In this document: one piece after another, positions 1-64,000 of the stretch | Layout of the letters: each line of letters begins with the position of its first letter | Position numbering within the stretch: position 1 is the first letter of the stretch | Assembly: GCA_025350465.1 (NCBI GenBank) | Contig: JANXXU010000008.1 | Location: 124,001-188,000, forward strand | DNA: 64,000 bases | Origin: Alphaproteobacteria bacterium | GTDB lineage: Bacteria > Pseudomonadota > Alphaproteobacteria > Micropepsales > Micropepsaceae | Direction of reading: 5' to 3' | Position numbers and translations under genes: made by a program | The notes under the pieces: generated by a model | What the model was told of the DNA's origin: nothing | What the model saw: only the letters and a program-made list of their open reading frames with translations | Databases searched by the model: none

Positions 1-2
1 CG

Positions 3-278
3 AACGCACCGAACACACAGCCTATTTTTGGGGCATTACCTCCACTAGCGCCGAGGCATCAGGATCGAGAAAAGTATACAAACGCATGTCGACCGTTTGA
101 CGACTGCTATAAGGAATGGGATAAAAATAGAAATTGGTGCGACAATGCATATCCGCCCAGCGGCAATTTTCGCCTAATGCATTTGAACGTAGCATGCCAC
201 CAATGGGCTCAAGATGAACTCGAGGGATGTAAGCGAGGCGATCCGTCTCAGCCCTTTAGGCCGATGCCATGGAAATGA
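3..278 (+). CDS. C-terminal end of an unknown Cys/Trp-rich protein (cut by window edge)
   Basis: An open frame enters from the left edge and stops with TGA at 276-278, giving 91 visible residues. The second half has regularly placed Cys and Trp residues (segments CYKEWDKNRNWC and ACHQWAQDELEGC). From memory this resembles the short Cys/Trp tails found at the end of some RHS/YD-repeat or other polymorphic proteins, but I cannot confirm it. The stop overlaps the start region of the next gene (ATG at 269 or 275), so the two genes look translationally coupled. No start is visible, so size and function are open. The reading frame could also be chance, since only about 90 codons are seen. Confidence 0.4.
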   Translation, partial: NAPNTQPIFGALPPLAPRHQDREKYTNACRPFDDCYKEWDKNRNWCDNAYPPSGNFRLMHLNVACHQWAQDELEGCKRGDPSQPFRPMPWK

Positions 279-703
279 TCGGCGCGCGCAGCAGCCCCTT
301 TTACCGGGAATATATGGATCACTATGCTCACGAACGTCTCGAAGACGCCCTCAAGGCGCTGGAGTGTGCCCTCACGTCCGCGTCAATTGATACCGAAGGC
401 GGCCGTTTGGAATTCGGCGCCCTAACCATCCAAAAGGGGACGCTCTTACATCGATTGTCGCGGCACTCGGAAGCAGCCGCGGCATTTGATCAAGCAGCGG
501 GCATGGTCGACCAACTCACATTTTCAGCTCACATGGCGACTTTCTATGCTCGTTTCGGAAACGATCCAATTCAGGCCGTGGCGCATGCAGGGCGAGTCCT
601 CGAAATTCTTGAAGCGAAACGGCAAAATGAATCGCTTGATGATGGCGATCAATATTATTTCCGCGCTGCGCTCGAGATAAAGCAGAAGGCCGGACACCGT
701 TAG
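269..703 (+). CDS. small alpha-helical repeat protein of unknown function
   Basis: A 144-residue soluble, acidic, helix-rich protein. Segments such as EDALKALECAL, HSEAAAAFDQAAGMV and AVAHAGRVLEILEAK have the spacing of tetratricopeptide-like helical pairs. There is no signal peptide, membrane segment or catalytic motif. An in-frame TAG at 257-259 limits the start to ATG 269 or ATG 275; the second gives an ATGA overlap with the stop of the preceding partial frame. The tight overlap suggests it works with the upstream protein, perhaps as a partner or protecting protein, but that is inference. The function is not recognised. Confidence 0.5.
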   Translation: MEMIGARSSPFYREYMDHYAHERLEDALKALECALTSASIDTEGGRLEFGALTIQKGTLLHRLSRHSEAAAAFDQAAGMVDQLTFSAHMATFYARFGNDPIQAVAHAGRVLEILEAKRQNESLDDGDQYYFRAALEIKQKAGHR

Positions 704-1022
704 AACAGGCGAGCGCATTTCCGTCGAACGACAGTGTGAGGTGCAGTGGTTGACCGCCACCTCCTACATGCGCCCAGCGGGCAAATATTCTTCGAGACTT
801 GACGAGGGCGGCATCGGCCCCTTGTTGGAGTCAACAATCATTGCGACGTATTTTGACGGCAGCAATAGCACGACATTGCATTAGCGGACTGAGAGTCCTG
901 AACAGTCCCCCAACCGCGCGTCCGTTCCGACTAGCCCATATTTGAGCGGTCTTTTGCGATCGCCTAATCTCGGTGGCGGGCCTCTCTGGAGCCGCGAAAT
1001 ATCAAACGGGGAAGGCCCACTC
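704..1022. other. intergenic region, nothing recognised
   Basis: About 320 bases between the helical-repeat gene and the P-loop NTPase gene. I see no convincing reading frame, RNA gene or strong hairpin. A GGGGAAGG stretch near 1009-1016 serves as the ribosome binding site of the next gene. Confidence 0.5.
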
Positions 1023-1616
1023 ATGAACGACACCGCAATTGAGGGAGACGATTATCAACCTCATCTCGTCGAGCAGAAGCGCAATCAGTTCGTCATGGTC
1101 TCGGGCTGCTCCGGCTCGGGGAAGTCGACGCTGCTCGCCGAGTTGGCACGCCGCGGCTTTCAAACATACGCCGAGCCCGGCCGCCAGATCGTCAAAGAAC
1201 AGCTGCATGTCGGTGGCGATGCGTTACCGTGGTTGAACCCGGCGAAATTCGTCGACTTCGTGATTTCCCGGGCGATGCATCAAATGGTGACGGCGGCGCG
1301 CAGCGATCGTGTTGCCTTCTTCGACCGCGGCATCGTCGACGCAGTGGCGGCACTGGAGCGCGTGAGCCTCCCGGCGCCGCCGCATCTCAAGAACGTGATC
1401 GAGAAGTATCGCTACAACGCCAAGGTCTTCCTCTCCCCGCCGTGGCCCGAGATCTTTCGCAACGACGCCGAGCGCCGTCACTCCTTCGACGAGGCCGTAG
1501 GCGAATTCAATGATCTTGAACGTGCGTACGCCCGGCGGGGTTACGAGTGCGTTCTTCTGCCCAAGGTCGACGTTAGCGCCCGCGCTGAGTTCGTCCTGAA
1601 CCTGCTGGCTTGCTGA
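1023..1616 (+). CDS. AAA-type ATP-binding protein (AAA_28-like P-loop NTPase)
   Basis: A 197-residue soluble protein with a clear Walker A motif GCSGSGKST at residues 28-36. A later FFDRGIVDAV segment fits the Walker B/lid region seen in small P-loop kinases and the AAA_28 family. Such proteins are usually single-domain nucleotide hydrolases or kinases with unknown substrates. The longer frame could begin at 942, but ATG 1023 follows a GGGGAAGG ribosome binding site and puts the P-loop near the N terminus, as is usual. It stands alone, with non-coding DNA on both sides, so context gives no substrate. Calling it a P-loop NTPase is safe; the exact role is unknown. Confidence 0.8.
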   Translation: MNDTAIEGDDYQPHLVEQKRNQFVMVSGCSGSGKSTLLAELARRGFQTYAEPGRQIVKEQLHVGGDALPWLNPAKFVDFVISRAMHQMVTAARSDRVAFFDRGIVDAVAALERVSLPAPPHLKNVIEKYRYNAKVFLSPPWPEIFRNDAERRHSFDEAVGEFNDLERAYARRGYECVLLPKVDVSARAEFVLNLLAC

Positions 1617-1727
1617 CGTCGGCCCATTTGGCCGATAAACAGCTCCCGCCATCATTCGCAGAATCGACTAGGGAGAGCCAAGGCACCTCGCGTTTTTTTG
1701 GAGCAGTCGTTTTGCAGAGTGCACGGA

Positions 1728-2123
1728 ATGAACAAGGCCTATTTCCACGTCCGGCAGAGCGTCATCGACGAAACCTATCTCACCAAGCTCGCCAAGGCAG
1801 GTGTGGGCGGCGGCGTGAAGCGGCTCGAGAAGCGTCTTGGCAAGGTGTTGGCCCGGCCTGAATCCTATTGGGAATCCGCCGTCGTCGAGTGGCACAGCGT
1901 CTTCGATGAAGCGCCGTTGAGAGCTATCGCGACGAACATCTCGGTCGCCGTGCGCCGCATCGGCCGGCCCGACGACCTGAACATTGCGTTGCATATTTCA
2001 GTTCACGTCGATTGGGATTTACCTCATACCGGTGTGCCGATGTCGCCCGACACGCTGCGCCTCCTGGCCGATTTGGAAGCCACGCTCGATATCGACATTG
2101 TGCCCAACCTCTCGCCGCCTTGA
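1728..2123 (+). CDS. hypothetical protein, possibly DUF4279-like
   Basis: A 131-residue protein starting at ATG 1728 (MNKAYFHVRQ); an upstream in-frame TTG at 1698 is less likely. No signal peptide or membrane helix. It begins with a beta strand followed by basic residues, has YWESAVVEWHS in the middle, and ends ALHISVHVDWDLPHTG then a Leu-rich helix and DIDIVPNL. This order (strand, W-containing middle, final helix and D-I-D-strand) recalls the DUF4279 family, but the match is from memory and weak. The base composition resembles neighbouring coding DNA. Confidence 0.45.
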   Translation: MNKAYFHVRQSVIDETYLTKLAKAGVGGGVKRLEKRLGKVLARPESYWESAVVEWHSVFDEAPLRAIATNISVAVRRIGRPDDLNIALHISVHVDWDLPHTGVPMSPDTLRLLADLEATLDIDIVPNLSPP

Positions 2124-2238
2124 GCGGAACTGAATTCCGGAGCCGCCTGTTAGCCATTGGAAAAGCCCGCGCTGTGCACTCTCGTTTAGGTCGTCTAACA
2201 TCACCATCCCAACGCCAACCGATTTGAGGTCCCCCGAA

Positions 2239-2667
2239 ATGCTGAAGTCACTCATCCTTGCGCTGAGCGCAATACTGGTGACTGCATTGCCGGCCGACGC
2301 GCACGGCGCCGTTGCCGTCGGCGGAAATCCGGCCGACGTCGCCAAGAACGGCATCGCCATAGGCATTTCGAAGGATGACGACACGAAAGAACTGGCGGAG
2401 GCCGGCGCCGTCGAACAATGCAAGGCTTTCCACGGCAAAAATCCGGCACAAACAGCGGCGCGTTGCGCAGTCGTCGCGAACTTCGATCACGCGTGGGCCG
2501 TCATCGCCATGGATCCAAAGCCTCAGTCGGCGGGCTTCGGCTGGTCCATCGATCCGGACAAGGCGACGGCGGAACGCAACGCCATGAACCAATGCAAGGC
2601 GAGCTCACCCGACGAGCGAAAGCGATTCTGCGCCCTGACCGGCGAACTGCAAGACACCAAGCCTTAG
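2239..2667 (+). CDS. exported DUF4189-type protein
   Basis: A 142-residue protein with an N-terminal signal peptide (MLKSLILALSAILVTALPADAHG, cleaved after about residue 20). The mature part has the DUF4189 pattern: GIAIGISKDDDTKELAEAGAVEQC, a pair of cysteines around QTAARCAVV, then a second similar unit with ATAERNAMNQC and KRFCALTG. The four cysteines probably form two disulfides in the periplasm. The start ATG 2239 is preceded by GAGG at 2226-2229; a TTG at 2224 is in frame but less likely. Function of this family is unknown; some members are secreted small proteins. It is a single-gene unit. Confidence 0.7.
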   Translation: MLKSLILALSAILVTALPADAHGAVAVGGNPADVAKNGIAIGISKDDDTKELAEAGAVEQCKAFHGKNPAQTAARCAVVANFDHAWAVIAMDPKPQSAGFGWSIDPDKATAERNAMNQCKASSPDERKRFCALTGELQDTKP

Positions 2668-2689
2668 CGCGCCACGCCCCCGCAGCTCT

Positions 2690-3370
2690 TCACCGCGTCG
2701 CCGATGGGTTCTCCGGTTCGGCGCCGCCGGCAAAGCGCGAGATCACGTAATACCGCATGTCGAAATCGGGCCTGTCGGCGACGATGTCGCCAAAGAAGGA
2801 AAAGCGCGTGTCTATCTTTTCAGGTGCCGAAGCGCGAAAGAACGCGAGGCCGAGGATTTGCATATCCGACGGGCCCTTCGCTGCGACGAACAAGACATTG
2901 CATTCTTGGGCGTAGGCGTCGCGGAAGAAGCCGTAGCTTCCCGTCTTTCGCTTGCTGCAGTGGATGAAGGCGATTGTCGCCGCGGCGCCCAGACTTGGCG
3001 CGCGCAAAGGGTCGGGCACAGTATCGTTGATCGAGTCGATCTGCTTGTTGTCGACATCGACGATCGCCACGGGACCCGCCAGAGCCAACGCCGGCTGCAA
3101 CTCGCTCGTACATTCGAGCGCCGGCTTGCCGCGCAAGACATCTTGAGCCAGTTCGGCGATATGCGTGGGCGTGCCGGCCTGACAGACCGGCGCTTCGAGC
3201 CCCGGAGCGATCCGGCCGGAGGCAGCCGCCTCGTCGACGCGCGCCGTCAATTTGTCGAAGCCCGCGATCTCTCCGCGCGAGCGGAATGGGACGCCGAGGA
3301 AGAAATAGTACCCGATCGCCGCGACCAGCAACACGACCAAGCTCGCGATCAAGATTTCGACTCTTGTCAT
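2690..3370 (-). CDS. membrane-anchored hypothetical protein
   Basis: A 226-residue protein with one N-terminal transmembrane helix (VEILIASLVVLLVAAIGYYFF), probably a signal anchor that leaves the rest in the periplasm. The remainder has four cysteines (around APVCQAG, LECTSE, FIHCSKR and QECNVLF) that could pair. No known domain is recognised. The start is ATG 3370; the frame also has a TTG two codons upstream. It converges on the DUF4189 gene, with a 22-base gap between the two stops. What it does cannot be told from the sequence. Confidence 0.6.
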   Translation of the reverse strand: MTRVEILIASLVVLLVAAIGYYFFLGVPFRSRGEIAGFDKLTARVDEAAASGRIAPGLEAPVCQAGTPTHIAELAQDVLRGKPALECTSELQPALALAGPVAIVDVDNKQIDSINDTVPDPLRAPSLGAAATIAFIHCSKRKTGSYGFFRDAYAQECNVLFVAAKGPSDMQILGLAFFRASAPEKIDTRFSFFGDIVADRPDFDMRYYVISRFAGGAEPENPSATR

Positions 3371-3577
3371 GGCCAATTTCTGCCGCCGCCCGGGAACGGG
3401 CTCGATGTTCGAGAATCATGATTGAGATTGGATTCTATCTTCCTTGCCGACGACGCGACGGGGCGAGCTCCCGCAGGCTCGTCGATTTGTCGCGCGATGT
3501 ATCAATTTCACGCCACGTTGATTCGGCGCGCAGGCGGCACCAATCCGCGCCGAACGACGCGCGCAAGGACGCGAGCG

Positions 3578-4354
3578 TCAACTCTTCAGCCGATATCCGG
3601 TCTTGAATATCCAACCGACGACGAGCAAGCACACGATGAAGAAGCCGAGCGTTGCCGCCAGGCTGATCTCAACGCCCACGTCGGACGTGCCGTAGAAGCT
3701 CCAGCGAAAGCCCGAGATCAGATAGACGACCGGATTGAAGAGCGCGATCGTCCGCCATGTCGGCGGCAGCATGCTGATCGAATAGAACGAGCCGCCGAGA
3801 AACGTCAGCGGCGTCACGATCAGCATCGGGATCATCTGCAGCTGCTCGAAGCCTTGCGCCCAGATGCCCAGGATAAAGCCGAAGAGGCTGAACGTCATCG
3901 ACGTCAGCACCAGAAACGCGATCATCCATTCCGGATGGAGAATGCGGATCGGCACGAAGAGCGACGCCGTCGTCAGGATCAATAGGCCCAGGATGATCGA
4001 TTTCGTCGCCGCTGCGCCGACATAGGCGACGACGATTTCGAGATAGGAGATCGGTGCCGACAGCAACTCATAGATCGTGCCGACGAATTTCGGGAAGTAG
4101 ATGCCGAACGAGCCGTTGAAGATGCTTTGCGTGAACAGTGAGAGCATAATGAGGCCCGGCACGATGAAAGAGCCGTACGGCACGCCGTCCACTTGCGTCA
4201 TGCGCGAACCGATGGCCGCGCCGAAGACGACAAAATAAAGCGACGTCGTCATGACGGGCGTGATGATGCTCTGCGTTATCGTGCGCAAGGCGCGCGCCAT
4301 CTCGAACTTATAGATCGCCCAGACGCTATGGCGGTTGAATGTCAATGCGTTCAT
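3578..4354 (-). CDS. ABC-2 type transporter permease
   Basis: A 258-residue inner-membrane protein with about six hydrophobic helices, typical in length and layout for the ABC-2 permease family used by drug, polysaccharide or Nod-factor exporters (NodJ-like). The second helix region [12 protein letters not shown] and the later [20 protein letters not shown] with PLTFLGG are characteristic of this family. Its ATG overlaps the stop of the ATP-binding gene by four bases (ATGA), so the two are translationally coupled and form one exporter. The substrate cannot be deduced. Confidence 0.9.
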
Positions 4355-5289
4355 GCCGTTGCTCCCGTGCGCTCGGTGACCAGGCTCACGAAGATGTCCT
4401 CGAGCGAGCTTTGCGTCGTATTCAAGTCTTTGAAGCCGACGCCGATGTCGGTGATCCGCCGCAACAGCGAAGGCACGCCGGTGCGCTCCGCGTTCGCATC
4501 GAAGGTGTACTCAAGCTCGTGGCCGCCGGCTTTCAGCATCAAGTGCCAATCGCCGAGCTCGGGCGGAATTTCCGTCATCGGCTCCTGCAGCACCAGCGTC
4601 AGCTGTTTCTTGCCGAGCTTCTTGATCAGCGTCGCTTTGTCCTCAACGAGGATGAGTTCGCCCTTGTTGATAACGCCGATGCGGTCGGCCATCTCCTCCG
4701 CTTCGTCGATGTAGTGCGTCGTCAAGATGATGGTGACGCCGTTGTCGCGCAGGCGGCGCACCAGCGCCCACATGTCGCGCCGCAATTCGACGTCGACGCC
4801 CGCGGTCGGCTCGTCCAGGAACAGGATCGTTGGCTCGTGGCTCAAAGCCTTCGCGATCATCACGCGCCGCTTCATGCCGCCCGACAATGTCTGCAGCTGG
4901 TCTTTGCGCCTGTCCCACAGCGAAAGGTCGCGCAAGATCCGCTCGACGTAAGCCTTGTCTGGCGCTCGGCCGAAAAGGCCGCGGCTGAACGTCGTTGTCG
5001 CCCACACCGTCTCGAAGCGATCGGTCGTGAGTTCCTGCGGCACAAGGCCGATCTTGGCGCGCGCCGGGCGGTAGTCGCGCTGAATCTCGTGGCCGTCGGC
5101 AAAGATCTCGCCGGACGACGGTGTCACGATGCCGCAAATGATGTTGATCAGCGTGGTCTTGCCGGCACCGTTTGGGCCCAGGAGGGCGAAAATCTCACCC
5201 TTGCGGATGTCCAGATTGATCGGCTTCAGCGCCTGCAATCCGGAGGCATATGTCTTGGTGACGTTCTTGATCGAGACGATAGGGGGCAT
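4351..5289 (-). CDS. ABC transporter ATP-binding protein (exporter type)
   Basis: A 312-residue cytoplasmic ATPase that powers the permease encoded just downstream. It has Walker [10 protein letters not shown] near residue 38, Q-loop VPQEL, signature [15 protein letters not shown] and Walker [13 protein letters not shown], followed by the switch His in [12 protein letters not shown]. The extra C-terminal 80 or so residues are usual in the CcmA/NodI/DrrA branch. The start is taken as ATG 5289; the frame can be extended one codon to TTG. Gene order ATPase then permease, with a four-base overlap, is standard. Confidence 0.93.
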
Positions 5290-5379
5290 CAACGCAAAGC
5301 CTTGGCGGAAAATTCGCTCGTGGCGAAATAGGGACGAACGCTCGCAATAGCCAGTGCAAAAAAGGCGCAGACGCCGATC

Positions 5380-5844
5380 TTATGCACCGTTCACGAACAA
5401 GGCCGCGAGCACGAGGATGAGACCGATCGTGCCGATCAGCCAAACGATAGTGCGAATCACGGGCACGCCGGCCGCATAGAGCGGCAGATAGACGACGCGC
5501 GCGACGAGATAGACCTGGGAGCCGACCAGTGTCAGCCACGAGAACCGGTTCATCGCATGCGTCGTGAGCACGGCGGCGGCGAAGAACGGAAACGTTTCCA
5601 TGAAATTGCGGAAAGCGCGCTCCAGCCGCCCGGCAAGCGCGCTCACCGGCGGCGGTGCCGCGTCGCGCGCGCCCACGTTCCACTGAATGCCGCGCTGCGA
5701 ATTGCCGACCCGCGCGGCGATGAGCAGCTGAAAGAGGCCGAGCACGATGGCAAAGCCGAGCATCGTGAACTCGGTCGGCAGTCCCGCAATCGAAAAACCG
5801 GGCAGCGCGTCGCGCACCGACTGTATCCAAGCGCTGATGTCCAT
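5380..5844 (-). CDS. MAPEG family membrane protein
   Basis: A 154-residue integral membrane protein with four helices. The motif VGNSQRGIQWNVGARD, then NFMETFPFFAAAVL and YLVARVVYLPLYAAGV, match the MAPEG family (membrane-associated proteins in eicosanoid and glutathione metabolism). Bacterial members are mostly uncharacterised; some have glutathione transferase activity. The start ATG 5844 has a good ribosome binding site (AAGGGGG just upstream on this strand), so the longer frame to 5967 is rejected. It is divergent from the 2H phosphoesterase gene. Confidence 0.85.
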   Translation of the reverse strand: MDISAWIQSVRDALPGFSIAGLPTEFTMLGFAIVLGLFQLLIAARVGNSQRGIQWNVGARDAAPPPVSALAGRLERAFRNFMETFPFFAAAVLTTHAMNRFSWLTLVGSQVYLVARVVYLPLYAAGVPVIRTIVWLIGTIGLILVLAALFVNGA

Positions 5845-5942
5845 TGATTTCCCCCTTGAAGGCGAATGGCGTCGCGCCAGCATAGCGCCTTCCGCGCGCC
5901 ATGCTAAGGAAGGGATACGCGATCGACGGCGAGGGTAGGCCG

Positions 5943-6473
5943 GTGCACTACGTCCTCTGTTATCCAAAGCTTGAGGCGAAAGACCTCGCGCGAATCGAGG
6001 CTTTTCGCCGCGCTCATGAGCCGTCGCGCGCGAAGTTGGTACCGGCGCACATCACCCTTGTCTTCGGCGTGACGTCCATTGACGCCGCCGGCCTGGCCGC
6101 GGTCGCGACCGCGGTGGCGGCCACCACTGCCGCATTCGATGTCTCACTCGACAAGATCGACGTCAATGTCAGCGAAGGCAGCGCCGACAACACGATGTCG
6201 TTGATTGTAGGGCAGGGGCGCGAGCAGATAATTGCTCTGCACGAGGCCCTTTACGCCGGCGTCCTTGCCAAAGAGCGCCGGCACGACATCGTCTTCACGC
6301 CTCACATGACGATCGCGACCGACGCCGATTACAAGCGCGTCCTCGGCGCCATCAGCGACGCGCGCGCGATCGCACTGCCGATCGCCGGCCGCGTAGATGC
6401 GCTCGAAGTTGTTACGCTAACGGGCGATACACTGCGCCATATCGCGACGATCACACTCGGGCGGGGATTGTAG
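5943..6473 (+). CDS. 2'-5' RNA ligase / 2H phosphoesterase family protein
   Basis: A 176-residue protein carrying the two HxT/S motifs of the 2H phosphoesterase superfamily: HITLVF in the first half and HMTIAT in the second. Members open or close 2',3'-cyclic phosphates or join RNA ends by 2'-5' bonds; the substrate here is unknown. The domain begins at once with HYVLCYPKL, supporting GTG 5943, which has GAGGG seven bases upstream. ATG 5901 would add 14 residues and lacks a ribosome binding site. The gene is monocistronic and divergent from the MAPEG gene. Confidence 0.8.
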   Translation: MHYVLCYPKLEAKDLARIEAFRRAHEPSRAKLVPAHITLVFGVTSIDAAGLAAVATAVAATTAAFDVSLDKIDVNVSEGSADNTMSLIVGQGREQIIALHEALYAGVLAKERRHDIVFTPHMTIATDADYKRVLGAISDARAIALPIAGRVDALEVVTLTGDTLRHIATITLGRGL

Positions 6474-6538
6474 GTGATCTTCGTAACGCGCGGCCAGCAG
6501 CGATCCGCATCTACAACAAGCAACTTCATAATCTGGTG

Positions 6539-7570
6539 CTAGCCGTCCTGCGGAATCGGTTCTCGAGCTTCGTAGCCTTTGAGTGCCTTGTACGAATAGC
6601 TCAGAAGCGCCACGCCGAAACCGGTTCCTATGATGTTGACCAGCAACTCAAAGAGCCAAAACAGAGGCGCATAGGGTTGGAATTTCTCCATCTCCAATTC
6701 GACGTTGTGGCGCGCCAGTTCTTGCGCAGCGGCGACATCTTTAGGGTCCGGCGCTACGGAAGGTGTTGCAGGCACTGACCCAACGTCGGGTGCTGCCGGA
6801 AAATGCCCAGCGCCCATGTGGCTCGTGTAATACCAATACGCCGCGCCCGCCAGGAAGGCGACGGCGACCCAAAGTATAAAACCTGACAGGAAGAAGAGGC
6901 CGAACATGCGCGCGACATTTCCCTCGGTCAGGCGCCAGGCCTCACCGAACGAAAGCCGTCGTGTCGCCACGACCGCCGGCGGCCATACCGCGAGGCGAAG
7001 GCAGACATAAAGCGCGATGATCCAGCCGACGAAATACGCAAACATGATGGGCGCAAGCGTAACGAAGCTTACAGCGCTCAAATTTTTGGGCCAATCCGCC
7101 GCCCATGTCGCAATCTGTGCGAAGAAAGCCCTGAGGTCGCCGTGGGCGACCACAAAAATCACCGGCGCAAGAGCGGCGGCAAGAATAGCAACTATGATGG
7201 TGCCGGTTAGCACAGCCATCAGCGCATACAAGAATTCCGTCGTCCCGAAGGGAAAATTAAAGTAGCTCCCCGGATTGCGATCGCCGAACAGGATTACGCG
7301 GTGAATGGAAACCGCGACCGCAGCAATCACAATCAGTTGGAGAATGCCCGTTACCACCTGCAAAAAGAATATGTCGTCGATGTGGGCGAAGATCGTGAAA
7401 GGGTCGACGAGCTTGTGTCCAACCAGATCCTGCAAATAGAAACCGAGGACAAAATTAGCGGCGAGAAATGCGGTAAAAGGCAGCCACGACAAGCGAAAGA
7501 TCGTGAAGAAATTGCCGATGGTGAACCCGAGTGCGTTCCCAAACGTGCGAAATACAGGCAGCTTATGCAT
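6539..7570 (-). CDS. multi-pass membrane protein of unknown function
   Basis: A 343-residue inner-membrane protein with about six transmembrane helices, the first around FTAFLAANFVLGFYL and the last around LFELLVNIIGTGFGVALL. A loop of about 60 residues rich in Pro, Ala and Asp (AAPDVGSVPATPSVAPDP) lies before the last helix. A conserved-looking RRLSFGEAWRLTEGN segment precedes helix five and recalls DUF975/glycerophosphodiester-associated membrane domains, but I cannot assign a family. ATG 7570 follows a GGGGGAC ribosome binding site. It is followed by no obvious partner. Confidence 0.65.
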   Translation of the reverse strand: MHKLPVFRTFGNALGFTIGNFFTIFRLSWLPFTAFLAANFVLGFYLQDLVGHKLVDPFTIFAHIDDIFFLQVVTGILQLIVIAAVAVSIHRVILFGDRNPGSYFNFPFGTTEFLYALMAVLTGTIIVAILAAALAPVIFVVAHGDLRAFFAQIATWAADWPKNLSAVSFVTLAPIMFAYFVGWIIALYVCLRLAVWPPAVVATRRLSFGEAWRLTEGNVARMFGLFFLSGFILWVAVAFLAGAAYWYYTSHMGAGHFPAAPDVGSVPATPSVAPDPKDVAAAQELARHNVELEMEKFQPYAPLFWLFELLVNIIGTGFGVALLSYSYKALKGYEAREPIPQDG

Positions 7571-7702
7571 AAAGTCCCCCGACTTCCCAGCACCCCAACT
7601 CTCGGCGCACTACACTACGCCGGCAACGACACAGTCAAACGCTGTTGTGTCGTTGTCTTCGGGGAGGGCGGCGTCCGAGCGCCGGTATTCGCCAGAGGTC
7701 GT

Positions 7703-8614
7703 CTATTTGCCCGTTCTGCTCATCTCGTTCCCCGTGACGATGGCGGTGCGCAGTTCGCCGGCGATGTCGGCCATGCCGCCGGGCGAGTGCGGGACGAGGA
7801 TCACTTTGCTGCCCGATGAGACGCCGATTTCCTTCAGCGTGTCGAAATACTGCGTCAGCAGGACGAGATTGAGCACTTCGCCGGCCGACACGCCGTCGAT
7901 CTTTTCCTTGAACGCCTCGATCGATTCGCGCAGACCGTCGACGATGGCGCGCCGCTGCTTGGCGATGCCTTCGCCTTGCAGGCGCTTGGACTCCGCTTCC
8001 GCTTCGGCATTCTTGACCACGAGGATCTTGTTGGCCTCGCCCTTGGCGTTGGCGGCGACCTGAAGGCGCTGCTGGGTTTGAATTTCGTTCATCGCCGACT
8101 TGACGTTCTCGGCCGGATCGACGTCGGTGACGAGCGCGTTGGGAATCTCAAAGCCATAGATCTTCATCGAGACGTCCAGCTCGGTTTTCACCGCCAAGCC
8201 GACGTCGTCTTTTTTCTCGAACACTTCGTCCAAATCCATCTTGGGCACTTTGGCGCGCACGACGTCGAGGACGTAGGATCTGATCTGCTCGATATGATCT
8301 TGCAGTTTGTAAAAAGAATCTGCTTCGTTGCCTTCGACGACGCGGTATTGCACCGCGACGAAAAGCTTCACGAACACGTTGTCCTTGGTCTTGGTCTCGA
8401 CCTCGACGATCAGCTGCTGCACCCGCAAGGAAACGCGCTGCACGATGTGATCGATGAACGGCACCTTCATGCTCAGGCCGGGCTTGGCCGTCCGCACATA
8501 GCGCCCGAAGCGCTCGATGATGGCGCGTGTCTGTTGCTTGACGGTGAAAAACGAGGCGAAGAACAGAATGATGAGAATGAACGTCAGGATCGAATAGGTC
8601 GTGACCGGGTCCAT
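7703..8614 (-). CDS. SPFH/Band 7 membrane protease-associated protein (stomatin/QmcA-like)
   Basis: A 303-residue protein with one N-terminal transmembrane helix (YSILTFILIILFFASFF) followed by a Band 7/SPFH domain: KQQTRAIIERFGRY, PGLSMKVPFID, QQLIVEVETKTKDNVFV, then a coiled region rich in Ala, Glu and Lys (AAVAANAKGEANKILVVKNAEAEAE-like stretch near residues 180-210). This is the architecture of stomatin/QmcA proteins that scaffold membrane microdomains and modulate proteases. A usual NfeD partner gene is not visible next to it. The ATG start has AGGGG nearby upstream. Confidence 0.9.
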   Translation of the reverse strand: MDPVTTYSILTFILIILFFASFFTVKQQTRAIIERFGRYVRTAKPGLSMKVPFIDHIVQRVSLRVQQLIVEVETKTKDNVFVKLFVAVQYRVVEGNEADSFYKLQDHIEQIRSYVLDVVRAKVPKMDLDEVFEKKDDVGLAVKTELDVSMKIYGFEIPNALVTDVDPAENVKSAMNEIQTQQRLQVAANAKGEANKILVVKNAEAEAESKRLQGEGIAKQRRAIVDGLRESIEAFKEKIDGVSAGEVLNLVLLTQYFDTLKEIGVSSGSKVILVPHSPGGMADIAGELRTAIVTGNEMSRTGK

Positions 8615-8718
8615 TTTTGCCCCTGAATCAAGGAGGAGATCGCGCGCGACCTTAGCCGTCCCTCCCCCTTATCGGCTACCGCATTCACGGGAGCGGATGG
8701 TGTTTCTACGTTTGATTT

Positions 8719-8958
8719 GTTACCGCTCCCACTGTGGGGCGGTCGAAACGCATTTCGAGCGGAGCGCGAAATCGGTTCGGGTGGGGGGCTTTCACCCGCT
8801 GCAAAAGACTGAACCACGAAGCACACGAAGCGCCTCTGCCTCTTCGTGACCTTTGTGGTCTTGGTGGTTCAATCTTCTTGGCCGCCCCCCACCCGATCCG
8901 CCCTCGGTCGCTCCCGCGCCCTCCAACGTATCGACCGCCCCACAGCGGGGGCGGTAAC
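8719..8958. repeat. 240-base composite palindromic repeat element
   Basis: The outer arms GTTACCGCTCCCACTGTGGG (from 8719) and the inverse of GTTACCGCCCCCGCTGTGGG (to 8958) match almost perfectly. Both halves then carry a GAGCG-rich linker and CGGGTGGGGGGC. The core 8810-8874 is a second inverted repeat made of TGAACCACGAAGCACACGAA and its partial complement. The rest of the gap 8615-9019 holds no gene I can support. It looks like two repeat families nested symmetrically, perhaps a non-autonomous mobile element. Confidence 0.75.
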
Positions 8959-9019
8959 AGATCTGTTCGAGCTGGGTATATAGCCGACAGCTTGGCGTTT
9001 GCGTCCCCGGTTGGACCGG

Positions 9020-9427
9020 CTAACGCGATGCAGCGGCCGCCGTCTGCGCCCGCGCGGCGATCGTGGCCTCGACCGTCGACACGAAATCGAAGACCTCGAA
9101 AGGCTTTTTGACGACGGCGTCGGCTCCGACGAGCTGCGCCATCTTCAAAACGTCGACATGCACGCTCCGGCCTTGAGATTTCCCGCCTGAGATGGCGACG
9201 ATCGCCAGGTTGGGCGCCTGGTGGCGCGCTTCGCGTATGACCTGCAAGCCCGATTGGTCCGGCAGAACGAGATCGCAAACGACAGCATCGAAGCCAATCT
9301 TGCTGAAGAGCTCGATTGCCTTCGACGCCTGGGTCGCCGTGACGACGTCGTGACGCGCGTCTTCCAGCGCGCGACTCATGATCGCCAAAAATAAGGGATC
9401 GTCGTCTACGACCAGAATGCGTGCCAT
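9020..9427 (-). CDS. single-domain response regulator (CheY-like receiver)
   Basis: A 135-residue receiver domain without an output domain. Acidic pocket DDD at residues 8-10, phosphorylatable Asp 52 in AVVCDLVLPD, and the conserved Lys in VVKKPFEV are all present; the Thr/Ser switch position is within VAISGG. It probably passes signals by protein contact, as in phosphorelays. ATG 9427 follows a GGGAGG ribosome binding site. No sensor kinase is encoded nearby, so its input is unknown. It lies downstream of, and in the same direction as, the LytTR regulator, with about 110 bases between. Confidence 0.92.
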   Translation of the reverse strand: MARILVVDDDPLFLAIMSRALEDARHDVVTATQASKAIELFSKIGFDAVVCDLVLPDQSGLQVIREARHQAPNLAIVAISGGKSQGRSVHVDVLKMAQLVGADAVVKKPFEVFDFVSTVEATIAARAQTAAAASR

Positions 9428-9537
9428 GATGCCTCCCGAGAGCACCTTGAGCGTCGCATGGCCATGCTTAAGGCCCTGTAAAACGTGCTCGCACCGCCGA
9501 CAGCGGGGTGCAGGGCTTCTTGATCGATCGTTGAAGC

Positions 9538-10443
9538 CTAGGTGTGTCGTGAGCCGAGTTGGCGCTCCGTCAGCGCCGATCGCGTCCGCTCGCGAAAGCC
9601 GCGGCTCATCCTGAGGCTGGTTCCGTCTGTCAACTCGACGCGCGCATCGCCATTGGCCAACGGTTTAACGTCTCGAACACGGTCGAGCGCGACCAGAGTC
9701 CGTCGGTGGATTCGAATAAAGGTCTTCGGATCTACCTTCTCTTCGAATCGCACCGCGGTCTCGCGGATCAAGTGGACGGCTGTGCCGGCATGAAGTGCGA
9801 GATAGTTTCCCTGCGTCTCGATCCAATCGACGGTTGCCAGACCGACCTGAATCATGCGGCCACGCGATTTGACGGGAATGCTGGTGATAAACGGCCCTGA
9901 GGGCGACGACGGCACCTGAACTCCCGCCGGCACTGCTTGTTCGACGGCCTTTCGTTCGGCTTCGGCATGTCGCCTAGAAAAATGGACCGCGTGTGCGGTG
10001 GCGCTCAAGGCGGCGATGCAAAACACGAGCAGCGGCCAATTCGCGGCGATTTCACCGGGCAACGCCGTCAGGACGGGGCGGCTGTCGCCGATCCCGAACC
10101 ATGCTGCCAAGATGCAAGAGACGACGATGAGGCCGAGCGCGATCCCCGCTCCGCCGAGCGATTGAATCGTCAAATGGCGCCAGAGATTGCCTCGCTCGAT
10201 CGGAAAGCGCCGCATCAACGCCAACACCAATGGGGTCGACGAGGCGCCTAGGAGGCTGGCCCCGAAAATCCGAACCACTTCCTTGTCCCAGGCGAGCGTG
10301 CCGCCCGCCTCGATGGCGCGCGCAACGTTGCCGGGCTCGAGGACCAGAAGGAACGCGACCCAAACGGGCAAGCCGAAGGCGATTTCCCGCCCCCACGCCT
10401 GCGCAGTCGGCATTTGAGGGCGAGCGAATTGGGGTGTGATCAT
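9538..10443 (-). CDS. membrane-embedded LytTR-domain transcription regulator
   Basis: A 301-residue protein with four transmembrane helices in the first 170 residues (for example VWVAFLLVLEPG, GIALGLIVVSCILAAWFG, LLVFCIAALSATAHAV) and a C-terminal LytTR DNA-binding domain: VDWIETQGNYLALHAG, TFIRIHRRTLVALDRV and SRGFRERTRSAL. It lacks a receiver domain, so signals would be sensed in the membrane rather than by phosphorylation. ATG 10443 begins at the first sensible Met; the frame is open to 10662 but that part runs into the promoter region of the divergent carboxylesterase. It may control that neighbour. Confidence 0.85.
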   Translation of the reverse strand: MITPQFARPQMPTAQAWGREIAFGLPVWVAFLLVLEPGNVARAIEAGGTLAWDKEVVRIFGASLLGASSTPLVLALMRRFPIERGNLWRHLTIQSLGGAGIALGLIVVSCILAAWFGIGDSRPVLTALPGEIAANWPLLVFCIAALSATAHAVHFSRRHAEAERKAVEQAVPAGVQVPSSPSGPFITSIPVKSRGRMIQVGLATVDWIETQGNYLALHAGTAVHLIRETAVRFEEKVDPKTFIRIHRRTLVALDRVRDVKPLANGDARVELTDGTSLRMSRGFRERTRSALTERQLGSRHT

Positions 10444-10600
10444 GATCGACAAAGTTTGGGGTAAACGGCGTCGTGTTGTCCAGCGTGGCTGCGCTTTGTG
10501 ATGAACCGCTCGGAATTTGGGACGAGACGCGGCAGGCGGGCATTTGGTTTCGCGCCCTGCCTCCTCAGATTGCGGTCTTGGCTCATCGAGGAGTGCGACC
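10444..10600. promoter_or_regulatory. divergent promoter region between LytTR regulator and carboxylesterase
   Basis: A 157-base gap between two divergent genes must hold both promoters. A GAGGAG ribosome binding site for the carboxylesterase lies at 10588-10594. I do not see a clear palindrome that could be called a LytTR operator; LytTR proteins usually bind two direct repeats, and these would need to be looked for experimentally. Confidence 0.35.
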
Positions 10601-12154
10601 GTGAATTTCGCCTTGCGCGTGGCGGCTCTTGCCGTCGCTCTAAGCTTCTGTGTCGTTCCCATCGCGAACGCCGTCGACGTCGACGGTGGTCGCCTTGACG
10701 GCGTTCAAGACGGCACTTTGACCGTCTACAAGAGGGTGCCCTTTGCGGCACCGCCGGTCGGCGCGCTTCGCTGGCGCGAACCGCAGCCCGTCATACCTTG
10801 GTCCGGCGTGCGACTTGCCGATCGCTTTGCGCCGGCATGCTTGCAAACGGGCGTGTCGATGCCGGGTGAAGCGCCGCCGGCAATCAGCGAGGATTGCCTC
10901 TATCTCAATATATGGGTGCCCGCTGCCGCCAAGAGCGCGCGGCTTCCCGTGTTGGTGTGGATTTACGGCGGCGGTTTCAGCAACGGCTCGGCCTCGATGC
11001 CGCTCTATTGGGGCGACGCACTGGCGCGCAGGGGCATCGTCGTCGTCACGATTGCCTATCGGGTCGGCCCGTTCGGTTTTCTCGCCCATCCGCAGCTTAC
11101 GCACGAGTCGTCTCATCGCTCGTCAGGCAACTACGGACTGATGGATCAAGTCGCCGCGCTTGAGTGGGTTCGGCGCAACATTGCTGCCTTTGGCGGTGAC
11201 CCCAAACGCGTAACCATCGCCGGACAATCGGCGGGTTCGATGTCGGTCAGCATCTTGATGGCCTCGCCGCTGGCGAAGGGCCTATTCCAAGGCGCGATCG
11301 GTGAGAGCGGCGGCTTCTTCGAGCCCACCCAACTCGCGCCCAATTTCCTGCTGGCCAACGCCGAGCACGATGGCGAAGCTTACGCCGCGTCACTCGGCGC
11401 AGGCTCGGTTGCTGCCCTGCGTCAGTTGCCGGCGGCTGAGCTGCTCAAGGGTAAGATGCCATCGGGCTCGCATCCGGTGATCGAACCCTATCTCTTGCCC
11501 GAAGCGCCGTTCGATATCTTCGCTGCCGGCAGGCAGAACGACGTACCGGTCTTGGTTGGCGCCAACGCCGAAGAAGCGCGTGCGCTGATCGATTTGAAGG
11601 GCGTGAAGGCCGCGACATTCGCGGCCGACATCGAGAAGGCATTCGGCGCGCTGCCGCCACAGCTGATCGCCAACTATTCGCACACGACAGACGACGAGGC
11701 GCGCCAATCACGAGTCGACTTCGAAAGCGACCTGCGTTTCCGTTGGGACATGTGGGCGTGGGCGCGCCTGCAAGCGGCGACGGGGAAGAGCAAGGTTTAC
11801 TTCTACCGCTTCTCGCAGAAACCACCGTTCCCCGCGGACTCGGTTCGCGCCGCGTGGGGCGCAAGCCACTTCGCGGAGCTTTGGTATGTGTTCGATCACC
11901 TCGACCAGGAGCCGTGGCGCTGGAGCGCCGCCGATCGCCGGTTGGCGAATTCGATCTCGGCCTATTGGGTGAATTTCGTGAAGTCCGGCGATCCGAATGG
12001 AAGCGGCCTGCCGCTCTGGCCCGGCTTCACCGGCGCCAACGGCCCGGCGCTCACGCTCGCCGAACCGATCACGACTCATGACGTTGCGGATCTCCAGCGA
12101 CTGCAGGTCTTCGACGAAGTTTACAGCCAGCTGCGCCGCGCCCCGGCCAAGTAG
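10601..12154 (+). CDS. type B carboxylesterase, exported
   Basis: A 517-residue alpha/beta-hydrolase of the carboxylesterase type B family. Signal peptide at residues 1-24 (hydrophobic ALRVAALAVALSFCVV, then NA). Family motif EDCLYLNIWVP, oxyanion-hole GGG in WIYGGGFSNG, nucleophile Ser in GQSAGS (about residue 210), acidic residue in the GANAEEARA region and His in ASHFAELWYVF. It should hydrolyse carboxylic esters in the periplasm or outside the cell. Start GTG 10601 has GAGGAG seven bases upstream and begins the signal peptide exactly; the frame extends to 10517 without support. Confidence 0.92.
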   Translation: MNFALRVAALAVALSFCVVPIANAVDVDGGRLDGVQDGTLTVYKRVPFAAPPVGALRWREPQPVIPWSGVRLADRFAPACLQTGVSMPGEAPPAISEDCLYLNIWVPAAAKSARLPVLVWIYGGGFSNGSASMPLYWGDALARRGIVVVTIAYRVGPFGFLAHPQLTHESSHRSSGNYGLMDQVAALEWVRRNIAAFGGDPKRVTIAGQSAGSMSVSILMASPLAKGLFQGAIGESGGFFEPTQLAPNFLLANAEHDGEAYAASLGAGSVAALRQLPAAELLKGKMPSGSHPVIEPYLLPEAPFDIFAAGRQNDVPVLVGANAEEARALIDLKGVKAATFAADIEKAFGALPPQLIANYSHTTDDEARQSRVDFESDLRFRWDMWAWARLQAATGKSKVYFYRFSQKPPFPADSVRAAWGASHFAELWYVFDHLDQEPWRWSAADRRLANSISAYWVNFVKSGDPNGSGLPLWPGFTGANGPALTLAEPITTHDVADLQRLQVFDEVYSQLRRAPAK

Positions 12155-12202
12155 CGAGGCGCTGCAGCATCGCGAGACTAGCACCGCCTAGAACAAGCGC
12201 CT

Positions 12203-12380
12203 CCCTCTCCCTTCCAACTTTGGAAGGGAGAGGGCCGGGGTGAGGGAAGGGCGCTCCACAATGCTCTGCGTGTAAGAAGTAATGCGCGGTCGCAGATGCG
12301 AAATTCTACGGCATCACCAAGCGACGCGGCCTACCCTCACCCCCGACCCCTCTCCCTTCCTATGCTGGAAGGGCGAGGGG
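12203..12380. repeat. composite palindromic repeat
   Basis: Two strong hairpins, CCCTCTCCCTTCC/GGAAGGGAGAGGG at 12203-12234 and CCCTCTCCCTTCC/GGAAGGGCGAGGG at 12348-12380, are mirror-placed around a shorter linker with GGGGTGAGGG and CCCTCACCCC arms. It fills the gap between the convergent carboxylesterase and tldD genes. It is of the same style as the repeats in the gcv region. The rest of 12155-12455 holds no gene I can see. Confidence 0.75.
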
Positions 12381-12455
12381 AGAAGTAAGCGCGTCCTGCT
12401 GCGCTTCGAGCCGCGAGCAACGAAGCAAGTAGCAGCGGCAAAGGCCGCACGCGGG

Positions 12456-13886
12456 CTAAGCCGCCGCCGCCGTGCCGCCGACAGTGAGGCCTTCGATCAG
12501 CAGCGTCGGCTGACCGACGCCCACCGGCACGCCTTGGCCTTGCTTGCCGCACGTCCCGATGCCGGCGTCGAGTTTGAGGTCGTTGCCGATCATCTTCACT
12601 CGCGTCAGCGCGTCGGGGCCGTTGCCGATCAGCGTCGCGCCTTTGACCGGCGCGCCGACTTTGCCGTCCTCGATGCGATAAGCCTCGGTGCATGAGAAGA
12701 CGAACTTGCCGCTGGTGATGTCGACCTGGCCGCCGCCGAAGTTCACGGCGTAGATGCCGTTCTTCACGCTGGCGAGGATTTCCTGCGGATCGTCTTTGCC
12801 GGCCATCATGTAGGTGTTGGTCATGCGCGGCAGGATCGGCGAGCCGTGCGATTGCCGCCGTCCGTTCCCGGTGGGCGCCATTCCCATCAGCCGCGCGTTC
12901 TGCCGGTCCTGCATGTAGCCCTTCAGGATTCCGTCTTCGATCAACACCGTACGCCCGGTCGGCGTGCCTTCGTCGTCGACGGAGAGCGAGCCGCGCCGCG
13001 ATTCAAGCGTGCCGTCGTCGATGACGGTCACGCCCGGCGAGGCCACGCGCTCACCCAAGAGTCCTGAGAACGCGCTTGTCTTCTTGCGATTGAAATCGCC
13101 CTCGAGCCCGTGGCCGATCGCCTCGTGCAGCAGGATGCCGGGCCACCCGGGCCCGAGCACCACCGGCATCACGCCGGCGGGTGCCGGCACCGAGCGCAGA
13201 TTGACCAGCGCTTGGCGCAGCGCCTCGTCGACTGCGCCGCGCCAGGTCTCCGGCTGCATATAAACGTCGTACGCCGTGCGCCCGCCGGCGCCATAGGAGC
13301 CCGCTTCCTGGCGGTCGCCGTCGCCGACCACGATCGAAACATTGAGCCGCACCAGCGGACGAATGTCGCGCACCGTCAGGCCGTCGGGGCGGATGATCTC
13401 GACCGCTTGCCATTCGCCGAAGAGCGAGCATGAGACTTGCCGCACGCGCGGATCGCGTCCGCGGGCATAAGCATCGATGTCGGCCAGAAGCTTCACTTTG
13501 GCGTCGAACGGCGTGCCGTCGATCGGATTGGCGTCGGTATAGAGTTTGACGTTCGTGCCGCGAGGACCCGCGGCCCATTGCCCGCTGTGCCCGGCTTTCA
13601 CAGCCTGAACGGCCGCCGCGGCACGCTTCATGGCGTCTTCCGACAGGTCGCTCGCATGGGCGTAGCCGGTTGCTTCGCCGGCGACCGCGCGCAAACCGAA
13701 ACCTTGCGTTGTGTCAAAGCTTGTCGACTTCATGCGCCCGTCGTCGAACGCGAAACTCTCCGTCAGCCGGTATTCGAGGAACAGCTCGCCGTCGTCGGCG
13801 CCCTTCAGCGCTTCGCTCGCGATGCGCTCGACTCGCGAACGATCGAGCCCGGTCTGCGAGAAGAAAAGATCGCCGCTGCTGCTCAT
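12456..13886 (-). CDS. tldD: metalloprotease TldD
   Basis: A 476-residue TldD/PmbA family protein, normal in length. The zinc motif HEAIGH followed by GLEGDFNRKKTSAFSG is present, as are GVTVIDDGTLESRRGSL and GMAPTGNGRRQSHGSPI. TldD works with TldE/PmbA as a cytoplasmic protease that trims unfolded or modified peptides. No pmbA gene is in the window. ATG 13886 follows a GAGGACA ribosome binding site; the frame upstream to 13991 would overlap the ctaC promoter. Divergence from ctaC is a familiar alphaproteobacterial arrangement. Confidence 0.95.
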   Translation of the reverse strand: MSSSGDLFFSQTGLDRSRVERIASEALKGADDGELFLEYRLTESFAFDDGRMKSTSFDTTQGFGLRAVAGEATGYAHASDLSEDAMKRAAAAVQAVKAGHSGQWAAGPRGTNVKLYTDANPIDGTPFDAKVKLLADIDAYARGRDPRVRQVSCSLFGEWQAVEIIRPDGLTVRDIRPLVRLNVSIVVGDGDRQEAGSYGAGGRTAYDVYMQPETWRGAVDEALRQALVNLRSVPAPAGVMPVVLGPGWPGILLHEAIGHGLEGDFNRKKTSAFSGLLGERVASPGVTVIDDGTLESRRGSLSVDDEGTPTGRTVLIEDGILKGYMQDRQNARLMGMAPTGNGRRQSHGSPILPRMTNTYMMAGKDDPQEILASVKNGIYAVNFGGGQVDITSGKFVFSCTEAYRIEDGKVGAPVKGATLIGNGPDALTRVKMIGNDLKLDAGIGTCGKQGQGVPVGVGQPTLLIEGLTVGGTAAAA

Positions 13887-14102
13887 GGTGTTGTCCTCGA
13901 CGCTGACGTTGAGTGGTGAAGGTAAGTCGCTGTGACGCACGGTCAATCCGGCCGCATCTCCCGGTTGTGGCATAAGGTCGCAATGACGCATGCCGCGCTC
14001 ACCGTTAAACCGCGCTCACTAGAGTTACCGCTGCTTTGCCCCGCCGGCTACCTGCCGTTGCGGCGCATCCCAAACGGCTGGTTCAACGGGGCTGATACGC
14101 GC

Positions 14103-14963
14103 ATGAGCGCATCCTTGAAGCGTGGATTGATGTTTGTTGCGTTCCTGCTGTTTGCGGCCGTCGCGCCCAACGCGGCTTGGGCCGCTGATACTCCGTCCGC
14201 TCAGCCGGGTTACGCCGTGGATGGAGAAATCGGCTTTCAGCCGGCGGCAACAGATCACGCCCAAGCGATTCACGATTTCCATTATCTGTTGCTGGTCATC
14301 ATCACGATCGTGACCCTCTTCGTGATGGCGCTGCTGCTGTGGGTGATGATCCGCTACAACGCGCGCGTCAATCCAAAGCCCTCGAACTTTTCGCACAACA
14401 CGCTCGTCGAGGTGATTTGGACGGCCGTGCCGGTGGTCATCCTGGTCCTGATCTTCATCCCCTCGATGCGGGTTCTCTATGAAGGCGACGTCATTCCGCC
14501 GCCCGACATCACCGTCAAGGCGATCGGTCACCAGTGGAACTGGTCATACGAATATCCCGATCACGGCAACTTCACCTTCGAGTCGCTGCCGTTGTCGGAC
14601 GACCAAGACAAGAAAGCCGGTGAACCTCGGCTTCTCGGCGTCACCAACCGTGTCGTCGTGCCGGTCGGCAAGGTCGTCCGCGTCATCGTCACATCGCAAG
14701 ACGTCATTCATTCATGGACGGTGCCGGCCTTCGGCGTGAAGGTCGACGCCGTGCCCGGCCGCCTGAACGAGCTTTGGTTCAAGGCGAACCGCGAAGGCGT
14801 CTTCTACGGTCAATGCTCCGAGCTTTGCGGCGTCAATCACGCCTTCATGCCGATCGCGGTCGAGGTCGTGAGCCAAGAGCGCTTCGACCAATGGGTCGCG
14901 GAGGCCAAAACCAAATTCGCCAACGCCGACAGCGAGCCGACCTCGCTCGCCGCCGCGCGCTAA
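14103..14963 (+). CDS. ctaC: cytochrome c oxidase subunit II
   Basis: A 286-residue subunit II of the aa3-type oxidase. Signal peptide at residues 1-27, two transmembrane helices (LLLVIITIVTLFVMALLLW and VPVVILVLIFIPSM), then the periplasmic cupredoxin domain with the CuA ligands in DVIHSWTVPAFG and CSELCGVNHAFM; the aromatic stretch GHQWNWSYEYPD for electron entry is also there. It takes electrons from cytochrome c and passes them to subunit I. ATG 14103 starts the signal peptide; the open frame to 13932 overlaps the divergent promoter and tldD. First gene of the oxidase operon. Confidence 0.96.
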   Translation: MSASLKRGLMFVAFLLFAAVAPNAAWAADTPSAQPGYAVDGEIGFQPAATDHAQAIHDFHYLLLVIITIVTLFVMALLLWVMIRYNARVNPKPSNFSHNTLVEVIWTAVPVVILVLIFIPSMRVLYEGDVIPPPDITVKAIGHQWNWSYEYPDHGNFTFESLPLSDDQDKKAGEPRLLGVTNRVVVPVGKVVRVIVTSQDVIHSWTVPAFGVKVDAVPGRLNELWFKANREGVFYGQCSELCGVNHAFMPIAVEVVSQERFDQWVAEAKTKFANADSEPTSLAAAR

Positions 14964-16610
<1,647 letters not shown>

Positions 16611-16611
16611 T

Positions 16612-17538
16612 GTGACAGTCGTTGCGACCAATGATGATACGCCACGGGCCTCGCTGGCAGGCCCGGCGGACTACATCGCACTGCTGAAGCCGCGCGTGAT
16701 GTCGCTCGTCGTGTTCACAGCGTTGGCGACAATCATTGTCGCGCCAGGCAGCATGAACCCGGTCTTTGCTTTCACGGCGTTGTTGTGCATCGCGATTGGC
16801 GCGGGCGCCGCCGGCGCGCTCAATCAATGGTACGACGCCGACATCGACGCGATCATGACGCGCACGAGAACGCGCCCCGTGCCGTCGGGCCGCGTCACGC
16901 GCCAAGAGGCACTCGAGTTCGGCGGCGTGCTTGCATTCGGTTCGGTGCTTTGCATGGGCGTACTGGTCGGCTATTTGGCGGCCGCGCTGCTGGCGCTGAC
17001 CATCGGCTTCTATCTCTTCGTCTATACGATGTGGCTCAAGCGCTTGACGGTGCAAAACATCGTCATCGGCGGCGCCGCCGGTGCTCTGCCGCCCGTGATC
17101 GCCTGGGCCGCCGCCACCGGTTCGGTCGCCGCACCGCTGCCGTGGCTGCTCTTTCTCATCATCTTCCTTTGGACGCCGCCGCATTTCTGGGCGCTCGCGC
17201 TCGCGGGCTCGGAAGATTATGCGCGCGCCAACGTGCCGATGTTGCCGGTGGTGAAGGGTGCCAGGGCAACGCGCAATCATATTCTGGTCTATTCGCTGAT
17301 CGTCGCGCCGGTGGCGCTCGCGCCTTATGCGTTGGGCCTGACAGGCCCGATCTACGGGGCGGTCGCAGCACTCGGCGCCGCGGCTTTCGTTGTGCTCGCC
17401 GCGATGTTGTGGCGGGCCTCCGCCCAGGCCGAGCGGGGCGCTGCGCTGCGGCTGTTCGCCTATTCGATCTTCTATTTGTTCGCGATCTTTACGGCGCTGG
17501 CGGTCGAGCGTCTCTTGGGCTTCGCGCCGGGAGCATGA
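16612..17538 (+). CDS. ctaB: protoheme IX farnesyltransferase (heme O synthase)
   Basis: A 308-residue UbiA-superfamily membrane protein with about nine helices. The prenyl-diphosphate motif [19 protein letters not shown] is present near residue 76, with a second acidic motif region around [17 protein letters not shown]. It adds farnesyl to heme B, making heme O for the oxidase. GTG 16612 starts one base after the ctaD stop; no ATG fits. Tight spacing supports cotranscription. Confidence 0.95.
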
Positions 17539-17684
17539 GCACGATGGAGCTGACGCCGGAAGAACAGCGCAAACGCAGCCAGCGCAACTATGCCATCGCG
17601 GGCGTGTTACTGGCGCTGGTCGTGCTGATCTTCGTCGTCACGATTGCAAAAATCGGCGGCAACATCGCCTCGAGGCCGATGTGA
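17535..17684 (+). CDS. coxF: small membrane protein CoxF
   Basis: A 49-residue protein with a charged N terminus ([19 protein letters not shown]) and one transmembrane helix ([19 protein letters not shown]). Length, position between ctaB and ctaG, and this pattern match the CoxF/small accessory protein of alphaproteobacterial oxidase operons. Its ATG overlaps the ctaB stop (ATGA). It probably helps oxidase assembly; its exact role is not established. Confidence 0.85.
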
Positions 17685-17706
17685 GGGCCGGGGCGCAAAG
17701 GCAGTC

Positions 17707-18273
17707 ATGCGCAAGCTGAGCGCGAACGATCGTGTGGTCTTGAATTGCGTCGCCGTGTTGGCGGGCGCGCTGGCCCTGACCTATGCGTCGGTCCCGCTCT
17801 ACCGCATCTATTGCCAAGCGACCGGCTTCGACGGCACGCCGCGTATCGCCGCCGGCCCCTCCTTGGCTGTCTCGGATCGCACGATCGAGATACGTTTCGA
17901 TTCGAATGTGGGTTCGGGCCTGCCGTGGACGTTCGGTCCGAAGGAGCGAACCGTCATTGTGCATTTGGGCGAAAACAAGCTCGTCTATTTCCGCGCCGAG
18001 AACCAGTTCCAGACGGCGACAGCCGGAACCGCGACCTACAACGTCACGCCGGAAAAAGTGGCGCAGTATTTCAACAAGGTTCAGTGCTTTTGCTTTACCC
18101 GGCAAGAACTCAAAGGCGGGCAGGGCGCCGACTTGGGCGTGACCTTTTTCGTCGATCCCGCCATCGCGACCGATCCGATGACGAAGGATGTCGTCTCGAT
18201 CACGCTTTCCTATACGTTCTATCCGGCCAAGCCGGACACGAAAACCGTTGCCGCGGCCGAACCCGCGCGTTGA
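17707..18273 (+). CDS. ctaG: cytochrome c oxidase assembly protein CtaG (Cox11 type)
   Basis: A 188-residue copper chaperone for the CuB site. One N-terminal helix (VVLNCVAVLAGALALTYASVPLYRIYCQATG) is followed by a periplasmic immunoglobulin-like domain with the copper motif FNKVQCFCFTRQ. The sequence VPLYRIYCQATGFDG is diagnostic for the Cox11 family. ATG 17707 fits the membrane anchor; the open frame upstream overlaps coxF. Fourth product needed for oxidase maturation in this operon, with ctaB, coxF and surf1. Confidence 0.95.
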   Translation: MRKLSANDRVVLNCVAVLAGALALTYASVPLYRIYCQATGFDGTPRIAAGPSLAVSDRTIEIRFDSNVGSGLPWTFGPKERTVIVHLGENKLVYFRAENQFQTATAGTATYNVTPEKVAQYFNKVQCFCFTRQELKGGQGADLGVTFFVDPAIATDPMTKDVVSITLSYTFYPAKPDTKTVAAAEPAR

Positions 18274-18295
18274 CACTCCAAGGGGAATGAGACCG

Positions 18296-19150
18296 ATGGC
18301 CTCCGATGAAGTGAGACATGACTATCACCTGGTTGAGCCGAGCGCTTGGCCGATCGTTGGCGCCGTCGGCGCCTTCATCTCCGCGTTTGGCGCCATCTGC
18401 TTTTTTCAGTGGTTGAAGGGCGTGGGTGGTCTGCACATCTTCGGTCTGACGATCGGCGGACCTTGGCTCCTGCTCATGGGGGCCGCGATCCTCATCTACA
18501 TGTTCATCGGCTGGTGGCGTGACGTCGTTAAGGAATCCGTGGTCAACCATGACCACACGCCGATCGTCAAACTGGGTCTTCGCTACGGCATGATCTTGTT
18601 CATCGCCTCCGAGGTGATGTTTTTCGTCGCTTGGTTCTGGGCCTATTTCAATTCGGCGTTGTATCCCAAAGCCGTCGGCTTGAAGGCATGGCCGCCCGAA
18701 GGGATTGTCACCTTCGACCCCTGGCACATCCCGCTCTTGAACACATTGATTCTGCTTACCTCGGGCACGACGGTCACCTGGGCGCACCATGCGATCCAAA
18801 CCGGCAATCAACGCGATGCGGTGCGCGGGTTGGTCTTGACGGTTCTCCTCGGCATGTCGTTCACGGCCCTTCAAGCTTATGAGTACGGCCACGCGGCGTT
18901 CGCCTATTCCGGCAACATCTACGGCGCCACGTTCTTTATGGCGACGGGCTTCCATGGCTTCCACGTGATCGTCGGCACGATCTTCCTGACCGTTTGCCTC
19001 TTCCGCGCGATGCGCGGTCATTTCACGCCGGAGCGTCATTTCGGCTTCGAGGCGGCGGCTTGGTACTGGCACTTCGTCGACGTCGTGTGGCTATTCCTCT
19101 TCGCCTCGATCTATGTTTGGGGCGAGGGCGTTAAATTGCCTGTCGGCTGA
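18296..19150 (+). CDS. ctaE: cytochrome c oxidase subunit III
   Basis: A 284-residue, seven-helix subunit. The glutamates and histidines of the family are seen in YGMILFIASEVMFFVAWFWA, TSGTTVTWAHHA, ATGFHGFHVIVGTIFL and AAAWYWHFVDVVWLFLF. It stabilises subunit I and its proton uptake. The start is ATG 18296, with AGGGG ten bases upstream; ATG 18287 lies too close to that site. It is 22 bases after ctaG. Confidence 0.96.
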   Translation: MASDEVRHDYHLVEPSAWPIVGAVGAFISAFGAICFFQWLKGVGGLHIFGLTIGGPWLLLMGAAILIYMFIGWWRDVVKESVVNHDHTPIVKLGLRYGMILFIASEVMFFVAWFWAYFNSALYPKAVGLKAWPPEGIVTFDPWHIPLLNTLILLTSGTTVTWAHHAIQTGNQRDAVRGLVLTVLLGMSFTALQAYEYGHAAFAYSGNIYGATFFMATGFHGFHVIVGTIFLTVCLFRAMRGHFTPERHFGFEAAAWYWHFVDVVWLFLFASIYVWGEGVKLPVG

Positions 19151-19178
19151 GGCTTCGCCTCGCGGGAGTTCGTGAACC

Positions 19179-19544
19179 ATGTCCAGCGACGCAGCCCCCT
19201 TATTGCAGTCGGGGCTGCGTTGCAGATGTCCGCGCTGCGGTCGCGGCCGGTTGTTCAGTGCCTATTTGAAGATTGCGCCAAGTTGTCCGGAATGCGGGCT
19301 CGACTACGGCTTTGCCGATGCGGGTGACGGCCCGGCGGTATTCGTCATCCTGGTCGCTGGTGCGATCATCGCCGCCGCGGCGGCGTTCGTCGAAATCAAT
19401 TTTCGCCCGCCATATTGGATGCATGTGTTGATCTGGCTGCCGGCGACCGTGGGCCTCTGCCTCGCGCTGCTTCCGCCCTTCAAAGCGACGCTCTTCGCCT
19501 TGCAGTATCGCAACCGCGCCGGCGAAGGTCGGCGTTTGGACTAA
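19179..19544 (+). CDS. DUF983 zinc-ribbon membrane protein
   Basis: A 121-residue protein with an N-terminal zinc-ribbon-like pair, CRCPRCGRGRLF and CPECGLDYG, then two transmembrane helices (VFVILVAGAIIAAAAAFVEI and HVLIWLPATVGLCLALLPPF). DUF983 genes sit between the subunit III and surf1 genes in many alphaproteobacteria, as here, so a part in oxidase assembly is likely but unproven. Confidence 0.9.
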   Translation: MSSDAAPLLQSGLRCRCPRCGRGRLFSAYLKIAPSCPECGLDYGFADAGDGPAVFVILVAGAIIAAAAAFVEINFRPPYWMHVLIWLPATVGLCLALLPPFKATLFALQYRNRAGEGRRLD

Positions 19545-19547
19545 ACG

Positions 19548-20264
19548 ATGCACTTCCGCCCGCTGCCGGTCTTGACGATTTCAACGTCGATCGCGTTCGC
19601 CGTCCTGATCGTCCTCGGATTCTGGCAGCTGGAGCGGCGCGAGGAGAAACACGCGCTGCTGCGCGAGATCGCGCACCGCATGATCGCGCCCGCGGAATCG
19701 ATTGAGGGACTGTTGATCAACGATTCCGAAGCACCGTTCCGTCACGCGACGGCACAGGGCACCTTCGAGCACGCGCAGGAGGCCTACGTCTTTGCCCCGC
19801 GCAGCGACGACAGCGGCACGCACCTTGGTTACAAGGTGATCACACCGTTCAGATTGACGGCGAGCGCGGTCGTCTTTGTCGATCGCGGCTGGGTGCCTCA
19901 GGAGCGCCGGGCCCCGGCGACCCGCCTCAAGGGACAGCCGGATGGACCGGTGACGATTCGAGGTCTGATGAAGCCCACCGCGGCGCCTGGGCTCTTCACG
20001 CCCGAGCCCAATCTCGTCGAGCATATTTGGTACGTGCACGACATCGCCGGCATGGCGTCGGCCTTCGACCTGAAGCCGGCGACCGTGCTTTATCTTGAGG
20101 CGTCGATGTCCTCGCCAGGCGGCCCCGACCCGATCGCCGAAATGCCCGAGATCCCCGACAACCATTTGCAATACGCGCTGACCTGGTTTGCGCTCGCCGT
20201 CGCGCTCGTGATTGTCTACCTCGTCTTCCACCATTCGCGCGGCCGCCTAAGGTTTCGCCGATGA
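19548..20264 (+). CDS. SURF1 family cytochrome oxidase biogenesis protein
   Basis: A 238-residue protein with two membrane helices, one at each end (TISTSIAFAVLIVLGFWQLERR and YALTWFALAVALVIVYLVF), and a periplasmic middle. GFWQLERREEK and VDRGWVPQERR are family signatures, and the C-terminal NNHLQYALTWFALA-type motif (DNHLQYALTWF) is kept. SURF1 helps insert heme a into subunit I. The start is three bases after the DUF983 stop; the end overlaps thrC by four bases. Confidence 0.94.
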   Translation: MHFRPLPVLTISTSIAFAVLIVLGFWQLERREEKHALLREIAHRMIAPAESIEGLLINDSEAPFRHATAQGTFEHAQEAYVFAPRSDDSGTHLGYKVITPFRLTASAVVFVDRGWVPQERRAPATRLKGQPDGPVTIRGLMKPTAAPGLFTPEPNLVEHIWYVHDIAGMASAFDLKPATVLYLEASMSSPGGPDPIAEMPEIPDNHLQYALTWFALAVALVIVYLVFHHSRGRLRFRR

Positions 20265-21637
20265 GATTTGTCAGCACGCGGGGCGAGGCCCCCTCGATCG
20301 GCTTCGAAGAGGTGCTGCTGTCCGGCCCGGCGCCCGACGGCGGTCTCTATGTGCCCGAAACCTGGCCGCATTGGAGCGCCGCGCAATTCTCGAATTTAGC
20401 CGGGCGTCCGTACGCCGAGATCGCCGGTGCGGTGCTCGCGAGTTTCATCGACGATCCGTTTTGGGCCGATGTAACCGCAGGCGCGGCGAGAGATGTCTAT
20501 CGCCGTTTCCGGCACGCGGACGTGGCGCCGCTCGTGGCGATGGGCGCTAACGGCTATCTGCTCGAACTCTTTCACGGCCCGACATTCGCCTTCAAGGATT
20601 TTGCTTTGCAGCTGCTGGCGCCGTTGATGGACGAAGCGCTCAAGCGGCGCGGCGATACGGCGCTCGTCCTTGCCGCGACCTCGGGCGACACCGGCGCCGC
20701 CGCGATCCACGCGCTCGCCGGTCGCTCGAAGATCAAGGTCGTGGTCTTGCATCCCAAGGGACGCATCTCGGACATTCAGCGCCGCCAGATGACGACGGTG
20801 ACGGCGGCGAACATCCGCAATATCGCGATTGAAGGCACCTTCGACGACGCGCAAGCGCTCGTGAAATCCCTGTTCGCCGATCGCGAATTCGCTGCCCGTC
20901 ACAAGCTCGCCGCGATCAATTCGATCAATTGGGTACGAATTGCCGCGCAAGCGGCTTACTACATCTCGACGTGCCTGCGTTTGGAAATGAAGCCTGTAAC
21001 GTTCGCCGTGCCGACGGGAAATTTCGGCGATGTGTTTGCGGGTTTCGTCGCCAAGAAAATGGGCGCGCCGGTCAAACGCCTGATCGTGGCGACGAACCAG
21101 AACGATATCCTGGCACGTGCTATCGAGACCGGCGTCTACGCGCGCGGCCCGGTCCACGCGACGCTGTCGCCCGCGATGGACATTCAGGTGGCGAGCAATT
21201 TCGAGCGACTAATCTTCGAGGCGCATGGTCGCGATGCCGCGCAGACCCGCCGCTTGATGGGTGAATTCGCAAGCACCGGTTCGTTGACTCTCGCGCCGGC
21301 CGCGTGCGCGTTCGTGGGCGGGATTTTTTCGGCTGTCAGTGTGAGCGAGGCCGACACGCTCGCCACCATGGCGCGGATCTTCAAATCGACCGGCAGGGTC
21401 GTTGATCCCCACACCGCTGTCGCCATCCAGGCTGCTGAGCAGAGCGCGCCCACCGGCGACACGGTTGTGATGTTGGCGACCGCCCATCCAGCTAAATTTC
21501 CCGACGCGGTCGAAAAGGCGATAGGCCAGCGCCCTGAGCTGCCGCCGGAGCTGCGATCGATCCTGACGGCACGCGAGCGCTGCGTCACGCTGCCCAATGA
21601 TGCCGCGGCCCTGAAGACCTTCATCGCCGCCGCCTGA
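20261..21637 (+). CDS. thrC: threonine synthase
   Basis: A 458-residue PLP enzyme that turns O-phosphohomoserine into threonine. PLP lysine in HGPTFAFKDFALQ (about residue 112), phosphate-binding ATSGDTGAAA, and IAIEGTFDDAQALVK and AINSINWVRIAAQAAYY segments typical of the long bacterial form. Its ATG overlaps the surf1 stop (ATGA). thrB, which makes its substrate, is 13 kb away at 34283. Position after surf1 suggests it is read with the oxidase operon. Confidence 0.96.
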   Translation: MRFVSTRGEAPSIGFEEVLLSGPAPDGGLYVPETWPHWSAAQFSNLAGRPYAEIAGAVLASFIDDPFWADVTAGAARDVYRRFRHADVAPLVAMGANGYLLELFHGPTFAFKDFALQLLAPLMDEALKRRGDTALVLAATSGDTGAAAIHALAGRSKIKVVVLHPKGRISDIQRRQMTTVTAANIRNIAIEGTFDDAQALVKSLFADREFAARHKLAAINSINWVRIAAQAAYYISTCLRLEMKPVTFAVPTGNFGDVFAGFVAKKMGAPVKRLIVATNQNDILARAIETGVYARGPVHATLSPAMDIQVASNFERLIFEAHGRDAAQTRRLMGEFASTGSLTLAPAACAFVGGIFSAVSVSEADTLATMARIFKSTGRVVDPHTAVAIQAAEQSAPTGDTVVMLATAHPAKFPDAVEKAIGQRPELPPELRSILTARERCVTLPNDAAALKTFIAAA

Positions 21638-21699
21638 TCGTCTCCGTCATCGCCAGTCCCCTCCCGCGCCCCAAGAAAATGGCGCAACTCAGGGGTTTT

Positions 21700-21721
21700 A
21701 TGGGCTGCATATTCAGCCCAT
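21700..21721. terminator. perfect hairpin between thrC and the M16 gene
   Basis: ATGGGCTG at 21700-21707 and CAGCCCAT at 21714-21721 form an eight-base-pair stem with a six-base loop. There is no T-run after it, so it is not a textbook intrinsic terminator. It could weaken read-through from the oxidase/thrC operon or protect an RNA end. Confidence 0.4.
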
Positions 21722-21776
21722 GAAATTCGCCCGCGACTGCTCTATGTACTCCGGTCCCAAAGCCGAAAGAACCCGA

Positions 21777-23035
21777 ATGCCCCCCAGTATCACCAAGCTT
21801 AAGAACGGCCTCACCGTCGTGACCGACCCCATGCCGCATCTGGAAACGGCGGCGGTCGGGGTCTGGGTCAATGCCGGCGCGCGTCACGAAACCGAGCCGA
21901 TGAACGGCATCGCCCATATGCTCGAGCACATGGCCTCAAGGGAACGAAGCGGCGCACCGCACGCCAGATCGCCGAGGAGATCGAGCGTGTCGGCGGCTAC
22001 AACAACGCCTACACCGCGCGCGAGCAGACCGCGTACTACGCGCGCGTCCTCAAGGCCGATGTCCCGCTCGCCGTCGATATACTTGCCGACATTCTCCAGG
22101 ATTCGGTGTTCGACACCGACGAGCTGGCGCGCGAACAAGGTGTCGTGATTCAAGAAATCGGGCAGGCCGAAGACACGCCCGACGACATCATCTTCGATCA
22201 TCTGCAAGCGACCGCCTTTCCCGATCAGCCGCTCGGCCGCCCCATCCTCGGCACGGCCAAACACGTGCAGTCCTTCACGCAGACGTCGCTTCGCGACCAC
22301 ATCGCCGCGCACTATTTCGCCTCCTCGATGGCGTTTATTTCCGCCGGCGCGGTCGAACACGAAAAAATGGTGGCGCTTGCCGAACACGCGTTTGCCGGTT
22401 TGAAATCGGGAAAGGAAATCACGCCGGCAGCCGGCAGCTATGGCGGCGGCGAGCGTCGCACCGGCCAAAAGCTTGAGCAGGCGCACATCGCTCTTGCGTT
22501 CAAAGGTCTTTCCTCGCTCGACGAGGACGTTTACGCGGCGCAAGTCTATTCGACGGTGCTTGGCGGTGGTATGTCGTCGCGGCTCTTCCAAGAGGCGCGC
22601 GAGAAGCGCGGGCTCTGTTACACGATCTCGACCTTCGGTTCGAGCTATCGCGACACCGGCCTCTTTGGCGTCTATGCCGGCACAAGCAACGACGATTTGC
22701 CGGAGCTCATGAATGTGGTTGCCGGTGAAATGATCAGTGTCGCCGAGACCGTGGGTGAGGACGAGACCGCTCGCGCCCGCGCCCAGATCAAGGCCGGCAT
22801 GCTGATGGGCCTGGAGCAGGCGTCATCGCGCTGCGAGCAGATCGCGGCCCATCTCTTCACTTACGGCCGCCTTCTTTCGACGGACGAATTGATCGCGCGC
22901 ATCGATGCTGTCGACACGAAGGCGGTCAGCCGCGTCGCGGCGAGCGTTTTGAAGCGCAGCAAGTTGACGTTGGCTGCCATGGGTCCGGTCGGCAAGCTCG
23001 GCTCCTACGATCGCGTCGCGCAGCGATTTGCTTGA
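21777..23035 (+). pseudogene. M16 family zinc peptidase (mitochondrial processing peptidase-like), interrupted by a frameshift
   Basis: The first frame reads MPPSITKLKNGLTVVTDPM and includes the zinc site HMLEH, then goes out of frame after GCC at 21933-21935. The next frame resumes at AAG 21938 with KGTKRRTARQIAEEIERVGG, NAYTAREQTAYYARVL and continues to the stop at 23035. The family has Phe (TTC) at the break, so exactly one T seems to be missing at 21936. If restored, the protein would be 419 residues, a normal M16 length, with the second zinc Glu present in the later VVIQEIGQAEDTP region. It is followed by a GNAT gene overlapping the stop. The break may be a real mutation or a sequence error. 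Confidence 0.85.
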
Positions 23036-23640
23036 TGCCGCTCGTCGTGAGCCTTGCGAGATCCAAACCTGCCGCTGTCGCGGGCGCGCAAGTCGTCTTG
23101 CGTCCGCCCGTTGCCGCCGATTTCGAGCCTTGGGCGCGGTTGCGCCATGACAGCCGGAATTTCCTGAAGCCTTGGGAGCCGACCTGGGCATCGGATGAAT
23201 TGTCGAAGGAGGCGTTCCGTCGCCGCCTGCGTCGTTATTCGCAGGCCGCGCGCGACGGTACCGGCCACATCTTCTTTGTCTTCGACAAGAAGACGGGCGC
23301 GCTAGTCGGCGGCTGTCAATTGTCGAACATCCGCCAAGGCGTTGCGCAATCCGCGGCAACGCTCGGCTATTGGATGGGTGAGCCCTTTGCCGGCAAGGGT
23401 CTCATGACGGATGCGGTCACCGCGTTGACCAGATATTGCTTGACGAAGCTTGGACTTCATCGCATCGAGGCGGCCTGTTTGCCGGACAACGCCGCATCGC
23501 GCCGTGTTCTGGCGAAGGCGGGCTTCGTCGAGGAAGGAATCGCCCGCCGATATCTCAAGATCAACGGCCAGTGGCGCGACCATCTTCTGTTTGCCATCAT
23601 TGAAGACGACCTGCCATCCGCCCGCCCGCCCAAGGGATAG
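23035..23640 (+). CDS. GNAT N-acetyltransferase (RimJ/RimL-like)
   Basis: A 201-residue acetyltransferase. LRPPVAADFEPWARLR at the N terminus, the acetyl-CoA loop region GYWMGEPFAGKGLMTDAV, and RIEAACLPDNAASRRVLAKAGF are typical of the RimJ/RimL branch that acetylates protein N termini or ribosomal proteins. ATG 23035 overlaps the M16 stop (TGATG), so the two are probably cotranscribed; the M16 peptidase-acetyltransferase pairing is usual in alphaproteobacteria. The acceptor substrate is not known. Confidence 0.88.
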   Translation: MPLVVSLARSKPAAVAGAQVVLRPPVAADFEPWARLRHDSRNFLKPWEPTWASDELSKEAFRRRLRRYSQAARDGTGHIFFVFDKKTGALVGGCQLSNIRQGVAQSAATLGYWMGEPFAGKGLMTDAVTALTRYCLTKLGLHRIEAACLPDNAASRRVLAKAGFVEEGIARRYLKINGQWRDHLLFAIIEDDLPSARPPKG

Positions 23641-23660
23641 GCGCTTCAAAGAGGATCACA

Positions 23661-24212
23661 ATGGATCAACGCCTGTTGCGCTTGCTTGGAGTCTTGACCT
23701 CGTCGAAGGTCCTTTCGACGCTCGCCGGCATGGCGATCGGCGGCGTGATTTTTCTGCTGGTCGCCTGGGCGGCCGGATTTTTGAGTCCACCACCAAATAC
23801 CGAGGAGACCGAGTTGCCCGCCCAACTGAGCAGAGACAAGAACACCGAGTTTCTCGCCAATCACGCCAAGCAGCCCGGCGTCACCGTCACCGCAAGCGGT
23901 CTTCAATACCGCGTGATCAAAGCCGGCGCCGGTAAGAAGCCGGAATCGGCGCGTGCAATCGTCAAGGTGCATTACACAGGTAAGCTCATCGACGGCACGA
24001 CCTTCGATTCATCCGTTGGTGGATCGCCGGTCGAGTTTCCGCTGAACAGAGTTATCCCTGGTTGGACCGAAGGCTTGCAGCTGATGCGCGAAGGCGAAAA
24101 GGCCGAGCTCGTGATTCCCTACAAACTCGGCTACGGCGAGGAAGGGTCGAGCGGCTCCATTCCGCCGTATCAGACGCTCGTCTTCGAGGTCGAGCTTCTC
24201 TCGGTCAAATGA
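23661..24212 (+). CDS. membrane-anchored FKBP-type peptidyl-prolyl isomerase
   Basis: A 183-residue protein with one N-terminal transmembrane helix (LAGMAIGGVIFLLVAWAAGFL) and a C-terminal FKBP domain: GLQYRVIKAGAG, VKVHYTGKLIDGTTFDSS, VIPGWTEGLQLMREGEKAEL, IPYKLGYGEEG and TLVFEVELLSV. These keep the aromatic pocket residues, so prolyl isomerase activity is expected, on the periplasmic side. It follows the GNAT gene by 20 bases and ends near a GC hairpin. Confidence 0.92.
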   Translation: MDQRLLRLLGVLTSSKVLSTLAGMAIGGVIFLLVAWAAGFLSPPPNTEETELPAQLSRDKNTEFLANHAKQPGVTVTASGLQYRVIKAGAGKKPESARAIVKVHYTGKLIDGTTFDSSVGGSPVEFPLNRVIPGWTEGLQLMREGEKAELVIPYKLGYGEEGSSGSIPPYQTLVFEVELLSVK

Positions 24213-24231
24213 TCCGAGCCGCTGTCAGCTT

Positions 24232-24254
24232 GCGCCCCGCCGATCTCGGGGCGC
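24232..24254 (+). terminator. GC-rich hairpin after the FKBP gene
   Basis: GCGCCCCG at 24232-24239 pairs with CGGGGCGC at 24247-24254 around a seven-base loop. No T-run follows, so it may end transcription weakly or act as a rho-dependent or RNA-stability element. Confidence 0.45.
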
Positions 24255-24328
24255 AGCTGCTTGCGCAGGTCGCCCTCGCGAAACGAGGTGACCTTCACGC
24301 AGCGCAGTCAAACGCTCCGGTCCTTCTG

Positions 24329-24517
24329 TTAGTGCCGCGCTTCGCGCCAAACAAGAACGGCAAGCAGCGCAGCGATGATCGCGCCTGCGATGCTTGCGCT
24401 CATCGGAATCTGATGACCGCCGACCAGGATCTCGACGTTCATCGCTAGGCGCGCGACATGAGCCGCAGCGATAATGAACAACAGCAACACCACCGTCATT
24501 GTAACGGGCTTGGACAT
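24329..24517 (-). CDS. small two-helix membrane protein
   Basis: A 62-residue protein with two hydrophobic stretches (MTVVLLLFIIAAAHVARL and IAGAIIAALLAVLVW) separated by a short loop NVEILVGGHQIPMSAS. ATG 24517 is chosen as the charged-residue-poor start; the frame upstream reaches 24613 but would add a proline-rich stretch that is out of character. No family is recognised. It stands alone between the FKBP and Yip1-like genes. Confidence 0.6.
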   Translation of the reverse strand: MSKPVTMTVVLLLFIIAAAHVARLAMNVEILVGGHQIPMSASIAGAIIAALLAVLVWREARH

Positions 24518-24713
24518 TTTGGCTCTTTCCACCGGAGGAGGGGGCGCCGCAATTTGCGCCGAAAATCTACCACGCGGCGGGTCGTTTGGGTCACTCCAGG
24601 CCGGTTTCTGCATCGTTTCCGCTGGCGCGCGCCGATAGAATCAAGATCGACTGCTCGGGCTGGTGCGCTGACTGATTCGTCAGGTCAGCACGCCAAAAAG
24701 GGGAGGAACAACA

Positions 24714-25280
24714 ATGTCGCCAACAGAACTCGTTGCCCGCGTCCAACGTCTCTTGCTGTCGCCGGCGGCGGAGTGGGACGCCATCGACCACGAGGGCGCG
24801 GATGTCGCTCGCATCTATCAATCCTACGTTCTTCCGCTCGCCGCCCTTGCAGCTCTTGCGGCCTTCATCGGAACGTCCGTGGTAGGCATTGGAGGCTTTC
24901 GCGTCGGGCTCGTCTCGGGGTTGGTCCAAGCAATCGTTTCGGTGGCGGTGTCGGCCGGCGCCGTCTACGTGATGGCGCTCATCATCAACGCACTGGCGCC
25001 GCAATTCGGGGCCAAACAGGACATGGGCCAAGCCTTCAAGGTGGCGGCTTATGCGCCTACCGCCAGCTGGGTCGCCAGTTTGATCATGATCTTGCCGATG
25101 CTCGGGATCGTGGCCTTGATCGGCGGGCTCTATTCCTTGTATCTGCTGTTCGTTGGCTTGCCCAAATTGATGAAGCCTGCCGCCGACAAAGCGATGATCT
25201 ACACGCTCGCGGTAATCGGTTGCATGATTGTGGTCGGTGTCGTTGTCTTCGCGGTCATGCGCACCGCCGGTCTCGGCTAG
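24714..25280 (+). CDS. Yip1 domain membrane protein
   Basis: A 188-residue inner-membrane protein with five helices. The opening RVQRLLLSPAAEWDAIDHE is the classic start of bacterial Yip1-domain proteins, followed by Gly/Ala-rich helices and the PTASWVASLIMILPMLG and GLYSLYLLFVGLPKLMK segments of the family. Function in bacteria is unknown. ATG 24714 has a GGGGAGGA ribosome binding site. Single gene. Confidence 0.9.
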   Translation: MSPTELVARVQRLLLSPAAEWDAIDHEGADVARIYQSYVLPLAALAALAAFIGTSVVGIGGFRVGLVSGLVQAIVSVAVSAGAVYVMALIINALAPQFGAKQDMGQAFKVAAYAPTASWVASLIMILPMLGIVALIGGLYSLYLLFVGLPKLMKPAADKAMIYTLAVIGCMIVVGVVVFAVMRTAGLG

Positions 25281-25391
25281 GCGGCGACGACAATTGGAGG
25301 GCCCCGCGCAGGGAATTTGTGCGGAGGTCCGGCGGTTGTGAGCTCATCTTGAGTGGCGGCCCAAGAGTTGGCGGCAGGTAGCTGATTACTG

Positions 25392-28265
25392 ATGTGGAAA
25401 CGGGCGGGCCCAGGCATCGTCGCGCTGCTCGTTGCGGCGATGGTCTCCGTCGGCCCTGTCGACGGGGCGCCTCCTGATCCCGCAATTCCGCTAGCGGCGC
25501 CGGTCATCGATCTCACGCGCTCGCTCCGGCCCTACGATCAAGGGTCGCCAGGCGAGACGGCCGAGGTTGAATCTTGGCTTGCCTTCGACCTGACCAACCC
25601 GGGGAGCCAAGAAGTTGCGCGCGTCGTCACCTTCGACAATGGCGGCAACGGCGCGCTCCGCTTCCTATACGCAGACGACCGCACCGCGTGGCTCGCTCTG
25701 ACCGCGACAGGCGAAGGTGGCCGCGCAGAACTCAGGGGCAACAGATACACTGTCGGTGAAGTGTCCGTTTCGCCCGGACAAACCGCTACGTTCGCAGTGC
25801 GCGTGCGCGCACCCAATAGATCAGGCGTTTGGCGGCTGTGGCAGCCGGAAGCCTATGCGGCGCACCAGCGTCTCGACACGCTCATGCGCGGGTTGCTCGC
25901 GGGTTGCGTGCTGGCGATGGCCGCATGGCTTGCGGGGCTCTCGGTTGCCCGGCGCAGCGGTACGCAAGGGTGGGCGGCGATTGCGCTGGGCGCGAGCGTT
26001 GTTCTGCTGCTGGGTGAGAGCGTGGTTCCGCTTCCTGCACCTGTGACCATTGGGGCCGGCGGTCTTTTCCTCGCAGCAGGTCTGCAATTCTTGAGCCGCT
26101 ATCTTGATGTGTCGCGCGACCGGCCGTGGACCGCCTATCTGCTTGACGGTTGCATCTTCGCGATCTTCCTGCTCGGTCTCGTCGCAGCCTTCGACATTGC
26201 GCCGGCCTGGTTGCTTCTGCGCGCCGCAACTGTCTTGGCTGCCGCGACGCTCTCCACCCTGCTCCTGCAAGGCCTTTTCAAGCGCAATGACGCGGCGCGC
26301 GCGTTGATCCCCGGCGGGTTGCTGCTTGTTCTTGGGTGCCTTGCACCGAGCTTAGTTCCCGATCAGGTGGCGCGCCATGTGACTGCGCTGCCGTTGATCT
26401 TCGATGCACTGTTGACGGCCGGCATTTTAGCGATCGGCTTTGCCGGCTCGTCTCAGCGTCAAGAGCGCTCCCACGAGGAAGTGTCGGCTGAACTCAGCGA
26501 AGAACGGCGCCAATCGCGCGAAGTCGAGTATCGCTATGCGTTGGGCCTCGCTGCTGCCCATCAAGGCTTGTGGGATTGGAATCTCGAGGCGGACACCTTG
26601 TTCCTTTCGCCGTCGGTCGAGGCGTTGTTGGGCTTGCCGAACTCGGCGATCGCTTCGTCGGAGCGCAACTGGGCGGCGCTGATCCTGCCGGAGGACGTGA
26701 GCGTCTATGCCGAGGCGATGAACACGCATCGCAAATTGGGCAATAGCGCCTTCACCGTCGAGGTGCGCATGCGCCACGCCAAGGGCGGCCTGCGTTGGAT
26801 TCAGCTGCGCGCCAGTTGTCTCGCCGGTTCCGACGGCCGCGCCATGCGCTGCATCGGCGTCGTCAGCGACATCACCGCGCGCAAACAGCAGGAAGCGCAT
26901 CTGACGACGAGCGATCAGGTCGATCCAGTGACCGGTCTCATCGGCCGCAATCCCTTTGCCTCTCGCCTTGACGAACTCCTCGCCGACATGCAGCGCGGCC
27001 GGATCCAGCGGCGCGGCGCGGTGCTCGCCATCGATGTCGACCGCGTGCGCCTCGTCAACGACAGTCTGGGCCACAAGATAGGCGAGCAGTTCCTTGCCGA
27101 TATCGCGCGCCGCCTCGATCATGCCGCCGGCCCGGACGATGCGGTCGCCCGTCTCGGCAGCGACGAGTTCGCTGTGCTGGCACTTGGCTCGACCGGTGAT
27201 GAAGATGGTGCCGAGGTCGCGCAGCGCATTCGTGATGCCCTAACGCAGCCCATCGCCATCGGCGACCGCGAGATCTACGCCGCCGCCAGCATCGGTCTCG
27301 CCCTGATCGAGGAGCGCCATCGCTTCGGCGGCGACGTCATCCGTGAGGCCGAAGTGGCGATGTATCACGCCAAGCGCGCGGGCCGCGGCGGCTTTGAGAT
27401 CTACCAGCCGCAGATGAAGCCGCGTTCGGCCGAGCGTTTGATGCTCGACGCAGATCTGCGCACGGCGCTCGAGCGCAACGAAATCGAGTTGCACTACCAG
27501 CCGATCGTGCGCCTTGGCGACCATTCGATCGCGGGCTTCGAAGCGTTGATGCGTTGGCGCCATCCCAAGCGCGGTTTGCTGTCGCCTTCCGATTTCATTC
27601 CGTTGGCGGAGGAAACCGGGTTGATTGTGCCGCTCGGCCGCTATGCCGTGGAACGCGCGGCTGCCGAACTGAAGCGCTGGCAAAGCTTCTTCCCGATGCG
27701 CGAGCCGCTGTTTTGCAGCGTCAATGTGTCGGCGCGCCAACTCTTCCGGCAAGACTTCTTCGACGACGTCATTCAAGCCCTGCGCCGCGAATCGCCGGCG
27801 CATCTGTCGTTCAAGCTTGAGCTGACCGAGAGCGTCATCATGCAAAATCCGGAAACGACCGCGCGCATGCTGGGCCGTTTGAAGGAAGCGGGCGCCGGCC
27901 TTGCGCTCGACGATTTCGGTACGGGGTTTTCGTCGCTGAGCTATCTGCAGCGGTTTCCGTTCGACACGGTGAAGGTCGACCGCAGCTTCATCGTCGACAT
28001 GGCGACGAACAAGGAAACGCCGGTGATCTTGAACTCGATCATCCAATTGGCGCACGAACTCGACATGTCGGTCGTCGCCGAGGGCGTCGAGAGCCAGCAG
28101 GAAGCGCAAAAACTAAAGGCCATGCGCTGCGAGTTCGCGCAAGGCTTCCTGTTCGGCGCGCCAATGGACGCAACCGCCGCCTACAATTTCATTGCCTTGA
28201 AAGGGAAAACGGTCGAACCGAAATTGCCGCGTCCGGGCTCAAGCCCGGCCCGCATCCCGCGATAG
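25392..28265 (+). CDS. membrane sensor with PAS, GGDEF and EAL domains (c-di-GMP turnover)
   Basis: A 957-residue protein. Order: signal peptide (1-22), periplasmic beta-rich sensor (about 30-155), seven or so transmembrane helices (about 160-350), a coiled linker, a PAS domain with PAC motif (about 380-500), a GGDEF domain (about 520-680) and an EAL domain (about 700-940). The active-site motif of the first enzyme is RLGSDEF (residues 589-593), a change from GGDEF, so diguanylate cyclase activity may be lost. The EAL domain keeps FEALMRW, NVSARQL, LELTES, DDFGTGFSS, FDTVKVDRSF and VAEGVES, so it should hydrolyse c-di-GMP. The stop overlaps the convergent yqgE gene by 27 bases. Confidence 0.93.
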   Translation: MWKRAGPGIVALLVAAMVSVGPVDGAPPDPAIPLAAPVIDLTRSLRPYDQGSPGETAEVESWLAFDLTNPGSQEVARVVTFDNGGNGALRFLYADDRTAWLALTATGEGGRAELRGNRYTVGEVSVSPGQTATFAVRVRAPNRSGVWRLWQPEAYAAHQRLDTLMRGLLAGCVLAMAAWLAGLSVARRSGTQGWAAIALGASVVLLLGESVVPLPAPVTIGAGGLFLAAGLQFLSRYLDVSRDRPWTAYLLDGCIFAIFLLGLVAAFDIAPAWLLLRAATVLAAATLSTLLLQGLFKRNDAARALIPGGLLLVLGCLAPSLVPDQVARHVTALPLIFDALLTAGILAIGFAGSSQRQERSHEEVSAELSEERRQSREVEYRYALGLAAAHQGLWDWNLEADTLFLSPSVEALLGLPNSAIASSERNWAALILPEDVSVYAEAMNTHRKLGNSAFTVEVRMRHAKGGLRWIQLRASCLAGSDGRAMRCIGVVSDITARKQQEAHLTTSDQVDPVTGLIGRNPFASRLDELLADMQRGRIQRRGAVLAIDVDRVRLVNDSLGHKIGEQFLADIARRLDHAAGPDDAVARLGSDEFAVLALGSTGDEDGAEVAQRIRDALTQPIAIGDREIYAAASIGLALIEERHRFGGDVIREAEVAMYHAKRAGRGGFEIYQPQMKPRSAERLMLDADLRTALERNEIELHYQPIVRLGDHSIAGFEALMRWRHPKRGLLSPSDFIPLAEETGLIVPLGRYAVERAAAELKRWQSFFPMREPLFCSVNVSARQLFRQDFFDDVIQALRRESPAHLSFKLELTESVIMQNPETTARMLGRLKEAGAGLALDDFGTGFSSLSYLQRFPFDTVKVDRSFIVDMATNKETPVILNSIIQLAHELDMSVVAEGVESQQEAQKLKAMRCEFAQGFLFGAPMDATAAYNFIALKGKTVEPKLPRPGSSPARIPR

Positions 28266-28829
28266 CTGCGCCGGGTTGACGCCGAGCTTGCGGATCGCGT
28301 GCTCCCACTTGTACGTGAGATTGTTTCCGAAGAGCAGGTATTCGTCGGCCGGGCACGTCAGCCAGCCGTTGCGTCGAATCTCATTCTCAAGTTGGCCCGC
28401 GCCCCAGCCGGCGTAGCCGAGCGCCACCATCGCCTGTTTTGGACCCTTGCCGTCGGCGATCGCCTTGAGCACGTCGACGGTGGCGGTGAGGCCGACCTGA
28501 TTGCCGACCTTCACGGTGGTATCTTGTGACGAATAATCCGGGCTGTGCAGAACAAAGCCGCGACCGGTTTCGACCGGCCCGCCGAACTGCACCGGAAGTC
28601 CGTTGAGCGTGCGCGATTGGGGGCGAATGCGCAGCTGGCGCAACAGGTCGAAGAAAGTGATGTTGGAGACGAGTTTGTTCAAGCACAGCGCCATCGCGCC
28701 TTTTTCCGAGTGCGCGCACAGGAAAAGGACCGATTGCTCCATCTTCGGGTCGGGCATGTTGGGCATGGCGATCAAGACCTGCCCCTCCAGGTAGCTGCCC
28801 TGGGTTTTTCTTGAACGGAAAATCGCCAT
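28239..28829 (-). CDS. YqgE/AlgH family protein
   Basis: A 196-residue soluble protein of the YqgE/AlgH family. Family marks: GQVLIAMPNMPDPKMEQSV, SEKGAMALCLNKL, FGGPVETGRGFVLHSPDY and LGYAGWGAGQLENEIRRNGWL. Function is not established; it often adjoins a RuvX gene in other bacteria but not here. ATG 28829 is the first of the frame. It is divergent from the DsbD-like gene. Confidence 0.93.
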   Translation of the reverse strand: MAIFRSRKTQGSYLEGQVLIAMPNMPDPKMEQSVLFLCAHSEKGAMALCLNKLVSNITFFDLLRQLRIRPQSRTLNGLPVQFGGPVETGRGFVLHSPDYSSQDTTVKVGNQVGLTATVDVLKAIADGKGPKQAMVALGYAGWGAGQLENEIRRNGWLTCPADEYLLFGNNLTYKWEHAIRKLGVNPAQLSRDAGRA

Positions 28830-28946
28830 ACGCGAATTGTAATCCTTCTCAGTTAATTCTGGAAGTCACCGTTTCACGGAAGAGTGACGCACGTGCGATG
28901 CTCTTTGACTGTCATGTAGGGCAGGAATGAGTATCGTCAGCGTGTC
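28830..28946. promoter_or_regulatory. divergent promoter region
   Basis: A 117-base gap between yqgE (minus) and the DsbD-like gene (plus); it must hold both promoters. The base composition is lower in GC than the genes around it. I do not mark individual -35/-10 boxes because none stands out. Confidence 0.35.
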
Positions 28947-29897
28947 ATGAAGGTCAGGTTATTACCCTTGGTTGTGGCGTTAGCACTTTTTTCAGGTGCC
29001 GCGAACGCCGGCGACACGACAACGCCCTGGGCTGGAGAATCGCCCGCAAAGAGTCGCCTTATCGTCGAATCTTATCAATTCGTTGGCGCAGGAAATCTGA
29101 GGGCAGGGGTGCAAATAAAGCTCGCGCCCGGCTGGTGGACCTATTGGCGTATGCCCGGAACCTCCGGGATGCCCCCCAAATTTGATTGGTCCGGCTCCAA
29201 GAATCTGGCCGATGAACCGGAGCTGGTTTGGCCCGCGCCGCACCGCGCCGTCGCCTACCGCGAGAGCCTCAATGTTTATCGCGACGAGGTCGTCTTTCCC
29301 ATTGAACTGCGTCCGGCCGATCCCTCCAAGCCCATCGAGTTGCACCTAAAACTGGCCTTTGCGATTTGCAAAAACATCTGCATGCCGATCGTCGCCGAAC
29401 ATCGCTTGACGCTGATGCCGTCGTCCGCCGAGCCCGATCTCGATAACGACAACGTCGCGTTGATCTCGGCCTACACCGGACGTGCGCCGACGCCTGATCC
29501 GGAGACATGCGGCTTGTCGATCCGACAGGTGCGCGCCGAGCGCGACGGCAAGAACGTGGCACTCGACATCAAGGTCACCGGCCTTTCCGAGCGCCGCCGC
29601 CCCGTCGTGCTGATCGAAGGACCCGAGTTTGTGCGGGCAAGCGATGCGCAGGCAAAACCCACTGACGATATCGGCGCATGGACCGTGCGCGTCGGTCTCG
29701 GTCCTGCGACCCAGTTGAACGCGCTCGCCGGCCGGCGCATTCGCATAACCGTCATCGATGAAGGCCGCGCGCTCGAACAGATATGGGTCGTTGGCGCGTC
29801 TGGCAGTTCGACCGCCGGGCTTGGCCTGACGCCCGTGTCGCACAGGCTGCTCGACCCGCCGGAGCCCGGCGCAAGCGAGCTGTTCTCGCTGCAATAG
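28947..29897 (+). CDS. exported DsbC/DsbD-like N-terminal domain protein
   Basis: A 316-residue protein with a signal peptide (MKVRLLPLVVALALFSGAANA) and a single domain like the N-terminal part of the thiol-disulfide interchange protein DsbD. Marks: AGVQIKLAPGWWTYWRMPGTSG, PPKFDWSGS, and KLAFAICKNICMPIVAEH, whose C-x3-C pair is the likely redox site. The transmembrane and thioredoxin parts of DsbD are missing, which is normal for this stand-alone family. It probably takes or gives electrons in the periplasm. The stop is directly followed by the palindromic repeats. Confidence 0.85.
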   Translation: MKVRLLPLVVALALFSGAANAGDTTTPWAGESPAKSRLIVESYQFVGAGNLRAGVQIKLAPGWWTYWRMPGTSGMPPKFDWSGSKNLADEPELVWPAPHRAVAYRESLNVYRDEVVFPIELRPADPSKPIELHLKLAFAICKNICMPIVAEHRLTLMPSSAEPDLDNDNVALISAYTGRAPTPDPETCGLSIRQVRAERDGKNVALDIKVTGLSERRRPVVLIEGPEFVRASDAQAKPTDDIGAWTVRVGLGPATQLNALAGRRIRITVIDEGRALEQIWVVGASGSSTAGLGLTPVSHRLLDPPEPGASELFSLQ

Positions 29898-30000
29898 CGT
29901 GATCCCGAAAAGTGGATACCGGTTTTCGGAAAAGATCACGCCCAAACAAAGACCTAGAGCGTGATCGCGAAAAGTGGATACCGGTATTCGGAAAAGGCGC
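29896..30000. repeat. two tandem copies of a Rhizobiales-type palindromic repeat
   Basis: Copy 1 (29896-29941) reads GCGTGATCCCGAAAAGTGGA then ACCGGTTTTCGGAAAAGATC and ends ACGC, an inverted repeat around the core. Copy 2 (29956-30000) is the same with small changes. From memory this repeat is common between genes in Bradyrhizobium, Rhodopseudomonas and relatives. It covers most of the gap before the peroxiredoxin gene. Confidence 0.8.
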
Positions 30001-30066
30001 GCCCTTTCCAGGGCGGCCGTGACCCGCTTATATGCGGCCCAATCTTCACGCAAAGGACCAAGGCTC

Positions 30067-30549
30067 ATGACCATCAAAGTTGGCGACAAGGTGCCGTCCG
30101 CGACCCTCATGCACATGACGGAGAAGGGCCCGGCGCCCGTCTCCAGCGACGATCTCTTCAAGGGCAAGAAGGTGGTCGTCTTCGCGCTGCCCGGTGCCTT
30201 CACCCCGACTTGCTCGGCGCGCCATCTGCCCGGCTACATCGAGCACGCCGCCGACTTCAAGGGCAAAGGCGTCGCTGATGTCGTCTGCCTCTCGGTCAAC
30301 GACGCCTTCGTCATGAACGCCTGGAGCAAAGATCAAAACGCCGCCGGCAAGGTGACGATGGTCGCCGACGGCAACGGCGAGTTCACGAAGAAAATGGGCC
30401 TCGAAATGGACGCCTCGAAATTCGGCATGGGCCTGAGGAGCCAGCGCTACGCGATGGTAGTCGACAACGGCATCGTCAAGAAGCTCGAAGTCGAAGAGCC
30501 CGGCGCCTTCAAGGTCTCAAGCGCCGACCACATGTTGGGATTGGTTTAG
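30067..30549 (+). CDS. peroxiredoxin (Prx5 type)
   Basis: A 160-residue atypical 2-Cys or 1-Cys peroxiredoxin. The active-site stretch is LPGAFTPTCSARHLPGYI, with the catalytic Cys after T-P-T; RSQRYAMVVDNG and a Phe/Leu-rich GLEMDASKFGMG segment are typical of Prx5. It reduces peroxides, likely with glutathione or glutaredoxin. ATG 30067 follows AAGGACCAAGGCTC; an in-frame start at 29974 lies within the repeat and is rejected. In many relatives this gene is beside rnhA; here they are 3 kb apart. Confidence 0.92.
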   Translation: MTIKVGDKVPSATLMHMTEKGPAPVSSDDLFKGKKVVVFALPGAFTPTCSARHLPGYIEHAADFKGKGVADVVCLSVNDAFVMNAWSKDQNAAGKVTMVADGNGEFTKKMGLEMDASKFGMGLRSQRYAMVVDNGIVKKLEVEEPGAFKVSSADHMLGLV

Positions 30550-30550
30550 T

Positions 30551-30592
30551 CCTCTCCGCCACTGTTCATGGCGGGGCATTGCATGCCCCCGG
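30551..30592. terminator. hairpins after the peroxiredoxin gene
   Basis: CCGCCA/TGGCGG and then the perfect palindrome GGGGCATTGCATGCCCC follow the stop within 45 bases. Such stacked hairpins probably end or protect the transcript; no T-run is seen. Confidence 0.45.
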
Positions 30593-30663
30593 GGAAGACG
30601 GAGCCGCGACCCGGGGGACCCGGCCATCCAAATGCTGCGCATCGGCGGGGCGCAAAGCATATC

Positions 30664-31227
30664 TCAGCCGCGCTTGGCGCTTTCAAGTCCTCGAATGATG
30701 GCGTCCAGAGCGAAGGCAAAGGCGGCATCGACCGAGCCGCCCATCTTGAATTCGCCGTCGTTCTCCATGGTGACGAAGCCGTGAAGGAAGGCGGTCAAGA
30801 GCCGGGCGGCTGAAAGCGCGTGTCGCTGGCCGACGAGCGCCGATACTTCTTCGAGCACGGGTTCGGTTGCCGCCGCCGCCGAGTCCGTCAAGGGCGATGC
30901 CGCGCTCGAGTGAATCAGACGATAAAAATGCGCTTCGCGCTTGGCCCAAGTTCGGTACGCTGCCGCCATCGCCTTGATCGCCGCAGATCCGCGCTTGTGC
31001 CGTTGTGCGTCGCGCAACCGCCCTGCGAGTTCGACAAGGACGCGGTCGCGCGCGGCATTCATCAGCGCGGCGCGGTTCGAAAAGCGCTTGTAGAGCGACG
31101 GCGCGCGAATTCCGACGGCCTCGGCGACCGCATTGAGCGACAATGCCTCACCGCCGTTTCGTGCAATGAGGTCGAGCGCGGCTGCGACGATCTCATCGGT
31201 CGTGGCTTTGGCGCGGGCGGGGCTCAC
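30664..31227 (-). CDS. TetR family transcription regulator
   Basis: A 187-residue regulator. The N-terminal helix-turn-helix reads TTDEIVAAALDLIARNGGEA, NAVAEAVGIRAPSLYKRFSN, RAALMNAARDR, typical of TetR (with a WHG-type C-terminal domain ending HGFVTMENDGEFKMGG). Start GTG 31227 overlaps the stop of the DUF4260 gene by four bases (GTGA), so the repressor is made with its neighbour. A palindrome at 31672-31688 in front of the pair is its likely operator. The open frame upstream to 31515 overlaps DUF4260 and is rejected. Confidence 0.9.
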   Translation of the reverse strand: MSPARAKATTDEIVAAALDLIARNGGEALSLNAVAEAVGIRAPSLYKRFSNRAALMNAARDRVLVELAGRLRDAQRHKRGSAAIKAMAAAYRTWAKREAHFYRLIHSSAASPLTDSAAAATEPVLEEVSALVGQRHALSAARLLTAFLHGFVTMENDGEFKMGGSVDAAFAFALDAIIRGLESAKRG

Positions 31228-31646
31228 GCGCGCTCGAGCGAGGCTCGTCCCAATCGGCCGAGATGCGTGTAGCCGAAGCCCGTCCTGTATTTCAGTCCAA
31301 AGCCCAACATTCGGTCCACCCCGATATGCGCCACCCAAATGAGCGCGACCGGCATGGCCGGCGCGTCGGCTGTCGCCAACACCAAGCCCGCCAACAGAGC
31401 CGGCCCGACATAGGAGTGCGCGATGTTGTAGGCCAATGCCCCGACGCGCGGTCCGCTCAGATATCCGAGCATGCTGAGATCGGGCACCAGGAAGAGCAGA
31501 GCGAATTCCCGCCACGAATATCCGGCGCGGAAATAGATGAGGACGGCAACGGCGCCGATCGCGAGACCTTCGGCTTGCATAATGAAGCGGACCGCCCCGG
31601 TGACCGCGCCGTCGGTACGATCTGTCGCGCGGCTTTGCGTGCTCAC
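31224..31646 (-). CDS. DUF4260 membrane protein
   Basis: A 140-residue inner-membrane protein of four helices with the DUF4260 pattern: MQAEGLAIGAVAVLIYF, SWREFALLFLVPDLSMLGYL, GPRVGALAYNIAHSYVGP, WVAHIGVDRMLGFGLKY and TGFGYTHLGRLG. Function is unknown. Start GTG 31646 has GGAGA seven bases upstream; the region to 31700 is non-coding. It is cotranscribed with the TetR gene that overlaps its end. Confidence 0.85.
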   Translation of the reverse strand: MSTQSRATDRTDGAVTGAVRFIMQAEGLAIGAVAVLIYFRAGYSWREFALLFLVPDLSMLGYLSGPRVGALAYNIAHSYVGPALLAGLVLATADAPAMPVALIWVAHIGVDRMLGFGLKYRTGFGYTHLGRLGRASLERA

Positions 31647-31671
31647 GGCGAAGTCTCCATGGATACTATCG

Positions 31672-31688
31672 TTAGCCTTGAAGGCTAA
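31672..31688. promoter_or_regulatory. palindromic operator in front of DUF4260-tetR
   Basis: TTAGCCTTGAAGGCTAA is an odd-length perfect inverted repeat (8-base arms, one central base). It lies 26 bases before the GTG start of the DUF4260 gene. Further TTAGC half-sites follow at 31687-31698. Size and position fit a TetR-family operator that controls the pair. Confidence 0.65.
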
Positions 31689-31750
31689 TAGCATTAGCAA
31701 ACGCAGAGATCAAGCCATTTCGATACGCGCGACAGGCTGAGGCGAGCGGG

Positions 31751-31828
31751 CCTAACCGACCGGCCCCAACACATCGCCGAACAGATCGCACATTGTGCGC
31801 CATGAACGCGCGTCCGTGCGTTCGATCA
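31751..31828 (-). pseudogene. remnant of a second dienelactone hydrolase gene (last 25 codons)
   Basis: Read on the minus strand this stretch encodes ERTDARSWRTMCDLFGDVLG and PVG then a stop. The intact dienelactone hydrolase nearby ends ERTDKRSWRTMRDLFDEVLG and PIN. The match covers about 25 residues, with no start and no upstream part. It abuts the stop of the small exported gene, so the rest of this copy was lost or replaced. Confidence 0.75.
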
Positions 31829-32089
31829 GCAGCCCGACAGGCGGCACACCGTCGCGCGTGCCTCAAGTAGCCGATTAGCCTCGTCGTACTCTCCCGCCTC
31901 GCAATGCATGCTCGCGGACTTGAGCAGCTTGGCGATGTCGCTGCGCTGAGCGTTGCCGTATTCTTTCTTGTAGGCGGCTCTGAAACTGTCGACGGCCCCC
32001 GAGCAAGTGGAGGCTTTGTATTGGCTGTACATCCAATGGCCGACGAGAGCCGACACCACCATCGACACGATACCGAGAATCTTTGCCAC
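31826..32089 (-). CDS. small exported or anchored protein, unknown
   Basis: An 87-residue protein with an N-terminal hydrophobic stretch (ILGIVSMVVSALVGHWMY) and a short helical part with three cysteines (STCSGAV, MHCEAGE, VCRLSGC). Start GTG 32089 has GGAGGG six bases upstream. No family recognised. Its last codons run into a dienelactone hydrolase remnant, so its C terminus may have been set by that event. Confidence 0.6.
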   Translation of the reverse strand: MAKILGIVSMVVSALVGHWMYSQYKASTCSGAVDSFRAAYKKEYGNAQRSDIAKLLKSASMHCEAGEYDEANRLLEARATVCRLSGC

Positions 32090-32181
32090 GCGTGCCCTCC
32101 AGCCGAAGACTGATCGGCGCGAATTGTGCCCGATGGCTCTTAAAGATCCGCTAGGTCAAGAATTTCAGCGCCTTATCGCCC

Positions 32182-32901
32182 TCAGTTGATGGGCCCCAGC
32201 ACCTCGTCGAACAGGTCGCGCATCGTACGCCACGACCGTTTGTCGGTGCGCTCGTCGTACTTGAAGCCCGGCAGATTGCGCGCGTCGACTTCGCGGTTGG
32301 TGAAGCTGTGGCCGACGCCGCCGTAAATATCCATGCGCCAGTCCACTTTACCGGCCTCCATTTCCTTGATGAATGCCTCGCGCTGCTCTGCCGGAATGAT
32401 CGGGTCGACGGCGCCGAGGCACACGAGCACCTTGGCCTTGATGTTCTTTGCGTCCTGCGGCGCGGCGGTCGCGAGTCCTGAATGAAAGCCGACGACGCAA
32501 CCGACGTCCGCGCCGCTCCGTGCAAGTTCCAAGACTGTCGTGCCGCCGAAACAGAATCCGATGGCGGCCGTACGTTTAGCATCGACCGATGCTTGCGACT
32601 TCACGATGTCGAGCGCCGTTTGCGCGCGCTTGCGCAAGGTGGGCAGGTCGGTCATCAGCCCTCTGATGGTCGCCATCGCCTGCTCCATGCTCGTGATCGC
32701 TTCGCCGAACGTATCCATGGCGAAGGCGACATAGCCCAGTTCAGCGAGCATCTTCGCGCGCTCCTTCGGATGGCCGGTCATGCCGCCGCCCTCATGCGCA
32801 ACGACGATGCCGGGCACCTTCTTTCCCTTCGACCCGTCGGCGAGGAAGCCGGTGAACTTCTTGCCATCGACCTCGTAGGCGATTTGGCTGGTTTTGATCA
32901 T
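32182..32901 (-). CDS. dienelactone hydrolase family protein
   Basis: A 239-residue alpha/beta-hydrolase. The nucleophile Cys is in AAIGFCFGG, the start of the domain is VAHEGGGMTGHPKERA, and the catalytic Asp and His are in LVCLGAVDPIIPAEQR and IYGGVGHSFTNREVD. Classic members open the lactone ring in chloroaromatic breakdown, but many act on other esters, and no aromatic pathway is nearby. ATG 32901 has GAGGAA upstream. It is divergent from the arsR-like gene. Confidence 0.9.
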   Translation of the reverse strand: MIKTSQIAYEVDGKKFTGFLADGSKGKKVPGIVVAHEGGGMTGHPKERAKMLAELGYVAFAMDTFGEAITSMEQAMATIRGLMTDLPTLRKRAQTALDIVKSQASVDAKRTAAIGFCFGGTTVLELARSGADVGCVVGFHSGLATAAPQDAKNIKAKVLVCLGAVDPIIPAEQREAFIKEMEAGKVDWRMDIYGGVGHSFTNREVDARNLPGFKYDERTDKRSWRTMRDLFDEVLGPIN

Positions 32902-32992
32902 TGCTGTTCCTCGCAAATTTGAGTGGGGTTTCGCTGTCGTTTTCTATTAGCAACTTTCCGTGTTCGACGCAGCAAGCGCGTGCGTTTGACTA

Positions 32993-33012
32993 ATATGCAT
33001 ATACATGCATAT
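32993..33012. promoter_or_regulatory. palindromic operator of the ArsR-like regulator
   Basis: ATATGCAT at 32993-33000 and its exact inverse ATGCATAT at 33005-33012, with a four-base centre, form an A/T-rich palindrome. It ends eight bases before ATG 33021. ArsR-family regulators bind such A/T palindromes over their own promoter. Confidence 0.7.
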
Positions 33013-33020
33013 ATATAGTT

Positions 33021-33365
33021 ATGCAGATAGACACATTCCAAACGCTTGCCGACCCGAGCCGCCGCCGCATCGTCGAAGCGCTCTGCAATGGCGAGCGCCA
33101 GGTCGGCGACATCGTCGAGCGGGCAGGGATCCACCAATCGGGCGTCTCCCGCCACCTGCGCATCCTTCACGAAACCGGCTTTGTTTCGGTGCGGCCGGAG
33201 GGGCAGCGGCGCTTCTATTCCTTGAGGCCGGAGCCGTTTCGTGAACTCGACGATTGGCTCGCCAAATATCGCGGCCTTTGGGAGGCGCGCCTGGACCGCT
33301 TCGGCGCCGCCCTCGAAAAACAACGCAAGCACCGCCGGCCTGCGCACAAGGACCAACGCAAATGA
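33021..33365 (+). CDS. ArsR family transcription regulator
   Basis: A 114-residue winged-helix regulator: FQTLADPSRRRIVEALCNGE, VGDIVERAGIHQSGVSRHLR, ILHETGFVSVRPEGQRRFYS. It lacks the metal-binding cysteines of ArsR/SmtB, as is usual in the group paired with SRPBCC proteins. There is no ribosome binding site in front of ATG 33021, so the mRNA may be leaderless. The stop overlaps the SRPBCC gene start by four bases. The palindrome upstream is the likely self-control site. Confidence 0.9.
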   Translation: MQIDTFQTLADPSRRRIVEALCNGERQVGDIVERAGIHQSGVSRHLRILHETGFVSVRPEGQRRFYSLRPEPFRELDDWLAKYRGLWEARLDRFGAALEKQRKHRRPAHKDQRK

Positions 33366-33850
33366 ACGATGCGACGAAGGCGAAAGTGGTGATCGAACGC
33401 ACCTACCGTGCAAAGGTCAACGAGCTGTGGGACCTATGGACGACGAAACAGGGTTTCGAGTCCTGGTGGGGTCCGGTCGACTTCCGTGTCGAGGTTCATG
33501 CCATGGAGCCGCGCGTCGGCGGCGCGTTCCATTACGACATGATCGCCGATGCACCCGAACAAATCGCCGCCATGAAGCAAATGGGCCGTCCAATCTCGCA
33601 TGAGACGCGCGGCAAATTCAGCGAGTTCAGGAAGAACGAGCGCCTCGTGCTCACCCACGTCATCGATTTCTTACCCGGCGTGAAACCCTACGAGAGCATC
33701 ATAACGGTCGAGTTCTTCCCCAAGGGCGATAGCACGCGCATGCGCGTTACCCTCGACCCGATGCATGACGAAAATTTCTCCAAGATGCAGACGATAGGCT
33801 TCACCAGTCAGCTTTCGAAGCTCGACGACCGCTACGAGCAGACAAGATAG
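33362..33850 (+). CDS. SRPBCC / AHSA1-like domain protein
   Basis: A 162-residue START-like protein: VVIERTYRAKVNELWDLWT, GFESWWGPVDFRVEVHAMEP, GGAFHYDM, and FFPKGDSTRMRVTLDPMHDE. Such proteins have a ligand cavity; the ArsR-SRPBCC pair is frequent in bacteria, but ligand and role are seldom known. Its ATG overlaps the regulator stop (ATGA), so it is controlled by the same operator. Confidence 0.9.
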   Translation: MNDATKAKVVIERTYRAKVNELWDLWTTKQGFESWWGPVDFRVEVHAMEPRVGGAFHYDMIADAPEQIAAMKQMGRPISHETRGKFSEFRKNERLVLTHVIDFLPGVKPYESIITVEFFPKGDSTRMRVTLDPMHDENFSKMQTIGFTSQLSKLDDRYEQTR

Positions 33851-33854
33851 CGTC

Positions 33855-34286
33855 CTATCGATCCGGTATCGCCGCGCGCGCCAACGCATCGGCGGCTTCG
33901 TTCATTTCGTGCCCGTCATGGCCGCGCACCCAATACCAGCTGACCTGGTGTCGCCCACGCGCCGCGTCGAGTCGCTGCCACAGGTCGATGTTCTTCACTG
34001 GTTTCTTATCGGCGGTCTTCCAGCCTTTTTTCTTCCAGCCTTCGAGCCACTTCGTCATGCCGTCCTTGAGGTAGAGACTGTCCGTATGCAGATGAATCTC
34101 GCACGCCCGCTTCAACCCTTCGAGCGCGGCGATTGCAGCCATCATCTCCATGCGGTTGTTCGTCGTCAGCGTCTCGCCGCCCGACAACTCCTTGCGCGTG
34201 TCGTTGTAGAGCAGAATCGCGCCCCAACCGCCGGGACCCGGATTCCCTGAACACGCCCCGTCCGTGTAAACCGTGACGCGGGTCAT
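33855..34286 (-). CDS. rnhA: ribonuclease HI
   Basis: A 143-residue RNase H that cuts RNA in RNA-DNA hybrids. All four catalytic acids are visible: Asp in [16 protein letters not shown], Glu in [13 protein letters not shown], Asp in [10 protein letters not shown] and Asp in [11 protein letters not shown]; the basic handle region [15 protein letters not shown] is kept. ATG 34286 overlaps the thrB stop by four bases. Its end lies four bases from the convergent SRPBCC stop. The order thrB-rnhA is usual in alphaproteobacteria. Confidence 0.96.
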
Positions 34287-35248
34287 GAAGGCCAGCCGTA
34301 GGAGGCGGCCGCGCCGGCCGTCTGATGGAAGCGCAATTTGGTCATGTATTCGATCGGGTCCTTGGGTCTGACGAGCGCACCCTCGTCGCGGTTGATCCAA
34401 TCGTAAAGCCGCGTCAGCAGAAATCGCAACGCCGCGCCGCGCGCCAGCCAGGGCAGGGCTTCGACTTCCGCCGACGAGAACGGCCGCGTTGCGCGATAGG
34501 CGGTCAAGAGCGCGCGCCCCTTGGTGATGTTGAACGCGCCGTCGCTTTCAAAGCACCAGGCGTTGAGGCACACGGCCACGTCATAGGCGAGCGCGTCGTT
34601 GCAAGCGAAATAGAAATCGATGATGCCCGAGATGCGCGCATCGACGAAGAACACATTGTCGGGAAACATGTCGGCGTGGATGACGCCTTGCGGCAATCCG
34701 CGCGGCCAGTTTTGTTCGAGCGCCTTGAGTTCGCTGCCGATGACGGCGCCAAGCCCCATCTTCACGCCGTTCGCCTTGGGCTCGCATTGTTTGACGAGCG
34801 TCTTCCATCCCTCGAGCGACAAGGCGTTCGGCCGCGACAGCGCATAATCGGCCCCCGCAAGATGCAGGCGCGCCAGTGCCGCGCCGGCCTCCGCGCACTG
34901 CGCCGCGTCGGGTTTGCGCGGGCTAAGGCCGGGCAGGAAATTCATCACCGCCGCCGGCCGCCCCTTAAGCTCGCGCCAAGCCGCGCCGTCGCGCGCCCGC
35001 ACGGGCAGGGGGCAGGCGATGCCTTTCTTCGAGAGGTGCTCCAGCAGGCCCAGGAAGAACGGCAGGTCCTCGCGCCGCACGCGCTTCTCGTAAAGCGTCA
35101 GAATGAAATGGCCGCGCTCGGTCTGCAGATAGAAATTCGAATTCTCGACGCCCTCGGCAATGCCCTTGAACCCGCGCGCCTCGCCCAGATCGAAGGCGCG
35201 CAGGAATTCGGCAAGCTCGTTGTCGGTGACTTCGGTGTAGACGGCCAT
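34283..35248 (-). CDS. thrB: homoserine kinase (ThrB of the aminoglycoside phosphotransferase fold)
   Basis: A 321-residue kinase of the APH fold that makes O-phosphohomoserine for threonine synthase. [22 protein letters not shown] at the start, [13 protein letters not shown] (Brenner motif with catalytic Asp) and [15 protein letters not shown] are present. Start ATG 35248 is the family start; the open frame to 35347 lies in a repeat. It is about 165 bases from ispH and overlaps rnhA. thrC is elsewhere, at 20261. Confidence 0.95.
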
Positions 35249-35320
35249 GGGAAGGTGATAGCCAGCTTTACGCAAACTGTCATCCCGAACCTGGGCCGCA
35301 CGATAATCCCCCAACATTGT

Positions 35321-35402
35321 CATCCTCCGTGAAGGCGGAGGATCCACGACCTGTTCGTCCGAGTTTCAAAAGTCGTGGATGGTCTGCCTTCGCAGACCAT
35401 GA
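35321..35402. repeat. palindromic 3'-end element after ispH
   Basis: Two nested hairpins: ATCCTCCG/CGGAGGAT at 35322-35343 and GGTCTGC/GCAGACC at 35381-35398, the second preceded by AAAAGTCGTGGAT. On the minus strand it reads CATGGTCTGC..GCAGACCATCCACGACTTTT, as in the copies after mutY and ccrM. It fills the ispH-thrB gap. Confidence 0.75.
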
Positions 35403-35414
35403 CGGAGCGGGGGA

Positions 35415-36368
35415 TCAGGCGAGCGCGCGCGGCAGGCGAAACTGCACCGTCTCGCGCGCGGTTTCGACTTCTTCGATTGTCACGTCATAGCGCGCTCGCA
35501 ACGCGTCGATGACTTCCTGAACCAGGAGATCGGGCGCCGATGCGCCGGCGGTGAGCCCCAGCGTGCGCACACCGTCCATACGCGGCCAGTCGATATTCGC
35601 CGCGCGCTGCACCAGCATGGAGGCCTTGGCGCCGGCGCGCGCCGCGACTTCGACGAGCCGCATCGAATTGGACGAGTTCGGTGCGCCGACCACCAGCACG
35701 AAATCGCAACGCCGCGCGATCGCCTTGACCGCATCCTGGCGATTGGTCGTCGCATAGCAAATGTCTTCCTTGTGCGGTCCCGCGATCGCAGGGAAGCGCC
35801 GCTTCAACACCGCGACGATCTCCGCCGTATCGTCGACCGACAACGTCGTCTGCGTTATGTAGGCGAGCTTCGCCGAATCGCGCGGCGTGAACGTTTCGGC
35901 GTCCCCCGCCGTCTCGACCAGCGCCACGGCGCCCGCCGGCAACTGGCCCATCGTGCCGTCAACTTCGGGATGCCCAGCGTGGCCGATCAGCACGATCTCG
36001 TGCCCCGCATCGAAATGGCGCTCGGCCTCGACGTGCACCTTCGAGACAAGCGGACAAGTTGCATCGAGCGCCAGCAAGTTTCTTGCGCGTGCATTGACCG
36101 GCACCGATTTCGGCACGCCATGGGCTGAGAAGATGACCGGCGCGCCTTCCGGCACCTCGTCCAATTCCTTGACGAAGATCGCCCCCATGCCTTCGAGCCG
36201 CTGGACGACGAAGCGGTTATGAACGATTTCATGGCGCACATAGACGGGCGCGCCGTACTTCTTCAATGCAACTTCGACGATTTGAATCGCACGATCGACG
36301 CCGGCGCAAAATCCGCGAGGGCTTGCGAGCAGAATCGTCAACGGCGGCTTTGACAAGGGTTGGCTCAT
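35415..36368 (-). CDS. ispH: 4-hydroxy-3-methylbut-2-enyl diphosphate reductase
   Basis: A 317-residue iron-sulfur enzyme for the last step of the MEP route to isoprenoids. The three cluster cysteines are in [29 protein letters not shown] and [12 protein letters not shown]; catalytic HHxx-like [20 protein letters not shown] and [14 protein letters not shown] are also conserved. ATG 36368 is the standard start; the frame upstream to 36536 is not family-like. It heads ispH-thrB-rnhA. Confidence 0.96.
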
Positions 36369-36514
36369 GCCATATCGCTTGGGCGCGAAGCGGGCGCGCC
36401 TTGCAGGCGGCGCAACCGTAGCAAACCTGAACTGGTCCCTCCAGAGCGCAAAGACAATGGCCGATGGCAATTGGTCACATCGTGCGCAAATGAAGCGATG
36501 AAGGAAGCGGGGCG

Positions 36515-37027
36515 ATGACAATGAACAGCGGCACATGGATTGGTCTTGGCGCGGCGTTAATTCTCGCGAACATGTCGACCTTGACCGCGCAAGCAGCCGA
36601 GACTTGCCCGCATCTGGGCCTCCTCGCCGACGCTTCGCGCCTCACCGACTTTGAGGGCACGACCAGCGCCCAATTCCGCGCGACGCTCGGCGGCGAGGCG
36701 CTGCAGTGCGTGGTGAAAGACGGCATCGCCCACACGCGCCTCAAATTCAAGGTCACCGGCAATCTTCAAACTGGCGCCAAGAGCGACACGCGCAAAGTGC
36801 CGTATTTCGTCGCCGTGATGCAGGGCAGCCAGGTCTTGGCCAAGCAAGTCTATTCGCTCGACATTCCCTTCACCGGGCACGAGCGCAACGTCAGCGTCGA
36901 AGAGCGCGTCAACCGCGTCGACATCCCGCTCGCCGGCGGCAAGGCGGCCGGCGACTACCAGGTGATGATCGGCTTCCAGCTGACCCGCGAACAAGTCGCT
37001 TACAACCGCCAAACTGGCGAACGCTAA
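36515..37027 (+). CDS. exported protein of unknown function
   Basis: A 170-residue protein with a signal peptide ([20 protein letters not shown]) followed by a soluble beta-rich domain: [76 protein letters not shown]. The gene is preceded by GGAAGCGGGGCG, giving a fair ribosome binding site. I recall similar short exported proteins in other alphaproteobacteria but no function. It is divergent from ispH. Confidence 0.65.
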
Positions 37028-37114
37028 CCCAAACTGCGTCATCCCGGAGTTAGGCGAGCCCGTTGCACAGCAACGGAGCGCGAGCCTTACATCCGGGACC
37101 CAGCTCAAAAAGTA

Positions 37115-37265
37115 GATTGAACCACAAAGCACACGAAGGACACGAAGAGGCACGACCCCGCTTCGGGCCCACCACGTGATCTTCTGAGTTCTTCTTGGGC
37201 GCGAAGCGCCCGCTCCCCTTCTTCCCCTTTCTCTTCGTGTTCTTCGTGTCCTTCGTGGTTCAACC
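37115..37265. repeat. inverted repeat of the ACCACAAAGCACACGAAG family
   Basis: The left arm GATTGAACCACAAAGCACAC begins at 37115 and continues GAAGGACACGAAGAGG; the right arm (37231-37265) is its near complement CTCTTCGTGTTCTTCGTGTC then CTTCGTGGTTCAACC. Between them lies a non-repeated 80-base stretch. The same core is in the element at 8810-8874. It sits directly before argS; 37040-37103 shows a further short repeat with TCATCCCGGA/ATCCGGGACC. Confidence 0.75.
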
Positions 37266-37321
37266 CTCTTCTTGGCGCCGAGGTGACAGAAGCGGCCATA
37301 CGCGCTAAACCCCGCGCCGCC

Positions 37322-39085
37322 ATGGCCACCCTCGCCCAAGAGCTGACCGAAACCGTTTCGCGCGCCTTCGCGGCTGAGGGGCTCGACCCCGCGCACGGCC
37401 GCGTCGCGGCTTCCGATCGCCCGGACCTCGCCCAGTTTCAAGTGAACGGCGCGATGGCTGCGGCCAAGGCCGCCAAGTCGAACCCAAAGGCCATCGCCGA
37501 GAAAATCGTCGCGCGCCTCAAAGACGACCCGCGCATCGCCAAGCTTGAGATCGCCGGCCCCGGCTTCATCAACATCTCGCTGACCGATGAGACGATCTCC
37601 AAGCACATCGACAAGCTGCGCGACGACCCGCGCGCCGGTGTTCCCAAGCGCGCCAAGCCGCAGACCGTGATCATCGACTTCGGCGGCCCGAACATCGCCA
37701 AGACCATGCATGTCGGCCACCTGCGCTCGCTGATCATCGGCGACGCGCTGCAGAAGCTGTTTCGCTTCGTCGGCGACAAGGTGATCTCCGACGTCCATTT
37801 CGGCGATTGGGGCCTGCAGATGGGCCAGCTGATCACCGAGGTCCAGCGCGAGCAGCCGGCGCTGCCCTATTTCGACGCGAGCTTCACGGGCCCCTATCCC
37901 AACCAATCGCCGGTGACGATGGAGGATTTGGAGGAAATTTATCCGCGCGCCTCCGCCGCGACCAAGGCCGACCCCGCGCGCCTCGATGAAGCGCGCAAGG
38001 CGACGGCCGAACTGCAAGCCGGCCGCCCCGGCTATCGCGCGCTCTGGCAGCACTTCCGCGCGGTCTCCTTCGAGGGCGTTCGGCGCGAGTTCGCCGCCCT
38101 CGGCGTCCATTTCGATTGGTGGAAGGGCGAAAGCGACGTCGACAAGCTCGTGGCGCCCATGGTTGCCGACCTCATGAAGCGCGGTATTGGGGTGGAGAGC
38201 GAAGGCGCGCTCGTCGTCTTCATCGCCGAGCCCGGCGACAAGAAAGAACTGCCGCCGCTGATCGTGCAGAAATCTGACGGCGCGGCGCTCTACGAGACGA
38301 CCGACCTCGCCACCATCATCGACCGCGTGAAGACCGCCGACCCCGATCTCATTCTCTACGTCGTCGGCCAGCCGCAGCACGACCATTTCGAAAAGGTCTT
38401 TCGCGGAGCGCGCAAAGCCGGCCTGAACGGCAAAGCGGTGCTCGAGCACGCGGGCTTCGGCACCGTCAACGGCCCCGACGGCAAACCCTTCCGCACCCGC
38501 GCCGGCGGCACGGTTAAGCTCTTCGACCTGATCGCGCAGGCGAAAGACGAAGCGCTGAAGCGCCTCACCGAAGCCGGCCTCGCGCAAGACTACCCGGCCG
38601 CCGAGCGCGAAGAGATCGCCCGCAAGACGGGCCTCGCCGCCATCAAATACGCCGACCTCTCCAACCAGCGCCTGACGAACTACGTCTTCGACCTGGCGCG
38701 CTTCACAAAATTCGAAGGCGAGACCGGCCCGTATCTGCAATACGCCGCAGTGCGGATTCAGTCGCTGTTGCGCAAAGCCGAAGACCAAGGCTTCAAACCC
38801 GGCCCCATCCGCATTGAGGATGCAGCCGAGCGTGACCTGGTGTTGCTGTTAGATCGGTTGCCCGACGCGATCGAAACGGCAATCGCCAAACGCGCTCCGA
38901 ACGTGCTCTCGGACCACGCTTTCACCATCGCTCAAGGCTTCAGCCGCTTCTACGCCGCCCACCACATTTTGAGCGAGACGAACGAGGTACTGCGTGGCTC
39001 CCGCCTTGCCGTGTGTCGCCTCGTGCTGACCCAATTCGCCGTCGTTTTAGGCCTATTAGGCATCGAAATACCCGAGCGAATGTGA
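37322..39085 (+). CDS. argS: arginyl-tRNA synthetase
   Basis: A 587-residue class I synthetase. The N-terminal tRNA-binding domain is followed by DFGGPNIAKTMHVGHLRS (HIGH-type motif), QMGQLITEVQ, then KSDGAALYETTDLATI, the family's atypical second motif region, and a C-terminal helical anticodon domain with ETGPYLQYAAVRIQSLLRK and FYAAHHIL. ATG 37322 is preferred over GTG 37283, which lies at the edge of the upstream repeat. No strong ribosome binding site is seen in front of it. Confidence 0.96.
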   Translation: MATLAQELTETVSRAFAAEGLDPAHGRVAASDRPDLAQFQVNGAMAAAKAAKSNPKAIAEKIVARLKDDPRIAKLEIAGPGFINISLTDETISKHIDKLRDDPRAGVPKRAKPQTVIIDFGGPNIAKTMHVGHLRSLIIGDALQKLFRFVGDKVISDVHFGDWGLQMGQLITEVQREQPALPYFDASFTGPYPNQSPVTMEDLEEIYPRASAATKADPARLDEARKATAELQAGRPGYRALWQHFRAVSFEGVRREFAALGVHFDWWKGESDVDKLVAPMVADLMKRGIGVESEGALVVFIAEPGDKKELPPLIVQKSDGAALYETTDLATIIDRVKTADPDLILYVVGQPQHDHFEKVFRGARKAGLNGKAVLEHAGFGTVNGPDGKPFRTRAGGTVKLFDLIAQAKDEALKRLTEAGLAQDYPAAEREEIARKTGLAAIKYADLSNQRLTNYVFDLARFTKFEGETGPYLQYAAVRIQSLLRKAEDQGFKPGPIRIEDAAERDLVLLLDRLPDAIETAIAKRAPNVLSDHAFTIAQGFSRFYAAHHILSETNEVLRGSRLAVCRLVLTQFAVVLGLLGIEIPERM

Positions 39086-39190
39086 GCGCTTGGTCCTAGA
39101 AAGCATCCGAACGCGCTGTTCTGCCTCGTAAATCAGGAGGGCGGCGCCCTATTCGCTCCAACTGTTGCACCGCGCCTTGCCTCCGTGTAT

Positions 39191-39210
39191 CCTTACGCCT
39201 TACTGTAAGG
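39191..39210. promoter_or_regulatory. inverted repeat in front of the AbrB/MazF-like pair
   Basis: CCTTAC at 39191-39196 and GTAAGG at 39205-39210 form an inverted repeat with an eight-base centre. It lies just before and partly over the ribosome binding site AAGGAGG of the antitoxin gene, so binding there could stop both transcription and access to the mRNA. It fits self-control by an AbrB-type antitoxin. Confidence 0.5.
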
Positions 39211-39221
39211 AGGGCGGTGCC

Positions 39222-39452
39222 ATGGGCGTCATCGCAAGTAAGATCACGGCCAAGGGTCAAACCACGATTCCCGCCGAAGTACGGGCGAAGCTGGGCCTGA
39301 AGCCCGGCGATGCGGTCGTCTATCGCCAGACGAAGGCAGGCGTCGTTATCCGCAAGGCCGGCGTCCTCGACGCCGAATTCCTGAAGTTGCAGGAACACGC
39401 GCTCAGCGACTGGTTGTCGCCGGAGGCTGACGAGGCCTTCCGTGACTTATAA
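39222..39452 (+). CDS. AbrB/MazE-like antitoxin
   Basis: A 76-residue DNA-binding antitoxin of the SpoVT/AbrB fold: MGVIASKITAKGQTTIPAEV and RAKLGLKPGDAVVYRQT, with an acidic C-terminal tail (DWLSPEADEAFRDL) that would bind the toxin. ATG 39222 follows AAGGAGG eight bases upstream. The stop overlaps the GTG start of the toxin gene by 11 bases. Confidence 0.88.
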   Translation: MGVIASKITAKGQTTIPAEVRAKLGLKPGDAVVYRQTKAGVVIRKAGVLDAEFLKLQEHALSDWLSPEADEAFRDL

Positions 39453-39777
39453 GCGGTGGGACATCGTCCGCCTGTCGTTTCCATATCTCGAAGGTCACGA
39501 CGCGAAGAAACGCCCGGCTCTGATCGTCTCGACCGAGGCTCTGGCCGCGAACCACCGTGTGATTTGGGCGGTGATGATTACCACCGCCAAAGGCGGAACC
39601 TTGCCGGAAGACATTCATGTCACCGACCCGCAAACCGTGGGCTTGGTTGAGGATTGCGTCATCCGCCCTTCGCGCTTGTTCACGATCTCGGCTGACTTGG
39701 TGGATCGCAGACTCGGCGCGGTCAAACCCCGCGACCGCAGCGCCGTGACGGCATTCCTGAAGAAATACGTGCCTTAG
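39442..39777 (+). CDS. MazF/PemK-like toxin (endoribonuclease)
   Basis: A 111-residue PemK/MazF-family protein: YKRWDIVRLSFPYLEGHD, KKRPALIVSTEALA, VIWAVMITTAKGG, and the CVIRPSRLFTISADLVDRR segment. Members cut mRNA when free of antitoxin. GTG 39442 overlaps the antitoxin frame; translation is coupled. The pair is a type II toxin-antitoxin module on its own between argS and the gcv riboswitch. Confidence 0.85.
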   Translation: MTYKRWDIVRLSFPYLEGHDAKKRPALIVSTEALAANHRVIWAVMITTAKGGTLPEDIHVTDPQTVGLVEDCVIRPSRLFTISADLVDRRLGAVKPRDRSAVTAFLKKYVP

Positions 39778-39889
39778 GCGTCTGGCCCCCAATTCCTGCT
39801 GCCCTCCCGCGTTGACTCATGCCCCCCGCCCCCTATCATCCGCCCTAACGGCCGGGCCCGCCGGGAGGGCGCGCGCGGCTGGCGATACA

Positions 39890-40133
39890 ATCGACCCCTT
39901 GCGGGAGAGTGCGGGCCGCCCGGATTGCCTCCGGAGCGAAGTCCGCCGCCGAAGGAGCAACCGCCCTGGAAACTCTCAGGCCACCGGGACCGCAAAGGCG
40001 ATGACAGTCTGGAAAGCGAACGGCCGCGCCTGAGACAAGAGCGCTGCGTTCCACCGACGGGGTAGGCGAGGGCCGCGACGCGCGGCGAATCGCGAAATCT
40101 CTCAGGTCCCAATGACAGGCAGGGGCTCTCGTA
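39890..40133 (+). ncRNA. tandem glycine riboswitch upstream of gcvT
   Basis: Two glycine-aptamer-like units are visible. Unit 1 runs from GCGGGAGAGTG (about 39900) through GCCGAAGGAGCAACCGCCC, GGAAACTCTCAGGCCACC and GGACCGCAAAGGCGATGACA to CTGG (about 40015). Unit 2 runs from AAGAGCGCTGCG (about 40038) through ACCGACGGGGTAGGCGAGG and CGAAATCTCTCAGGTCCC with AATGACAGGCAGGGGCTCTC (about 40131). The gapped marker CTCTCAGG..CC..ATGACAG appears in both. It lies directly before the glycine cleavage genes it would turn on when glycine is high. Confidence 0.92.
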
Positions 40134-40158
40134 ACACTCACTTCGAGTGTGACGAGAG
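40126..40158 (+). promoter_or_regulatory. hairpin at the end of the glycine riboswitch (expression platform)
   Basis: CTCTCGT at 40126-40132 pairs with ACGAGAG at 40152-40158, and CACTC with GAGTG inside. The left arm overlaps the last bases of the second aptamer, so ligand binding would compete with this stem. No T-run follows, so it may act other than as an intrinsic terminator. Confidence 0.65.
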
Positions 40159-40185
40159 CGAATCCAACCCTGATGGGACTGAGAC

Positions 40186-41352
40186 ATGGCCGAACCGGCA
40201 GCCGCCGAACATCTGAAACGCACGCCGATTTACGCGCTCAACGTCGAGCTCGGCGGAAAAATCGTGCCGTTCGCGGGTTACGAAATGCCGGTCCAATTCC
40301 CACAAGGCATTCTGAAAGAGCATCTGCACACGCGCGCCGCCGCTGGCCTCTTCGACGTCTCGCATATGGGCCAGGCATTCTTGCGTCTGGAGAATGCGAG
40401 CGGCGACGTCGACACGCGCCACGATGCGATCGCCGGCCTCATCGAAACGCTGGTGCCCGGCGAGATCAAAGGTCTGAAGCCCGGCCAGATCCGCTACACG
40501 CTTTTGCTCAACGATCAAGGCGGTATCCGCGACGACCTGATGGTCACGCGCCCCGCCGATCCAAAATTTGCCGGCACGTTGTTTCTCGTCGTCAACGCAG
40601 GGACGAAGGATGCCGACTTCGCGCACATCGCGGCAAAGCTGAAAGGCCGCGCGCGGCTCGACCGGCTCGAGGATCAGGCGCTGATTGCGTTGCAAGGTCC
40701 GAAAGCGGCCAAGGTGCTGGAGCGCGTTCTGCCCGGCGTTGCGGCGATGAGCTTCATGACCATCGCGCCGTTCACCTGGGAGCGCGCGCAGCTGTTCGTT
40801 TCGCGCTCCGGCTACACGGGCGAGGACGGTTACGAAATCACATTGCCCGGAAATATCGCCGTTCCATTCGCGCGGGTGCTGCTGGCCGATAACGACGTTG
40901 CCCCCATCGGCCTGGGCGCGCGCGACTCGCTCAGGCTGGAGGCGGGGCTCTGCCTCTACGGCCACGACATCGATGAAACGACGACGCCGGTCGAAGCAAA
41001 CCTCACCTGGGCGATCGGCAAGCGCCGCAAGATGGAAAAGAATTTTCCCGCCGCCGACATTATCATGGGCCAGCTCTTCGACGGCGCGAAACGCCTGCGC
41101 GTCGGCGTCAAGCCCGACGGCCGCGCCCCGGCGCGCGAAGGCACCGAAATCGTCGACGCGAACGGCGCAATCGTCGGCCGCATCACCTCCGGCGGCTTCG
41201 GCCCCAGCGTCAACGGCCCCATCGCCATGGGCTATGTGCGCCCCGATCTCGCCAAAGACGGCACACCCCTCGGCCTCGTCGTGCGCGGGCAAACGCTACC
41301 CGCCCGCGTCGCGCCGATGCCCTTCATCCCCAAGCGGTTTCACAAGCCATGA
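40186..41352 (+). CDS. gcvT: aminomethyltransferase (glycine cleavage T protein)
   Basis: A 388-residue folate-dependent enzyme that releases ammonia and makes methylene-tetrahydrofolate from the lipoyl-bound aminomethyl group. Marks: LGGKIVPFAGYEMPVQF, AAGLFDVSHMGQA, SRSGYTGEDGYEITLPG, LEAGLCLYGHDIDE (catalytic Asp region upstream) and GRITSGGFGPSVNGPIAMGYV. It is the first gene behind the riboswitch and is followed by a repeat before gcvH. Confidence 0.97.
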   Translation: MAEPAAAEHLKRTPIYALNVELGGKIVPFAGYEMPVQFPQGILKEHLHTRAAAGLFDVSHMGQAFLRLENASGDVDTRHDAIAGLIETLVPGEIKGLKPGQIRYTLLLNDQGGIRDDLMVTRPADPKFAGTLFLVVNAGTKDADFAHIAAKLKGRARLDRLEDQALIALQGPKAAKVLERVLPGVAAMSFMTIAPFTWERAQLFVSRSGYTGEDGYEITLPGNIAVPFARVLLADNDVAPIGLGARDSLRLEAGLCLYGHDIDETTTPVEANLTWAIGKRRKMEKNFPAADIIMGQLFDGAKRLRVGVKPDGRAPAREGTEIVDANGAIVGRITSGGFGPSVNGPIAMGYVRPDLAKDGTPLGLVVRGQTLPARVAPMPFIPKRFHKP

Positions 41353-41376
41353 CGCGCGAAACGCAGTTCTCCTTTT

Positions 41377-41489
41377 CCTCCCCCGCAAGCGGGGGAGGGG
41401 GACCGCGTAGCGGTGGAGGGGGCGCTGAGCCGCCACTTCCCCCCTCCGTCGTCGCTGCGCTCCGACACCTCCCCCGCTTGCGGGGGAGG
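41377..41489. repeat. composite palindromic repeat between gcvT and gcvH
   Basis: Perfect hairpin CCTCCCCCGC/GCGGGGGAGG at 41377-41398 and an inverted second copy at 41468-41489 flank a short linker (ACCGCGTAGCGGTGGAGGG and TCGTCGCTGCGCTCCGAC), so the whole is one large palindrome of the type often seen between alphaproteobacterial genes. It lies inside the gcv transcription unit. Confidence 0.8.
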
Positions 41490-41533
41490 AAAGGCACGCG
41501 CGCCACCCAGATTTCATCAGCACACGGACAAAG

Positions 41534-41911
41534 ATGATGATCGAGACCAGATACACCAAAGACCACGAATGGGTGCGCCTCGACGGCGGCATCGCCACCA
41601 TCGGCATCACCGACTACGCCGCCGAGCAACTCGGCGACGTCGTCTTCGTCGAGTTGCCCAAAGTCGGCAAGGCGATCGAGAAGGGCGGCGAGGCGGCGGT
41701 CGTCGAAAGCGTCAAGGCCGCGTCCGAAGTCTACGCGCCGATCGCCGGCGAAGTCGTCGAGGTCAACAGCGCCATCGAAGGCGAGCCCGCGAACGTGAAC
41801 GCCGAACCGATGGGCGCCGGCTGGTTCATCAAATTGAAGGTCAAGAACGCGGCCGAGGTCGGCGCGCTCATGACCGAAGCGCAATACCGCGACTATTTGA
41901 AAGGCCTGTAA
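41534..41911 (+). CDS. gcvH: glycine cleavage H protein
   Basis: A 125-residue carrier whose lipoylated lysine is Lys 61, in GEAAVVESVKAASEVYAPI. KDHEWVRLDG at the start and GWFIKLKVKNAAE at the end are family-typical. It shuttles the aminomethyl group between the P, T and L proteins. Start ATG 41534 with a second ATG next to it. gcvPA begins four bases later. Confidence 0.97.
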   Translation: MMIETRYTKDHEWVRLDGGIATIGITDYAAEQLGDVVFVELPKVGKAIEKGGEAAVVESVKAASEVYAPIAGEVVEVNSAIEGEPANVNAEPMGAGWFIKLKVKNAAEVGALMTEAQYRDYLKGL

Positions 41912-41914
41912 GCC

Positions 41915-43261
41915 ATGCGTTATCTGCCGCTGACCGAAACCGATCGCCGCACGATGCTGGGCGTCGTCGGCGCCAAGTCCGTCGATGATCTCTTCCGCGA
42001 TGTTCCGCGTGAGGCGTATCTCACAACGCTCGTCGATCTGCCGATGCACGCCGGCGAGATCGAGGTCGAGCGCGAATTGGCGAAGCTCGCCAACCGCAAC
42101 GTGGCGGCAGGCTCTGTGCCCTTCTTCGTCGGCGCCGGCGCTTACCGACATCACGTGCCGGCTTCGGTCGATCATCTGATTCAGCGCTCGGAGTTCTTGA
42201 CCTCTTATACGCCGTACCAGCCCGAGATCGCGCAAGGCACGCTGCAATATCTCTTCGAATTCCAGACCCAAGTCGCGATGCTGACCGGCATGGAGGTGGC
42301 AAACGCCTCGATGTACGACGGCTCGACGGCCGCGACCGAAGCGGTGCTGATGGCCGCGCGCGTCACCGGCAAAAAACGCATCGTGCTCTCCGGCAATCTG
42401 CATCCCCATTACGCCGAGACCATTCGCACGACGGCCGAGACCGCGGGCCTCGAGATCGTCACCGGCAAAGCGGCGGCGGGCATGGGCGAAACCGCCGACC
42501 ACCTTCTCGACGACAACACCGCGTGTCTGGTCGTGCAGAACCCGGATTTTTTTGGGAGCTTGCGCGATCTGACGCCCTTGTCCGACGCGGCGCACACCAA
42601 AGGCGCGCTGCTCGTTGCGGTGGTGACGGAGATCGTCTCGCTCGGCAGCGTCACGCCGCCTGGCGAAATGGGCGCCGACATCGTTGCTGCCGAGGGCCAA
42701 TCGATCGGCAACGCGCTGAACTTTGGCGGACCTTACGTCGGCCTCTTCGCCACGCGCTCCAAATTTGTACGCCAGATGCCGGGCCGACTTGTCGGCGAGA
42801 CAGTCGACGCCGAAGGGCGGCGCGGTTACGTGCTGACGCTCTCGACGCGCGAACAACACATCCGCCGCGACAAGGCGACGAGCAACATCTGCACGAATTC
42901 CGGCCTCTGCTGCCTCGCCTTCACGATCCATCTGGCCTTGTTGGGTGAGGATGGCTTCCACAAGCTCGCCGGGCTCAACCACGAACGCGCGGTGATGACC
43001 GCCGACCGCCTTGCCAAGATCCACGGCGTCGAAGTCCTGACGCCGAGCTTCTTCAACGAATTCACCGTGAAGCTCTCCAAGCCCGCTGCCGAAGTCGTTG
43101 AAAAACTGACCAAGGAAAACGTGCTCGGCGGCGTACCCGTTTCGCGTCTAATGCCGCACGACAAATCGATGGGGAACCTTCTCATCGTCGCCGCGACCGA
43201 ACTGACGACGCCCTCCGACATCGAGGCCTTCGCCACCGCCCTGACAAAGGTGCTCGCGTGA
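41915..43261 (+). CDS. gcvPA: glycine dehydrogenase (decarboxylating) subunit 1
   Basis: A 448-residue alpha half of the split P protein. [60 protein letters not shown], and [18 protein letters not shown] are classic. It has no PLP lysine; the beta subunit brings this. AAAGG ten bases before the ATG serves as ribosome binding site. Cotranscribed with gcvH. Confidence 0.97.
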
Positions 43262-43281
43262 GCGCGGCATGCAAAACCCTC

Positions 43282-43455
43282 CCTCTCCCCTTGCGGGAGA
43301 GGAACATTTTTCGGAGCGAAGCGAGGGAAAAATGGGTGAGGGGTTCGCTGAGTCTCCTCCGTCGCCGTAGCAGCCAAGCTCGCTCGCCGCGACCCCTCAC
43401 CCGCTCAGCTCGGGCATTCGCCCTCGCTTTGCGTCCTCTCCCGCAAGGGGAGAGG
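43282..43455. repeat. composite palindromic repeat between gcvPA and gcvPB
   Basis: CCTCTCCCCTTGCGGGAGAGG at 43282-43302 and its inverse CCTCTCCCGCAAGGGGAGAG (from 43435) bracket a mirror-like linker containing GTGAGGGG and CCCCTCAC. It fills the 229-base gap between two genes whose products form one enzyme. Confidence 0.8.
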
Positions 43456-43490
43456 GCAGGGTTCTCCGTCTCGACCGCGAAGGTATTGTC

Positions 43491-45065
43491 ATGATGAACA
43501 AGCAAGGACGCTCCACGCACGGCGCGGCCGACGAGCACGCCCACTTCGAAACGATCTCCGGCGATCGCGGGCTCGATCACGAGGAGCCGCTGATTTTCGA
43601 AATCGGCCGCCTCGGCAAGTGTGGCGTCGATTTGCCGGAGCCCGAGATCAAGCACGATCGCCTCGGCGGCTTGCGCCGGCGCGGCACGGTCGGCTTGCCG
43701 GGCCTGTCTGAGCCCGAAGTCGTGCGCCACTTCGTGCGGCTCAGCCGGATGAATTATGCGATCGACGCGGGCCTCTACCCGCTCGGCTCCTGTACGATGA
43801 AGCACAACCCGCGCTTGAACGAAAAGATGGCGCGGCTGCCGGGCTTTGCCGACATCCATCCGCTGCAACCGGTCTCGACCGTGCAGGGCGCGCTCGCGCT
43901 CATCGAACAGCTCGCGCATTGGCTGAAGCTGCTGACCAACATGCCTGCCGTCGCGATGTCGCCGAAGGCAGGCGCCCACGGCGAGCAATGCGGGCTGAAG
44001 GCGATCAAGGCGGCGCACAAAGCGCACGGTCAAAAGCGCAACGTGATCCTGGTGCCGGAGTCCGCGCACGGTACGAACCCGGCGACCGCCGCGCTTGTCG
44101 GCTTCACGGTCGAAGAAGTGCCGGCGAACGAGCGCGGTCGCGTCGACCTTGCGGCGCTGAAGGCAAAGCTCGGCCCCAACGTCGCGGCCGTGATGCTGAC
44201 CAACCCGAACACCTGCGGCCTCTTCGAAAACGACATGCGCGAGATCGCGGATGCGGTTCACAAGGCGGGCGCCTATTTCTATTGCGACGGCGCGAACTTC
44301 AACGCCATCGTCGGCCGCGTTCGCCCGGGCGATCTCGGCATCGACGCGATGCACATCAATCTGCACAAGACCTTCTCGACGCCGCACGGCGGCGGCGGCC
44401 CGGGCGCAGGGCCGGTGGTTCTGTCGGAAGCATTAGCGCCGTTCGCGCCGCTGCCGCTGATCGTGCATTACGACAACGGCTTCAAGCTGATCGAAGACGA
44501 CGCGGAGGCGAAGGCCCGCGACCTCAAACCCTTCGGCCGCATGTGCGCCTTCCACGGGCAGATGGGCATGTTCGTGCGCGCCATGGCCTATATGCTAAGC
44601 CACGGCGCCGACGGCCTCGCGCAAGTCGCGGGCGATGCGGTGTTGAACGCGAATTATGTGCTCGCCTCGCTGAAGGACGTGATGTCCGCGCCGTTCGGCC
44701 AGGGCCCGTGCATGCACGAGGCGCTGTTCGACGACGCGTTCTTGAAGGACACCGGCGTCACCACGCTCGACATCGCCAAGGCGCTGATCGACGAAGGCTA
44801 TCATCCGATGACGATGTACTTCCCGCTCGTCGTCCATGGCGCCATGCTGATCGAGCCGACGGAAACCGAGTCGAAGCGCGCCCTGGACGACTTCATCGCC
44901 GTGATGCGCGGCCTCGCAGAAAAGGCGCAAGGCAACGACAAATCGCGCTTCCAAGGCGCCCCGTTCCTGGCGCCCCGCCGCCGTCTCGACGAAACCGCCG
45001 CCGCGCGCAAACCCGTCCTGCGCTGGACACCGTCGGCGAAGAGCACGGCGCAAGCGGCCGAGTAG
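43491..45065 (+). CDS. gcvPB: glycine dehydrogenase (decarboxylating) subunit 2
   Basis: A 524-residue beta half of the split P protein carrying the PLP lysine in MHINLHKTFSTPHGGGGPG (about residue 293). Also NYAIDAGLYPLGSCTMKHNP, GAHGEQCGLKAIKAAHKAHG, VPESAHGTNPATAALVGF and HGAMLIEPTETES. With gcvPA it decarboxylates glycine. ATG 43491 follows GAAGG seven bases upstream. Last gene of the gcv group. Confidence 0.97.
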   Translation: MMNKQGRSTHGAADEHAHFETISGDRGLDHEEPLIFEIGRLGKCGVDLPEPEIKHDRLGGLRRRGTVGLPGLSEPEVVRHFVRLSRMNYAIDAGLYPLGSCTMKHNPRLNEKMARLPGFADIHPLQPVSTVQGALALIEQLAHWLKLLTNMPAVAMSPKAGAHGEQCGLKAIKAAHKAHGQKRNVILVPESAHGTNPATAALVGFTVEEVPANERGRVDLAALKAKLGPNVAAVMLTNPNTCGLFENDMREIADAVHKAGAYFYCDGANFNAIVGRVRPGDLGIDAMHINLHKTFSTPHGGGGPGAGPVVLSEALAPFAPLPLIVHYDNGFKLIEDDAEAKARDLKPFGRMCAFHGQMGMFVRAMAYMLSHGADGLAQVAGDAVLNANYVLASLKDVMSAPFGQGPCMHEALFDDAFLKDTGVTTLDIAKALIDEGYHPMTMYFPLVVHGAMLIEPTETESKRALDDFIAVMRGLAEKAQGNDKSRFQGAPFLAPRRRLDETAAARKPVLRWTPSAKSTAQAAE

Positions 45066-45072
45066 GTATTTT

Positions 45073-45190
45073 CCTCCCCGCAAGCCGGGGAGGTGCACGA
45101 GCGAAGCGAGGGCGGCCGCCTTCGCTAAGCTGCGGCGCCCATTGATTGACAACACTCGCCCGCCGAAGCCTTGGCGGAGGCGGGAGGGGG
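45073..45190. repeat. composite palindromic repeat after gcvPB
   Basis: CCTCCCCGCAAGCCGGGGAGG at 45073-45093, then a GAGCGAAGCGAGGGCGG linker and a second hairpin CCGCC..GGCGG in the 45159-45185 stretch. It belongs to the same style of repeats as those at 41377 and 43282 and could act as an end-of-operon RNA structure. Confidence 0.7.
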
Positions 45191-45199
45191 GAAGTGGCG

Positions 45200-45880
45200 A
45201 TGATGCGATTGTTCTATGCTGTGGCCCTTGCGGCCAGCGCCGCAATAACGCCATTCGCCGCTCCACCATCGGCCGCTTCCGAAATCAACGAGCGCGTGAA
45301 ACCCTGGGACGAGGGCCCGCAAGACCCCTCATTCCTCAAATTCCGCAACGACCTGAAGGACATCATCGCACACAAGGACGCGGCGGCCTTGACCAAGCTG
45401 CTTGCGGCCGACATCAAGCTCGACTTCGGCGGCGGTCACGGTGTCGCCGCGTTCCAGAAGCAGTGGAAACTATCCGATCCAAACAGCGAGCTGTGGCCCG
45501 CGCTCTCCCTCGTCGTGGATCAGGGTGGCAATTTCGACAGCAAGATCAAGTTCTGCGCGCCCTACTCTTACAGCGCCTTTCCCTCTGACCTCGATGGGAT
45601 GGACAAGGTCGTCGTCACAACGCAAGGCGCCGTGATGCGAGCCGCCGCGAAACCGGATGCATCCGTCGTGCGCCAGCTCGATCACGACCTCCTGACCGTG
45701 AAGGGCAGTGCAAAGCCGCAACACGAAGCAGGCCCGGACGACTGGGCGGAAGTGACAGACGCCAAGGGTGCTCACGGATTCGTGCGGGCGCGTGATGTCC
45801 GCTCGCCCCTCGACTACCGTGCCTTCTTCGAAAAGCGTAAAGGCAAGTGGCTGGTCACGACGTTTCTGGCGGGCGACTAG
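45200..45880 (+). CDS. exported protein with SH3-like C-terminal domain
   Basis: A 226-residue protein with a signal peptide (RLFYAVALAASAAITPFAAPPSA). The mature part has a helical region then a small beta domain: TQGAVMRAAAKPDASVVRQL, DDWAEVTDAKGAHGFVRARDV, which fits a bacterial SH3 (SH3_3) fold often linked to cell-wall binding. ATG 45200 follows GGAGGGGGGAAG; the frame to 45146 lies in the repeat. Function unknown. Confidence 0.7.
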   Translation: MMRLFYAVALAASAAITPFAAPPSAASEINERVKPWDEGPQDPSFLKFRNDLKDIIAHKDAAALTKLLAADIKLDFGGGHGVAAFQKQWKLSDPNSELWPALSLVVDQGGNFDSKIKFCAPYSYSAFPSDLDGMDKVVVTTQGAVMRAAAKPDASVVRQLDHDLLTVKGSAKPQHEAGPDDWAEVTDAKGAHGFVRARDVRSPLDYRAFFEKRKGKWLVTTFLAGD

Positions 45881-45966
45881 CGCGGCACGATTCGGGAAGC
45901 CGCCCCTGACCGACGCCCTATATTGCGTCTATCATTCAGAAGGCGGCCGATGCGGCCGAAACAGAC

Positions 45967-46515
45967 ATGAGTTTGGCCGTGACAGCACCGACGCAATTGA
46001 AACTTGAGCGCCTGAAATCCCCGCTCGGCGAAATCTTCATCGCCAGCTTAGACGGCGCCATCTGTAATCTCGAATTCGCCGACACCGAAGAGCGCATGCA
46101 GAAACTGCTCGCGCGCCACTTCGGCGCGGTCGAATTGGCGCCCGCCAAAGCGGGCGACTTCGCCAAGGCGCTGAAGGCTTATTTCGAAGGCGACGTGCAC
46201 GCGATCGACGATCTGCCGGTGAAAACGAACGGCACGCCGTACCAGGAAAAGGCGTGGGCCGCGCTGCGCCGCATTCCGGTCGGCGAAACGCGCTCCTATG
46301 GCGAACAGGCGCGCGACGTCGGCGATGCGAACGGCGCGCGGGCGGTGGGCCTTGCCAATCATTTGAACCCGGTCGGCATCGTCGTGCCGTGTCACCGCGT
46401 CATCGGCGCCGACGGTTCGCTCACCGGCTACGCCGGCGGCCTCGACCGCAAACGTTGGCTCCTGGAGCACGAGGCCAAGCACACGACACTGCCGCTGTTT
46501 CGCGACAAGAAGTAG
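45967..46515 (+). CDS. ogt: methylated-DNA-[protein]-cysteine S-methyltransferase
   Basis: A 182-residue DNA repair protein that takes methyl groups from O6-methylguanine. The acceptor Cys is in GIVVPCHRVIGADGSLTGYA; the helix-turn-helix part reads GTPYQEKAWAALRRIPVGE, TRSYGEQARDVG. Single domain, without an Ada N-terminal part, so the symbol ogt fits. Converges on the F0 operon with a repeat in between. Confidence 0.94.
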   Translation: MSLAVTAPTQLKLERLKSPLGEIFIASLDGAICNLEFADTEERMQKLLARHFGAVELAPAKAGDFAKALKAYFEGDVHAIDDLPVKTNGTPYQEKAWAALRRIPVGETRSYGEQARDVGDANGARAVGLANHLNPVGIVVPCHRVIGADGSLTGYAGGLDRKRWLLEHEAKHTTLPLFRDKK

Positions 46516-46517
46516 CA

Positions 46518-46587
46518 GTTGCCTGGGAGCGCGGGCGTCCCGCCCGCTCTCTTTCTTAGGCGGGCAAGATGCCCACTCCAAGGCAAC
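46518..46587. repeat. inverted repeat between ogt and atpF
   Basis: GTTGCCT at 46518-46524 pairs with AGGCAAC at 46581-46587; inside, GCGGGCGTCCCGCCCGC (46531-46547) and GGGCAAGATGCCC (46562-46574) form two hairpins. Placed between convergent genes it could end transcription from both sides. Confidence 0.65.
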
Positions 46588-46591
46588 CAGG

Positions 46592-47098
46592 CTAATGCAG
46601 CTTGGTCCGCAGATCGCGGATCGAGGCGTCGATCAACGCGTCGCCTTTGCTCTCGTTCATCTTCGCGCGGATGATTTCGCCGGCGGCGGCGGTTGCGGCT
46701 TCGGTGGCGGCCGCCCGGACGTCGGCGATAGCCTCAGCCTCGGCTTGCGCGATTTTTTGTTCGGCCATCGCCGCGCGACGCTCAATCTGCTGGGCGAGTT
46801 GCGTGCGGGCCTCGGCGATCATGCGCTCGGACTCGACCTTCGCCGCAGCCACGATCGCGGCCGCTTCGCCTTCGGCGTTCGCGGTCTTTGCGAGATACTC
46901 GCGCATCAAGGCTTCCGCCTCTTCGCGCAAACGCTTGGCCTCGTTGAGTTCGGCTCTGATCGCATCGGCCCGCGCATCGAGCATCCGCGCCAGCATTGCC
47001 GGTACTTTGAGGACGATCAGCACGACGACGAAGATCGTGGTGCCGACGGCGACCCAGAACGTGGGGTCTTCGAAGAGGCCGGTGAGGAATTCCATCAT
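46592..47098 (-). CDS. atpF: ATP synthase F0 subunit b
   Basis: A 168-residue stalk subunit: one membrane helix near the start (FWVAVGTTIFVVVLIVL), then a long charged coiled coil (LNEAKRLREEAEALMREYL, ATEAATAAAGEIIRAKMNE). It joins the membrane ring to F1. Nine bases separate it from the b' gene. Last gene of the F0 cluster; the F1 genes are elsewhere, as usual for alphaproteobacteria. Confidence 0.95.
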   Translation of the reverse strand: MMEFLTGLFEDPTFWVAVGTTIFVVVLIVLKVPAMLARMLDARADAIRAELNEAKRLREEAEALMREYLAKTANAEGEAAAIVAAAKVESERMIAEARTQLAQQIERRAAMAEQKIAQAEAEAIADVRAAATEAATAAAGEIIRAKMNESKGDALIDASIRDLRTKLH

Positions 47099-47106
47099 GC
47101 GTTCCT

Positions 47107-47652
47107 TTAGGCCGGCTTCAGCGCTTTGGCGACCGCCGCTGAAAGCTCGGTCATCGGTGTCGTTTCGCCGGTGAGTTTGCTTACGATCTCGCCGGCGACC
47201 TCCGCGGCCATGCCGGCGACATTGGCCATCGCGCTCTTGCGCATTTGGGCGATGCGCGCTTCGGCCTTTGCCGTGTCGGTGGCGACGCGCGCGGCCTCGG
47301 CGGCACTCTTCGCGTCGGCTTCCGCTTGCGAAGTTTTGCGCATGTCGTCGCCGATCTTGAGCGCCCGCGCCCGCGCATCGGCTAGCGCCCGCTCGTAACC
47401 GGCGAGCGCCTCTTCGCTCTTGCGCTTGGCCTCGGCCGCCTTGTCGATGTCGCCCTTGATGCGGCCCGCGCGCGCCGCGAGTACGCCGCCGATCTTGGGC
47501 GCCGCGATGCGCGAGATGATCAAGAACAAGAACAGGAACGTGACCATGAGCCAGAAGATCTGGCCGGCAAAGGTGTGCGTGTCGAGCTGCGGCAGCCCAG
47601 GTTTGGGCGGCTCGACCGTTCCCGTCGTCTCGTTCTGCACTTCGCCTGCCAT
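47107..47652 (-). CDS. atpG: ATP synthase F0 subunit b'
   Basis: A 181-residue second b-type subunit typical of alphaproteobacteria and photosynthetic organisms. A Pro-rich lead (TVEPPKPGLPQLDTHTFAGQ) precedes one helix (IFWLMVTFLFLFLIISRIA) and a coiled coil starting AGRIKGDIDKAAEAK. It pairs with b to form the peripheral stalk. ATG 47652 is used; an in-frame TTG at 47676 is less likely. The naming (atpG or atpF') varies. Confidence 0.93.
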   Translation of the reverse strand: MAGEVQNETTGTVEPPKPGLPQLDTHTFAGQIFWLMVTFLFLFLIISRIAAPKIGGVLAARAGRIKGDIDKAAEAKRKSEEALAGYERALADARARALKIGDDMRKTSQAEADAKSAAEAARVATDTAKAEARIAQMRKSAMANVAGMAAEVAGEIVSKLTGETTPMTELSAAVAKALKPA

Positions 47653-47679
47653 CACGTCACCAGGTTGCTGCGTCAACGA

Positions 47680-47904
47680 TCAGCTGAACATCAGGATGAA
47701 GGCGACGACCAGGCCGAAGAGGCCCGTCGCTTCGCAGAGCGCGAAGCCGAGGAGCAGGTTCGTTTGCTGGCCGGCTGCGGCGGAAGGATTGCGCAACGCG
47801 CCGGCGAGATAATTGCCGAACACATTGCCGACGCCGATGCCGGCGCCGATCAACGCCATCGTCGCGAGGCCCGCACCGATCATTTTTGCTGCTTGAACGT
47901 CCAT
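47680..47904 (-). CDS. atpE: ATP synthase F0 subunit c
   Basis: A 74-residue two-helix proteolipid: [20 protein letters not shown], then the loop [12 protein letters not shown] and [22 protein letters not shown]. The Glu in CEATGLFG carries the proton in the rotor ring. ATG 47904 has AAGGGAG upstream; the frame to 47922 begins with TTG. Confidence 0.97.
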
Positions 47905-47944
47905 TCGGAAAACTCCCTTCAAGATTCGGTTGAAACGGTTGAAC

Positions 47945-48706
47945 TCAGTGGTCGTGGAGGTGGATCGCCTCGTTGAGATAGATGCAGGTCAGAAGCGCAA
48001 AGACCCACGCCTGGATCGCGGCGACCAGAACCTCGAGTGCCGTGATGGCGACGCCCGCGACGACCGGTGCAAACGAGAACACGGCAAGCACGCCGCCCGC
48101 GCTCAGCATGGTCACGACGAAGCCGGCGAACACTTTCAGCATCGTGTGGCCCGCGAGCATGTTGGCGCAAAGGCGAACCGACAGGCTGATCGGGCGCGAA
48201 AGGAACGAGATCACCTCGATCGGCACGATGACGGGCATGATCCACAAGGGCGCGCCGGACGGCACGAAAAGCGAGAAGAAGTGGAGGCCGTGCGTCCAAA
48301 ATCCCACCGTCAAGACGATCGCGAACACCGTGATCGCCATTGCGAACGTCACGATGATGTGGCTCGTCACCGTGAACGAATAGGGGATCAACCCGAAGAA
48401 ATTCGAGAAGAAGATGAACATGAAGATCGTGAAGATGAAGGGAAAGAACCTACGCCCCTCCTCGCCCATGATGTTCAAGACGGTGTTGCGCTCGATAAAG
48501 TCGTACATCACCTCGACGACGGATTGCAGGCGTCCGGGCACGATGCCGTCGCGGCGTGTGCCGAGGACGAGGAAAGCCGACGCCGCCGTGACCGCCAGCA
48601 CCATCCACAAACTGGCGTTGGTGAACGAGAGATCATAGCCGCCGACATGAATCGGGATCAGCGGGTGCACCTCGAACTGCGCCATCGGACTGTGGTGGGC
48701 GGCCAT
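47945..48706 (-). CDS. atpB: ATP synthase F0 subunit a
   Basis: A 253-residue proton-channel subunit with about six helices. The essential Arg is in [38 protein letters not shown] and [22 protein letters not shown] are also conserved. ATG 48706 is four bases after the atpI stop. Forms the stator side of the proton path against subunit c. Confidence 0.97.
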
Positions 48707-48710
48707 TAAG

Positions 48711-49034
48711 TCACTTTCCCTTATTGTCGTTTTCCGCGTTCAACTGACGAATCGCGCGAAGGACGCTATAGAATGCGGTTGCGATGCCAAGGATCGAACC
48801 GGCGAGAATTCCGGCGGGCTTCCATCCGGTCAGGTAGTCAAAGCCAAGTCCCAATCCGACGCCGACGAACACGGCCGCGACGAATTCCACAGAGAGGCGA
48901 TAGACGACGTTCAGGCGACCGGGAGGTTCGCCAACAGGTTCGGCTTTCCGGGTGTGGTCGCGCGCGGCATCGATGCGCCGGCCCAGATCGTCGAGCCGCT
49001 CTTCATCGCCATTGCTTGGATCGTTCGGTCCCAA
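48711..49034 (-). CDS. atpI: AtpI/AtpZ-type ATP synthase accessory protein
   Basis: A 107-residue protein with an acidic N-terminal part (PSNGDEERLDDLGRRIDAAR) and two membrane helices (VEFVAAVFVGVGLGLGFDYL and AGILAGSILGIATAFYSVL). It is the first gene of the F0 operon, as in other alphaproteobacteria, and may help c-ring assembly or magnesium handling. No ATG is suitable; TTG 49034 is proposed, with GGAGG about 12 bases before it. The frame extends to 49109, so the true start is uncertain. Confidence 0.8.
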   Translation of the reverse strand: MGPNDPSNGDEERLDDLGRRIDAARDHTRKAEPVGEPPGRLNVVYRLSVEFVAAVFVGVGLGLGFDYLTGWKPAGILAGSILGIATAFYSVLRAIRQLNAENDNKGK

Positions 49035-49248
49035 GCGCGGGCTACGCCTCCAGACTCGCGCGGGAACCCCTCCCGAAAGCCGCGCGGACCATATGAGCGA
49101 GGGGGCCAAGCGTCAAGGAATTGCTGCGCATGCGAAGATGCAAAAATCTCTGTGATTCGGCCCATCTGCGGGCGATTTGAAAGCGTGACGCCACGCCGCA
49201 CCTGGTGCACCCTCCCTGACCCCGACCGAGTGATCCGCGGAGCACTGC

Positions 49249-50940
49249 ATGACCATCGAATCGAGCCACGTGAAGGGCGCGACGACGCCTCCTTTGTATG
49301 AGGAAACGATTGGCGCCGCGCTGAAACAGGCGGTGGTGCAATGGCCCGAGCGCGAAGCTTTGGTCTCCGTCCATCAAAACATCCGCTGGAGTTATGCCGA
49401 GCTTGAGCGCCGCGCCGCCGATCTGGCCTGTGGGCTTTTGTGCCTTGGCCTCGAACGCGGCGACCGCGTCGGCATCTGGGCGCCCAATTGCGCCGAGTGG
49501 GCGTTGACGCAATTCGCCACCGCCAAAGCTGGGATGATTCTCGTCAACATCAATCCGGCGTACCGAACGTCGGAGCTCGAATACACGCTGAACAAAGTCG
49601 CCGTGAAGGCGCTGGTGGTGGCCGAGCACTTCAAGACCAGCGACTACCCGGCCATGCTGGCCGAACTCGCGCCCGAGATCGCCAAGTCAAAGCCCGGCGC
49701 GCTGACGGCGGCCAAGCTGCCGCATCTTAAATCGCTGATCATGATCGGCGACGTGCCGCGCGCCGGTTATTTGCGCTTTCGCGACGTGACGGGAATGGGC
49801 CAGCCGAAGCATCACGTGGCGCTCGCTGGGATCGAGCACAAACTTGAATCCCGCGACCCGATCAACATTCAATTCACCAGCGGCACGACGGGCCAGCCGA
49901 AGGGCGCGACGCTCTCTCACCGCAACATCTTGAACAATGCCTTTTTCGTCGGGCGCAGCATCGCACTCGAGGAGGGCGACCGCGTCTGCATTCCGGTGCC
50001 GCTCTATCACTGCTTCGGCATGGTCATGGGCAACCTCGCCTGCGTGGTTCACGGCGCGACGATGGTCTATCCGGCCGATGGCTTCGAAGCCTTTGCCGTA
50101 TTCCAGGCGGTCGAGCGCGAACAGTGCACGGCGCTATATGGCGTGCCGACAATGTTCATCGCCATGCTCGATCATCCCGAATTCGCGCGTTTCAATCTAA
50201 GGTCGTTGCGCACCGGCATCATGGCGGGCGCGCCGTGCCCGATCGAAGTGATGCGCCGCGTCATCGAACATATGCATATGCGCGATGTCACGATCGCTTA
50301 CGGCATGACCGAGACGAGCCCCGTCAGCTTCCAAAGCTCGCCCGACGATGACATCGATCGCCGCGTTTCGACCGTCGGCCGCGTGCAACCGCATCTTGAA
50401 GTGAAAATCGTCGACGCCGAGGGCAAGACGACACCCGTGGGTATCGCGGGCGAACTCTGCACGCGCGGCTATTCGGTGATGATCGGCTATTGGGACGAGC
50501 CGGAAAAGACGGCCGAGGCCGTCGACAAAGACGGCTGGATGCACACCGGCGATCTGGCCACGCTCGATGCCGAGGGCTACGGCAACATCGTCGGTCGCAT
50601 CAAGGACATGGTCATTCGTGGCGGCGAGAACGTCTATCCCCGCGAGGTCGAGGAATTTCTCTTCGGCCATCCCAAGATCGCCGATGTTCAAGTCGTGGGC
50701 GTGCCCGATGCGAAATACGGTGAGGAGCTTTGCGCTTGGATCAAATTGAAATCGGGTGAGAAAGCTCACGAGGACGAGATCAAAGCCTATTGCCGCAACA
50801 ATATCGCGCACTACAAAGTGCCGCGCTATATCCGCTTCGTCGACGCCTTCCCGATGACGGTGACCGGCAAGATCCAGAAATTCCTGATCCGCGAGGAGAT
50901 GATCAAAGAGCTGGGCCTCAACGAACAGAAGACGGCGTAG
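49249..50940 (+). CDS. AMP-binding fatty acyl-CoA synthetase
   Basis: A 563-residue ANL-superfamily ligase. Motifs: [69 protein letters not shown] and the C-terminal lysine in TVTGKIQK. It activates a carboxylic acid to its CoA ester through an acyl adenylate; the CaiC/FadD-like pattern suggests a medium- or long-chain fatty acid. It is followed 20 bases later by an SDR gene, so the two may be cotranscribed. Confidence 0.94.
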
Positions 50941-50959
50941 GCGACAAGGGGAGACTTGC

Positions 50960-51718
50960 GTGCGGGGTTTGAACGGCAAGCCGGTCATTATGACGGGCGG
51001 GGCGAGCGGGATCGGCCGCGAAGCCGCCTTGCGTCTTGCGCAAGAGGGCGCCCTCGTCGGCATATTCGACATCAACGCTCGCGGCGCGGCCGCCACCGTC
51101 GAAAAAATCGATAGCGGGCGCGCCAAGGTCTACGAAGTCGACATCAGCGATCGCGCGCAGGTCGCCGCGGCACACGCCGCCTTCGAGGGCGAGTTTGGCC
51201 CCACCCAGGGACTCGCCAACGTCGCGGGCTGGGATTCCGCGAAGATGTTCCTCGAATCCGACCCGGCCGTCTGGGAGAAGATCATTCGCATCAACCTCTA
51301 CGGTCCGCTGGTGATGCACCACGTCGTTGTGCGCGGCATGGCCGAGCGCGGTGTCGGCAGGGTGGTCAACGTTTCATCCGACGCGGGCAGAGTGGGCTCG
51401 TCGGGCGAGTCGGTTTACGCCGCCTGCAAGGGCGGCATCATCTCGTTCACAAAGACGTTGGCGCGTGAACTCGCGCGCACGGGCGTGACGCTCAACGTTC
51501 TCTGTCCCGGGCCTACGGACACGCCCTTCTTCAGCGACTTCACCAAAGATATGGCCGGCGGCGATCGTCTCGCGGAGGGCTTGGCCAAGGCGATACCGAT
51601 GCGCCGTCTCGGCCGGCCGGACGACTACGCCGGTATGATCGCGTTCCTGCTGAGCGACGAGGCGCCGTACATGACCGGGCAAACGATCAGCATCTCCGGC
51701 GGCCTGACGATGGCTTGA
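50960..51718 (+). CDS. short-chain dehydrogenase/reductase
   Basis: A 252-residue classical SDR. Cofactor motif TGGASGIGREAAL, NAG-type motif NVAGWDS, catalytic Ser in VNVSSDAGRVGS, YAACKGG as Tyr-x3-Lys, and PGPTDTPFF after it. The final SISGGLTMA is the family end. Asp in GIFDINARGAA suggests NAD preference. GTG 50960 has AAGGGGAG upstream. Likely acts with the acyl-CoA synthetase; substrate unknown. Confidence 0.94.
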   Translation: MRGLNGKPVIMTGGASGIGREAALRLAQEGALVGIFDINARGAAATVEKIDSGRAKVYEVDISDRAQVAAAHAAFEGEFGPTQGLANVAGWDSAKMFLESDPAVWEKIIRINLYGPLVMHHVVVRGMAERGVGRVVNVSSDAGRVGSSGESVYAACKGGIISFTKTLARELARTGVTLNVLCPGPTDTPFFSDFTKDMAGGDRLAEGLAKAIPMRRLGRPDDYAGMIAFLLSDEAPYMTGQTISISGGLTMA

Positions 51719-51733
51719 GCGCAAGCGCGCTCG

Positions 51734-52546
51734 CTAAACCGGACTGCTGTCGGGCCATTGCGGCGCTCGCTTTTCCTTGTGCGAGCGCACGCCTTCTTCG
51801 GGTTCGCGACCGGCGAAGCCGAGGAATTCGAGGGCGAGTGAAGCATCGAATGTCGGGCCCATCTGGCGCAGCCAATTGTTCAGCGAATGCTTGGTCCATC
51901 GGATTGCGCTCTGCGCGCCCGTCGCCAATCGCGTTGCGATTTCGATCGCCTTGTCGTCGAGTTCCGCGTCCTCGACGGCGAGGCTGATAAGCCCGATCTC
52001 CGCGGCTTCCTTGCCCAGCAGTTGATCGCACAACAGCAGATAATATTTCGCCCGCGCCATGCCGATGAGAAGGGGCCAGATGATTGCGGCGTGATCGCCC
52101 GCCGCAACGCCGAGCCGGGTATGTCCGTCGATGATGCGGCAATCTTTGGTGGCGATTGATATGTCGGCGAGAATGCCGGTGACGAGCCCCGCGCCCACCG
52201 CAACACCGCGCATCGCGCTCACGATGGGCTTATTACAATTGATCAGGTTGTAAACGATGGCGCGCGCCTCCTTCCATCCTCGGGCGCGCGCTTGCGCGTC
52301 GTTCATCAGATCCTCGACCATCGCGAAATCGCCGCCCGCCGAAAAGACGCGATCGTTGCCGGTGATGATGACGGCGTTGATGTCCGGATCGGCGTCGACA
52401 TCGTTCCAGATTTCCGCCAGCTCTGCGTGCATGCGGTGGTCGGCGGTGTTCATCTTGCCGTTGTCGAGCCGGATACGCAGCACCTTCGCGTGCGGCCGAT
52501 CGAATTTCAGCTTGGTATATTTCGCATAGCGGTCGGTTTCGGTCAT
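51734..52546 (-). CDS. enoyl-CoA hydratase/isomerase family protein
   Basis: A 270-residue crotonase-fold protein. The oxyanion-hole segments NAVIITGNDRVFSAGGDFAM and AMRGVAVGAGLVTGILADIS are present, but the two classic catalytic Glu positions are not obvious (ADISIATKDCRIIDGHTRLG carries Asp-Cys instead). It may act on other acyl-CoA bonds than simple hydration. It converges on the SDR gene, with 15 bases between the stops. Confidence 0.9.
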   Translation of the reverse strand: MTETDRYAKYTKLKFDRPHAKVLRIRLDNGKMNTADHRMHAELAEIWNDVDADPDINAVIITGNDRVFSAGGDFAMVEDLMNDAQARARGWKEARAIVYNLINCNKPIVSAMRGVAVGAGLVTGILADISIATKDCRIIDGHTRLGVAAGDHAAIIWPLLIGMARAKYYLLLCDQLLGKEAAEIGLISLAVEDAELDDKAIEIATRLATGAQSAIRWTKHSLNNWLRQMGPTFDASLALEFLGFAGREPEEGVRSHKEKRAPQWPDSSPV

Positions 52547-52689
52547 CGGTGCCTCGGTCGGTCAAACGCAGAGTGAACGGCATTATAAGGCCATGAACTG
52601 AGGCGCGGGAACGGGCGCCTCGCAGTTGGCCGTGCACTTGCCTTCACGGCCGGCAAAGCGCTCAATCTTCAAAAGATGGAGAGATGCCC

Positions 52690-53166
52690 ATGAGTGCCGA
52701 ACTAAAACCGATGCCATTGCCGACCGCCCTGCACCGCGGCGAAAAAGACCTGCCGTTCGTGCCTTATCAGGAGCGTGCGGTGTTTCAGCTTCTCCAGGTC
52801 GATATCGAGTCCGGCCTTTGGGTCGTGCGCCTGCGCGCCGAACCAGATGTGACCATCCAGCGCCATCGGCACACAGGCGAGGTCTTCGCGTTCACGATCC
52901 AAGGCGCGTGGAAATATCTCGAATACCCTGAGGTCAACGTCGCCGGGTCTTATCTCTTCGAACCCGCCGGTTCGATACACACGTTGCACGTCCCCAAGAC
53001 CAACAAGATCGTTACCGACGTCTGGTTCGCGATCCGCGGCGCCAACCTCAATCTCGACGATCGTGGAAACGTCGAAGCCGTGATCGACGCCGGTACGGTG
53101 CTCGAGCTCTACCTCGCCGGCTGCCGCCAAGCCGGCCACATGCGACCCAACGTGATCGGCGCGTAG
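52690..53166 (+). CDS. cupin of the 2,4'-dihydroxyacetophenone dioxygenase family
   Basis: A 158-residue cupin: GLWVVRLRAEPDVTIQRHRH, TGEVFAFTIQGAWKYLEYPE, AGSYLFEPAGSIHTLHVP. The metal His/Glu set of cupin motif 1 (HRHTGEVF) and His in SIHTLHV of motif 2 are present. The founder cleaves an aryl ketone; many members act on other compounds. ATG 52690 is six bases after GGAGAG; ATG 52684 is too close. It is divergent from the hydratase gene. Confidence 0.85.
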   Translation: MSAELKPMPLPTALHRGEKDLPFVPYQERAVFQLLQVDIESGLWVVRLRAEPDVTIQRHRHTGEVFAFTIQGAWKYLEYPEVNVAGSYLFEPAGSIHTLHVPKTNKIVTDVWFAIRGANLNLDDRGNVEAVIDAGTVLELYLAGCRQAGHMRPNVIGA

Positions 53167-53349
53167 TTGATGCTATCGGCCGTCGGAGAAGCTCTATCCG
53201 GCGGGTTTTCTGGCTACCGTCGCCCGCGTCCACGCAAACGCTCGACAGCGCCTGGAGCACGACTCAATTGGGCGCTCTCATTAAGACAGGGGCTCAACTA
53301 GTTATTGAACGGCATCAACACTGTTCGGGCAGTGCACGGAAGGAATGCG

Positions 53350-54459
53350 ATGAAATACGTGCGCATGCCGATCGAGATCGAGTCGCCGGAGGAGGTGGGT
53401 TACGACACGATCCGCTTCAATCTCTCCGAAAGCTCAATGCGCGATCGCAAATTGAGCGACTTGGGGTTGAGGCTCGAAGATTTGGTGCTTGCCTACGGCA
53501 TCCATCGCGGCGCGCCGGGTTTGCGCACGCTCGTCGCGCGGCAAAGCGGAGTCACTGAGGGCGACATATTGACGACGGCCGGCGCCGCCGGCGCTCTCTT
53601 CATCATCGCCACGACGTTGCTGGAGAGGGGCGATCACCTCGTCGTCGTTCGCCCGAACTACGCCACGAATTTGGAAACGCCGCGCGCCATCGGCTGCAAC
53701 ATCTCGACGCTCGATCTGAAATTCGAGGAGGCCTTCCGCCTCGATCCCGAACGGTTGGAAGGACTTCTGCGCCCGGAGACGAAACTCATCAGCATCACCA
53801 CGCCGCACAACCCGACCGGCGTCGCGCTCGATGAGGCGACGCTGCGCCGCGTCATCGCGCTCGCCGAAGCGCGCGGCATCCGCCTCCTCGTCGACGAAAC
53901 CTATCGCGAGATGTCGTTCGTACCGAAGCTGCCGGTGGCGGCGTCGTTGTCGCCTAACGCAATCAGTGTGGCGTCGGTGTCGAAATCCTACGGCATCCCC
54001 GGCGCGCGCGTCGGCTGGATCGTGTGCCGCGACATGCAGTTGATGGAACGCTTCCTCGCCGCCAAGGAACAGATCGGTATCTGCGGTAGCATCGTCGACG
54101 AGCACATCGCCGAAGCTGCGTTGGCCGGCGGGCCGCAATGGCTGGCTGCAGTCAACAAACAACTTCGCGCCACGCTCGCGACGGTTGAAGACGGGATCAC
54201 GCGCGAAAAACGCGTGGAGTGGGTGCGCCCGCAAGGCGGCTGCGTCTGCTTCCCGCGCATCCGCGCCGATGCCGGCATCGACGTTGATAAATTCTACAAG
54301 ACGCTGACCGAAGAGCACGCGACCTGCGTCGGCCCCGGCCATTGGTTCGAGCAAGACCGCCGCTTCATGCGCATCGGCTTCGGCTGGCCGCTCGAAGCCG
54401 AACTCAAGGGTGGCCTCGCCGCCATTTCCGCCAGTCTAGATGCAGCCGCGCGCAGTTAA
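53350..54459 (+). CDS. PLP-dependent aminotransferase (class I/II)
   Basis: A 369-residue fold-type I enzyme. PLP lysine in SVASVSKSYGIPGARVGW (about residue 212), TTPHNPTGVALDEATL, LLVDETYREMSFVP and the C-terminal Arg in RFMRIGFGWP. AGAAGALFIIATTLL in the N-terminal part contacts the phosphate. Substrate is not clear; the sequence recalls the capreomycidine/aspartate-type group only loosely. ATG 53350 follows AAGGA; the frame to 53305 is less likely. Confidence 0.9.
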   Translation: MKYVRMPIEIESPEEVGYDTIRFNLSESSMRDRKLSDLGLRLEDLVLAYGIHRGAPGLRTLVARQSGVTEGDILTTAGAAGALFIIATTLLERGDHLVVVRPNYATNLETPRAIGCNISTLDLKFEEAFRLDPERLEGLLRPETKLISITTPHNPTGVALDEATLRRVIALAEARGIRLLVDETYREMSFVPKLPVAASLSPNAISVASVSKSYGIPGARVGWIVCRDMQLMERFLAAKEQIGICGSIVDEHIAEAALAGGPQWLAAVNKQLRATLATVEDGITREKRVEWVRPQGGCVCFPRIRADAGIDVDKFYKTLTEEHATCVGPGHWFEQDRRFMRIGFGWPLEAELKGGLAAISASLDAAARS

Positions 54460-54461
54460 AA

Positions 54462-54497
54462 TTGACATTCTACCAAAATCAGTATACCATTCTACCA
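54462..54497 (+). promoter_or_regulatory. promoter and direct repeats before vapB
   Basis: TTGACA at 54462-54467 and TATACC at 54483-54488 look like -35 and -10 boxes (15-base spacing). CATTCTACCA occurs twice, at 54466-54475 and 54488-54497, exactly 22 bases apart, and a GTATAC palindrome lies between. The start would fall close to ATG 54497, so the mRNA is probably leaderless. Confidence 0.6.
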
Positions 54498-54754
54498 TGA
54501 GCTTAAACATCAAGAACAAAGACGCCCACCGGTTGGCGGCTGAACTTGCCCGTCAGACTGGAAAGAGTTTGACCGAGGCTGTCACTGACGCCATTCGCGA
54601 AAAGCTCGAACGTGTAAAGACACGCAAGCCGGACCCCAAGCTGATGGAAGAAATGGCGAGGATAGGGCACGATTGCGCCAAGCGTCTCTCGGCGCGCGTC
54701 AAGAAAATTGATCACGGAGACTACCTTTACGACGAAAAAGGTTTGCCGAAGTGA
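54497..54754 (+). CDS. vapB: VapB-type antitoxin
   Basis: An 85-residue antitoxin of the PSK/VapB type: MSLNIKNKDAHRLAAELARQ, TGKSLTEAVTDAIREKLERV, a ribbon-helix-helix-like pattern, then a basic linker and acidic/aromatic tail DHGDYLYDEKGLPK that could wrap the toxin. ATG 54497 overlaps the second direct repeat. The stop overlaps the toxin GTG by four bases. Confidence 0.88.
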   Translation: MSLNIKNKDAHRLAAELARQTGKSLTEAVTDAIREKLERVKTRKPDPKLMEEMARIGHDCAKRLSARVKKIDHGDYLYDEKGLPK

Positions 54755-55140
54755 TCATCGACTCTTCGGCATTGGTTGCGATCCTTCGCGAGGAACCTGA
54801 TGAGAAGCGATTTCGCACTTCAATTGCCGCCGCGGATGTACGGCGCATCTCGGCGGCAAACTACGTCGAAGTCGCCGTTGTGATCGACGCTGGCCGCGAT
54901 CCAATCGCCAGCCGCCGCCTTGACGAATTTCTTTGGCTAACTGGCATAGAGATATCACCGGTTACCGAATCCCAGGCAAAACTTGCGCGCGAGGCCTATC
55001 GCGATTTCGGCAAGGGTTCGGGTCACCCGGCGAAGCTAAATTTCGGTGACTGTTTCGCCTACGCTCTTGCCAAAAATCTTGGCGAGCCGTTGCTGTTCAA
55101 GGGTAACGATTTCAAGCACACAGGTATCGAAGCCGCTTAG
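54751..55140 (+). CDS. vapC: VapC-type PIN-domain toxin
   Basis: A 129-residue PIN nuclease. First Asp in MIIDSSALVAILREEPDE, second acid in ISAANYVEVAVVID, third in KLNFGDCFAYALAKNLGEPL and last in LLFKGNDFKHTGI. It cuts RNA unless bound by VapB. GTG 54751 overlaps the vapB stop (GTGA). The gene ends four bases before the smc stop on the other strand. Confidence 0.92.
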   Translation: MIIDSSALVAILREEPDEKRFRTSIAAADVRRISAANYVEVAVVIDAGRDPIASRRLDEFLWLTGIEISPVTESQAKLAREAYRDFGKGSGHPAKLNFGDCFAYALAKNLGEPLLFKGNDFKHTGIEAA

Positions 55141-55144
55141 GCGG

Positions 55145-58100
55145 CTATTCCGCCGCCTGCGCTGAGGCGAGTACGCGTTCGGCGCCGGCGAGGTCGACGG
55201 CGACAAGCTGCGAGATGCCGCGTTCCTGCATCGTCACGCCGATGAGACGGTCCATGCGCGACATCGTGAGCGCGTGGTGCGTGATGACCAAGAACCGCGT
55301 CTCGGTCATGCGCGTCATTTCGTCGAGCAGATTGCAGAAGCGCTCGACATTGGCATCGTCGAGCGGCGCGTCGACTTCGTCGAGCACGCACACCGGCGCC
55401 GGGTTGACAAGAAATACGGCAAAGATCAGCGCCATCGCCGTCAGCGCCTGTTCGCCGCCCGACAGCAGCGACATCGTCTGCAGGCGCTTGCCGGGCGGGC
55501 GCGCCAGGATTTCAAGGCCGGCCTCGAGCGGATCGTCGGACTCCGTCAACGTCAGCCGCGCTTCGCCGCCGCCGAAGAGCGATTTGAACAGCTTCTCGAA
55601 ATTCGCATTGACCGTCTCGAAGGCGGCCAGCAACCGCTCGCGCCCTTCGCGGTTGAGCGAGCCGATGCCTTGGCGCAGCCGCGCGATCGCTTCCTCCAGA
55701 TCGTTCTTCTCGCCGGTCAGCGTCGTCAGCCGTGTCTCGCACTCGTCGGCTTCTTCCTCGGCGCGCAAATTGACGCCGCCAAGTTGCTCCCGTTCGCGCT
55801 TCAGCTTTTCGACTTTTGCTTCAGCCTGGTCGAGCGGCGGCATCGCGTCGCCGGATTCGTGTTCGGCCTTCGCCGCCAATTCGTGGGGCGCACAGTCGAG
55901 TGTTTCGCGCGCCTTCGCCACGGTTTCTTCAAGGCGCTCGCGTTGCGCGGCGAGGACCGCTTCGGCGCGCGCCCGTTCTTCGCGCGCCGCGGCGACGGTG
56001 TGATCTGCCGCGCGCGACTGCGTCTGCGCGGCCTTGACCGCGTTCTCCGCGTTCGCGAGTTCGTCGTTTGCGGCGTGGCGCAAGCGCTCGGCTTCGCCGA
56101 GCAGATCGAGCAACCGCGAGCGCTTCTCGGCGATTTCGGCCGGGATGTGCTCAAGTGCCTGGAGTTCGCCGCGCGCTTCCGCTTGGCGCAGCGTCAACGC
56201 GGTGATCTGAGCCTGCGCCGCATCGACCCGCGCGCCCCAGCCCTTGAGTTCGCCGGCAATCGCGTTGATCCGTTGGCGGCGCAGATGAATGTCACGCTCG
56301 AGATTGTCGCTCGCCGCTTTGGCTTCCGCGTAAGCGGCGCGCGCCGCGGCTGCCGCTTCGCGCGACGCGCTCTGTCGCTGTTCGATCTCCGACATGGGAA
56401 CGAGATCGGCGAATTCTCTGTCGGTGCGCGCGCATGCTTGCTCGGCCTCTGCGACGTCGCCCGACAGGGCTTCGTGGCGCTCGCCCAACGCCTGGGTGCG
56501 CGCGACGGTTTGGGCCTGACGCCGTTCGACTTCGGAAAGTGCGGTGCGCGCCGATGAAGCTTCCGCCTCCGCGCGGCGCCACGCTTCGCGCGCTTGGCGT
56601 TCCGCCAGATCCGTGTTCTCGCGCACCTCGCGTGCCGCCTGCCAGACACTCCGCATTTCGGTCATGTGCACGTCGGCGGCGGCAATCGTGCCGTTGAGAT
56701 CGGTAAGCCGGTTGCGCTGTCGCAAGCGAATGGCGGCCGCGGTCGGCGCTTCCGCCGTCGCGGTGAAGCCGTCCCAGCGCCACAGATCGCCGTCGCGGCT
56801 GACGAGGCGTTGACCCGGCTGCAATTGTGATTGCAACGCGCGGCCTTGCCCGCGATCGGCGACGCCGATTTGGCTGAGCCGCCGCGAAAGCGCAGCCGGC
56901 GCCTGAACCAATTCCGACAAGGGTTGCACGCCGAACGGCAACAGCGGCGGCTGATCGAACGCCGCAAGCTGCGTCCAATGAATGGGCGCCGCATCGTCCG
57001 CCGGCACGTTCAGGTCATCTCCGAGTGCCGCGCCCAGCGCCGTCTCATAACCTGGCGTCACGTGCACGAGGTCGATCACCGGCGGCCATTGATCGCTGCC
57101 GTCGGCGTCAAGGAGTTCGCGCAGCGCCCGTGCTTCGGCTTTCAACTTTTGCAGTTCGCGCTCGGCGGTGTCGTTGGTCTGCCGTTTTGCCCCTTCCGCA
57201 TCGCCAGCGACGCGCCGGCTTTCTTCGGCGGTGGCGAGTGACGCGCGGGCGGTTTCGGCGGCGGCTTCGGCGTCGTTGAAACGCACCGTCGCTTCCTGGA
57301 TCAACGGCGCCGCCGCGGCGGCTTGCGCCAGCCGCGCGATTTCGGCCGCCACAGTATTCAATTCGGTGCGCAGCCGTTCGACGCGCTGGCGCGCTTCGTG
57401 TCCGCGACGATCGAGCTCGGCGCGTTTGGCGCGCGCTTCCGCAACTTCAGCGGTAACGGCGTCGGCATGACGCTCGGCCTCGCCGAGGCTCGTGCGTGCC
57501 TGTGCCAAATGTTCGCTTGCCAGCGTCGCCGCTTGCGCTTCGCCGCCGGCGCCACCCTCGAGCGCGGCACGCTCGCCGTCGAGCTGCGCGATCGTGGTTT
57601 TGGCGTCGTCCAGGCGCGCCCCCTCGCGTCCCGTATCTTCATCGATCTGGGCAATGCGTGCTGTCAGCCTTTCGGCGGCCGCCTTCGCGCGCACCTCTTC
57701 GCCGTCGAGCGCCATGCGCTCAGCCGTCAACCGCTGCAACGCTGCAGAACGTTCGGCTGCGGTTTGGCGAAGAGGTGGGACGAGTTCGTCCGCCGCCAGT
57801 ACCGCGTTCGTCGCCTGCGCCGCCTTGAACGTGAGCTCCTCGACTTCGGAACGCAGGCGCGACAGCTCTTCTTCCGCCGCCACCGCCGCCGTCGACGTCA
57901 TTTGCCAACGCACGTAGAGCGCCATCGCTTCCGCGCGCTGAATGTGTCCTGAAAGGTTGCGATAGCGTGCCGCCTGGCGCGCTTGACGCTTGAGGTTCTG
58001 CAGCTGCGTTTCGATTTCCTGGATGATGTCCGCGACACGCGCGAGATTTTGCGTTGCCGCGTTGAGTTTGAGCTCCGCCTCATGACGCCGCGCGTGCAAC

Positions 58101-58615
58101 CCGGAGATGCCCGCCGCCTCTTCGAGAATAGCGCGGCGCTGAATGGGCTTGGAATTGATCAGTTGTCCGATCTGGCCTTGCTTGACCAATGCCGGCGAAT
58201 GCGCACCCGACGAGATGTCGGCGAAGAACAACTGCACGTCGCGCGCCCGCGCATCGCGTCCGTTGATTCTGTAAATCGAGCCCATCTCGCGCTCGATGCG
58301 CCGCGAGATCTCGATCGCTTCGTGCTCGTTGTATGAGGCGGGCGCCGACCGCGTCGCATTGTCGATGACGAGCGCGACCTCGGCTGTGTTGCGGCTGGGC
58401 CGGTTGTTGGTGCCGGCGAAGATCACGTCGTCCATCGCGCCGCCGCGCATCGATTTCGGCGAGTTCTCGCCCATCACCCAACGCAATGCTTCGAGCAAAT
58501 TCGACTTGCCGCAGCCGTTCGGCCCGACGATGCCGGTCAACCCTTGCTCGATCGGCAAGTCGGTGGACTCGACGAACGATTTGAATCCGGTGAGTCGAAG
58601 TCGCGTGAACTTCAC
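55145..58615 (-). CDS. smc: chromosome segregation protein SMC
   Basis: An 1156-residue condensin. N-terminal ATPase half with GIVGPNGCGKSNLLEALRWV (Walker A), long coiled coil, a hinge near residues 500-640 (IDLVHVTPGYETALGAALGD, PFGVQPLSELVQ), second coiled coil, then LLSGGEQALTAMALIFAVFL (signature, about residue 1050) and PVCVLDEVDAPLDD (Walker B). It organises the chromosome with ScpA and ScpB, which are not in the window. Downstream of dsbA in the same direction, 27 bases apart, as in many alphaproteobacteria. Confidence 0.97.
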   Translation of the reverse strand: MKFTRLRLTGFKSFVESTDLPIEQGLTGIVGPNGCGKSNLLEALRWVMGENSPKSMRGGAMDDVIFAGTNNRPSRNTAEVALVIDNATRSAPASYNEHEAIEISRRIEREMGSIYRINGRDARARDVQLFFADISSGAHSPALVKQGQIGQLINSKPIQRRAILEEAAGISGLHARRHEAELKLNAATQNLARVADIIQEIETQLQNLKRQARQAARYRNLSGHIQRAEAMALYVRWQMTSTAAVAAEEELSRLRSEVEELTFKAAQATNAVLAADELVPPLRQTAAERSAALQRLTAERMALDGEEVRAKAAAERLTARIAQIDEDTGREGARLDDAKTTIAQLDGERAALEGGAGGEAQAATLASEHLAQARTSLGEAERHADAVTAEVAEARAKRAELDRRGHEARQRVERLRTELNTVAAEIARLAQAAAAAPLIQEATVRFNDAEAAAETARASLATAEESRRVAGDAEGAKRQTNDTAERELQKLKAEARALRELLDADGSDQWPPVIDLVHVTPGYETALGAALGDDLNVPADDAAPIHWTQLAAFDQPPLLPFGVQPLSELVQAPAALSRRLSQIGVADRGQGRALQSQLQPGQRLVSRDGDLWRWDGFTATAEAPTAAAIRLRQRNRLTDLNGTIAAADVHMTEMRSVWQAAREVRENTDLAERQAREAWRRAEAEASSARTALSEVERRQAQTVARTQALGERHEALSGDVAEAEQACARTDREFADLVPMSEIEQRQSASREAAAAARAAYAEAKAASDNLERDIHLRRQRINAIAGELKGWGARVDAAQAQITALTLRQAEARGELQALEHIPAEIAEKRSRLLDLLGEAERLRHAANDELANAENAVKAAQTQSRAADHTVAAAREERARAEAVLAAQRERLEETVAKARETLDCAPHELAAKAEHESGDAMPPLDQAEAKVEKLKREREQLGGVNLRAEEEADECETRLTTLTGEKNDLEEAIARLRQGIGSLNREGRERLLAAFETVNANFEKLFKSLFGGGEARLTLTESDDPLEAGLEILARPPGKRLQTMSLLSGGEQALTAMALIFAVFLVNPAPVCVLDEVDAPLDDANVERFCNLLDEMTRMTETRFLVITHHALTMSRMDRLIGVTMQERGISQLVAVDLAGAERVLASAQAAE

Positions 58616-58642
58616 CTGGGCTCCACCTTGGGCTGACTGGGG

Positions 58643-59536
58643 TTAGTGGGGTGGAGGCGATGGCGTGGCTGGCGCCGGAGTTGTCGGTGCAGGCGTTGTC
58701 GGCGCCGGTGTCGCCGGTGGCGCGGTCTCTGCCGGTGGCGTGGCTCCGCCAGCGGCCGGCGCGGGCGTTGTGCTGCCGGCGGGCGGCGTAGCGGGTTCGC
58801 CCGACGGCGCTGCCGGTGGTGGCGCCGCTTTGCCGAGGCGCTTCAATTCCGCGCGGATTTTTTGGTCGATCTCCGCATAGGGAACTTCGCCGTTGGCGAG
58901 GGGCTTGCCGTTCATCAGAAAGGTCGGCGTTCCGCCAACACAATAGTCTTTGACGGCCGTTTGCTGAATCGCGTTGATCTTTTGGGCGTCCTTTTGCCCT
59001 CCGGCCAGGCATTGCTCGAAGGCGTCGCCCGTCATGCCGGCGCGCCGCGCCATTTCTTTGATCGATCCGCGCAGGTCCTGATTGTCCGGCGTGCCCCAAG
59101 TCTGCTGCGTCTGGTACATCAGCGAAACGAAAGGCAAATAGGCGTCCCGGCCCAGGCACCGCCCAACCACCGACACCGTCAATGCGACGCTATCGAGCGG
59201 AAACTCGCGGAATACATAGCGCACATACCCCTTGTCTACGTAGTCCGCCTCGAGGTGCGGCAGCACGTTGTTGTTGAAGCGCGCGCAGTGCGGGCATGTC
59301 ATCGAGGCGTATTCGATGATCGTGATCGGCGCCTTTGGATCGCCCTTGGCGTAATCGTCGGCGGTGACCGCAAATGTTTCCTTGGGCGTGCAGGTACCCG
59401 CCGCGATCTCGCTGCCCGTTTTGCCCCACACCCAATAGCCAATGGCACCCAGTACAATGAGTGTGCCTACGGCCCCGGCGGCCAAGTAGGGCAGCTCGAC
59501 CGCGATCGGTCCAACATATGGGACGTTGATTTTCAC
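58643..59536 (-). CDS. DsbA-family thioredoxin-like protein with a Pro/Ala/Thr-rich tail
   Basis: A 297-residue protein with an N-terminal membrane helix (LPYLAAGAVGTLIVLGAIGYWVW) and a DsbA-like thioredoxin domain on the periplasmic side. Active site CPHC in YASMTCPHCARF; cis-Pro region CVGGTPTFLMNG. The last 55 residues are low complexity (APAAGG, TPAPTTPAPTTPAPATP), a likely flexible spacer. The pair dsbA-smc is typical in this group. It should make or shuffle disulfides in the cell envelope. Confidence 0.93.
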   Translation of the reverse strand: MKINVPYVGPIAVELPYLAAGAVGTLIVLGAIGYWVWGKTGSEIAAGTCTPKETFAVTADDYAKGDPKAPITIIEYASMTCPHCARFNNNVLPHLEADYVDKGYVRYVFREFPLDSVALTVSVVGRCLGRDAYLPFVSLMYQTQQTWGTPDNQDLRGSIKEMARRAGMTGDAFEQCLAGGQKDAQKINAIQQTAVKDYCVGGTPTFLMNGKPLANGEVPYAEIDQKIRAELKRLGKAAPPPAAPSGEPATPPAGSTTPAPAAGGATPPAETAPPATPAPTTPAPTTPAPATPSPPPH

Positions 59537-59664
59537 GAATGCCCCCGAACCACTAGATGTTGCGGACTATAGGGCTGATTCCCGGCGCTGCTCAACGCTT
59601 GAGATGCCGGGCGTTTAGCCCTTTGAATGGACGCAATAGGCGTCCCATCGGGGTATCCCAAGCA

Positions 59665-60159
59665 GTGGCTGCCGCCGTCAATATTCGAGAGGCCGCGGTG
59701 GCTGATTGGCCGCGGATATGGCCCGTATTGGAGCCTACGATCCGTGCTGGCGACACCTATGCATTGCTTCAGACCTGGCATGAAGACGAGGTGCGAACCT
59801 ATTGGTTTCAGACTGGGAATAAGGTGTTCGTGGCTGAGGCTGCCGGCAACCTCCTTGGCACCTATTATTTGCGGGCCAACGCACTGGGTCCCGGTTCCCA
59901 TATCGCAAACTGCGGCTATGTCACCGCCATCGAAGCCCGAGGACGTGGCGTTGCCCGGGCAATGTGTTTGCACTCGCAGGCATGGGCCAAGGCGCGTGGC
60001 TTTCATGCCATGCAATTCAACTTTGTGGTCGCAAGCAACACAGTCGCACTCAAGCTTTGGCAGGAACTGGGCTTTGCCCAAGTCGGCCGTTTGCCGGGAG
60101 CCTTCCGCCATCCGCAACGCGGCCTCGTCGACGCGCTCGTTATGTACAAAGTGCTGTGA
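59665..60159 (+). CDS. GNAT N-acetyltransferase
   Basis: A 164-residue acetyltransferase: VNIREAAVADWPRIWPVLEP, GNLLGTYYLRANALGPGSHI, ANCGYVTAIEARGRGVARAM (acetyl-CoA loop GRGVA) and ASNTVALKLWQELGFAQVGR. Substrate unknown. The frame is open to ATG 59557, but that start lies only 20 bases from the divergent dsbA start; GTG 59665 begins just before the domain and is preferred, though without a clear ribosome binding site. Confidence 0.8.
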   Translation: MAAAVNIREAAVADWPRIWPVLEPTIRAGDTYALLQTWHEDEVRTYWFQTGNKVFVAEAAGNLLGTYYLRANALGPGSHIANCGYVTAIEARGRGVARAMCLHSQAWAKARGFHAMQFNFVVASNTVALKLWQELGFAQVGRLPGAFRHPQRGLVDALVMYKVL

Positions 60160-60167
60160 CCGTCCCT

Positions 60168-60686
60168 CTATCGCACGATCCGTCGCCGGCTGTGCGCCAA
60201 TGCTTCCCGGCCAAGACGGGTGAAGGCCGACCGAAGGTCGGGATCCGCGATCACGTCCGTGGCTTCGGCGAGCGTTGCTTCTTCCGCCGCGGTAAGTGGG
60301 CGTGCGGGCGGCGGTGGCACGACCGGTTGCGGAATGTCGCCGACGATGACTTTGATCTTCTTCACCACCGGGCGGCCGAAATAGGTATTGATCTTGTCGA
60401 TGAGCTGGGGCGTCTGATGCTGCAATTCGAGCGCCGCCCGGTCGTCCGCGAGCAGTGTCAGCGTCGCACCGTCTTCGCCTTTGCCGCTGAGCCGTTGCGG
60501 CAGACAGCGTTGCGCCAGGCTCGCGCCCGCAATCGCCGCCCAGCGCGTCACGAGGTCGACATCGCCAAAGCCGTGCGCCGCCAGATGATGCTTCAAGAGT
60601 GCACCCGCATCTTGGGCGAACGCTCGCGGCCCGCGCCGCTGAATACGCGGGCCTGCGGTTTCGGGCTCTGTGGGTTTGTCTGACAT
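60168..60686 (-). CDS. DUF721 domain protein (DciA-like)
   Basis: A 172-residue protein with a DUF721 core: LVTRWAAIAGASLAQRCLPQ, GATLTLLADDRAALELQHQT, PQLIDKINTYFGRPVVKKIK and VIVGDIP. DUF721 proteins include DciA, which loads the DnaB helicase, so a replication role is plausible. ATG 60686 overlaps the ATG of the divergent mutY gene by two bases. The order with mutY and dsbA is common in alphaproteobacteria. Confidence 0.88.
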   Translation of the reverse strand: MSDKPTEPETAGPRIQRRGPRAFAQDAGALLKHHLAAHGFGDVDLVTRWAAIAGASLAQRCLPQRLSGKGEDGATLTLLADDRAALELQHQTPQLIDKINTYFGRPVVKKIKVIVGDIPQPVVPPPPARPLTAAEEATLAEATDVIADPDLRSAFTRLGREALAHSRRRIVR

Positions 60687-61815
60687 GGCGCTCGTATCTT
60701 CTCGCAAATCGCGCGGCGGGGAAACCGGCGAAACGGCACAATCCCGAACTGCGCGCGTCAGGCGTTTGCTTGCCTGGTATGACCGGCACCGCCGGACCCT
60801 GCCGTGGCGGGCGCGTCCCGGCGAAACCGTCGACCCTTATCGCGTGTGGCTGTCGGAGATCATGCTCCAGCAGACGACCGTGGCCACTGTCGCTCCGTAT
60901 TACCTTGCGTTCCTCAAGCGCTGGCCGACGGTCAAAGCGTTGGCGGCGGCGCCGGTCGAGGACGTGATGAGCGCTTGGGCGGGCCTTGGCTACTACAGCC
61001 GCGCCCGCAATCTGCACGCCTGCGCGCGCCACGTGGCGGAGCGCTTGGACGGCAAGTTTCCCGACAGGGAAGACGCGTTGCTGGAACTGCCGGGCATCGG
61101 ACCGTACACGGCCGGTGCCGTCGCGGCGATCGCGTTCGGCAAGCGCGCCGCACCGGTCGACGGCAACATTGAGCGCGTCCTCGCGCGGCTCTACGCCGTG
61201 CGCGAACCGTTGCCCGGTGCGAAAGCGAAGCTCAAAGCGCTGGCGCGTGAGTTGGCGCCGCGCGAACGGGCAGGGGATTTCGCCCAAGCGATGATGGATC
61301 TGGGCGCCACGATCTGCACGCCCAAGGCGCCCGCTTGCAAAAATTGTCCGTGGGCGGACGATTGCGCGGGCCGCACGCTGGGCTTGGCCGCGGTCTTGCC
61401 GTATCGCGACGCCAAGGCCGCGCGCCCGCTCAAACGCGGCGCCGCCTTTGTCGTTATTTCAAATGAAGGTGCGATCTTGCTGCGTCGCCGTCCGCCAAAG
61501 GGCTTGCTCGGCGGCATGCACGAACCGCCGATGAGCGCATGGGGGGACGCGTTCCCTGCAAGTTCGGCGAAGCTTGCACCGATCAAGGCAGTATTTCGCA
61601 AACTACCCGGCTTGGTGCGCCACGGCTTCACGCACTTCGAATTGGAGTTGCAGGTCTATCGCGCTGAAGGTGTTTCGCCGAAAGTCGCGCCCACGGCCAC
61701 CGAGTGGGCACCCCTCGACGATCTCAAACGCTTCGCCTTGCCGACGGTGATGAAGAAAGTCATCGCTCACGCTGTCGCAGACCGCGACGCGGGACCGCTT
61801 TTCAAGCGCCGTTGA
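60685..61815 (+). CDS. mutY: adenine DNA glycosylase
   Basis: A 376-residue repair enzyme that removes adenine paired with 8-oxoguanine. SEIMLQQTTVATVAPYY, helix-hairpin-helix ELPGIGPYTAGAVAAIAFG, catalytic Asp in APVDGNIERVLARL, the 4Fe-4S cysteines as C-x6-C-x2-C-x5-C in CTPKAPACKNCPWADDC, and a C-terminal NUDIX-like domain (AAFVVISNEGAILLRRRP, GFTHFELELQVY). ATG 60685 is used. The start overlaps the divergent DUF721 start, so promoters must lie within the coding parts. Confidence 0.96.
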   Translation: MALVSSRKSRGGETGETAQSRTARVRRLLAWYDRHRRTLPWRARPGETVDPYRVWLSEIMLQQTTVATVAPYYLAFLKRWPTVKALAAAPVEDVMSAWAGLGYYSRARNLHACARHVAERLDGKFPDREDALLELPGIGPYTAGAVAAIAFGKRAAPVDGNIERVLARLYAVREPLPGAKAKLKALARELAPRERAGDFAQAMMDLGATICTPKAPACKNCPWADDCAGRTLGLAAVLPYRDAKAARPLKRGAAFVVISNEGAILLRRRPPKGLLGGMHEPPMSAWGDAFPASSAKLAPIKAVFRKLPGLVRHGFTHFELELQVYRAEGVSPKVAPTATEWAPLDDLKRFALPTVMKKVIAHAVADRDAGPLFKRR

Positions 61816-61840
61816 CTGGGTCACCCTTCTTCCTTCTGTT

Positions 61841-61913
61841 GTCATGGTCGGCCCCCGGGTCGCGGCTCTGCCTTGCCCGAGGGTAAACTCCGGCCGACCA
61901 TCCACGACTTTTT
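61841..61913. repeat. palindromic 3'-end element after mutY
   Basis: CATGGTCGG (61843-61851) pairs with CCGACCAT (61894-61901) and is followed by CCACGACTTTTT. The loop includes CCCCCGGGTCG and CCCGAGGG. On the plus strand it follows mutY and looks like a terminator with a T-run. Confidence 0.75.
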
Positions 61914-61928
61914 GTAAGAACCATATGC

Positions 61929-62636
61929 CTAATCGTAAGGATGTATGAACACGCCCGAGCGCAAGTCGCGTTCCTCCTGACGAATAATGGTGGCTCGGAG
62001 GGGCTGGCTGTCCGAACGGTGACACTGTACCGCCTTCGCCAACGGCATCGTGCCCAGTTCCAAAAAACCGAAGCGCTCCGAACGTTGAAGAACGCCATCG
62101 GCGACTCGCGATAGGTCGAACATCTGTAGCTTCCACGAAGAATCGTCTCCCCAAATGCAACCCGCTACAAAAGCCAAATCGAGGGTTCTCCATGGGCCAA
62201 TGGTTTCGAGTATGCCGTCTCCAATTTCCTTCTCGCTCTCTACAAGAGCATACGCTTCGGCCTCGAATTTCCGCCATAAGCGGTCGTATTTCGGGTCGCC
62301 TATTTTTGTCCAGCGCCTTTCGCGATACCGCGGCACGAACAGCTCAACCGGACAGAACCCGTTTGACTCCGGATTCTCGCCGCCGATGTCGCGGCAATCG
62401 GGCAATGTCATTATTCGCGTGCACGTGTAATCCTTCGAGTAGAGCGCGTACCAAGAGCCGTCCAGTTCGAACGGCTCGAACGTCTCCTCTCCAAAGCGAT
62501 AGTAGTGGCGCTCGTATGAGCCAATCTCGGCGTCACCGTCGTAGATCGTGACAACAGTTGAATCCCATTGGTTGGGTCGATTGGGTTTTGGCTTCGTCGT
62601 TACGCGAAACCGCCGGACGCTTGGATCAGCTCGCAT
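61929..62636 (-). CDS. hypothetical protein, orphan
   Basis: A 235-residue soluble protein with many Trp, Tyr and Phe residues: STVVTIYDGDAEIGSYERHY, FEPFELDGSWYALYSKDYTC, MTLPDCRDIGGENPESNGFC, WKLQMFDLSRVADGVLQR. No domain recognised; the W/Y-rich short repeats recall WG-like or phage-borne proteins only loosely. ATG 62636 follows AGAGG; the frame runs on to 63053 but overlaps ccrM antisense and is rejected. Its DNA is lower in GC than its neighbours. It lies between two opposed copies of the 3'-end element. Confidence 0.6.
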   Translation of the reverse strand: MRADPSVRRFRVTTKPKPNRPNQWDSTVVTIYDGDAEIGSYERHYYRFGEETFEPFELDGSWYALYSKDYTCTRIMTLPDCRDIGGENPESNGFCPVELFVPRYRERRWTKIGDPKYDRLWRKFEAEAYALVESEKEIGDGILETIGPWRTLDLAFVAGCIWGDDSSWKLQMFDLSRVADGVLQRSERFGFLELGTMPLAKAVQCHRSDSQPLRATIIRQEERDLRSGVFIHPYD

Positions 62637-62696
62637 TGCTGTCAGGCCTCTACTGTTCGTCGATACAACGATCGCGATATGTAGCGTGGCTCGTCG

Positions 62697-62737
62697 AAAA
62701 AGTCGTGGATGGTCGGCCTTCGCCGACCATGACAGCG
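62697..62737. repeat. palindromic 3'-end element after ccrM
   Basis: AAAAAGTCGTGGATGGTCGG then CCTTCGCCGACCATGACAGC. On the minus strand it follows the ccrM stop and reads ATGGTCGGC..GCCGACCAT then CCACGACTTTTT. Same family as 61841-61913 and 35321-35402. Confidence 0.8.
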
Positions 62738-62757
62738 CCGGGAGTGCTTGCCGTCCC

Positions 62758-64000
<1,243 letters not shown>

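Follow-up and report, generated by a model that had tools for sequence, protein, structure and literature searches.

The gcvT locus and its tandem aptamers

The stretch of DNA analysed here, hereafter the window, comprises 64,000 nucleotides (positions 124001-188000 of its contig) of a genome of 4.06 Mb in 52 contigs. It carries gcvT (40186..41352, + strand, ATG at 40186), encoding an aminomethyltransferase of 388 aa (PF01571, E 2e-74; PF08669, E 5.4e-20), and, as the next gene, gcvH (41534..41911, + strand; PF01597, E 4.2e-45). A pair of matches to the glycine riboswitch family RF00504 sits upstream of gcvT on the same strand, and the domain search places GCV_T directly downstream of the pair, followed by GCV_H. 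The closest GcvT among the named loci listed is that of an uncultured alphaproteobacterium (contig CADEFU010000003.1, 80% identity), and the names of the other loci listed are presumably mostly alphaproteobacterial. The candidate sigma-70-like promoter at 39812..39839 (+ strand; TTGACT-16 nt-TATCAT, 10/12 consensus matches), 53 nt upstream of aptamer 1, is a weak one, because the single match found in 39000-43000 compares with 0.6 expected by chance. Genes for a MazE-like antitoxin and a PemK/MazF-like toxin (39204-39777) lie on the same strand directly 5' of the riboswitch. Between gcvT and gcvH there are two CTCCCCCGC-NN-GCGGGGGAG palindromes (41378-41397 and 41469-41488), for which 100 shuffles of the window gave a mean of 0.

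The two aptamers are the only RF00504 matches in the whole genome, and both exceed the family cut-off in the genome-wide search, aptamer 1 (39892..40002, + strand) with 59.2 bits and E 1.1e-9, and aptamer 2 (39999..40128, + strand) with 34.6 bits. The two matches have 4 nt in common, and when the window or 39850-40250 was scanned, only the better of them was returned. When aptamer 2 was scanned apart (40003-40190), the match covered 40004-40128 with 28.2 bits (E 4.6e-4), against a gathering score of 32 bits. Relative to the family model, the P2 and P3 arms of aptamer 2 are enlarged, and its score is lower. The original prediction had found both aptamers of a tandem glycine riboswitch readable, and on these scores both are real, forming a tandem RF00504 riboswitch before gcvT with predicted binding of glycine.

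Covariance alignment places P1 of aptamer 2 at GTCTG 40007-40011 and CAGGC 40116..40120 (3' strand, + strand). Another candidate for the 5' strand of P1, CCTGAGAC at 40029-40036, was ruled out by the same alignment and falls within the enlarged P2 arm. Alignment and fold together mark CTCTCAGGTCCC (40099..40110, + strand), which spans the conserved core and J3/1 of aptamer 2, as a candidate switching strand. By eye, a P0/kink-turn stem could be formed by ATCG (39890-39893) with CGAT from the aptamer junction.

An aptamer-2 strand complementary to the gcvT start

Immediately before gcvT lies GGGACTGAGAC (40175..40185, + strand), the last base of which directly precedes the ATG and which is the complement of the aptamer-2 core and appears to be a weak ribosome-entry region. 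The sole Shine-Dalgarno-like run noticed in it is GGGA (40175-40178), 7 nt ahead of the AUG and probably weak, in keeping with the earlier remark that gcvT lacks a strong ribosome binding site. The core strand CUCUCAGGUCCC (40099-40110) is complementary to GGGACUGAGAC (40175-40185), with pairing up to 40184. In the minimum-energy fold of 40090-40200, 40100-40105 (UCUCAG) pairs with 40179-40184 (CUGAGA), 40107-40111 (UCCCA) with 40174-40178 (UGGGA), and CAGG 40116-40119 of the P1 3' strand with CCUG 40169-40172. The energy of this fold is -49.3 kcal/mol, compared with -31.6 (sd 3.3) for shuffled sequences (z -5.4), and none of 200 shuffles was as good. Complementarity of this degree is not confined to the native site, since of the 12779 30-mers sampled from the window, 21 match it in pairing with the aptamer-2 core.

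Enclosed by the core-to-start pairing is a strong hairpin at 40125..40159 (+ strand) of 8 + 6 pairs, in which GCTCTCGT (40125-40132) and ACGAGAGC (40152-40159) form the outer stem and ACACTC/GAGTGT the inner one. The long hairpin that had been described as starting from the end of aptamer 2, at 40126-40158, is thus borne out and slightly longer. Its lack of a T-run also holds: the sequence 3' of it is GAATCCAACC, and a terminator scan found neither a T-run nor a terminator-like site between aptamer 2 and gcvT. The mark of a glycine switch that works through an intrinsic terminator, a hairpin with a T-run behind it ahead of the gene, does not occur here, and intrinsic termination at this hairpin was rejected for want of a T-run.

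The conserved core of aptamer 2 and its J3/1 both lie in the strand 40099-40110, which is therefore unable to serve both folds, and in the predicted folds its pairing with the bases before the start excludes the aptamer. In an ON-like fold, with aptamer-2 P1 enforced and J3/1 open, the mean unpaired probability of 40172-40188 rises from 0.27 to 0.74. Both folds, OFF and ON-like, are predicted to contain the hairpin, which makes it an arm of the structure and not the switch itself. GGG 40175-40177, the centre of the weak ribosome site, remains paired in the ON-like fold (unpaired probability 0.01-0.03), as one side of a hairpin of three pairs whose other side is CCC 40168-40170. Over 40003-40200 the unconstrained OFF fold is calculated at -86.1 kcal/mol and the ON-like fold at -75.8, a gap of about 10 that would have to be met by the ligand, by tertiary contacts and by the order of folding.

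Pairing and covariation in related leaders

RF00504 matches occur in 82 of 96 genomes of the same family, and an order-level sample (n 300, completeness >=85) gave 78 genomes, all of the same family. Under stricter filters 5 of 11 genomes of the window's genus, the window's included, have a match; true absence of the riboswitch from some genomes of the genus is possible, because one genome without a match (G090) is 92% complete. The family set was drawn from 79 of the 82 matching genomes (G020, G021 and G061 were left out) and comprised 82 loci (L001-L082), which were reduced to 78 distinct gcvT leaders by dropping L002 (the same place as L001), L069 (the leader of L068), and L013 and L082 (no gcvT). 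A recurrent pattern in these leaders is CTCTCAGGTCCN followed by NGGACC before the start codon, and comparable GGACC-type elements are found in relatives.

Expected pairs were scored between the first 24 nt from the aptamer-2 core and positions -20..-1. The mean was 12.7 in the 78 leaders and 2.8 in shuffles, and at least five such pairs were present in 76/78 leaders as against 22% of 780 shuffles. Almost devoid of this pairing are L054 and L076. Start codons were chosen by rule; for L063 and L076 this gave a GTG upstream of an ATG that is preceded by GGACC, so that the exceptions presented by these two may be artefacts. The mean duplex energy of native pairs, -10.96 kcal/mol, compares with -10.20 when partners were swapped between species (sd 0.15, best of 200 -10.77) and -7.64 when they were shuffled.

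Covariation was assessed in a register defined by five pairs of the core lying no more than 8 nt from the chosen start; this register was found in 62/78 leaders and in 753/7800 shuffled upstream sequences, and fails in the remaining 16/78. At one site outside the register-setting pairs, N12, the bases pair in 44 of the 62 leaders (22 C-G, 19 G-C, 2 A-T, 1 T-A) and are unpaired in 18/62; the permutation mean is 26.0, and 0/5000 permutations reach 44. With six slid partners as controls, the observed number was equalled or exceeded in 357 to 4982 of 5000 permutations, and a looser register gives a similar figure (44/63 paired, against 26.5). The site after N12 is weak (25/62 against 22.5, a value reached by 409/5000 permutations). 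For a tree-aware test a GcvT tree of 75 proteins was built and 59 leaders were used; on it there are at least 17 changes of the 5' base and at least 11 of the 3' base. The test is underpowered, with 5 independent pairs on supported branches, of which 2-3 agree and 0-1 oppose (median p 0.25), and a companion test on the 3' G had 0-1 informative pairs (p 1). These results are suggestive of covariation between the aptamer-2 core and the start region, to which shared descent may contribute.

Beyond the family, 71 leaders were scored among the 80 named loci listed, with L088 left out as having the same leader as L033, L105, L143, L147, L165 and L167 for lack of a usable start, and L140, L146 and L148 for lack of an aptamer core in range. 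Among the leaders listed and scored, 59/71 had at least five expected pairs, compared with 30% of shuffles (mean 10.2 against 3.6), a count that is only approximate because starts and cores were sometimes wrongly picked and not all names are alphaproteobacterial. Both were picked by rule, and the upstream core was taken in, for example, L124, L128, L152, L158, L160, L163 and L166. At least 9/71 names are unspecific or not alphaproteobacterial: Marinimicrobia (L089, L093, L096, L123), an uncultured bacterium (L094) and Proteobacteria (L118, L125, L153, L164).

Further glycine riboswitches in relatives

Two genomes, G017 and G052, have 8 aptamer matches each. Further glycine riboswitches in them (L013, and L168, L170 and L171) precede genes for Gly_transporter (PF03458) and serine dehydratase (PF03313, PF03315). 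Tandem glycine riboswitches also stand before genes for TonB-dependent-receptor Plug domains at L169 (G017), L087 (G052), L172 (G032) and L173 (G033), the genes starting 190-284 nt after the aptamer-2 core; the domain of L173 was found in the overlapping locus L082. In the parts of the riboswitch literature covered here, TonB-dependent receptors are linked to cobalamin switches. Just after the riboswitch each of these four loci has a frame of six codons behind a AAAGGCGC or GAGAGGCGC stretch (MIDRTF, MANRKP, MDPGQI and MKPAEH); that of L169 is given as the end of a 16-codon frame. These short frames are possibly leader peptides under riboswitch control.

Comparison with described glycine riboswitches

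The tandem glycine riboswitch of Bacillus subtilis gcvT is an ON switch before glycine-cleavage genes that acts at an intrinsic terminator. It shares its position before glycine-cleavage genes with the riboswitch of the window, in which, however, an intrinsic terminator was not found. In the family, 9/78 leaders have 6 T in 8 between aptamer 2 and the start codon and 13/78 a run of at least 4 T, the position of any hairpin being disregarded.

A much closer parallel is found in Neisseria gonorrhoeae, and what follows is limited to the parts of the report that were covered (PMC13104608). There glycine induces GcvT through what is reported to be a translational ON switch, in which a predicted OFF hairpin joins a segment of aptamer 2 to positions -1 to -11. 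Changing TGAG at -5 to -2 raised GcvT 3-fold without glycine and left the mutant responsive to glycine, whereas a change at -10 to -1 raised GcvT without glycine and largely abolished the response; in a shortened leader, inhibition was relieved by altering the CTCAGG of the aptamer-2 core. The response to glycine persists under bicyclomycin and is kept by a gfp fusion, and the same excerpts describe a P5-type poly-C/poly-G pseudoknot (PMC13104608). Tandem aptamers, predicted pairing between aptamer 2 and the start, and the lack of a predicted Rho-independent terminator are common to the two systems, as is a TGAGA complement, which in the window occupies -6 to -2. The complement reads AAACTTGAGA in N. 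gonorrhoeae and GGGACTGAGAC in the window, where, unlike in N. gonorrhoeae, J3/1 (UCCC) and the P1 3' strand also take part in the pairing and a strong inner hairpin is present; the site in N. gonorrhoeae is additionally targeted by sibling sRNAs (PMC13104608, in the parts covered). The proposed switch of the window would be a further case of a mechanism already published for N. gonorrhoeae gcvT.

In the Alphaproteobacteria, the covered portions of the respective papers report a predicted glycine riboswitch before gcvT, in the same type of operon, from Gluconobacter oxydans (PMC5756330) and Magnetospirillum gryphiswaldense (PMC9549626), and the same element in Pelagibacter (PMC2704228, PMC5069720). 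The parts covered of these four papers describe no pairing with the start codon, and no alphaproteobacterial description of such a platform was found in the open-licence literature searched, to the extent that its texts were covered. Proteobacteria prefer translational platforms, according to passages of two further papers (PMC6944388, PMC12452182). The original prediction had called the expression platform unusual, a view that finds no support: since the layout recurs in the family leaders (76/78), in the named leaders listed (59/71) and in N. gonorrhoeae, the platform is ordinary for its group.

Proposed mechanism and alternatives

In the proposed mechanism, the aptamer-2 strand CUCUCAGGUCCC (core and J3/1) and the P1 3' strand would pair, without glycine, with CCUGAUGGGACUGAGA before the gcvT AUG. 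The OFF state would then be a single long hairpin, with the 40125-40159 arm inside it and the ribosome-entry region masked. With glycine bound, aptamer 2 would retain the strand of core and J3/1, and the bases before the AUG would for the most part be freed. Glycine would thus drive the exchange, the point of control would be the initiation of translation, and the direction would be ON. The switch proposed is probably the core-to-start pairing and not the hairpin alone, and without a terminator translation is the likely level of control. Translation had been among the modes named in the original prediction, beside Rho and RNA decay, and that much of it stands; what it overlooked is the core complement beside the start codon.

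That the tandem glycine riboswitch switches translation of gcvT ON is given a probability of about 0.76, on the strength of the fold (z -5.4), the pairing across the family, the covariation at N12, the lack of a terminator and the precedent in Neisseria. Several observations count against this reading: the pairing of GGG 40175-40177 in the ON-like fold and the advantage of about 10 kcal/mol of the OFF fold; the unpaired N12 in 18/62 leaders, the 16/78 leaders without the register and the exceptions L054 and L076; the 21/12779 30-mers and the underpowered tree test; the excess of leader RNA in Gluconobacter, discussed below; and the persisting glycine response of the N. gonorrhoeae -5..-2 mutant. 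The broader proposal, that across the family, and more loosely in the Alphaproteobacteria, the ribosome-entry stretch before gcvT evolved as the complement of the aptamer-2 core (AGGUCCN/NGGACC) and replaced a canonical Shine-Dalgarno sequence, is one for which the odds seem only just better than even.

The main rival is a Rho-type effect, acting alone or atop the translational switch, by which an untranslated gcvT would lead to a Rho stop in the leader or the early gene. It owes this place to RNA-seq data from Gluconobacter oxydans, where, in the part of the study covered, gcvT leader RNA stands 60-fold above the downstream genes (PMC5756330), an excess compatible with decay or an early stop of transcription, which might follow from gcvT going untranslated. 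The lack of an intrinsic terminator-like site between aptamer 2 and gcvT is compatible with it, and such coupling has been described for other translational riboswitches, although bicyclomycin left the N. gonorrhoeae response in place (both from the covered parts of PMC13104608). In the window, a scan for C over G gave what we judge not to be a clear rut-like stretch, the best 78-nt window having 41% C and 31% G within the leader and 38% C and 23% G, at 40288, in 39840-40700. Rho alone would also leave the conserved complement abutting the start codon unexplained, and on balance Rho-dependent control is unlikely.

RNA decay is a mode of control in other riboswitches, and here the OFF fold would expose or hide an RNase site. 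The Gluconobacter leader excess would fit this as well (PMC5756330, in the part covered), but the conserved element abuts the start codon, and control by decay is very improbable. That the 40125-40159 hairpin acts as an intrinsic terminator with a non-canonical tail is a reading that could draw on the strength of that hairpin, on its place between aptamer and gene and on the same Gluconobacter excess (PMC5756330, likewise in part), yet it is scarcely credible given the GAATCCAACC tail, in which the terminator scan had no match, and the minority of family leaders with T-rich stretches. Equally hard to credit is a degenerate riboswitch whose complement is due to chance or is mere ribosome-binding sequence, for which the 28.2 bits of aptamer 2 scanned apart and the equally well pairing 30-mers of the window speak, but against which stand the pairing in 76/78 leaders compared with 22% of shuffles, the covariation at N12 and the probably poor performance of GGACC as a Shine-Dalgarno sequence.

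Implications

If the broader proposal is correct, the moving part of the riboswitch would be the strand of the binding core itself and not P1 alone, and the J3/1 bases of the aptamer would evolve in concert with the gene's start region. What had been a vague notion of an unusual platform becomes one base-pairing model that can be tested. The leaders assembled here offer many natural variants, some of them covarying, for study of the joint evolution of ligand-binding core and start region. They suggest widespread use, ahead of gcvT in the Alphaproteobacteria, of a mechanism that was reported in 2026 for a single Neisseria operon.
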